Source of the DNA: Minisyncoccota bacterium
GTDB taxonomy: Bacteria; Patescibacteriota; Minisyncoccia; JAHIHE01; JAGLIN01
Assembly: GCA_023143145.1 (NCBI GenBank)
Contig: JAGLID010000095.1
Span: 1 to 36,484 of the forward strand
DNA length: 36,484 nt
Reading direction: 5' to 3'
Shown here one piece after another: positions 1 to 36,484 of this stretch (position 1 is its first letter; every line of letters starts with the position of its first letter). The notes below the pieces were generated by a model. The model ran no database searches, was not told where the DNA came from, and was given only the letters and a program-made list of their open reading frames with translations. Made by a program: the position numbers and the translations under genes.

Positions 1-60
1 GGAAAAGATTACAATCAAACTTATTCTTCTCAACCGATGCTGTTCGATGATATAGTGTGA
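1..60 (+). other. C-terminal tail of an ORF entering from the left edge (…GKDYNQTYSSQPMLFDDIV*)
   Basis: Open frame from base 1 to TGA at 58-60; directly followed by a strong palindrome. Possibly the end of a transposase (inference). Confidence 0.4.
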
Positions 61-74
61 GAAATCTCACTGAT

Positions 75-99
75 ACCCCGTCAGCTTGCTGCGGGGTAA
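75..99. repeat. REP-like/terminal hairpin TACCCCGTCAGCTTGCTGCGGGGTA
   Basis: Near-perfect GC-rich inverted repeat (TACCCCG…CGGGGTA) in an AT-rich context, just after a truncated ORF. Confidence 0.55.
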
Positions 100-130
100 T
101 TCATTGGTAAAAAATATATCGCATATTTAA

Positions 131-337
131 AAAACTAATCTGGAATTTAAACAAGATACAATTGGAGATATTTTAACTAGCGAGCACGAGATGGTTTTAT
201 ATGGTACCGAAAGCTATGGCGATTATTTTATAAATGCGTTGGAATTTAAAAATACACAAAATTGCAGAGAAGATAAGAAAATATCCAAAGTTCGTATGTT
301 GTCGAAGTGTTGTAGCATAGGTCGGGAAGCAGTGTGA
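131..337 (+). pseudogene. ORF remnant without start codon (KTNLEFKQDTIGDILTSEHEMVLYGTESYGDYFINALEFKNTQ…)
   Basis: 68-codon open frame with protein-like composition, preceded by an in-frame stop and lacking an N-terminal start. Confidence 0.35.
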
Positions 338-386
338 TATAGATTGGAGTTGGAGTGATATGTGCTAAAAACCTAATTTAATCTAA

Positions 387-1277
387 ATGGCTTTTAATCC
401 GCATCTTGAAGTTGTTCTTGCCGCTATCATTTGGGGCTCAACAGGAGCTTTTGTAAAATATCTAGACCTTCCTCCTACCACAATGTCCTTTTTCCGCTTA
501 GCGATTCCGAGCATAATCTTATTTTTCTTTCTGTCTACAAAAAAGGTTTTTCTATTCAAAGGCAATAATAAACTAATTTTATTTGCCTCATCTTTGAATG
601 TCGTTAGAATGTTCCTTTATTTCACAGGATTTTCCCTTGCATCTATCGCGAATGCGGTAATAATCTGGTTTACTTTTCCTATCTTTGTCTTATTGATTGA
701 AATAACAATACTAAAAGAAAAAATATCAAAAAGACAGTCACTCCTCATTTTAATAGCATTTTTAGGAATTATTTTTATGTATATAGATAAGAATTTAAGT
801 TTTTCCAGTAACGACTTCATTGGAATGAGCGCAATGTTATTCGCATCAATGATGAACGCAATTCTGATAATTATATATAAAAAGGTTTCTAATAAATATT
901 CAAAGGCAGAACTCATTTTTTATCAAAATATCATTGGAGCTTTTATATTTTTACCCTTTATATTTTTTATGACGCCACTTCCGAGTATTTCTCAAATAGG
1001 AGTAGCCACAATCTATGCGATATTAATCGGTGTTGTGGGATTTGGACTTTTTTTCTCAGCGCTAAAGAGAATAAAAGCTTCTGTTGCTTCATATCTATCA
1101 TATATTGAAGTTTTAAGCGCAATTACCATAGCAATCATACTATTCAATGAAAATTTAACATGGAATATTATTATTGGTGGAATTCTAATTATTGTATCCG
1201 CTGCACTGCTTGAAACAAAGAAAGATAATCAAAATGTGAAAACATCTACAAAAGAAGAGCTTGGTTCCTATATCTAA
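387..1277 (+). CDS. EamA/DMT-superfamily permease
   Basis: 296 aa, ~10 hydrophobic helices, two EamA-like repeats (AAIIWGSTGAFVKYL; GVVGFGLFFSALKRIKASVASYLSYIEVLSAITIAIILFNE). Confidence 0.85.
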   Translation: MAFNPHLEVVLAAIIWGSTGAFVKYLDLPPTTMSFFRLAIPSIILFFFLSTKKVFLFKGNNKLILFASSLNVVRMFLYFTGFSLASIANAVIIWFTFPIFVLLIEITILKEKISKRQSLLILIAFLGIIFMYIDKNLSFSSNDFIGMSAMLFASMMNAILIIIYKKVSNKYSKAELIFYQNIIGAFIFLPFIFFMTPLPSISQIGVATIYAILIGVVGFGLFFSALKRIKASVASYLSYIEVLSAITIAIILFNENLTWNIIIGGILIIVSAALLETKKDNQNVKTSTKEELGSYI

Positions 1278-1347
1278 AATAAAATTTATTATTTTAAATT
1301 CTGATTTTAAATATTTTCATTTAACTTTTAAATTTTAATTCACATCT

Positions 1348-1557
1348 ATGACAAATGAAGAACAAATTTTGGAAATTTTGAAACAAAATCAAGAAATTCT
1401 ACAAAAAACACACAGATCTGCAGAAAAGACAAGAAAATATATTCTTTATAATGCAATTTTTACGGTTGTGGTATTTATGTTGCCATTAATTGGTCTTGTA
1501 ATCGCGATTCCAATATTTATGGAAACCTATGTTAGTTCTCTAGATGGCCTGATTTAA
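1348..1557 (+). CDS. Small membrane protein, N-terminal coiled-coil plus one TM helix
   Basis: 69 aa; MTNEEQILEILKQNQEILQKTHRSAEKTRK then a hydrophobic helix. Confidence 0.6.
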   Translation: MTNEEQILEILKQNQEILQKTHRSAEKTRKYILYNAIFTVVVFMLPLIGLVIAIPIFMETYVSSLDGLI

Positions 1558-1785
1558 AAATATAGTAACTTTGTGGTGCTGAATTTGTATAAAACTATAA
1601 ACTTTTTGATAGAACGGAGGTAATCCGTCCTTTAAGATGTAAATTAACATAATATATAATTTATTATAGAATTTTCTATTTACTCTTTTATGTTTAGGTT
1701 TGATTTCAATTACTTCACAAAATGAAATTTATATATTATAATAAAGAAACATGATTTATTAAATAATCTAAGAATTTACAGAACT

Positions 1786-3651
1786 ATGAAGAAAAAAATT
1801 AATACTAAAATTAACACGAAAAAAACCTTAAAAAAAGAACTTTTCAAGAATATATTGACAATGGTAGTGCTGTTTGTAGCACTTTCAATCCTTTTTTCAT
1901 TAAACGATACTACGGAACAAGAGCCAAAAGAAATTTCAATGAGTCAGCTTGCTAGGCAAGTTGAAGAAGGACAAATAAAAGAGATTAGTGTCAAAGAAGA
2001 TAAAATCGAAGTGACTCTGAATGATGAAGCTGGCACAAAAGAGACTCTTTTAAAGACGGGTCTTTCTTCACTGGAAGACGAGTTGATTAATGTTCATAAA
2101 ATTGATCAGGAGAAGGTTGATCAGGCAAATATAATGACAAAAGGCAGGACTGGAACGGAAACTTTCTTTTTGTCTTATGGTCCAACTCTTTTGACGCTTC
2201 TTTTTCTGGGAGTGTTACTTTGGATGATGTTGGGCAAGGCTCAAAAACAAAATGGGCAAGCAATGTCATTTGGAAAGTCAACAGCGAAATTTATGAAACC
2301 TGGTGATAAAAAGACGACTTTTAAAGATGTTGCAGGAATCAAAGAGGCAAAAGAGGAATTACTCGAGATTGTTGATTTTTTGAAGAATCCGAAGAAATTT
2401 TTAGATTTAGGTGCTAGAATTCCAAGAGGTGTTTTGCTTTTAGGTGCTCCAGGTACAGGAAAAACATTATTGGCTAAAGCCGTTGCCGGAGAAGCAGATG
2501 TGCCATTTTTCAATATCTCGGGATCTGAGTTTGTGGAAATGTTTGTGGGAGTTGGAGCGTCTCGAGTTCGTGACCTTTTCAAAAATGCGCAGAAACATGC
2601 CCCAAGTATTTTATTTATTGATGAAATCGATGCAGTTGGACGACACCGTGGTGCAGGTCTTGGTGGCGGACACGACGAAAGAGAACAAACTTTAAATCAA
2701 ATTCTAGTAGAAATGGATGGATTCAATACTGAAACAAATGTAATTGTGATGGCTGCCACAAATAGACCAGATGTTCTTGATCCCGCCTTGCTTCGTCCTG
2801 GACGTTTTGATAGAAGAGTTACGCTTGATCTTCCAGATATTAATGATCGAGAAGAAATATTGCGAGTACATGCCAAAAATAAGCCATTAGATAAAGATAT
2901 AGATCTTCGGAAAATTGCCGAAAGAACCCCGGGTTTTTCTGGTGCAGAATTATTTAATCTTCTTAATGAAGCGGCGATTTTAACGGCGCGAGAAGATAAA
3001 AAAATAATTAGTGAAGTAGCTATCTTGGATTCAATTGAAAAAGTAATGATGGGACCGGAAAAGAAAAGTAATCTTCTTTTGAAAAATGAAAAAGAAATTA
3101 CAGCTTATCACGAAGCGGGGCATGCCTTGCTTGGACATATCTTGCCGAAAACAGATCCAATTCACAAAGTTTCAATTGTTTCTCGAGGCAGAGCTGCGGG
3201 ATATACTTTGAATCTGCCAGAAGAAGATCGTCATTTTCACACGAAATCTGAATTTTTGGATAATTTGGTGATGCTTTTGGGTGGTTATACAGCTGAGCAA
3301 ATTGTATTCAATGACTTGACGACTGGAGCGAGCAATGATTTGATGAAAGCAAGTAGAATCGCCAGGGAGCTTGTGACAAAATATGGGATGAGCGAAAAAA
3401 TTGGACCAGTTGTTTTTGGTCAACACAGCGAGACAGTATTTTTAGGCAAAGAAATTCACGAGCAAAGAAATTATAGCGAAAAAGTGGCAGCGGATATTGA
3501 TGCAGAAGTTGACCGCATCATCAAAGAAGCTTTGGCTCAATCTGTTGATTTAATCAATAAAAATCGAGAAAAATTAAACAAGATTGCAAAGAAGTTAATT
3601 GAATCAGAAACAATTGAAAAAGATGAATTTAAAGAGCTAATGAAATCGTAA
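1786..3651 (+). CDS. ftsH: ATP-dependent zinc metalloprotease FtsH
   Basis: Walker A GAPGTGKT, Walker [15 protein letters not shown] region, HEAGH zinc site, N-terminal TM helices. Confidence 0.98.
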
Positions 3652-3791
3652 TTTCCGTTCTTGTTGTTTCTTTGATACTTTTTTGCTTTATAACATAGCC
3701 AATGTAATTCTTTAAGGTTGAAATGTGGATGTTCTTATAGTTTTTCATTTTAGATTATTATATATATTCTAACTTAAAATAATTTATAAAT

Positions 3792-4157
3792 ATGAGTAAA
3801 ACAAGTAAAGTAGACAAAAAAGTACTAAGTGTTTTATTTTTTATCGTGTTACTATTCGCTAGAGTTGATTTCGCGAATGCCGCTTGTGGGACTGATGTTG
3901 GAATATTTTGTAATTTTATCTCGGCAGATTCTTTTTCTGGAGGCATATCGACTGTGATAAGTTATTTGTTTACTATAATTGGGATATTATCACTTTTCTT
4001 TATTGTTATAGGAGGAGTAAAATATATACTTTCTGCAGGTAATGAGGAAAAAATGAAATCAGCCAAAGATACAACATATTCTGCTATTATTGGTTTTGTA
4101 ATTTCTTTGATGGCTTATGGTCTGTTAAAAATATTAAATACTATCCTACAGAGCTAG
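3792..4157 (+). CDS. VirB2/TrbC-like (T4SS pilin-type) small secreted membrane protein
   Basis: Signal peptide, two TM helices with GGVKYILSAGNEEKMKSAKDTTYSAIIGFVISLMAYGLLKIL between/after. Confidence 0.75.
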   Translation: MSKTSKVDKKVLSVLFFIVLLFARVDFANAACGTDVGIFCNFISADSFSGGISTVISYLFTIIGILSLFFIVIGGVKYILSAGNEEKMKSAKDTTYSAIIGFVISLMAYGLLKILNTILQS

Positions 4158-4392
4158 AAATGAGTATTTATTTAAGCCGAGGATGCTTTACTTTATAGGA
4201 AGAATGTAATGTATTTTGTCTTTGCAGATAGTTTGTATGTTGTGTATTCTAGTTAATTATGATGAATAGAAGTTTGATTAAAAGACATAAAAAATTAACT
4301 ATTTTTATATCAACCTAAATACGTTTATATTAAATTCGTTTAGAGTAAGTAGTTTTGCTTAAAAGCAACAAAGGTGTTAATATGAGTGTGAG

Positions 4393-4842
4393 ATGACGTG
4401 TTTAATATATTTCTTAAGAAGTATGTCAAAAATTTATATGAAAATAAAAAAAAATTTAGTTTTGATAATATTTTTTCTAGTGATTTTTTCTTTTGCTTTG
4501 CCAATGGTATGTACCCCCAAAGTTAATGAAATTATTGGATTGGGCGGATTTTCAATTCCAACCGCTTTCGCTGTTTGTAATGCTGATTCTTCGTTTTTTT
4601 GTAGTGCTGTATCTTTTAATTCATTAGAGGAAGGAGGCGATCGAATAATTGGGATGATCCTCGGAACTATTGGTTCTATAGCGCTCTTATTGTTTATTAT
4701 TTCAGGAATTATGTATATGACTGCCGCTGGAGCTGAGGAAAAAATTACAGCGGCAAAAAAAATTCTTACGGGAACTGTAATTGGACTTGCAATCGCAATG
4801 CTTGCTTATTCATTGTTGAAGGTTTTGATTTCCATATTATAA
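4393..4842 (+). CDS. VirB2/TrbC-like pilin-type protein (paralog); likely internal start at 4423 or 4438
   Basis: Two TM helices, GIMYMTAAGAEEKITAAKKILTGTVIGLAIAMLAYSLLKVL. Confidence 0.75.
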   Translation: MTCLIYFLRSMSKIYMKIKKNLVLIIFFLVIFSFALPMVCTPKVNEIIGLGGFSIPTAFAVCNADSSFFCSAVSFNSLEEGGDRIIGMILGTIGSIALLLFIISGIMYMTAAGAEEKITAAKKILTGTVIGLAIAMLAYSLLKVLISIL

Positions 4843-4868
4843 TTTGAATATGAGAATTTTGATAGTTT

Positions 4869-5459
4869 ATGTTTTATCTTTGTTTAAGCGTAAATAATAT
4901 ATATAGCATAATGAAAAAATTTATAAAAACTTTTTTAGTCGTATGTTTTGTTTTATTAACAGCAACTTTTTTTGCTGGAAATGTTGATGAAGCTCATGCA
5001 GTATTTTTAGGTGAGCCAACATGCGCAGCTAATGATGGATGTTTGCCGTCGTGTCTTGTTGATTTTGGTGTTGATGATCCTGACTGTTTACCAGGATGTG
5101 TTGTTGATGGTAGTGCAGGCTTGATTCCTTGTGGGAGAAGTTGTGATGATGGACTGACAGCTATGGATGAAGCTGCTCCATGTACTCTTTGTCACGGAAT
5201 ATTAATGAGTCAGTTGATTGTTGAATTTTTGCTAAAAATGGCGGGTATTGCGTCGGTACTTGCAATTGCATTGGGGGGATTTCTTTATATGTTTGCTGCG
5301 GGAAGTCAAGGTTTGACAAGTACAGCAAAGTCTATATTAAAAAGCGTACTGATTGGCTTTATTCTTGTTTTTATTGCTTGGGTTTTAATTGATACAATTA
5401 TGACAACATTTGGCTATATTGATCCTCTTGGAGGCGAATGGCATGTGATGGATTGTTAG
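4869..5459 (+). CDS. Pilin-type protein with Cys-rich N-terminal ectodomain; likely start at 4911
   Basis: Signal peptide, CAANDGCLPSC…CLPGC…C…CTLC region, then GGFLYMFAAGSQGLTSTAKSILKSVLIGFILVFIAWVLI. Confidence 0.7.
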   Translation: MFYLCLSVNNIYSIMKKFIKTFLVVCFVLLTATFFAGNVDEAHAVFLGEPTCAANDGCLPSCLVDFGVDDPDCLPGCVVDGSAGLIPCGRSCDDGLTAMDEAAPCTLCHGILMSQLIVEFLLKMAGIASVLAIALGGFLYMFAAGSQGLTSTAKSILKSVLIGFILVFIAWVLIDTIMTTFGYIDPLGGEWHVMDC

Positions 5460-5734
5460 CAGTATGAAGTAAAGCTTGGTCATTTTCGTTTCAGTATATG
5501 TAATGAATGTGAGAGGTAGCTATACTCTCCTCTTGAAGACTCGTTTATTTGATATATTTAAAACATTAGGTTATTAGGTTAAAATGAATTTAAGGAGGAT
5601 TAGAGCTATTTATTGTTGAATGAAATGGTGAATTTAAAGATATTTTTTTAGGACGAAATTTAATTTAATTGTTTTGTATGCAAGTTAAATTTACGCAAAG
5701 CAAAACCTACATATTCATACTGAGTTTATAATAT

Positions 5735-5760
5735 AATCCTTGACCAAATAGGATTTTTTT
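5735..5760 (+). terminator. Rho-independent terminator-like hairpin AATCCT-N9-AGGATT-T5
   Basis: 6-bp stem followed by T-run; overlaps the tRNA promoter. Confidence 0.5.
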
Positions 5761-5768
5761 ATTAGAAT
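5740..5768 (+). promoter_or_regulatory. sigma70-type promoter for the tRNA: TTGACC-17-TAGAAT
   Basis: Near-consensus -35 and -10 with 17-nt spacer, 17 nt upstream of the tRNA 5' end. Confidence 0.65.
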
Positions 5769-5785
5769 AATAATATTATTAAAAG

Positions 5786-5862
5786 GGGCCATTAGCTCAG
5801 TTGGTTAGAGCGCGATCCTTATAAGGTCGAAGTCCTTGGTTCAAGTCCAAGATGGCCCACCA
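5786..5862 (+). tRNA. tRNA-Ile(UAU), CCA encoded
   Basis: Cloverleaf: acceptor GGGCCAT/ATGGCCC, D-arm GCTC..GAGC, anticodon stem CGATC/GGTCG with loop CTTATAA (anticodon TAT), T-arm CTTGG TTCAAGT CCAAG, ACCA end. Confidence 0.93.
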
Positions 5863-5868
5863 TAAATT

Positions 5869-5894
5869 AAAAAATAGCCTGTAGGCTATTTTTT
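5869..5894 (+). terminator. Intrinsic terminator after the tRNA
   Basis: AAAAAATAGCC TGTA GGCTATTTTTT. Confidence 0.85.
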
Positions 5895-5920
5895 GTAAAT
5901 TATTTGCATAAGAAGTAAAT

Positions 5921-7309
5921 CTATTGTAATGACTTTATTTTATTACCATAATTTTCAATAACTTCATTAATTGTCAGTTCTCCTGTGTCTAAGTTTTTTG
6001 TTGTGAGATAATCTATCATGTCAACTAAAATCTGGTCGCTTCTTTCGCTATCTGGATGTACCCAGCTTTTTGTAGTTAAAACTTGACTTGCAAAAATACT
6101 TCTTGCTCCATCATTTTTATCGCGTTGTTCCTGTGCGAGTTGCAATATTGCAGATGGCCTATTGGTTTCATCTAAGTAGAGTTTAGCATTTTCTTCTTTA
6201 GCTGCGAAACTCAAAAATTCCCAGGCTAGAGAATAACAGTCTATTTTTTCTTTTGTTACACATGGTGCTTTAGCTGGTACAACTGGAGCCCAGTATTCTG
6301 CGTAATTGACTTTATTATTTTCGTCGAGTTGAGGAACTGGAGCAATTTTATAATTAATTTCTCCTTGCGTTTTCTCTTCAATATTTTCTATCATTCGTGT
6401 ATAGTTTATCATCATTGCAGCTTTATTTTGTGTAAACGCATCTATGGAATACATCCAGTCCTTGTCCCAGGTATAATATCTTTTGGATGGGTCAGTAAAG
6501 CTTGTATAATATTTTATGGCATTTGTACTTCCTGCATTTGTAAACGATAGGGGCCTTTCGTCGTTCTTGTTTAAATTATTTTGTATAACTAGGAGCATAA
6601 GAATATCTTGGCTTCTGTTAACATTCCACCCTCCTCCAAACGCAGCTCCTGCTATTTCTAGTTGTTTGATATTTGTATTATTGATGCCTGTAGCTATATT
6701 CTTTTCTTCCTCATTAAAGCGACTTAATTTTTCAACATAATTTTTAAATTCGTCCCAGTTCTCAGGAGGTTTTGTATATCCTGCCTGAAGGAACATATCT
6801 TCATTATAGAATAGTGCAAGGGTATCAACATAAAGTGGAAGTGAGTATATCTTTCCGTCTGAAGTTGTAAAATCATCAACAGCAACTCTGACAAAGGTAT
6901 TTTTGAATTGTGCTAAAGTTGCCATTTCTTCGGGAGCTGGTAAAAGGTCTTCTTGATATTCTGGAAGCCAGGAATTAAATAACATAAAAATATTAGGACC
7001 TTTTTCATCGTATTGTAATTCTTTTACCTCGTTTTGATAATTTCCAGACAAGGCTTTATAGTCTATTGTTACATCTAGGAACCCATTTTGCTCTAGTTTT
7101 TTGTAAGCATTGAACTTATCGAAAACTTCCTGCCAGTCTCTTTGAGTATCAAAGGGTCCTACAAAGTTTAGGGTTACTTTCGGTTGGTTTTCTGTTTGCT
7201 TTTTTGAAAATGGACATTTTTTTAGTGGCGGACAACTTATAACAAACCAAGCAATAAATAAAAGAAAAAGAAGAATAAATGATATGAGAATAATTTTTGG
7301 TTTAGTCAT
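5921..7309 (-). CDS. Extracellular solute-binding protein (family 1), probable lipoprotein
   Basis: 462 aa; N-terminal hydrophobic segment with lipobox-like VISC; YSLPLYVDTLALFYNEDMF, GEINYKIAPVPQLDENN typical of sugar-type SBPs. Confidence 0.85.
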   Translation of the reverse strand: MTKPKIILISFILLFLLFIAWFVISCPPLKKCPFSKKQTENQPKVTLNFVGPFDTQRDWQEVFDKFNAYKKLEQNGFLDVTIDYKALSGNYQNEVKELQYDEKGPNIFMLFNSWLPEYQEDLLPAPEEMATLAQFKNTFVRVAVDDFTTSDGKIYSLPLYVDTLALFYNEDMFLQAGYTKPPENWDEFKNYVEKLSRFNEEEKNIATGINNTNIKQLEIAGAAFGGGWNVNRSQDILMLLVIQNNLNKNDERPLSFTNAGSTNAIKYYTSFTDPSKRYYTWDKDWMYSIDAFTQNKAAMMINYTRMIENIEEKTQGEINYKIAPVPQLDENNKVNYAEYWAPVVPAKAPCVTKEKIDCYSLAWEFLSFAAKEENAKLYLDETNRPSAILQLAQEQRDKNDGARSIFASQVLTTKSWVHPDSERSDQILVDMIDYLTTKNLDTGELTINEVIENYGNKIKSLQ

Positions 7310-7358
7310 TTTTTTATATGATTATAATTTATAAATAATTATGAGTATTAGATTGTTT

Positions 7359-7940
7359 CTATCGAATCACTGAAAAAACTATTCCATAATGATGACTTCC
7401 TGCATCGATGACTCTAATTGCTTTAAGACCATTTTTTATGGCAAGCTTTTTTATATCATTTTCACTTAAACAATGTTCAAATTTAGGTCCCATGGAAATT
7501 TTACTTGGAATCCAATCAATAATTACAATCTTTCCGTCATTTTTTGTAATCCTTCTAGCTTCGTTTAATATTGAATCGTAATCATTTGTTTGAAATAATA
7601 TATTTGCTAAAATAACGAAATCAGTTGATTCGTCTTCTATTTTTGAGCTTTTTTTGGATTCGACATTCGCTCGAATAGTTGTTATATTCAATAGTCCGTA
7701 TAATTTAGCTTTACTGGAAACCGATTCAAGTGAACTGCTTAAAACATCAATTGCATAGACCTTTCCATTATTTTTTACTATTTTTGCGATAGGAATCGTA
7801 AAATAACCTGCACCACAGCCAAAATCGGCAACAGTCATACCGTTTTTAATATTTAAATTTTCAATAATATAATCTGGGTTCATTAATCCACCACTACCTA
7901 CTTTGTTTATCTTTTCTGAATTGGTTTGATTGTCATTCAT
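7359..7940 (-). CDS. Class I SAM-dependent methyltransferase
   Basis: Motif I VADFGCGAGYFTIPIAKIV; AIDVLSSSL; VILANILFQ. Confidence 0.85.
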   Translation of the reverse strand: MNDNQTNSEKINKVGSGGLMNPDYIIENLNIKNGMTVADFGCGAGYFTIPIAKIVKNNGKVYAIDVLSSSLESVSSKAKLYGLLNITTIRANVESKKSSKIEDESTDFVILANILFQTNDYDSILNEARRITKNDGKIVIIDWIPSKISMGPKFEHCLSENDIKKLAIKNGLKAIRVIDAGSHHYGIVFSVIR

Positions 7941-7959
7941 ATTTTTATTTTTAATTATT

Positions 7960-8511
7960 TTATAATTGTTTTCCTATTTTAATTAGTTTTTTCTTTTCTG
8001 ATTTTCCATTGTCATGAAGCGCATATATTTTTTCAAATACTTTCAGGCCTATTAAATCACAATAATTTTCCATTACTTGCAAGCATTTTTTAGCACTTCT
8101 TTTTTCGTCTTCATGCCATTTGCACTGACCTTTCTCATCAAATTCAATATATTCTCCAAAATTTGCAGAAGTTAATAATATTACCTTTTTGTTTATTAAT
8201 TTACCAGAAAAATAAAATGGCAATGTTCTGTCAAAAAAGTTTTTCATAATGCCACTTACATTGTCAAAATATGTCGGACTGCCTAATACAATTATGTCTG
8301 CTTTTTCAAGTTTCATATATATCGTTTGCATATCATCCGAAAGGATACATTTATAATCTTTGTGGCAACTTCTACAATCATTACAGGAACCAATTTTCAA
8401 TTCTGATAGATTTATTATTTCAAATGGTTGATCCGTTGCTTCTAGTAAAGTTTTCAACATATAATGTGTATTTTGTTTTCTGGGACTTCCAGATATTCCA
8501 ACGATATGCAT
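7960..8511 (-). CDS. NADPH-dependent FMN reductase / flavodoxin-like (iron-sulfur flavoprotein type)
   Basis: MHIVGISGSPRKQNT; Cys cluster CNDCRSCHKDYKC; LGSPTYFDNVSGIMKNFFDR. Confidence 0.85.
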   Translation of the reverse strand: MHIVGISGSPRKQNTHYMLKTLLEATDQPFEIINLSELKIGSCNDCRSCHKDYKCILSDDMQTIYMKLEKADIIVLGSPTYFDNVSGIMKNFFDRTLPFYFSGKLINKKVILLTSANFGEYIEFDEKGQCKWHEDEKRSAKKCLQVMENYCDLIGLKVFEKIYALHDNGKSEKKKLIKIGKQL

Positions 8512-8580
8512 AATTTGTATATAGCTTTTATAAGGTTAGGGTTATATAATGTTCAGTTATTGTTTAGTAAACAATTTTCA

Positions 8581-11055
8581 CTAAACAATCGCCACAGAAG
8601 AAATTTTATCTTCACTTTTCATTTTCATTATTCTGACTCCTTGTGTAGCGCGACCTGATTTTGAAATCTTTGAAAACGGTGTTCTGATTACTTGTCCTTT
8701 TTGTGAAATAATTAGTAAATCTTTGCCTAGTTGCTTTTCATTGATTACTCTTGAACTTACCAGTGATCCAGTCTTTGCGTTCACAATTGCTGCTTTTGTT
8801 CCACTCCCTCCCCTGTGTTGAGTTTTATAAAAACCAAGTTTACTTAATTTTCCAAAGCCATGTTCTGATATCGTAAATACAAAAAGTTTTTCATCTTTAG
8901 AATCAGAAACAATATCCATGCTAGTGACCTCACTATTATTTTTCAATTTTATAGCATGCACTCCCGAAGCGCTTCTGCCCATAGCTCTAATATCTTTTTC
9001 TTTAAATCTAATTCCTTGACCTCCTGAAGAGGCTATCATAACTTCGTTATTTCCATTACTTGGTCTAACCCAGCCAAGTTCATCTCCTTTTTTCAAAGTA
9101 ATGGCAATCAGACCTGATCTTCGAACTTTAGCAAACTCTGCAATATCTGTTTTCTTTATTATACCATTTTTTGTCGCCATTACAAGGAACTTGATATTTT
9201 CTTTTTTATCAATTGATATGACAGTTGTTACAATCTCTTCTGGAGAAAGTTGAAGGAAATTAACAAGTGCTTGTCCTTTGTTCGTTCGGGCACTTTCTGG
9301 AATTTCATAGGTTTTTGTTTGGAACACTCGTCCAAAATTTGTAAAGAATAAGAGGCTATTATGGGTGTTTGTAATAAAGAAATGTTCAACAATGTCTTCT
9401 TCTTTCATTGCAGCACCAATAACTCCTTTACCTCCTCGATGTTGAACGTGATAGGTCTGAGAATCCATTCTCTTGATATATCCTTCCTTAGTGAGAGTCA
9501 CAATTACATCTTCGTCGGGGACTAAGTCTTCATCTGAAATTTCATCAATTGCATTTTTATAAATTTTCGTTCTTCTTTCTTCACCATACTTAGCTTCAGC
9601 TTCACTTAATTCTTCTTTAATAATTTCTCTAATTTTCGTTTTGCTTTTCAAAATGGCTTCTAAACTCTTTATAAGTTTCTGTTTCTCTTCCAACTCATCT
9701 TTGATTTTCTTTCTTTCAAGACCTGCAAGAGCTTGAAGTCTCATTTCCAAAATTGCAGATGCTTGACGGTCACTGAGTTTAAACTTCTTCATCAAATCAA
9801 CATGAGCCAGTTCTTTAGTAGGGGCTTGTTTAATTGTTTTGATTATGGAATCTATATTATCAAGGGCGATATTTAAGCCTTCTAAAATATGTGCACGCTC
9901 TTTGGCTTTATCTAATTCGAATTGAGTTCTACGTTTGATAACCTCTTCTCGGTGGGCAATAAAATATTCAAGAATCATTTTCAAATTCAAAACTCTTGGT
10001 TGAATGCCGTCAACAAGAGCAAGCATATTAAAGTGAAACGCTTTTTGAAAATCCGTTAGTTTATAAAGTTTGTTCAAAATCTTTTTGGGATAGGCGTCAT
10101 TTTTCAAATCGATGACAACTCTCACTCCATCTCGATCGGATTCATCTCTAATATCCCTAATTCCTTCAATTTTTTTCGTTTTGACAAGCTCGGCAATTTT
10201 TTCAATTAAATTAGATTTGTTGGTTTGATAAATCATTTCCGTGGCAATGATTTGAAATTTCCCTTTATCGTTTTCGACAATTTCAACTTTGGCACGGATA
10301 TTAATTTTTCCTCTCCCAGTAGAATAGGCATTAATTAAATCCTTTTGACCATAAATAATTCCTCCTGTTGGAAAGTCTGGTCCTTTCACGGATTGCATTA
10401 AGTCTGCAATGGTAGCGTCTGGATTGTCGATTAGAGTAATTGTCGCTCCTATAAGTTCATTGAGATTATGTGGAGGTATGTTTGTCGCCATTCCGACTGC
10501 TATTCCCATTACACCGTTTAGTAACAATTGGGGAATTTTTGCTGGGAGAACAGTTGGTTCTTTGTGACTTTTGTCGTAGTTATCAACAAAATTAACCGTA
10601 TTTTTATCAATATCAGAAAGCAATTCTTCTGCGATTGGCTTGAGTTTACATTCGGTATATCTCATAGCAGCCGCACTATCACCGTCCATTGAACCGAAAT
10701 TTCCTTGACCATTAACAAGCGGATATCTCATTGAAAAATCTTGTGCCATTCTTACCAAGGATTCATACACAGCTGTGTCTCCATGTGGATGATATTTACC
10801 TAGAACTTCTCCAACAACCGTGGCAGACTTCTTAAATTTTGCTGTAGATTTCAAGCCAACGCTATTCATGGCATATAAAATTCTTCTGTGAACTGGTTTG
10901 AGTCCGTCACGAACATCGGGTAGTGCTCGAGAAACAATAACGCTCATTGCATAATCAAGATAACATTCTTGCATTTCGCCTACAATCGCCTTATCTTCAA
11001 TTTTTCCTCGAGTATCCCTTTCTTCGATTATTTCTGGTTTTTCATTTTTCTTCAT
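8581..11055 (-). CDS. gyrA: DNA gyrase subunit A
   Basis: 824 aa; [77 protein letters not shown]-terminal GyrA-box-like QHRGGKGV. Confidence 0.97.
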
Positions 11056-11171
11056 ATATGGTTTACTTATTTTAGATTAAAGAAATATATTTTTTACTTT
11101 TTTAAAAAAGCGTAAATTCCGTAATTGCTTTAGATAGAATTGTTAATTATCGTGATATAATTTTTTCATGA

Positions 11172-11206
11172 GATTTTTCACTTCGCAAGAGTTTTGCTCA
11201 GAATGA
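11172..11206. repeat. Decayed copy of a widespread intergenic repeat (…TTTTTCACTTCGCAAGAGTTTTGCTCAGAATGAC)
   Basis: Resembles the common CTTCGCTCAGAATGAC-type intergenic repeat (recognised from memory, not searched). Confidence 0.4.
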
Positions 11207-11254
11207 CCGTGTATTTGTGGTATTAAAAAAAGTTTCTTGTTATATGTACTGAAT

Positions 11255-12001
11255 TTATTTATCTAAACTATAGTAATGTAGAACTTCTCCATCTTCGGCG
11301 TCAATATAATAATAATCATTTTGAAAAGGCTCGGAAATTACATTTATGTTCCATGTTAAATAATACTCCGCTGGATTTGTTAAAATATTTTTATAAATTA
11401 CCAGGCTAGAAATTTTGAATTCTAAATTATCATTCTTCAGTTTAGTGGTAATTATTTCGTGTGCTTCTTCTACTTCAATATTTGGAATAATCTTAATGTT
11501 TATATCGTTGTCGTAACTAGAAGTAATGTCTGTAACTTTTTTTTCACTATCATTTACTATAAGCGATACTATATTTTCTTCAATTAGGAGGTCTTTATAG
11601 ATTTGTTGATATTCTAAGTGCCAATTAGATTCTTGTTTTTTAATTTGTTTAATTCGCAAATTATTATATACTTCTTCTGAAAGTTCTTTTTTAATATATA
11701 ATCTAGCAATTTCTTCAATCTCAATTTGCTCGTTGCTGCCAATTGCATCTGTTTTGATATCATCAATTTTTTCAACCATAGTATCTATACTGCTTAGTTC
11801 TGTTTCAATGTCGGGAAAAGGAAGCAGTTTAATGTTGTTGATATCATTTTGAGTGTCTTTCTCGTCGTTTTGAAAACTAGAAAACCATCCACCGATAATC
11901 AAAATCATAAAAAAAATCGACATAAACCAGACAATTCTCATCTTTTCTTCTTCGGGTTTTTCTTGAATTTTTTTAATATTTTGAATGATTTTCTTTTCCA
12001 T
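11255..12001 (-). CDS. Membrane-anchored protein with PepSY-like C-terminal domain
   Basis: Single N-terminal TM; C-terminus AEYYLTWNINVISEPFQNDYYYIDAEDGEVLHYYS resembles PepSY/FTP-type domains. Confidence 0.55.
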   Translation of the reverse strand: MEKKIIQNIKKIQEKPEEEKMRIVWFMSIFFMILIIGGWFSSFQNDEKDTQNDINNIKLLPFPDIETELSSIDTMVEKIDDIKTDAIGSNEQIEIEEIARLYIKKELSEEVYNNLRIKQIKKQESNWHLEYQQIYKDLLIEENIVSLIVNDSEKKVTDITSSYDNDINIKIIPNIEVEEAHEIITTKLKNDNLEFKISSLVIYKNILTNPAEYYLTWNINVISEPFQNDYYYIDAEDGEVLHYYSLDK

Positions 12002-12195
12002 TGATGTTTAGAGAAGGGGTTGATAATTATTGCACAATAAAATTTTGCAACCAGCTCGCTAGCGGAGTCGGAATTTTCTGTTTGTAAGCACTTAATAGTT
12101 TGATTTTGAAATAGAATGCTATGGGAACAAAAAAAAGAAATTATTATTTATAATTAACTTTGAATCAAATTCAAAATTACAATAGCACATTATTT

Positions 12196-12846
12196 TTACG
12201 AAATTTTCATAATTGTAATTTGTGCTTCTTCTTGAGGTAAATCTTTCTTTTTTATGCTGAATTTGTCTACGGCGTCGCTGGGTGAGATTCCGTGCTCTTT
12301 AGCAAAATTGTTTATGTCATCAAGTTTCAGTAAGTCTCCAGCGACCCCTGGAATCTTGTAATGCATTGGGATGATAATCCTTGGCTCAATCTGACTAATA
12401 ATATCATTCGCTGACTTCCAGTCAATCGTGAAAACTCCGCCAACGGGGATAAAAAGAATATCGACTTGACCAATTTTTTCCAGTTGGCTATCTTGAAGGC
12501 TTTTCTGTCCAAGGTCTCCTAGATGGCAAATATTAATATTTTCCATTTCAATTACAAATATAACATTTGAACCTCGCTCTTTGCCATTTTCATTATCATG
12601 AAATGATTCAATGCCTTTGATGGTTACTTTTTTAATTTCGTATTCTCCTGCACTATCAACTAAAAAAGGATTGCTCTTTAGGGTTTGAAAATTGTTGTGA
12701 TCGTAATGGTCGTGGCTAACTGTTACTATATCAGCAGCACCAAAAGGAGGTTTTAGTCCAGTTTTTTTGTCAAAAGGGTCAGTGATTAGAATCACATCTT
12801 TGTTTTGTAGTTTGAAACAGCTTTGACCGTACCATGATATATTCAT
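12196..12846 (-). CDS. MBL-fold metal-dependent hydrolase
   Basis: MNISWYGQSCFKL…ITDPF…HDHYDH…HLGDLG…PMHYK. Confidence 0.85.
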   Translation of the reverse strand: MNISWYGQSCFKLQNKDVILITDPFDKKTGLKPPFGAADIVTVSHDHYDHNNFQTLKSNPFLVDSAGEYEIKKVTIKGIESFHDNENGKERGSNVIFVIEMENINICHLGDLGQKSLQDSQLEKIGQVDILFIPVGGVFTIDWKSANDIISQIEPRIIIPMHYKIPGVAGDLLKLDDINNFAKEHGISPSDAVDKFSIKKKDLPQEEAQITIMKIS

Positions 12847-12953
12847 AACAAATATTTTAATATATTAGTAAATTTATAAACATTTTAATCTAGAAAAATC
12901 ATCACACTTATCAAATTATTTATATGTTAACATGTTAGCATAAAATAGACCCT

Positions 12954-12982
12954 TTGACAACATTATAATAATAGATTATACT
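12954..12982 (+). promoter_or_regulatory. Consensus sigma70-type promoter TTGACA-17-TATACT
   Basis: Perfect -35, 5/6 -10, 17-nt spacer, ~97 nt upstream of the S1 gene start. Confidence 0.8.
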
Positions 12983-13078
12983 TCTTTTACATTAGCTTAA
13001 GTGATTTCAGTTGTTTTTGTAAATAACTGTTTTTGTTTAGTAAAAGCTAAAATCCAAAAAAGAAAGGAGAAAACTCAT

Positions 13079-14254
13079 ATGACAGATACTGTCAAAAAAA
13101 CAGATGAGCAATCAGAAATGGAGGCTTTGTTGAACGATAAAGATGCTCCAAAAATCCCAAGTGTTGGTGAAACAATCAAGGGAACCGTTATAGAAATTGG
13201 AAGTAGCATAATTTATGTTGATCTTGGTCCAATTGGAGCTGGGGCAATATATGGTTATGGAAAATTTGATGGTTTAACCATATTTAAGGATTTGAAGAAC
13301 GGAGATTCGATTGCTGCAACGGTTACTGATCTTGAAAATGAAGATGGTTATGTTGAAATGTCTTTGAAACAAGCTAGTCTTGAAATGGTTTGGGAAGAGC
13401 TGGAGCGAAAGCTTGAAGAAAAAGAGATTATAACAACGAGGGTTCTTGAAGCTAACAAAGGTGGTCTTATGCTTAAGATTAACAGCGTTATTGGTTTCTT
13501 GCCAGCATCTCAGCTTTCGAGTGAAAATTATCCAAGAGTTGGAGACGGAGATAAAAATAAGATTTTATCACTGTTAATGCAAATGGTTAATAAAGACGTG
13601 AAAGTTAGAATTATTGGACTAGACAAGAACGAAGGAAAGCTTGTTGTTAGTGAAAAAGCCACTAAAACAGAGGAAGAAAAGGAAAAAGTTTCGAAGTTGC
13701 AAGTCGGTGATATTGTTGATGGAGAAATTAGTGGTATCGTAGATTTTGGTGCTTTTGTCAAGTTTAACAGCAATCTTGAGGGATTGGTGCATATTTCTGA
13801 ATTAGCATGGAAATTGATTGACGATCCAAGAAAATTGTTTAATGTTGGGCAAAAAGTTCAATGTAAGATAATTGGAATTGATGATTCAAGAATTTCACTC
13901 AGTATCAAGGCTCTTGAAAAAGATCCTTGGCAAGCTGTTGCTGAAAAGTATCAAATTGGGCAAAGAGTTAAAGGAGAGGTTACTAAAATCAATCCTTTTG
14001 GCGCTTTTATTCAACTTGACAAAGATATTCATGGTCTTGCTCACGTTTCAAAGCTTAATGAAGAGGATAAGATTGAAACTCTTGAAGTTGGAAAGATTTA
14101 TGAATTTGATATTATATCGATTGAAGCCAAAGATCATAGATTGGGACTTAAACCGCTTGTGAAGGAAGAAAAGAAGGAAAAGAAGGAAAAGAAGGAAAAA
14201 GTCGAAGAAGTTGTAGAAAAGGATGAAAAAGAAGAAGCAATTAAAGAAGAATAG
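13079..14254 (+). CDS. rpsA: S1 RNA-binding domain protein, ribosomal protein S1-like (four S1 repeats, K/E-rich tail)
   Basis: ATG at 13079 preceded by AGAAAGGAG; repeats VGDIVDGEISGIVDFGAFVKFNSNLEGLVHISEL and IGQRVKGEVTKINPFGAFIQLDKDIHGLAHVSKL. ORF-track start at 13001 is upstream of the SD. Confidence 0.9.
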   Translation: MTDTVKKTDEQSEMEALLNDKDAPKIPSVGETIKGTVIEIGSSIIYVDLGPIGAGAIYGYGKFDGLTIFKDLKNGDSIAATVTDLENEDGYVEMSLKQASLEMVWEELERKLEEKEIITTRVLEANKGGLMLKINSVIGFLPASQLSSENYPRVGDGDKNKILSLLMQMVNKDVKVRIIGLDKNEGKLVVSEKATKTEEEKEKVSKLQVGDIVDGEISGIVDFGAFVKFNSNLEGLVHISELAWKLIDDPRKLFNVGQKVQCKIIGIDDSRISLSIKALEKDPWQAVAEKYQIGQRVKGEVTKINPFGAFIQLDKDIHGLAHVSKLNEEDKIETLEVGKIYEFDIISIEAKDHRLGLKPLVKEEKKEKKEKKEKVEEVVEKDEKEEAIKEE

Positions 14255-14281
14255 ACAATTGTGGATAACTTGTTGATAAAT

Positions 14282-14330
14282 AAAAGATGACTTACGATTT
14301 TATTTGAGAAAATCTGGGTCATTTTTTATT
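14282..14330 (+). terminator. Terminator-like long hairpin downstream of the S1 gene
   Basis: ATGAC…GATTTT-N7-AAAATC…GTCAT followed by T-rich tract. Confidence 0.6.
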
Positions 14331-14387
14331 TTCGAGGTACTATCTTTTGGCTTATATATGGCGAAAAGAAGACGTATAACCAAATGC

Positions 14388-14416
14388 TTGACCTATGCTA
14401 ATATTTATGCTATACT
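14388..14416 (+). promoter_or_regulatory. Consensus promoter TTGACC-17-TATACT with no CDS directly downstream
   Basis: -35 at 14388-14393, -10 at 14411-14416, 17-nt spacer. Confidence 0.75.
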
Positions 14417-14422
14417 GTAATT

Positions 14423-14860
14423 ACAAGTCAAGAATGATCTTTAAAAAACAAATCTTCAAGCAAAATATAAAGTCAAAAGAAGACTGTTTATAAAACTTTT
14501 ATAAATATGTTGTAACTAGTCTTCTCTTTGCTGATTTCATCGCTTTCCCATCAAAAATTTTAAAATAAAAATAAAATAATAAAATTAAAATAAAACAATA
14601 AAAAAGGGAAGTGTCGAGAAAATGGTTGGAGAAAAAAGTTCTTTTTAAAATAAAAGAATTTAAAAACGATCTTTGTTTACAAATAATCATTTAGGTATCT
14701 GTAGATGTACTTAAACATTAAATTTTAGTGTTTGGATATATCTGCAGATACATATCTTTTCGATTTTCACCCTTTCGAAGGGAATGATTTTAATCAAAGA
14801 TTGTAAAGGGCTGTCGGTCATATAATATTATATTAGGATTTAGATAGCCTTTTAATTTAT
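14423..14860 (+). ncRNA. Candidate structured non-coding RNA of unknown class
   Basis: Promoter at 5' end; helices AGAAGACT/AGTCTTCT (14478-14525), 15-bp GTATCTGTAGATGTA/TATATCTGCAGATAC (14695-14751) with nested hairpin, CCCTT/AAGGG (14770-14782), 11-bp AAAGGGCTGTC/GATAGCCTTTT (14805-14853); no credible ORF. Confidence 0.5.
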
Positions 14861-14920
14861 CCAAATAGGGTATTTTCGTATATAAGAGCTGATTTATTAA
14901 CATTTTGTAATCAAGCAGGG

Positions 14921-14943
14921 ATGAGGTAGTACCTCGTTTTTTT
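14921..14943 (+). terminator. Intrinsic terminator ATGAGG-TAGTA-CCTCGT-T6
   Basis: 6-bp stem, 5-nt loop, T-run. Confidence 0.7.
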
Positions 14944-14982
14944 ATTATTTATGAGTTTATAGTATTTTTATATATAATAGAG

Positions 14983-15003
14983 ATGTAGCAGTACTATGTT
15001 TTT
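14983..15003 (+). terminator. Second terminator-like hairpin ATGTAG-CAGTA-CTATGT-T4
   Basis: Same architecture as the hairpin at 14921, weaker stem with two G-U pairs. Confidence 0.45.
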
Positions 15004-15143
15004 GCAAGACATGTGAAATGTATTTTATCTTTGAATTAAGTTTTGCATAAGTTCTGTTCGTTGCCTTAAATCTGAAGTAATGTTATTATAAAGATAAAGT
15101 TGAAGTGTATTTTTTATCTGAAATAAATATTAATTTTAAAAAC

Positions 15144-15515
15144 ATGAACAATAAAAATAATGAAAAAATAAAAAAGATTAAGATTAAATTAATTGAGAAA
15201 AAAAAGTCTATTATTGCTCAATTACAAAAATTTGCGACAAAAAATAAGAAGATTAAAGATGATTATAAAACTGATTTTCCTAATTTGGGTGATCATGCTG
15301 ATGAAAATGCAGTCGAGGTTTCTGACTATACAAGTAAACTTTCCGTGGAGCATGATTTAGAAAGTGAATTAAAAAATATTGAAGGGGCTTTGAAAAAGAC
15401 TTCTGAAAATTCATATGGAATTTGTTCTGTTTGTGGAGAACAAATAAATCCAAAAAGATTGGAAGTTATGCCTGAAGCAAATTTGTGTATCAAGTGTTCT
15501 GAAAAAAGCAAATAG
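15144..15515 (+). CDS. DksA/TraR-family C4 zinc-finger protein
   Basis: CSVCGEQINPKRLEVMPEANLCIKC at C-terminus, coiled-coil N-terminus; internal ATG 15144 (MNNKNNEKIKK) preferred to 15105. Confidence 0.85.
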   Translation: MNNKNNEKIKKIKIKLIEKKKSIIAQLQKFATKNKKIKDDYKTDFPNLGDHADENAVEVSDYTSKLSVEHDLESELKNIEGALKKTSENSYGICSVCGEQINPKRLEVMPEANLCIKCSEKSK

Positions 15516-15575
15516 ATTATGAGTATTTTTTTAATTTGTAGTGATGGATGAATTTGAAAATCTAATATAATTTAA

Positions 15576-15992
15576 ATGATATTTTTAAAATATAATAAAC
15601 AGCAAGGATTCAAAATGTTTTTGATTTCACTAGCTGTTTTATTTTTTGATCAAATTGCAAAGTTTTTTGCTCTAAGCAGTTTTAGTGGTTTTTATTTGCA
15701 TAAAAATTATGAAATATTTTTTGGATTACCGTTCTATTCTCATTTAATATTTCTGCTATTTCTTTTTTTAGTGATTGTTTTCAAAAGAAAGTTTCTTTCA
15801 AAGTGTGATAACACTATAATATTTTCTTTTTCTTTGTTAATTGGAGGAATTGTAAGTAATACTCTTGATAGAGCTTTGTACGGATATGTAATTGATTACC
15901 TCGTATTTTTTCATTTCTTTGTTTTTAATTTTGCTGATTTGGCAATCTTTTTTGGTCTATTAATAATAAGCTGGAAAATTTTTCGAAAATAA
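15576..15992 (+). CDS. lspA: Signal peptidase II (lipoprotein signal peptidase)
   Basis: DQIAKFFAL, GGIVSNTLDRALYGYVIDYLVF, FNFADLAIFFG (catalytic Asp pair in N-x-x-D-R and F-N-x-A-D); 4 TM. Confidence 0.85.
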   Translation: MIFLKYNKQQGFKMFLISLAVLFFDQIAKFFALSSFSGFYLHKNYEIFFGLPFYSHLIFLLFLFLVIVFKRKFLSKCDNTIIFSFSLLIGGIVSNTLDRALYGYVIDYLVFFHFFVFNFADLAIFFGLLIISWKIFRK

Positions 15993-16152
15993 GGTAGAAT
16001 GTATTTATATATACAGCTGAGTAAAAAATTTTTGAGAAATAAGGAATGTAGTTTATTTTATATATCTTAAATAATGTAATTTAAATTTATAAATGACTCA
16101 TTTATATCTGACATATAAAAGTGAGTTTAAATCGAAATAATAAAAGGAATAA

Positions 16153-17550
16153 ATGTTTAAAAAATTTGTAATTTCACTTATATTATTAATAATGATTTTC
16201 GGATTTGGATATTTTTTGTTTAAATCATATCCTAATTTTAGGGCGCCTCAGGTTGAGAATGAGCAAATCGTCGAGGTGGAATTGGAGTTTTGGGGACTTT
16301 GGGATAATTCTGACGATTGGAAAAAAATAATTGAGAAATTTGAAAAGAATACAAATGAGTTTAATGGTCAGAAAGTGAAAGTTAAAATTAATTATACAAA
16401 AAAAGATTTTGCTTCTTATCGAGAAGATATTGAAAAAGCGAAAGAGAAAAATAATAATCCAAACATCTTTTTTGTAAATAACAATTGGTTTAATGATTAT
16501 AAAAACAATTTGGAATCATTGAGTGGAAATATGGCTTACCAAAAGGAGTATGAATTGCTAAGCTATGATGAAGTTTCGGATATTTATTCAGCGAATACTC
16601 TGATTGATTTTGTAGCTGAAAATTTACTTTATAGTATTCCTCTATATACGGACTCTCTTGCTTTGTATTATAATAAGGATTTATTCCAAAAGGCAGGAAT
16701 CGAAAAGCCACCGAAATCGTGGGCAGAGCTTAAAAAGAATGTTATGCGATTAACTGTCTTCGGAAAAAAAGATAGTTTAACTCAATCTGGAGTGGCTTTC
16801 GGAACTGGTGAAAATATCAATCGTTCGTCTGATGTATTGTCTCTTTTGGTAATGCAAGGAGGAGGGAAAGTAATTGATGGCAATGGTAAAATAGACATAA
16901 ACAAAGAAATTGAAGTAAGCACTATAGAGGGTGTTGAAAAAAGAGATCCAGGGAAAAGAGCAATTTCTTTTTATGCTGAATTTTCGGATCCTCAAAAAGA
17001 GATTTATTCATGGAATGCTGATCAGGAAAATTCGGTTCAATCTTTTGCTGATGGAAAATTGGCGATGATGTTCGGATATAGCTATCAAATTCAGAATTTA
17101 TTATCTCTCAACCCCGATTTAAATTATGGAGTTGCACCAATGCCACAGCTTGAAAATTCGACTGTTATAAATTTTTCAAATACTTTTTTTCCCGTTGTTT
17201 CAAAAGATAATAATTGCAAAGTGAATCTTGTAGAGCTTTCTGATAAGGTTGATTGTAGTAAAATTGCTTGGAGTTTTTTGAGTTTTGCAACTAATAAAGA
17301 AAATTCAGAATTATATTTGAATTCAACAAATAAGGCGGCGGCGAGAAAAGATTTGATTCAAAAGCAGACACAAGATAGTAGTCATATTGGTGTTTTCGCT
17401 TCTCAAGCCGAGAGCGCTGTTTCCTATAATAAATTTAGTGATGAGATTGATAATATTTTAGTTAATATGTTAGATGAGATTAATTTAGACCAAGAGAATA
17501 TTGACGAGAAAGTTGACAAAGCCGTTCGAAAAATTGAAGATTTAAAATAA
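16153..17550 (+). CDS. Extracellular solute-binding protein, paralog of 5921-7309
   Basis: YSIPLYTDSLALYYNKDLFQKAGIEKPPKSWAEL…NYGVAPMPQLENS; N-terminal TM without a lipobox Cys. Confidence 0.85.
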   Translation: MFKKFVISLILLIMIFGFGYFLFKSYPNFRAPQVENEQIVEVELEFWGLWDNSDDWKKIIEKFEKNTNEFNGQKVKVKINYTKKDFASYREDIEKAKEKNNNPNIFFVNNNWFNDYKNNLESLSGNMAYQKEYELLSYDEVSDIYSANTLIDFVAENLLYSIPLYTDSLALYYNKDLFQKAGIEKPPKSWAELKKNVMRLTVFGKKDSLTQSGVAFGTGENINRSSDVLSLLVMQGGGKVIDGNGKIDINKEIEVSTIEGVEKRDPGKRAISFYAEFSDPQKEIYSWNADQENSVQSFADGKLAMMFGYSYQIQNLLSLNPDLNYGVAPMPQLENSTVINFSNTFFPVVSKDNNCKVNLVELSDKVDCSKIAWSFLSFATNKENSELYLNSTNKAAARKDLIQKQTQDSSHIGVFASQAESAVSYNKFSDEIDNILVNMLDEINLDQENIDEKVDKAVRKIEDLK

Positions 17551-17562
17551 ATATTAAAATCT

Positions 17563-17982
17563 ATGATAAAATTAGTTACGTTTACTGATGGAGGATCACG
17601 GGGAAATCCTGGACCTGCTGCTTGCGGAGCGGTTATCAAAAGCGAAACAGGAAAAATAATTCTACAAGTTTCGAAATATATTGGAAAAACCACAAATAAT
17701 CAAGCTGAATATGGAGCCTTGATTCTGGCGCTGGAAAAAGTTTTAGAACTTTATAAAAAAGAAAAAAAACAGATTGATTTGAAATGCTATCTCGATAGTG
17801 AACTTGTGGTGAAACAATTGAAAAAAGAATATCGAATGAAAAACGAGGGATTAAAACCACTTTTTTTTCAAGTTTGTGGTTTAATTTTGAATTTCAATTC
17901 CGTAAAGTTTTTCCACATTCCGCGAGAAGAAAATGAATTAGCTGATAAGTTGGTGAACGTTGAGTTGGATAAGAGGAAATAG
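17563..17982 (+). CDS. RNase HI-like protein
   Basis: FTDGGSRGNPGPAACGAVI, NNQAEYGALILAL, LDSELVVKQL, REENELADKL. Confidence 0.9.
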   Translation: MIKLVTFTDGGSRGNPGPAACGAVIKSETGKIILQVSKYIGKTTNNQAEYGALILALEKVLELYKKEKKQIDLKCYLDSELVVKQLKKEYRMKNEGLKPLFFQVCGLILNFNSVKFFHIPREENELADKLVNVELDKRK

Positions 17983-18195
17983 AAAATGAATCACAATTTA
18001 TTAATCTAACCTCGGTTTTTTGGGAGTATGGTTGAAATCTATACAAGTGCAAAGATGGTTTTCTGTCTGGTATTCACTTGTGTGGTTAATATTCGATTGA
18101 ATATAAATCTGCAATGTAGCGGATTTTTTGTTGATTATAGGATGATTTTGTGATAAGGTTGGAGTAGTTAAGCAAATAGAAAATTAATATAGTAA

Positions 18196-18321
18196 AGTTT
18201 TAATACAAATATTATAAATCTATTACAACTTATAGAATCAGGTGGGAAATATGATTTGGACGATGTTGCTTTTGCTATTGAGAAGTGGGGGAAGGAGAAT
18301 GGGCTGAGTTTTTGGAAATAA
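18196..18321 (+). pseudogene. Gene-tail remnant (SFNTNIINLLQLIESGGKYDLDDVAFAIEKWGKENGLSFWK*)
   Basis: Open frame with strongly protein-like C-terminus but no start; in-frame TAA directly upstream. Confidence 0.45.
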
Positions 18322-18395
18322 ATTTTTAAGACATGAATCATAAAATTACATTAGAAGAAAAAATAAAAGTGAACGGTAATTTATAAATTATAAAT

Positions 18396-18854
18396 ATGAT
18401 GGAAACTATTATTAATAGCGAAGCGTTCTTAATTGTTATATCTGGAGTTTTGATTTTCATATCTCAAAAGTTAGCTTCTCAATTATGGATTTCGCCAGTC
18501 GTTGATTTTAAAAAATGTTTAGCAAAGATAGAAACGCTTTTGAATAGATATGCTTTTTTATGTAAGTATGAATATAGTTCTAATGATAGTAATGATTCTG
18601 AAGTAGAATATTTTCGAAAAGAATTAAGAGATATGGTTTCAGAAATGCTTGGTTGCTATTATATTTTACCTTACCTAGAAAGGTTTTGGCTTAAAAATAT
18701 TAGAAAAATTGATATTCATAAAGCAAAATCAGAAATGTTTATACTGTCATCTTTTGTTAGTACTCGTAAAGATGTTTTGAAGGACAAAGCACAAGCAAAA
18801 ACCTCGGTAGAAAAAATCTCTAAATATCTTAATTTTTCGCAAATTAAGATATAA
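18396..18854 (+). CDS. Hypothetical protein with N-terminal TM helix
   Basis: 152-aa ORF, hydrophobic N-terminus then charged helical domain. Confidence 0.6.
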   Translation: MMETIINSEAFLIVISGVLIFISQKLASQLWISPVVDFKKCLAKIETLLNRYAFLCKYEYSSNDSNDSEVEYFRKELRDMVSEMLGCYYILPYLERFWLKNIRKIDIHKAKSEMFILSSFVSTRKDVLKDKAQAKTSVEKISKYLNFSQIKI

Positions 18855-18886
18855 GATGGCAGATATGTGAAATTAAATGAATTATT

Positions 18887-19000
18887 ATGCCTCAAATTTC
18901 AATTATAAAAAAATCAGACATTCAAGAAGCGTGTGGGTTTGATGTGGATTATAGTTCGATAAAAGAATTTAAATCTCAACTTAATTTTCGTGATAAATAA
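18887..19000 (+). pseudogene. Short fragment resembling the N-terminus of a type I restriction S subunit
   Basis: MPQISIIKKSDIQEACGFDVDYSSIKEFKSQLNFRDK*: like the start of some HsdS proteins (ISIIKKS…R.DAEYY…), then stops. Confidence 0.35.
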
Positions 19001-19004
19001 AACT

Positions 19005-19013
19005 TGCTATAAT
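19005..19013 (+). promoter_or_regulatory. Extended -10 promoter TGCTATAAT
   Basis: TGn-TATAAT; identical TTGCTATAATC also at 22628-22638. Confidence 0.5.
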
Positions 19014-19019
19014 CGAAGC

Positions 19020-19229
19020 AGGTTTTGAATTAGATGTTTATTATTTTCCATAACCCGCTATCTGATTTTTATAGTTTGGGTTAAAATATTTAGATAGATG
19101 GAGTCTAACGTATTGAAATTGTTCAGGGTTCAGGTCAGAGACACTGAACAAACAATAGTATTAGCGTAAGCTGAAGATTATCTCGATGTATTTTTTTTCT
19201 AAGCATCGATTCATTAGAATCGTTTTTTT
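19020..19229 (+). ncRNA. Candidate ~210-nt structured small RNA of unknown class
   Basis: Extended -10 upstream; TAACCC/GGGTTA hairpin (~19052-19085); long imperfect helix 19105-19164 (CTAA, TATTG, TTGTTCAG arms); intrinsic terminator 19207-19229. Confidence 0.5.
19207..19229 (+). terminator. Intrinsic terminator CGATTC-ATTA-GAATCG-T7
   Basis: 6-bp stem, 4-nt loop, 7 T. Confidence 0.8.
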
Positions 19230-19362
19230 GATGCGAATTTTTAAAAGTTGGACTATTTATAAAGCTGGTTAATTTATTATGTCAGAATTTATTATATTTA
19301 AACTATAAATTGCTTTAAAATATCCATATGTTATTATTACAACATATTAGTCACTAAATAAA

Positions 19363-20460
19363 ATGAAAATTGCACTGGTTCATGATTATCTTGTACAATA
19401 TGGAGGAGCTGAAAGAGTTTTGGAGGCTTTTACGGAGATTTTTCCGAAGGCTCCGATTTTTACGATGGTGTATGATAAAAAATTGATGGGCGGTGCTTTT
19501 GAGAATAAAAAAATCAAAACTTCTTTTTTGCAGAAAATTCCTTTTGTCGGATCTCATCACCGACTTTTTCCGCTCTTGATGCCGATGGCGATTGAACAAT
19601 TTGACTTGTCGGAATTTGATGTTGTGCTTTCAGATTCAAATAGTTATGCTAAAGGGATAATTACGAATCCAAATACTTTACACATTACATATTGTCACAC
19701 ACCGATGAGGTATGCTTGGGATGATTGTCATAAATATTTGCGAGAGTTTAAATATTCAAAGTTGACCAAAAAACTTGTTCCTTTTGCGATGAATTATATT
19801 AGGTTGTGGGATAAGATTTCTGCTGATAGGCCAGATGTATATATTGCCAATTCAAATTTTGTTTCAACGCGAATAAAAAAGTATTATCATAAAGATTCTG
19901 TCGTTATTAATCCTCCCGTTAGTATGGATAATTTTCATATTGCAGAAGAAGTTGGAGATTATTATTTGATGACTGGGAGAGCACTTCCATATAAAAGATT
20001 TGATATAGCTATTAAAGCGTTTAATAAGTTAGGTCTTTCGTTGAAAATTATTGGCAAGGGTCCTGAAATGGACAAGTTGAAAAAAATTGCCAAAAGTAAT
20101 GTTGAATTTTTGGGATATCTTGATGACAAAGATACAAGTGAACACTTTTCGAAATGCAAGGCTTTTATTTTTCCGCCTGAAGAGGATTTTGGAATCACTC
20201 CGCTAGAAGCAATGGCCTCAGGTAGACCTGTGATTGCATTTGGAGGAGGAGGAGCGCTTGAAACTGTGGTTGAAAATAAAACCGGATTATTTTTTTCTGA
20301 GCAAACAGTTGATTCAATCGTGGATGTAATAAAAGATTTTGATAGCAAAAAATTTGATTCAGAAGAAATTCGAGAGCATGCTATGAAATTTGATAAAGAA
20401 ATTTTTAAGGAAAAAATTAGAAAATTTATTGAAAAGAGATATGAGGAGTTTAAATGCTAA
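19363..20460 (+). CDS. Glycosyltransferase family 4
   Basis: MKIALVHDYLVQYGGAERVLEAF; FPPEEDFGITPLEAMASGRPVIAFGGGGALE. Confidence 0.9.
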   Translation: MKIALVHDYLVQYGGAERVLEAFTEIFPKAPIFTMVYDKKLMGGAFENKKIKTSFLQKIPFVGSHHRLFPLLMPMAIEQFDLSEFDVVLSDSNSYAKGIITNPNTLHITYCHTPMRYAWDDCHKYLREFKYSKLTKKLVPFAMNYIRLWDKISADRPDVYIANSNFVSTRIKKYYHKDSVVINPPVSMDNFHIAEEVGDYYLMTGRALPYKRFDIAIKAFNKLGLSLKIIGKGPEMDKLKKIAKSNVEFLGYLDDKDTSEHFSKCKAFIFPPEEDFGITPLEAMASGRPVIAFGGGGALETVVENKTGLFFSEQTVDSIVDVIKDFDSKKFDSEEIREHAMKFDKEIFKEKIRKFIEKRYEEFKC

Positions 20461-20470
20461 ATCTAAATTT

Positions 20471-21079
20471 ATGGAATTAAAAGAATATATAAAAATTATG
20501 AAAAAGGAAAGTAAGCTGATATTTGTTATTGCTTTTATAGTTACCTTTTCAACATTATTATTTTCAATTTTACAACCAAACAGATATGAAACATCTTTAT
20601 CTTTGCTTATAAGTAAAGATAAATCTCAACAAACAGATGAATTTAAATATGATGGTTATTATTCCTTAGAATCAAGTGAAAAAATTGCTGATTCAATTGT
20701 TCAGTGGGTAAAAAGTCCGGAGCTTGTTAATGCAGTCTATATAAAGGCAGAAGTTGATGGAGGATTTGGAAATTTGAAAAGTTATACAAAAAAATTTAAC
20801 GCTATAAAAATGTCTTCTCAATATATTGAGGTAAAGTTTGAGACGAATAATATTGAAGAAGCGGAGAAAATTTCTGTCGCAGTTATTAGCGAAGTGAGTA
20901 ATAAGGTGGCAAAATTGAAAAATGATAGTGAAGGAGATATTGCTTTTTTGATAAGTAATGAAAAACCGATAATCATTCAGAAACAGAAAAATATATTGTT
21001 AAATTCTATTATAGGGTTCATTTCGGGAATGTTTCTGGGAATGTTTTATATATTTTTTAGGAGATATTTTTCGAGGTAG
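20471..21079 (+). CDS. Wzz/YveK-type polysaccharide chain-length/co-polymerase membrane protein
   Basis: MELKEYIKIMKKESKLIFVIAFIVTFSTLLFSILQPNRYETSLSLLIS and a C-terminal TM helix; ATG 20471 preferred to 20390. Confidence 0.75.
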   Translation: MELKEYIKIMKKESKLIFVIAFIVTFSTLLFSILQPNRYETSLSLLISKDKSQQTDEFKYDGYYSLESSEKIADSIVQWVKSPELVNAVYIKAEVDGGFGNLKSYTKKFNAIKMSSQYIEVKFETNNIEEAEKISVAVISEVSNKVAKLKNDSEGDIAFLISNEKPIIIQKQKNILLNSIIGFISGMFLGMFYIFFRRYFSR

Positions 21080-21143
21080 AAATTGATTTGATAATTTATA
21101 TTGTCACTCTACGGAGTTTATGACAATAATATAATCATAACTT

Positions 21144-22286
21144 ATGATAATCGGAATTGATATTCGAATGTTGGCTCGTGGGACGAGATCTGGCATTGAA
21201 GAATATACAATCAATTTGCTTTCAAATATGTTGAAGCTGGATAATAATATTCAGTTTAAGCTTTTTTATAATGGATATAAAAAAGTTGATTTGGAGTATG
21301 ACTTCTTGAAGCTTTCAAATGTACAGTTGAAAGAATTTAAAATTCCGAATCGATTGCTTGATTTCTCTTTTCAATATTTCGGTTATCCGAAGGTTGATAA
21401 GCTACTTGGCGGTGTTGATGTTTTTTTCTCACCGCATATATTTTCTTCAGCCGTTTCAAAGAACTGTAAAACTGTCACAACTTTTCACGATCTGAGTTTT
21501 GAAAATCATCGGGAGTTTTATTCGGCTTCAAAAAATTATTGGCATTTTTCAATGAATCCAAAAAAACAAGCTCGAAAATCTGGAAAAATTATTGCGGTTT
21601 CAAATTCAACGAAAGAAGATCTAATGAAAATTTATAAAATTAATACGAAGAAAATTAAAGTTGTCTATTCTGGAATAAATTCATTATCAAGTATCGAGTA
21701 TTCAAAATCAAGTATTTCGGAAATTAAAAAGAAATATAACTTACCTGAAAATTATATTTTATATCTTGGAACGATAGAGCCGAGAAAAAACATAATTGGA
21801 ATAATTCGGGCATTTGAAGAATTGAAAAAATATAATACAAAAAAGAATTATAAACTTGTAATCGCTGGCTCAAGAGGATGGCTCTGTAAAGATGTTTTTG
21901 AGGTTGCAAAAAATTCTGCTGTTATGAATGATATTATTTTTACGGGATTTATTGATGATGATGATAAATCAATATTGTATAAGTTGGCTGATATTTTTGT
22001 TTATCCGTCTTTTTATGAAGGTTTTGGTTTTCCACCTCTGGAAGCAATGCAAAATACAACGCCAGTAATTACCTCGAATTTTTCTTCGCTTCCTGAAGCA
22101 GTCGGAGATGCAGCAATTACGGTCAATCCATATAATATTGATGAACTTGCTCGAGCGATGAAAGATTTATTGGGTGATGAAAATTTAAGAAATAATTTAA
22201 TCGAAAAAGGGATTAAACAGACAAAAAAATTCTCTTGGCAGAAATGTGCAGAAGAGACATTAGATGTTTTGAAGTCGACAAGATAG
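21144..22286 (+). CDS. Glycosyltransferase family 4
   Basis: GIDIRMLARGTRSGIEEYTINLL; YLGTIEPRKNI; VYPSFYEGFGFPPLEAMQNTTPVITS. Confidence 0.92.
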   Translation: MIIGIDIRMLARGTRSGIEEYTINLLSNMLKLDNNIQFKLFYNGYKKVDLEYDFLKLSNVQLKEFKIPNRLLDFSFQYFGYPKVDKLLGGVDVFFSPHIFSSAVSKNCKTVTTFHDLSFENHREFYSASKNYWHFSMNPKKQARKSGKIIAVSNSTKEDLMKIYKINTKKIKVVYSGINSLSSIEYSKSSISEIKKKYNLPENYILYLGTIEPRKNIIGIIRAFEELKKYNTKKNYKLVIAGSRGWLCKDVFEVAKNSAVMNDIIFTGFIDDDDKSILYKLADIFVYPSFYEGFGFPPLEAMQNTTPVITSNFSSLPEAVGDAAITVNPYNIDELARAMKDLLGDENLRNNLIEKGIKQTKKFSWQKCAEETLDVLKSTR

Positions 22287-22323
22287 GTTTTAAGCAAAAA
22301 AAATCTGAAATTAATCAGAAAAT

Positions 22324-22557
22324 TTATGTTTGAGAACATAGTGTCCATGGAAGATAGACTGATGCTCCTATTGCTATTAATGTTATTCCTATTCCTTCCC
22401 ACATATGGGTGATGTTTTCTTCTAATAAAGAAAATATAAGCATACCTGAGAGAAAAGAGACTACAGAAATAGCCGGTTTTATTTTATTGATATTTGTTTT
22501 AATCGTCAAATTTATCCCTTCTTTTAAGAGCATACAATAAATCTTGAAATGTGACAA
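22324..22557 (-). pseudogene. C-terminal remnant of an EamA/DMT-type transporter
   Basis: INKIKPAISVVSFLSGMLIFSLLEENITHMWEGIGITLIAIGASVYL matches the last two helices of DMT proteins; rest absent. Confidence 0.5.
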
Positions 22558-22681
22558 GGTAAAATTTGTTATTTTGAACGATGGTGGTGGGGTCTGAAGT
22601 ATTTACAATAGCAAATATATATAGTTTTTGCTATAATCAGAAAATAAATAAAGCTATTAACACTTTAAGAAAACATAACTT

Positions 22682-23827
22682 ATGAAAATCAAGCCAAAAA
22701 CAATCGGGATTGATGCGAGGATGTATGGATATGCGCAAACTGGAATTGGAAATTATATTCGACATCTTTTGAAATATATATTTGAACAAGATACAGAAAA
22801 TAATTATGTAATATTTTTGATGTCGAAGGAATTCGATGATTTTGTTATACTTAGTGATAGAGTTCGAAAAGTGAAGGTTTCAGCAAAGTGGTATAGCTGG
22901 CAAGAGCAATTGTTATTTCCATTTCAGTTATACAAAGAAAAATTAGACTTGATGCATTTTACACATTTTAATTCTTCGATATTATATTTTGGAAAAACAA
23001 TTGTGACAATTCATGACGTGACACCTTTCTTCTTTCCAGGACACAAGATGAAGTCCTTGATAAGAAGAATTGGATTTCGAGCGGTGTTTTTTTCTTCAGT
23101 TAAAAAAGCGAAGAGAGTTATTGCCGTATCTGCCAGTACAAAGAATGATATTGTAAAGCATTTCAAAATTAAGGAAAATAAAATTAGAGTTGTTTATGAG
23201 GGGGCTGATGAGCAGTTTCGAGTTATTAATAATTGTGAAGAAATTGAAATATTTAAGAAAAAATATAATATTACCAAGCCTTTTATTTTTTATACTGGAG
23301 TTTGGCGAAATCATAAAAATCTCGTAGGGCTTATTAAAGCTTTTGGAATTTTGAAAAATAGATACAAATTAAACTATAAACTTGTTCTCGGCGGTAAAGA
23401 AGATTCATATTATCCAGAAGTGAGAAAGACTTGGGAAAACCTGATGCTTGAAAATGAGATTATTAGACCTGGTTTTATTGACCAAGCTGATTTATCTTTA
23501 TTCTACAATGCGGCAAAAGTGTTTGTGATTCCATCTTTTTACGAAGGATTTGGTTTAATTGGGCTTGAGGCGATGGCTTGCGGAACTCCAGTGGTTTCTT
23601 CAAATACAACAAGTTTGCCAGAAGTTCTGGGGGCGGCGGCGGTCTATTTTGATCCAAAAAATACAGAAGAAATTGCGGAAAAAATAAAACTGGTTTTAAC
23701 TGATAAAAAGTTGTATAATAAGCAGAGAGAAAAAGGTTTTCAGCAGCTTGAAAAATATAGTTGGGGAAAGATGGGCAATGAGACGATGGAAATTTATGAT
23801 GAGATTTTGAATCCGTTGGTTGGCTGA
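22682..23827 (+). CDS. Glycosyltransferase family 4
   Basis: GIDARMYGYAQTGIGNYIRHLL; YTGVWRNHKNL; VIPSFYEGFGLIGLEAMACGTPVVSSNTTSLPEVLG. Confidence 0.92.
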   Translation: MKIKPKTIGIDARMYGYAQTGIGNYIRHLLKYIFEQDTENNYVIFLMSKEFDDFVILSDRVRKVKVSAKWYSWQEQLLFPFQLYKEKLDLMHFTHFNSSILYFGKTIVTIHDVTPFFFPGHKMKSLIRRIGFRAVFFSSVKKAKRVIAVSASTKNDIVKHFKIKENKIRVVYEGADEQFRVINNCEEIEIFKKKYNITKPFIFYTGVWRNHKNLVGLIKAFGILKNRYKLNYKLVLGGKEDSYYPEVRKTWENLMLENEIIRPGFIDQADLSLFYNAAKVFVIPSFYEGFGLIGLEAMACGTPVVSSNTTSLPEVLGAAAVYFDPKNTEEIAEKIKLVLTDKKLYNKQREKGFQQLEKYSWGKMGNETMEIYDEILNPLVG

Positions 23828-23914
23828 TAGAATGATATTTTTTTCAAAATTAGGTGAACAGAAAAGAATTTTATATGCAGTTTTTTGAAAATTAATTAAA
23901 ATATATTTCAAACG

Positions 23915-26377
23915 ATGGATATAATTCCAAATAAAAAATCTAATCTTCTTTATCAAAAAGGAGACACCACAAATAAAGGTGTTATTGATTTACGCTGTTT
24001 TTCTGATGAAAAAAAAATAAAAAATAGATTGGTAGAAAATTCAAATAATGCAGTTCGCGAAATTGTTAGAAGTGAAAATATTTCAAAATCGAAGATAATT
24101 GATGAAACAGTTGAAACAAAGAACAAGCAGATTTTTGATGATTTTGATTTATTGTCGAAAAATTCAGTTGATATTTCCAGAGTCTCTAATGAAGATTCTG
24201 ATGACGCAGTTAATTGTCTTGTGCGAGAGCGACATTCTGTATTGCCTAATATAAATGTGCCTTCTCTTGGTGAAAAACATAATCTGTCTAAATTAGAAAA
24301 TAAACAAGATTATACTGTAAGTAAAAAAATCAAGGAAGTAGAAAAGTTTTCTGCAGATTATAGTGATGGAAAAAAATCGAAAATTCGTCTTTCGCTTTTG
24401 TTAAGTAAATCTTTCGCTTCATTTATTTTTGTAGCCATCTTGCTTTCTTCTTTCGTTTTTTCTCTTTCGTTTTTTCAAAAAGAAATTGAAGAGAAGGGAC
24501 GGATTTTAGGAGTGGGAGTAGAGGCCTTTAATAGTTTAAAGCAAGCGAGTCAGTCGGTTGCTGATAATGAATTTGATGAAAGTTTCCGTGCCTTTGAAGA
24601 TGCCAAGTTTAATTTTTCTGAAGTGAAAAGGTTGACGGACGAACTTGGGTTGGGACTGGCGGGAGTTATAAATACCTTATCAATAAATACACCACTTTCT
24701 ACTGCAAAAAATTTGTCTCAGGCTGGCGAAAGCATTGCTATTGCTGGAGAGAATATTGTGAGACTTTTGGATGAGATTTCAGGATTAGATCAAAATAATT
24801 TTTCCTCTTCATCAATTTTTGGGTTTGGAACTATTATAGATGAGATTGCAATTAATTTAAGAGAGGCAGATAGTAATATATCTTTGATAAATACAAATTA
24901 TGTTCCCGAGGAAATGAGAGAAAAAATGAAACTAGTTCAAAAAGAACTGCCTATATTAGTTGATAATTTGGAAAATTTGTCTGAAGATTTCGAAGTTTTT
25001 ACAGAAATAATAGGAGACAAACAACCACAGAAATATTTGTTATTGTTCATAAATAATAGTGAATTGAGGGCAACAGGAGGATTTATCGGAAGTTATGGAA
25101 TTTTGAATATGGAAAATGGAAAAGTTGAAAATATGTTTATTGATGGGATATTTAATCCTGACGGGCAGTTGAAAGAGAAAATTGTTCCACCGATGCCAAT
25201 TCAAAAAATCAGTGCAAGTTGGAGTATGCATGATGCAAATTGGTTTGCTGATTTTCCAACGAGTGCACAAAAGGTTGCATCTTTCTATGAAAAAACAGGC
25301 GGGTCTACGGTAGATGGAGTGATTTCATTTACGCCAAATGTAATTGAAAAAATTCTGAAAATTACTGGACCAATTCGGATAGATGAATATAATATGACAA
25401 TCGATTCTGAAAATTTTCTGTCTGTTTCGCAAATGCAGGTTGAAGAATTATATGATAGAGAAGAAAATAAACCAAAGAAGTTCTTAGCCGATTTGATGCC
25501 GATCATATTCGAAAAAATGTTTAATAATGAGAAGCTGAATAAACAGGAAAGGATTCAAAGATATTTGGAATTTATAAATATTGTCGAAGAGAGCTTGACA
25601 GAAAAACATATTATGTTTTATCACAGAAATCCTGAAATTGAAAATATGATATTGAAAAGAGGTTGGGGCGGGCAAATTTTGAATTCGAGTGGTGATTATT
25701 TGAGTGTCATAAATAGCAATATAAACGGATATAAGACTGATGCAGTTGTTGAAGAGCATATTGACCATGTAACGGAGATTCAGGAAGATGGTTCTATAAT
25801 TAATACCGTAAAAATCACAAGAGTGCATACTGGCGGACAAAGTGAATATGACTGGTATAATCGAGTCAACTCTGATTATTTGCGAGTATATGTTCCTTTG
25901 GATAGTGTTTTGCTGGAAGCGAGTGGGCATACTGTGCAGGAATATACGCCACCAGTGAATTATGATAATTTTCGTATTGATGAAGATGTCAGGCGCGTCG
26001 AAGATACAATCAAAATCGATCTTGATTCTGGTACTCAAATTTTTACGGAGTCAGGAAAAACAGTTTTTGGAAATTGGGTTTATGTCAGTCCTGGTGAAAA
26101 AGTTGAAGTAACTTATAAATATGAATTGCCATATAAAATTGATTTTAATTCTTTTACAAAACCAGCTGACAAATATAGTATGATGGTTCAAAAACAATCT
26201 GGTAGTCAAGGTAGTAGTTTTTCTGGTACGATTAAAGTTCCTGAATCTTGGAACATTCTATGGGAATCTGACGGACTGACAACTCAGGCTCAAAAAGAAA
26301 ACTATTTTGAGAGTAAATTGGTGACAGACAAAATATACGGTGTTGTTTTTTCAAGAGATTTGTTGGTGGATGAATAG
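23915..26377 (+). CDS. DUF4012-domain membrane-anchored protein
   Basis: 820 aa, TM near residue 170, KYLLLFINNSELRATGGFIGSYGILNMENGKV, SWSMHDANWFADFPTSAQKVASFYEKTGG. Confidence 0.8.
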   Translation: MDIIPNKKSNLLYQKGDTTNKGVIDLRCFSDEKKIKNRLVENSNNAVREIVRSENISKSKIIDETVETKNKQIFDDFDLLSKNSVDISRVSNEDSDDAVNCLVRERHSVLPNINVPSLGEKHNLSKLENKQDYTVSKKIKEVEKFSADYSDGKKSKIRLSLLLSKSFASFIFVAILLSSFVFSLSFFQKEIEEKGRILGVGVEAFNSLKQASQSVADNEFDESFRAFEDAKFNFSEVKRLTDELGLGLAGVINTLSINTPLSTAKNLSQAGESIAIAGENIVRLLDEISGLDQNNFSSSSIFGFGTIIDEIAINLREADSNISLINTNYVPEEMREKMKLVQKELPILVDNLENLSEDFEVFTEIIGDKQPQKYLLLFINNSELRATGGFIGSYGILNMENGKVENMFIDGIFNPDGQLKEKIVPPMPIQKISASWSMHDANWFADFPTSAQKVASFYEKTGGSTVDGVISFTPNVIEKILKITGPIRIDEYNMTIDSENFLSVSQMQVEELYDREENKPKKFLADLMPIIFEKMFNNEKLNKQERIQRYLEFINIVEESLTEKHIMFYHRNPEIENMILKRGWGGQILNSSGDYLSVINSNINGYKTDAVVEEHIDHVTEIQEDGSIINTVKITRVHTGGQSEYDWYNRVNSDYLRVYVPLDSVLLEASGHTVQEYTPPVNYDNFRIDEDVRRVEDTIKIDLDSGTQIFTESGKTVFGNWVYVSPGEKVEVTYKYELPYKIDFNSFTKPADKYSMMVQKQSGSQGSSFSGTIKVPESWNILWESDGLTTQAQKENYFESKLVTDKIYGVVFSRDLLVDE

Positions 26378-26537
26378 AATCTTGAGTTCGAAATTTAGTT
26401 GTTGCTCTGAGGAGTATATGACGAAGAATCCCATAACTATTTTCTGTCAAATTGTTGATTAAAATCAGAATTTTTCGTTTTGCTATGTTATCTCAAAATG
26501 ATATTCTTTCAAAATAAGATATTTTTTTAGTTCAAAG

Positions 26538-26753
26538 TTGAGTGATAGTGATAAGAGACTGTGGGACAATTATGTAAAATTCTGCATTTTTGATTTTATA
26601 TCATTAACCCCGTTTACATTGGATATTTTTTTTAAGTGGGAAATTTGGGACCAGAGAGTTGTTGAAGTATTTGTCGTAAAAAATTTACAGATGATTGACA
26701 AAGAAGTAATTTACATTAGAATGAAGGCATGGAGAGGGAATATTATAAATTAA
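26538..26753 (+). CDS. Hypothetical small ORF (TTG start), doubtful
   Basis: 71 aa; the iscU promoter lies inside its 3' end. Confidence 0.25.
   Translation: MSDSDKRLWDNYVKFCIFDFISLTPFTLDIFFKWEIWDQRVVEVFVVKNLQMIDKEVIYIRMKAWRGNIIN
26695..26722 (+). promoter_or_regulatory. Promoter TTGACA-16-TAGAAT upstream of the IscU-like gene
   Basis: Consensus -35, 5/6 -10; SD AAAGGAG then ATG 26769. Confidence 0.6.
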
Positions 26754-26768
26754 AGGAGTTTTTCATAT

Positions 26769-27134
26769 ATGTATACAAAAAAAGTAATCCAGCATTTCAC
26801 AAATCCTCATAACTATGGTAAAATGGAACAAGCTGATGCAGTAGGGGCGGCAGGTAATCCAGTTTGTGGAGATTTAATGAAAATATATATCAAAGTGCAG
26901 GATGGGATGATTGAAAATATTTCATTTGAAACTTTGGGATGTGCGGCAGCAATTGCTACTTCTTCAATGGTGACAGATATTGCGAAGGGAAAATCATTGG
27001 ATGAAGCGATGAAAATTACGAATAGTGATGTGGCAAAAAATCTAGAAGGGCTTCCGCCAATGAAAATGCATTGTTCAAACCTGGCCGCTAGTGCTTTGCA
27101 CAAAGCAATCGAAAACTATAAAAATAAGAAATAA
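26769..27134 (+). CDS. IscU/NifU-N type iron-sulfur cluster assembly scaffold
   Basis: YTKKVIQHFTNPHNYGKM, GNPVCGDLMKIYI, TLGCAAAIATSSM, KMHCSNLAASAL (three conserved Cys). Confidence 0.9.
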   Translation: MYTKKVIQHFTNPHNYGKMEQADAVGAAGNPVCGDLMKIYIKVQDGMIENISFETLGCAAAIATSSMVTDIAKGKSLDEAMKITNSDVAKNLEGLPPMKMHCSNLAASALHKAIENYKNKK

Positions 27135-27144
27135 GAAAATTGAA

Positions 27145-27573
27145 ATGAAAATCTTAATCAATAGGAAAGTACTTCTTTTTATGATGATGTTTTCTTTTTT
27201 TGTATTTGGTTGGATTTCTTCTAGCGATATAAATGTTATTAGTGTGAATGTGGCGAGTGCTGGATGTGTTGTAGATGCAGATTGCGGGGCAGGAGAAACA
27301 ATATTTAATTGTAAAGCAGATTGCTTGCCTGCTATCGTTCCTGATAAGGATATTGATGATATTATAAAAGATATAACTAGATGGACCTTGGGGCTAGGGT
27401 TATCGCTCTCAGTTATATTTCTTGTTTGGGGCGGTATAAGTTACGTTGGTGCTTCAGGAGATGCACAAAAAGCAGAAACTGCAAAAAAGGTTATTAAATA
27501 TTCAATGTTCGGTGCTATTGTAATGGGTCTTTCATATGCTTTAATAGTTGTAGTAGATACGATATTTACTTAA
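27145..27573 (+). CDS. VirB2/TrbC-like pilin-type protein with short Cys-rich N-terminus
   Basis: Signal peptide; AGCVVDADCGAGETIFNCKADC; GGISYVGASGDAQKAETAKKVIKYSMFGAIVMGLSYALIVVV. ORF-track start 27091 overlaps the upstream gene. Confidence 0.75.
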   Translation: MKILINRKVLLFMMMFSFFVFGWISSSDINVISVNVASAGCVVDADCGAGETIFNCKADCLPAIVPDKDIDDIIKDITRWTLGLGLSLSVIFLVWGGISYVGASGDAQKAETAKKVIKYSMFGAIVMGLSYALIVVVDTIFT

Positions 27574-27580
27574 GTAATTT

Positions 27581-27598
27581 CTGCAAAACGCAGTTTTT
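27581..27598 (+). terminator. Terminator-like hairpin CTGC-AAAAC-GCAG-T5
   Basis: Short stem plus T-run right after the pilin gene. Confidence 0.5.
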
Positions 27599-27599
27599 G

Positions 27600-27624
27600 T
27601 CATTCCTGTGAAGATGGGAATCAA
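27600..27624. repeat. dRS3-like hairpin repeat remnant (TCATTCCTGTGAAGATGGGAATC)
   Basis: Resembles the widespread GTCATTCCCGCGAAAGCGGGAATC intergenic repeat. Confidence 0.45.
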
Positions 27625-27722
27625 GGATTTAACTCAAAAAATGAATTCTAAGGTTAAAATTTATTAGTTTATCAGAGTCTTCTTGATTTAATTTGACTTT
27701 ATATTTAAAAAATGAGATAATT

Positions 27723-28070
27723 ATGTTAATGAAAAGGACAAGTCTAAAAATATTATATATATTACTGATACTTCAATTTTTTGGAATTGCAAATGTTGTT
27801 AATGCATCAATACTCCCTGATGTCACTGGTCTTGGTTTGTCTGGTGATATGGAAGGTATGGCATTTAAGTTGACTAATTGGTTATTGGGATTTGGATTGT
27901 CATTTTCTGTGATTGCTTTAATTTGGGGAGGTATAAACTACATTGGATCATCGGGAGATGCACAAAAATCAGAGCTTGCCAAAAAAATTATTTATTATGC
28001 TATAATGGGTGTTGTGGTTATAGGTCTGGCTTTTTCCATAGTAGTAGTTATTCGAGGATTGTTCTCATGA
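27723..28070 (+). CDS. VirB2/TrbC-like pilin-type protein
   Basis: GGINYIGSSGDAQKSELAKKIIYYAIMGVVVIGLAFSIVVVIRGLF; close paralog of 27145-27573. Confidence 0.75.
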   Translation: MLMKRTSLKILYILLILQFFGIANVVNASILPDVTGLGLSGDMEGMAFKLTNWLLGFGLSFSVIALIWGGINYIGSSGDAQKSELAKKIIYYAIMGVVVIGLAFSIVVVIRGLFS

Positions 28071-28119
28071 TAATATTGATACATTTATTTTATTTTTTTA
28101 TTAATTAAACATATTATTT

Positions 28120-28479
28120 ATGAAAGTATTAAGTAAAAAATATAGTATAACATTGTTTGTGTTCCTTTTAGCAAATTATGCGAATACGGCACTGGCAGTT
28201 ACATTTGATAGTGGTTTTGTTGATCCTACACCACCAGCTGGTGCCAGCACTAGTTCTTTTGATGTCATACTTCATGATATCACAAATTGGATATTGGGGT
28301 TTGCAGCAGCAATTTCGGTTTTGATGATTATCATGGGTGGCGTCATATATATGACTTCAGCAGGGGATCAAACTAAGGCAGATTCGGGCAAAAAGACAGT
28401 CACAAATGGAATCGCTGGTTTAGTTATAGTAGGTCTTGCATATGCAATCGTTGTAATGATTATCTCTATGGTAACCTAA
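28120..28479 (+). CDS. VirB2/TrbC-like pilin-type protein
   Basis: GGVIYMTSAGDQTKADSGKKTVTNGIAGLVIVGLAYAIVVMI. Confidence 0.75.
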   Translation: MKVLSKKYSITLFVFLLANYANTALAVTFDSGFVDPTPPAGASTSSFDVILHDITNWILGFAAAISVLMIIMGGVIYMTSAGDQTKADSGKKTVTNGIAGLVIVGLAYAIVVMIISMVT

Positions 28480-28545
28480 ATTAAGTAAAATATTTTCAAA
28501 AAATATATAAATAAATTAATATAATCTTGAAAGGAGGTGAAACGA

Positions 28546-28887
28546 ATGAAAAATTTAATAAAAACTCTTTCAGTTGCTTCTGTCAGTGCTTATGCTTTGA
28601 CTATGAGCACAATTGCTTCAGCACAGTGGGGAACTTCTACAAATCCAGGAGGAATGTCAAGTGATCTTGAAGCTACAGTTTTAACTCTTATTGAATGGAT
28701 TCTAGCATTTGTGGCATTGATTGCTACTTTAATGCTGATTTGGGGAGGCGTACAATATCTTACTGCAGGTGGTAATGATGATCAGGTTGGAAATGCAAAG
28801 AAGACTCTTTCTTATGGAGTTATAGGACTTGTAATCGTAGGTCTTTCTTACGCTATTGTTAGGGTTATTCTTGAAATTATTGTATAG
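28546..28887 (+). CDS. VirB2/TrbC-like pilin-type protein, perfect Shine-Dalgarno
   Basis: AAGGAGGTGA at 28531-28540 then ATG 28546; signal peptide …IASAQWG; GGVQYLTAGGNDDQVGNAKKTLSYGVIGLVIVGLSYAIVRVI. Confidence 0.8.
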   Translation: MKNLIKTLSVASVSAYALTMSTIASAQWGTSTNPGGMSSDLEATVLTLIEWILAFVALIATLMLIWGGVQYLTAGGNDDQVGNAKKTLSYGVIGLVIVGLSYAIVRVILEIIV

Positions 28888-28915
28888 GTATAAAAAAATC
28901 AATATAACGATTTAT

Positions 28916-28942
28916 AAAAAAGAGACGAAAGTCTCTTTTTTT
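28916..28942 (+). terminator. Intrinsic terminator AAAAAAGAGAC-GAAA-GTCTCTTTTTTT
   Basis: GNRA-capped stem with A/T tracts. Confidence 0.9.
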
Positions 28943-28959
28943 ATGTTTGGGTACAAGTA

Positions 28960-29525
28960 GCCAATGCAAATCTTGGGATAATTGTGAATCCGTGGTGCTA
29001 AAAATTGTATTCTGTGCGATATTGTAAACACAAACAGTTAATAACTTTGATTATAGTTATAAAAAAACAAGAGATTTTGTTCGAAATGTATTCTTCAGAA
29101 CACAAAAAAGAATTGATATTTTAGAGAGAAGCAAAAATATTTTTGCAAAGATTGTGAGTTGCAGATTTAAGCAAAATTTAATAAAATAGTTTTCAGAAAG
29201 TTTTTTGAAAAAAATATATTTGGAGGAGACGAATAATCAGACAGTTAGCAGAAAAGATTTATTGAAACTAAAGTTGGACTCGATAGCAGTTCAATCAAGT
29301 TTCTATATAAAAACTATTTATTTAATCTGAAAGCGTTGTCGTAGTTGTTGATATGATCTTTGTTAAAAAATTTTTGGCATTGCCCTTGTTGGTTCTCCAT
29401 ACTTGAAGAAAAGTCTTGTTGGAAATGTCATTGACTGAAAGTATTCAGGTTTATCAAAATTTGCGGTGGCAATTAGAGGCATAATGGTTTGAAGTTCAAG
29501 CAGTCACAATTTATGAAAAACTAGT
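28960..29525 (+). pseudogene. Decayed, 3'-truncated DDE-type transposase with N-terminal zinc ribbon
   Basis: Frame-broken segments: QCKSWDNCESVVLK; IIRQLAEKI; SVVVVVDMIFVKKFLALPLLVLHT*RKVLLEMSLTESIQVYQNLRWQLEA*WFEVQAVTIYEKLV. Confidence 0.55.
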
Positions 29526-29526
29526 C

Positions 29527-30483
29527 CTATGTTTTTATTTTGTTATAATTTGTAGTTTTAAAAAGAATCAAATTAAATAATAATCCGAGCGGAAGAATTA
29601 TCAACATTGCAATTATTCTATCGACTAATGTTATGATCATTCCATATTGAAAATTATAATTAAGCAGTTTTAATATAAAACCTGAACTAGCCTCTTTAAT
29701 TCCCAATCCTCCTGGAACTACGTTTAATACATTAATTGAGATATTAGAAAAAATAGCTATTATAGGATATATGAAGTATGGAAAATTATAATCAAAGAAA
29801 TCTCCAATAATTTTTAATCTTAATGAATATACAATAATAAGAAGAAATTCTAGAAAAATAAGTTTAGAAATCAATAATTTATTTTTTCTTATTTTTTCTT
29901 TATTTCTAAAAAATAGCTGTAAAATATTATTTTTTGTTTTTATAGAACCTTTTAATATCAAAATCAACACAATAAATATTGTCAGAAAAAATAAAATTAT
30001 ATTTACTAAGGAAATATGGAGATAGAAGCTGGCAAGAACAAAAAATATAGAAGATAAAAATGAAAATAGAATTAAACTTATTATATGAGTGACAATAATC
30101 ATTGAAGAAAAATCAGAATAAGAAAGTTTTTTCTTCTTAAGATAAATAGCTCGTGCCACAACTCCTCCTTTTAGAAAAAGATAGTTCCAAAAAGTATTTA
30201 TAATTCCAAGGCCAATCCACTCAGTTTTTGATAAATGTATATTATAATGATTTACTATTAATTTTGTTTTTAAGCCAAGTAAAATCAAGGTTATACATAT
30301 TAAGATACTCGAATATAAAAGACAATCAAGTGTTATGTCTTTTGTTCTTGAGATATCAGATATATTATTGTTTATAAAACTGTATAATAAAAATATTACT
30401 ATCGTATAAAATAGTAGGTGTAATAAACTTGTATTGTAGCTCTTGATTTTAAATGCCATTTTCTGGGATAGTGATATATTCAA
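29527..30483 (-). CDS. Lysylphosphatidylglycerol synthase-TM/flippase-like integral membrane protein
   Basis: ~8 TM; NVVPGGLGIKEASSGFIL motif. Confidence 0.75.
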   Translation of the reverse strand: MNISLSQKMAFKIKSYNTSLLHLLFYTIVIFLLYSFINNNISDISRTKDITLDCLLYSSILICITLILLGLKTKLIVNHYNIHLSKTEWIGLGIINTFWNYLFLKGGVVARAIYLKKKKLSYSDFSSMIIVTHIISLILFSFLSSIFFVLASFYLHISLVNIILFFLTIFIVLILILKGSIKTKNNILQLFFRNKEKIRKNKLLISKLIFLEFLLIIVYSLRLKIIGDFFDYNFPYFIYPIIAIFSNISINVLNVVPGGLGIKEASSGFILKLLNYNFQYGMIITLVDRIIAMLIILPLGLLFNLILFKTTNYNKIKT

Positions 30484-30496
30484 GATTAGTATTTTA

Positions 30497-31570
30497 TTAT
30501 TCCAATAAGTCTATTAAATTATCGCAAATTATATTAATGTTAAATTCATTAGAACGTGTTTTGGATTTAATTCCGAAGTTTGTAATTTGTTTTTTGTCGT
30601 TTGCTAGCTTTTTAAGAATTTCCATGAGTTCATTCTCACTATGGAATATATAACCATTCTGTCCATTAATTACTAGGTCCCTCAGACAATTGGAGTCGGA
30701 AACAATTAATGGTTTGCTCATCGCAATGCCTTCAATCGCAGAAAGAGATAACCCTAATATCATTTCTGATTTTCTATAAGGAAAGACTAATATATCACAA
30801 GACAATATTTCCATTTCTATGTTGTTTATATAACCTTTAATTGAAATATTTTTGTGACCTCGCGACTTTTTCTTAAGTATATGATTAAGGCTTCCTACTC
30901 CCGCAAGAAGTAGTTCTGTGTTATCATCATCTAATTTCAGAAAGGAATCTAACAATATATCTGATCCTTTGTTATAACTCAGATGACCAAAAAAACCAAT
31001 CCGAATATTTTTGTTCGTTTTATTTTTTATATTATGGAATTTTGAAAGTTCTATTCCTGGAGGGATATAGAATATTTTATTTTTTATATTGTTTTGTTTT
31101 GAGTAGAAGTTATATAGTGAGTGATTTGTGCAAATAACTTTTTCAAATATTGTGCACACATATTTTACCAAAAAATGATTTTTATAATTTATATCTACAA
31201 ACTGGTAAAGAAAGTAATTTGGTCTACTTGAGTCATTAGTATAAGAGAAAACTGTGTTAAAAAATTTAAAAATACTTGAAGTTATCAAAAGTAGCCATAG
31301 TTTAGAAATACCAGTTCCAAAAATAATTAAATCTGGTTTTAGTCTAGCCGCTTTAATTGCGGATGAAATATAAAAAGGAGAAGCTACTCTTATTATTTTG
31401 TAATTTTTATAGCACTCAATTTTCTTATGTTTTTTTTCGAATCTGCAAGTTATTATTGTTAAATTCGTTTTTTGACCTAATTTTTCAGATAAATTCATAA
31501 CAAACCTTAATATTCCAGAAGGTCTTTTTAGTGGGTAGTAATATTTAACGATAAGGACAATTTTAAGCAT
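30497..31570 (-). CDS. Glycosyltransferase family 4
   Basis: PSGILRFVMNLSEKL; IRIGFFGHLSYNKGSDILLDSF; SLSAIEGIAMSKPLIVSDSNCLRD. Confidence 0.88.
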   Translation of the reverse strand: MLKIVLIVKYYYPLKRPSGILRFVMNLSEKLGQKTNLTIITCRFEKKHKKIECYKNYKIIRVASPFYISSAIKAARLKPDLIIFGTGISKLWLLLITSSIFKFFNTVFSYTNDSSRPNYFLYQFVDINYKNHFLVKYVCTIFEKVICTNHSLYNFYSKQNNIKNKIFYIPPGIELSKFHNIKNKTNKNIRIGFFGHLSYNKGSDILLDSFLKLDDDNTELLLAGVGSLNHILKKKSRGHKNISIKGYINNIEMEILSCDILVFPYRKSEMILGLSLSAIEGIAMSKPLIVSDSNCLRDLVINGQNGYIFHSENELMEILKKLANDKKQITNFGIKSKTRSNEFNINIICDNLIDLLE

Positions 31571-31617
31571 AAATTTTCTTAGTTCTTTTTATCCTTCGTT
31601 ATTTAATAAAAGGTAAA

Positions 31618-32655
31618 CTATTTTAGTAGATCTTCGTTACGGTTTATTATCTCATGAAAATTATCATATGATTTTGCCTTAACTATGTATAAAGATTTGT
31701 CGCTTAGAAGCTTAATGAAATTTTCCTTTTCTTTATAATATATGTTATCAATATTTATTTTATCGTTGTTGTGGTATTCAAATGCTCTCAGCAATGGGTT
31801 CTTGAAATAAGAAAATTCATTTCTGTGAATTGTCATAATTTTTTCGATAACATCTTGTAGGTTTGTTTTTGTAAGACTATCTTCTTTGGATTTTTCTAAC
31901 ACATATACTCTTGATAATTTTGAGCTTTTAATTATACAGTCTTTCCCGAAAAGATCTGTAATAATTTTTCTTTTTTTTGTTAATAGCGCACCAATCATTG
32001 GTACTTTTACTAATAAATCAATCGCTGAGAAGTCGAAGCTTTGTCCAAATGTAGAAGTGAAGGGAACACAATATAACTCATCTTTTTTGCCGTCGTAATA
32101 TGACAAGTCTTCTCCTAAAAATTTATATTTATGTTTGTCTTTTAAAAGCGTGAGAGTTGTATATGTTTTTCCTGTATCTGGCGGAGCAATACATAGAAAA
32201 GAGTCATTTGTATTTAAATTATGTAAGCTTGAAGCATGTACAATAAGATCTCCAGAGGCAATTATTTTCGTCAATAGGATATCCTTTAAGTGATTTCCTG
32301 CGGGATATAAATTGTCAATCTTAACTCTTACAAAATCCAAATAATTTTTATTTATATAAACTTTAAAATTATCATCTAATAAATTTTCAACATATAGCTT
32401 ACATTTTAGTTTTAAATATGACCTTTCGTAATAAATGGAATTATGTCCAATCTTATAGTTAGAGAAAAAATAATTTAATTCTTCATTAAAATAATCTTTT
32501 GGATCTTTAACTATATTTAGATTTATTTTGTATTGTTCTTTCTTTGGTTCAAAAATCTTTTTATCAATCACTTCTCCTATTGAAAAATAAGGAAGTTCTT
32601 TGATGCCTTTATTGCAACTGATTGTAATTTTGTCTGGTATTATAACATTTCTCAT
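31618..32655 (-). CDS. HPr-kinase-like P-loop protein (HprK C-terminal-type fold)
   Basis: Variant P-loop CIAPPDTGKTYTTLTLLKD, then FLGEDLSYYDG, KLSRVYVLEKS. Confidence 0.6.
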   Translation of the reverse strand: MRNVIIPDKITISCNKGIKELPYFSIGEVIDKKIFEPKKEQYKINLNIVKDPKDYFNEELNYFFSNYKIGHNSIYYERSYLKLKCKLYVENLLDDNFKVYINKNYLDFVRVKIDNLYPAGNHLKDILLTKIIASGDLIVHASSLHNLNTNDSFLCIAPPDTGKTYTTLTLLKDKHKYKFLGEDLSYYDGKKDELYCVPFTSTFGQSFDFSAIDLLVKVPMIGALLTKKRKIITDLFGKDCIIKSSKLSRVYVLEKSKEDSLTKTNLQDVIEKIMTIHRNEFSYFKNPLLRAFEYHNNDKINIDNIYYKEKENFIKLLSDKSLYIVKAKSYDNFHEIINRNEDLLK

Positions 32656-32686
32656 GATTAAGGTTATGAATAATTAAACAAATATA

Positions 32687-33778
32687 CTATGATATTATTA
32701 TTTTATCAAATTCTTTGAAATATTTAGTAGCAATTGTATTCCAATTATAGTTTTCTAAAATAACATTTCTTGATTTTTCTATGTCACTATTTAATATTTC
32801 GTCTTTTTCTAGTAAATAGCCAATGATATTCGCATATTTAATTTTGTCAGATGGTGCTATTAGATATCCCAGTTTATAATCTTCTAAAGCATCCTTTATC
32901 CCTTCTAAATCAGATGCTACAACAGGCAAACCACAAGAAGCAGCTTCCAGTGCAACAAGACCGAATCCTTCGGCATCTCCTTCAACTTTTATATTTGGCA
33001 TAATAAAAACATCAGCACAGTTATATAGCTTTTTTAAAGTGTCACTGCTGACTTGTCCTGTTGGATAAACTAATCTCTCTAAATTATTATCCACAATTGT
33101 CGTTTTTATTTTATTTTCAAATTTTCCGCTTCCAGCAATAATATATATAAAATCTTTTCTCGTTTTTGATATTTCTGGAATAACCTCCTTTATAAACCAA
33201 TGGAAACCTTTTCTCTCTATCAGTCTTCCAGTTGAAAGCATAATTTTTTTGTTTTTTAAAGAAACGTCAATTATTTTTTCAATTTCATTTCTGAGTTCAT
33301 CAATATTTTTATTTTTTATAAAATAATCATCAGAAATTCCATTTTTAATTACAATAATATTATCATTTGAAACACCTCTTTTTCTACATTCGTCCCTAGT
33401 ATAACTACTTACGCAAATTACTTTATTGGCTTTTCTAACATACCTCGGAATAATTAGCTGATAAAACCAATTGTTATAGGTTATATCTAATGCGTGTATT
33501 GTTATAATGGTGGGTTTTTTAAAAATCATTAAAAAAAACATCAAAGGAGAAATTGAGCCATCCGCTATATAGATGATATCGATTTTCTTGGTTAGTAAAA
33601 TATAAATTGATTTTAAAACAAAAAAAGGGATAACAACAAAAAGCCATTTAGTTGAACCCCCCCATATTACCGGACTTACTTTTGCCATTTTACTTAATCT
33701 GCTATATATCTCATATGACACTTTTTCCATTCCGCCAACTGAGGGGGGGTGCTTTCGTGAAATATAAAGTATTCTCAT
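32687..33778 (-). CDS. Glycosyltransferase family 4 with two 7-nt G/C tracts near the 5' end
   Basis: RKHPPSVGGMEKVSYEIYSRL; STGRLIERKGFHWFI; GDAEGFGLVALEAASCGLPVVASDLEGIKDA. Confidence 0.92.
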   Translation of the reverse strand: MRILYISRKHPPSVGGMEKVSYEIYSRLSKMAKVSPVIWGGSTKWLFVVIPFFVLKSIYILLTKKIDIIYIADGSISPLMFFLMIFKKPTIITIHALDITYNNWFYQLIIPRYVRKANKVICVSSYTRDECRKRGVSNDNIIVIKNGISDDYFIKNKNIDELRNEIEKIIDVSLKNKKIMLSTGRLIERKGFHWFIKEVIPEISKTRKDFIYIIAGSGKFENKIKTTIVDNNLERLVYPTGQVSSDTLKKLYNCADVFIMPNIKVEGDAEGFGLVALEAASCGLPVVASDLEGIKDALEDYKLGYLIAPSDKIKYANIIGYLLEKDEILNSDIEKSRNVILENYNWNTIATKYFKEFDKIIIS

Positions 33779-33795
33779 ATAATAAATATTATTTT

Positions 33796-34467
33796 TTAAC
33801 TATTAATAATACCAATAATCAATGCGTTTGCATTATTATATGGTTTGCCAAATTTTTTTTTGCAATCCTCACTCCAAGGAATTTCTTTCCAGAGATTATT
33901 TTTTGACATTCTAATTAAGCAGTACTTTTCATCAAAGTGTAGTTTTTTATTTTTATCAAGCTCATCTAATCTATCATTATACCCCTGAGGAAAAGTAATG
34001 ACTATTCTTCCGTTTGGAGCCAAGCAATCTTCTAGAGCTTTAATTGTTTTCTCAATCTTTGTATCGTCTCTCGGACTTTCGTCCCAGCCAATGTGCTCTA
34101 TTGTTGAGATACTGACAATCAAGTCATATTTTTTTGTTGACTTGAAATCAACTACATCCTGTCTGATTACTTTTCTTGATTTATCATATTTGTCTAATAT
34201 ATCATGTTCAAATGAATAATAATGCGACAACACATTTCCCAATTCAAGTATAGTCTTGCTTTTGTTATTATTTATTATATCCATAATAATTGGTACTTCA
34301 ATTGCCCTTTCGCTTCTCCATGTTGCATTGTACAAATGAAAAAAATAATTAAGCTTTTTTCCCTGAAATTCAAATGTTTCTGAGGATTTAAAAATTTTCT
34401 TATACGGATAATAAAAATAACTTAATCCTTTCCTAATCTTTTGAAATAAAGTTAATCTATTTGTCAT
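33796..34467 (-). CDS. SAM-dependent methyltransferase-like protein
   Basis: KTILELGNVLSHY, YDLIVSISTIEHIGWDE, PNGRIVITFPQGYN. Confidence 0.7.
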   Translation of the reverse strand: MTNRLTLFQKIRKGLSYFYYPYKKIFKSSETFEFQGKKLNYFFHLYNATWRSERAIEVPIIMDIINNNKSKTILELGNVLSHYYSFEHDILDKYDKSRKVIRQDVVDFKSTKKYDLIVSISTIEHIGWDESPRDDTKIEKTIKALEDCLAPNGRIVITFPQGYNDRLDELDKNKKLHFDEKYCLIRMSKNNLWKEIPWSEDCKKKFGKPYNNANALIIGIINS

Positions 34468-35416
34468 GTTTTTTTATATATTTATTAATATTTTTTTTAT
34501 AGTTGCCTTCTTTTCCTGAGATTTTAACGAACATTTCTCCAATTAGTCCAAGTGAAATAAGCTGAACTCCTACCATAATAAGCAAGATACCGGCGATAAA
34601 AAGAGGTAGTCGACCCTGAATAGATCCCGTTGATAATCTTAAAAAAGTAATATATAAGCCTATAATAGCTCCTATGCTAAGTGCTACTGAACCTATGCCT
34701 CCAAAAAAATGAGCTGGTCTTTTGAAATATTTTGTGAGCATCATCACTGTCAAAAGGTCGAGAAAGCCGTTAATAAATCTTATGGGACCATATTTTGATT
34801 TTCCAAATTTTCTTTTTCGGTGATGAACTGGAATCTCACCAATTTTATACCCTTGATTTCTAGCCATAACTGGGATGTATCTATGAAGTTGTCCATATAA
34901 ATCAAGATTTTTCGCAACTTCTGATTTATACGCTTTAAACCCACAGTTGAAGTCATGAAGCTTTACTCTTGAGAGTCGAGAGGTTATAAAGTTGAAAAAT
35001 TTTGAACTTGTATTTTTTATAAACGAGTCTTTCCTGTCTTTTTTCCAGCCTGAAACTAAGTCATAGTCTTTTTCAATCTTTGTAAGGAAATTCGGAATTT
35101 CTTTTGGGTCATCTTGTAAATCTGCATCCATCGTAAAAATAATTTTTCCACGCGCTTCAGTGAAACCTGCTTTCAAAGCCGTTGCTTTTCCAAGGTTTGA
35201 CCTAAAATTGATTCCGATAATGTGACGATTATCATTGCTAAAAAGTTTTTCAATAGCTTCTTGTGTTTTATCACTGCTTCCATCATTTACAATTATAATC
35301 TCATAATTATCAGTAATATCATTTAAGACTTGCTTAATTTCAGCACATAAAAAGGGAAGGTTTTCAGATTCATTATATGCAGGTATTACAATTGAGATTT
35401 CTTTAATATTATTCAT
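34457..35416 (-). CDS. Glycosyltransferase family 2 (DPM1/GtrB-like, two C-terminal TM helices)
   Basis: SIVIPAYNESENLPFL, IIVNDGSSDKT, FTMDADLQDDPKEIP, HHRKRKFGKSKYG. Confidence 0.92.
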   Translation of the reverse strand: MNNIKEISIVIPAYNESENLPFLCAEIKQVLNDITDNYEIIIVNDGSSDKTQEAIEKLFSNDNRHIIGINFRSNLGKATALKAGFTEARGKIIFTMDADLQDDPKEIPNFLTKIEKDYDLVSGWKKDRKDSFIKNTSSKFFNFITSRLSRVKLHDFNCGFKAYKSEVAKNLDLYGQLHRYIPVMARNQGYKIGEIPVHHRKRKFGKSKYGPIRFINGFLDLLTVMMLTKYFKRPAHFFGGIGSVALSIGAIIGLYITFLRLSTGSIQGRLPLFIAGILLIMVGVQLISLGLIGEMFVKISGKEGNYKKNINKYIKKHDK

Positions 35417-35497
35417 TTGAAAGGTTAGTATAATAATAGTTAAATTTTTAATTATAGCATAGGAGTCTCTTGTCTTGAGAGATGATTCTTTGATTAT

Positions 35498-35526
35498 AGT
35501 ATAATTTGCATTGTTACTTTTGACAA
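35498..35526 (-). promoter_or_regulatory. Minus-strand promoter TTGTCA-17-TATACT upstream of the GT2 gene
   Basis: Reverse complement of 35498-35526; 5/6 matches in both boxes. Confidence 0.55.
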
Positions 35527-35618
35527 GCTCTAAGACATCGAAATTTAATGGATATAATTTACTAATGGAAGTAAATATATAGATTCTGTATTATTAATGT
35601 ATTTCTATAATAAGTTAA

Positions 35619-36484
35619 TTATCCAAAATATGGAAGGTTTTTTATCTTTTCAATTTCAGAGTAATGTATTAATAACAATTGAGATATTAGTATTGAAATA
35701 ATTGTCCAGTAATATAGAGAATTTATATTTTTGATATTGTATTTTCTCATAAATATATTTACCAACTCGTAGATACCTAGTCCTGCTATTATCTGGAATA
35801 ATATTAAGATTGGTACTAGATATCGAAAAGAATAGGTTTTGCTGAATAATATAATGAACGCGAAAAATGAGATAAAATAAACAAAAAGGATTATTATTTC
35901 TTTTTCAACATGTTTACGAGTGCAAATATTTTTTAAAATTAATATAAAGAATATACAAAATAAAATTATTACAAAGAAATTAAATGAATAGATAAAATTA
36001 TCCGATAGATAGGCGGAGAGCACGCTTGTTGCATCGACTTGTGTGGTTTGATTTTTAACAACAACTCTTTGCGAGCTTTCTTTTATAACTAAAGATAAAA
36101 CAGATTTTGGGTTTGATAATATTGTTGGTAAAAAAATAATACTTGTAACTATGAACATTGACAACCAAGAGAGATAAATTTTTAGCGCGTGCTTAATTTC
36201 ATTAGCGGTGTTTCGTATTTTAAAGTTGTTATCTTTTTTATTCTGTAGAATATTCAATATTTGACTATAAAAAATAATTGCAAAAAAAACATACGGCACT
36301 AAGAATAGTGCTGACATTTTTGACAAAACAGCCCAAGAACCCAAAACTGCAGAGGCGATTAAAAATAATCTACCACCTTTTTTTCCTAAATACACTAATA
36401 GGCACAAGATGCTAATTATTGAGAACATACCGACAAATTTATCAGTTGGTGTTGTAAAATATATATAGTACGGAGTTGTAACAA
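35619..36484 (-). CDS. Polytopic membrane protein, probable GT39/PMT-like glycosyltransferase, N-terminus beyond the window
   Basis: Open frame continues through the right edge upstream of the listed Met (…YIYFTTPTDKFVGMFSIISILCLLVYLGKKGGRLFLIASAVLGSWAVLSKMSALFLVPY). Confidence 0.65.
   Translation of the reverse strand, partial: VTTPYYIYFTTPTDKFVGMFSIISILCLLVYLGKKGGRLFLIASAVLGSWAVLSKMSALFLVPYVFFAIIFYSQILNILQNKKDNNFKIRNTANEIKHALKIYLSWLSMFIVTSIIFLPTILSNPKSVLSLVIKESSQRVVVKNQTTQVDATSVLSAYLSDNFIYSFNFFVIILFCIFFILILKNICTRKHVEKEIIILFVYFISFFAFIILFSKTYSFRYLVPILILFQIIAGLGIYELVNIFMRKYNIKNINSLYYWTIISILISQLLLIHYSEIEKIKNLPYFG

Follow-up and report, generated by a model that had tools for sequence, protein, structure and literature searches.

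A tRNA-Ile with a UAU anticodon as the probable AUA reader of a Candidatus Moranbacteria genome without detectable tilS

Main finding

The window, which is the whole contig C164 (36,484 nucleotides) of a Candidatus Moranbacteria (Patescibacteria) draft genome (1.28 Mb, 168 contigs, 92% complete), carries a gene for a tRNA-Ile with a UAU anticodon. This tRNA is very probably the cell's AUA reader: it would be charged by a type-2 IleRS, pair through U34 with A3 of the codon and replace the TilS / tRNA-Ile2(CAU, lysidine) system. Direct AUA decoding, proposed in an earlier note made from the sequence alone, is supported, since neither tilS nor tRNA-Ile2(CAU) was found, the exclusion between UAU tRNA and tilS is strict, and AUA codons never face methionine in the alignments of GyrA and FtsH.

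The tRNA-Ile(UAU) gene

An intact tRNA-Ile(UAU) gene is present in the genome (Table 1). It is the sole tRNA of the window, called by ARAGORN at exactly the position given earlier, and scores 69.3 bits against RF00005 of Rfam (gathering score, 29; E, 2.8e-13). The anticodon loop reads C-T-T-A-T-A-A, as had been noted; the discriminator base is A (5859) and CCA is encoded (5860-5862). The strand folds into a cloverleaf (z = -3.3; 0/200 shuffles equally stable). Across nine homologous UAU tRNAs of the phylum, 21/21 cloverleaf pairs are kept; 13 of the 21 show two-sided changes, 2-3 with a slid partner.

Table 1. Features at and around the tRNA-Ile(UAU) gene
Feature	Coordinates	Strand	Evidence
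tRNA-Ile(UAU) gene	5786..5862	+	ARAGORN; RF00005; fold; covariation
Anticodon TAT (U34 A35 U36), loop CTTATAA	5820..5822	+	Sequence; position 35 in ARAGORN output; invariant among family homologues
Promoter-like site TTGACC-17-TAGAAT (a)	5740..5768	+	10/12 match to the sigma-70 consensus
Intrinsic-terminator-like hairpin, 12 pairs, then T-rich tail (b)	5868..5895	+	Scan
T4SS-pilin-like protein, conserved upstream neighbour of the tRNA (c)	4869..5459	+	PF18895, 24.2 bits, slightly below cut-off; synteny
Extracellular solute-binding protein, conserved downstream neighbour of the tRNA	5921..7309	-	PF13416/PF01547; synteny

a The consensus scan found 4 promoter-like sites where shuffles lead one to expect 2.7, so that this site counts as weak evidence. 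b Terminator-like hairpins are rare by chance (2 found, one per strand; 0.2 expected). The hairpin 3' of the tRNA is also kept in the sister genomes G001 and G003. c Several small T4SS-pilin-like proteins are encoded in two tandem groups of the window (3792-5459 and 27091-28887). The member searched with profiles is 4869-5459 only.

The two protein genes that flank the tRNA are common to most members of the family. A methyltransferase-like protein and gyrA also lie downstream in several family genomes, and no mobile genes adjoining the tRNA were found in the synteny comparison across the family. Identity outside the anticodon reaches 97% among family and order members. Because neighbours are shared and identity is high, the gene is probably inherited vertically within Moranbacteria and not carried by a mobile element.

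Among tRNAs with other anticodons, the closest is a tRNA-Ile(GAU), with 82% identity when the anticodon is left out. This bears out the earlier remark that the body resembles tRNA-Ile(GAU), from which it is probably derived. The UAU tRNAs of other families have the loop CTTATAC or CTTATAT, i.e., C or U at position 38 versus A38 here; such tRNAs are found in many Patescibacteria (e.g., loci L192, L193 and L195). The UAU tRNA of one genome (G025) is 80% identical to a tRNA-Val(UAC), versus 81% to the closest UAU tRNA. Because the comparison spans 74 bases, it only suggests that UAU tRNAs arose separately from different tRNA bodies.

Absence of tilS and of tRNA-Ile2(CAU)

No match to TIGR02432 (tilS) above the cut-off was found in the genome (92% complete). 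The same holds for all 15 family members searched, among them seven of 98-100% completeness. The same search of control genomes gave ten matches above the cut-off. The only match of the genome to the N-type ATP pyrophosphatase of TilS is weak and corresponds to MnmA according to NCBIfam; it was rejected as tilS. The weak matches of relatives (18-35 bits) were likewise rejected, those that were translated appearing by eye to be MnmA, sulfurtransferase-like or asparagine-synthase-like proteins.

The tRNAs were counted from Rfam hits retrieved as loci, of which the genome has 34. ARAGORN named 33 of these 34; the hit left out is cut at the end of contig C95. Three tRNAs have an NAU anticodon: tRNA-Ile(UAU), initiator tRNA-Met and elongator tRNA-Met. 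No tRNA-Ile2(CAU) is found among the 33 named tRNAs of this 92% complete genome. The elongator tRNA-Met is like the Met tRNAs of relatives that carry tilS and unlike their Ile2(CAU) tRNAs, which were told from Met by eye through their likeness to the E. coli tRNA. The presence of both tilS and tRNA-Ile2(CAU) had been put forward as evidence that would overturn direct decoding; both were sought and neither was found, the two CAU tRNAs being the initiator and the elongator Met. This absence holds at the completeness of the assemblies.

The tRNA-Ile(GAU) also seemed to be missing from the genome, but this was rejected. Contig C134 ends less than 80 bases from tRNA-Ala(UGC), and its final bases, GGTTCGAGTCCAGGCACGCCCACA, differ by one base from the 3' part of the Ile(GAU) of a sister genome, GGTTCGAGTCCAGGTACGCCCACA. 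Since an Ile(GAU)-like 3' end sits at the contig edge, the gene is taken to be truncated there. In relatives (G001), the GAU tRNA is a gene of its own, and its body differs from that of the UAU tRNA.

Distribution in the class and the phylum

In the class sample (288 genomes, at least 90% complete), tilS is found in 33 genomes, the UAU pattern in 204 and both in none (lists compared by eye). In the phylum sample (289 genomes), the figures are 68 for tilS, 180 for the UAU tRNA and 0 for both, after removal of one genome (G313) from 181 raw matches. This genome combines tilS with a chance match to the UAU pattern, where ARAGORN finds no tRNA. Fisher tests of the exclusion (1e-20 for the class; 1e-35 for the phylum, G313 included) ignore kinship and show no more than that the pattern did not arise by accident. 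Kinship was addressed in part with a 56-row IleRS tree, on which at least three changes of the tilS state are seen. TilS and tRNA-Ile2 are present in sister families of the class, and one family (f104) includes both states: tilS and no UAU tRNA in some genera, the UAU tRNA and no tilS in one genus (G387, G428, G540).

Some tilS-negative genomes give no match to the UAU pattern (51/255 in the class and 41/221 in the phylum, i.e., 18-20%), including one from the same family as the window (G011). Limited sensitivity probably accounts for much of this, because the pattern is strict and the same approach misses about one-third of the elongator Met tRNAs (rough count, by eye). Some of the genomes without either match may decode AUA in another way.

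The earlier note placed tRNA-Ile(UAU) in a few lineages. This agrees with the literature, in which it is reported from 17 bacterial genomes, including Bifidobacterium, Mycoplasma and Neorickettsia (PMC8450103), and from 19 species in tRNADB-CE (PMC4013482). The spread was nevertheless understated, since most sampled Patescibacteria have this tRNA.

IleRS and wobble modification

The IleRS of the genome is represented by its N-terminal 812 residues (G000:C90; locus L134, 2-2437, minus strand). It scores 545 bits with 8c8u (the type-2 IleRS of Priestia), 532 bits with 1ile (Thermus) and about 501 bits with the yeast enzyme 7d5c, versus 211-216 bits with S. aureus-type enzymes. Judged by these scores, it is of type 2 (eukaryote-like) and not of the Mycoplasma type. 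Mycoplasma mobile reportedly has an adapted bacterial-type IleRS. The trait that defines this subtype, a type-1 IleRS with an altered anticodon-recognition residue, was not found here, the IleRS being assigned to type 2. A type-2 IleRS is compatible with a predicted role as the charger of the UAU tRNA and may have allowed the switch to it. It is not confined to genomes with the UAU tRNA, since a tilS-bearing relative has one too.

A histidine-phosphatase domain (PF00300) is inserted in the catalytic domain of this IleRS, before KMSKS (L134). The same insert is found in 8/8 other tested class members whose IleRS profile hit breaks at this point (L092, L096-L099, L101, L106, L107). Such breaks occur often in genomes without tilS and seldom in those that carry it. 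Despite these strong raw counts, a link between the insert and the loss of tilS is not claimed, because they depend on descent and provide three independent contrasts only on the IleRS tree. In a relative from the same order (G015; L091, residues 225-343), a NUDIX domain is inserted instead. No paper on a histidine-phosphatase insert in IleRS was found in the literature search.

MnmG is absent in 39/39 relatives, the search having matched it in 9/10 bacterial control genomes; MnmA is present in the genome. A full-length Elp3 is also encoded (G000:C133:7698-9278; 592 bits); it contains a radical-SAM domain and weakly matches an acetyltransferase. Full-length Elp3 is likewise found in nearly all of the order. 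Elp3 makes cm5U34 and probably works alone in numerous bacteria (PMC13315578). Since full-length Elp3 occurs in an order without MnmG, these gene contents suggest that it supplies the wobble-uridine modification in place of MnmEG. With cm5U alone, pairing with G is not obviously forbidden.

AUA decoding and alternative explanations

AUA accounts for 331/1053 Ile codons (31%) in 10000 codons of the window. At 17 aligned AUA sites in GyrA and FtsH, the facing residue is I at 8, L at 3, V at 2 and others at 4. Usage and these sites point indirectly to a codon that is in use and read as isoleucine. The tRNA-Ile(UAU) would be expressed, charged with isoleucine by the eukaryote-like type-2 enzyme and read AUA through ordinary U34-A3 pairing, taking over from tRNA-Ile2(CAU, lysidine). 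Reading of AUG would be limited by the ribosome, by competing tRNA-Met or by a modification of U34, for which cm5U made by Elp3 is a candidate.

Other explanations were weighed. The UAU tRNA could be an accessory or mobile copy, AUA being mainly read by a TilS-modified tRNA-Ile2(CAU) lost from an assembly that is merely 92% complete. This is very improbable: tilS is found in 0/15 family members, despite the near-complete genomes among them, the neighbours are conserved without mobile genes beside the tRNA, and UAU and tilS are strictly exclusive. A reassigned or ambiguous AUA (Met or Ile/Met) would fit the lack of tilS and the ability, in principle, of U34 to pair with both A and G. It is more improbable still, since a separate elongator Met(CAU) exists and M is faced at 0/17 AUA sites versus 14/35 AUG sites of GyrA and FtsH, although the sample is small.

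The anticodon hinges on one base of a metagenome assembly, and T34 could be an error for G34. This can practically be dismissed, as other members of the family and order also have T34 in this tRNA body, and the family-level tRNA pattern gave an exact arm match in 12 separately assembled GTDB contigs (labelled Candidatus Moraniibacteriota, Paceibacterota, Parcubacteria, Patescibacteria or bacterium). The GAU tRNA has, in addition, a different body in G001 and is also seen at a contig edge here. Recurrence in independent assemblies and conserved neighbours therefore make an assembly error, raised earlier as a way in which the claim could fail, very unlikely. Direct decoding by tRNA-Ile(UAU) is thus retained.

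A wider scenario is put forward tentatively, and the odds are judged to lie slightly against it. UAU decoding would be the majority state of Patescibacteria, gained or lost several times on a background of type-2 IleRS and, in the order of the window, without MnmG and with Elp3. AUA would be discriminated from AUG by a state of U34 or a property of the ribosome, either of them new to bacteria, and the loops with 38A and with 38C/U would reflect separate origins.

TilS is generally regarded as an essential enzyme that almost all bacteria possess. Should the majority of a very large phylum manage without TilS, the standard account of how bacteria decode AUA would have to be revised. Sister families that retain TilS would then be a natural experiment on AUA versus AUG discrimination with a plain U34. 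For annotation, a missing tilS in these genomes should not count as incompleteness.

Comparison with known systems

Direct AUA reading by tRNA-Ile(UAU) is known in kind and appears to be new in extent. Among open-licence PMC papers, none was found on the spread of the UAU tRNA in Patescibacteria, and the matches for TilS in Patescibacteria were spurious only. Bacterial TilS / tRNA-Ile2(LAU) serves the same codon; it is absent here and never occurs alongside the UAU tRNA in the survey. Mycoplasma mobile (Taniguchi et al. 2013) shares the UAU anticodon, which was shown to be unmodified in that species, the lack of tilS and direct AUA reading (PMC4013482). It differs from the present genome, which has an IleRS assigned to type 2, lacks MnmG and encodes Elp3. 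In Bifidobacterium, Mycoplasma and Neorickettsia, tRNA-Ile3(UAU) likewise replaces Ile2(CAU) (PMC8450103); these belong to other phyla, whereas UAU is here the majority state of the phylum sample. The same replacement is found in Nanoarchaeum and Korarchaeum (PMC8450103), but these are Archaea, in which the usual system is agmatidine/TiaS. In Parcubacteria, truA is lost and tRNA positions 38-40 are altered (PMC4508563). There, as proposed here, a changed tRNA sequence makes a modification enzyme dispensable in reduced genomes, although the enzyme and the positions are different.
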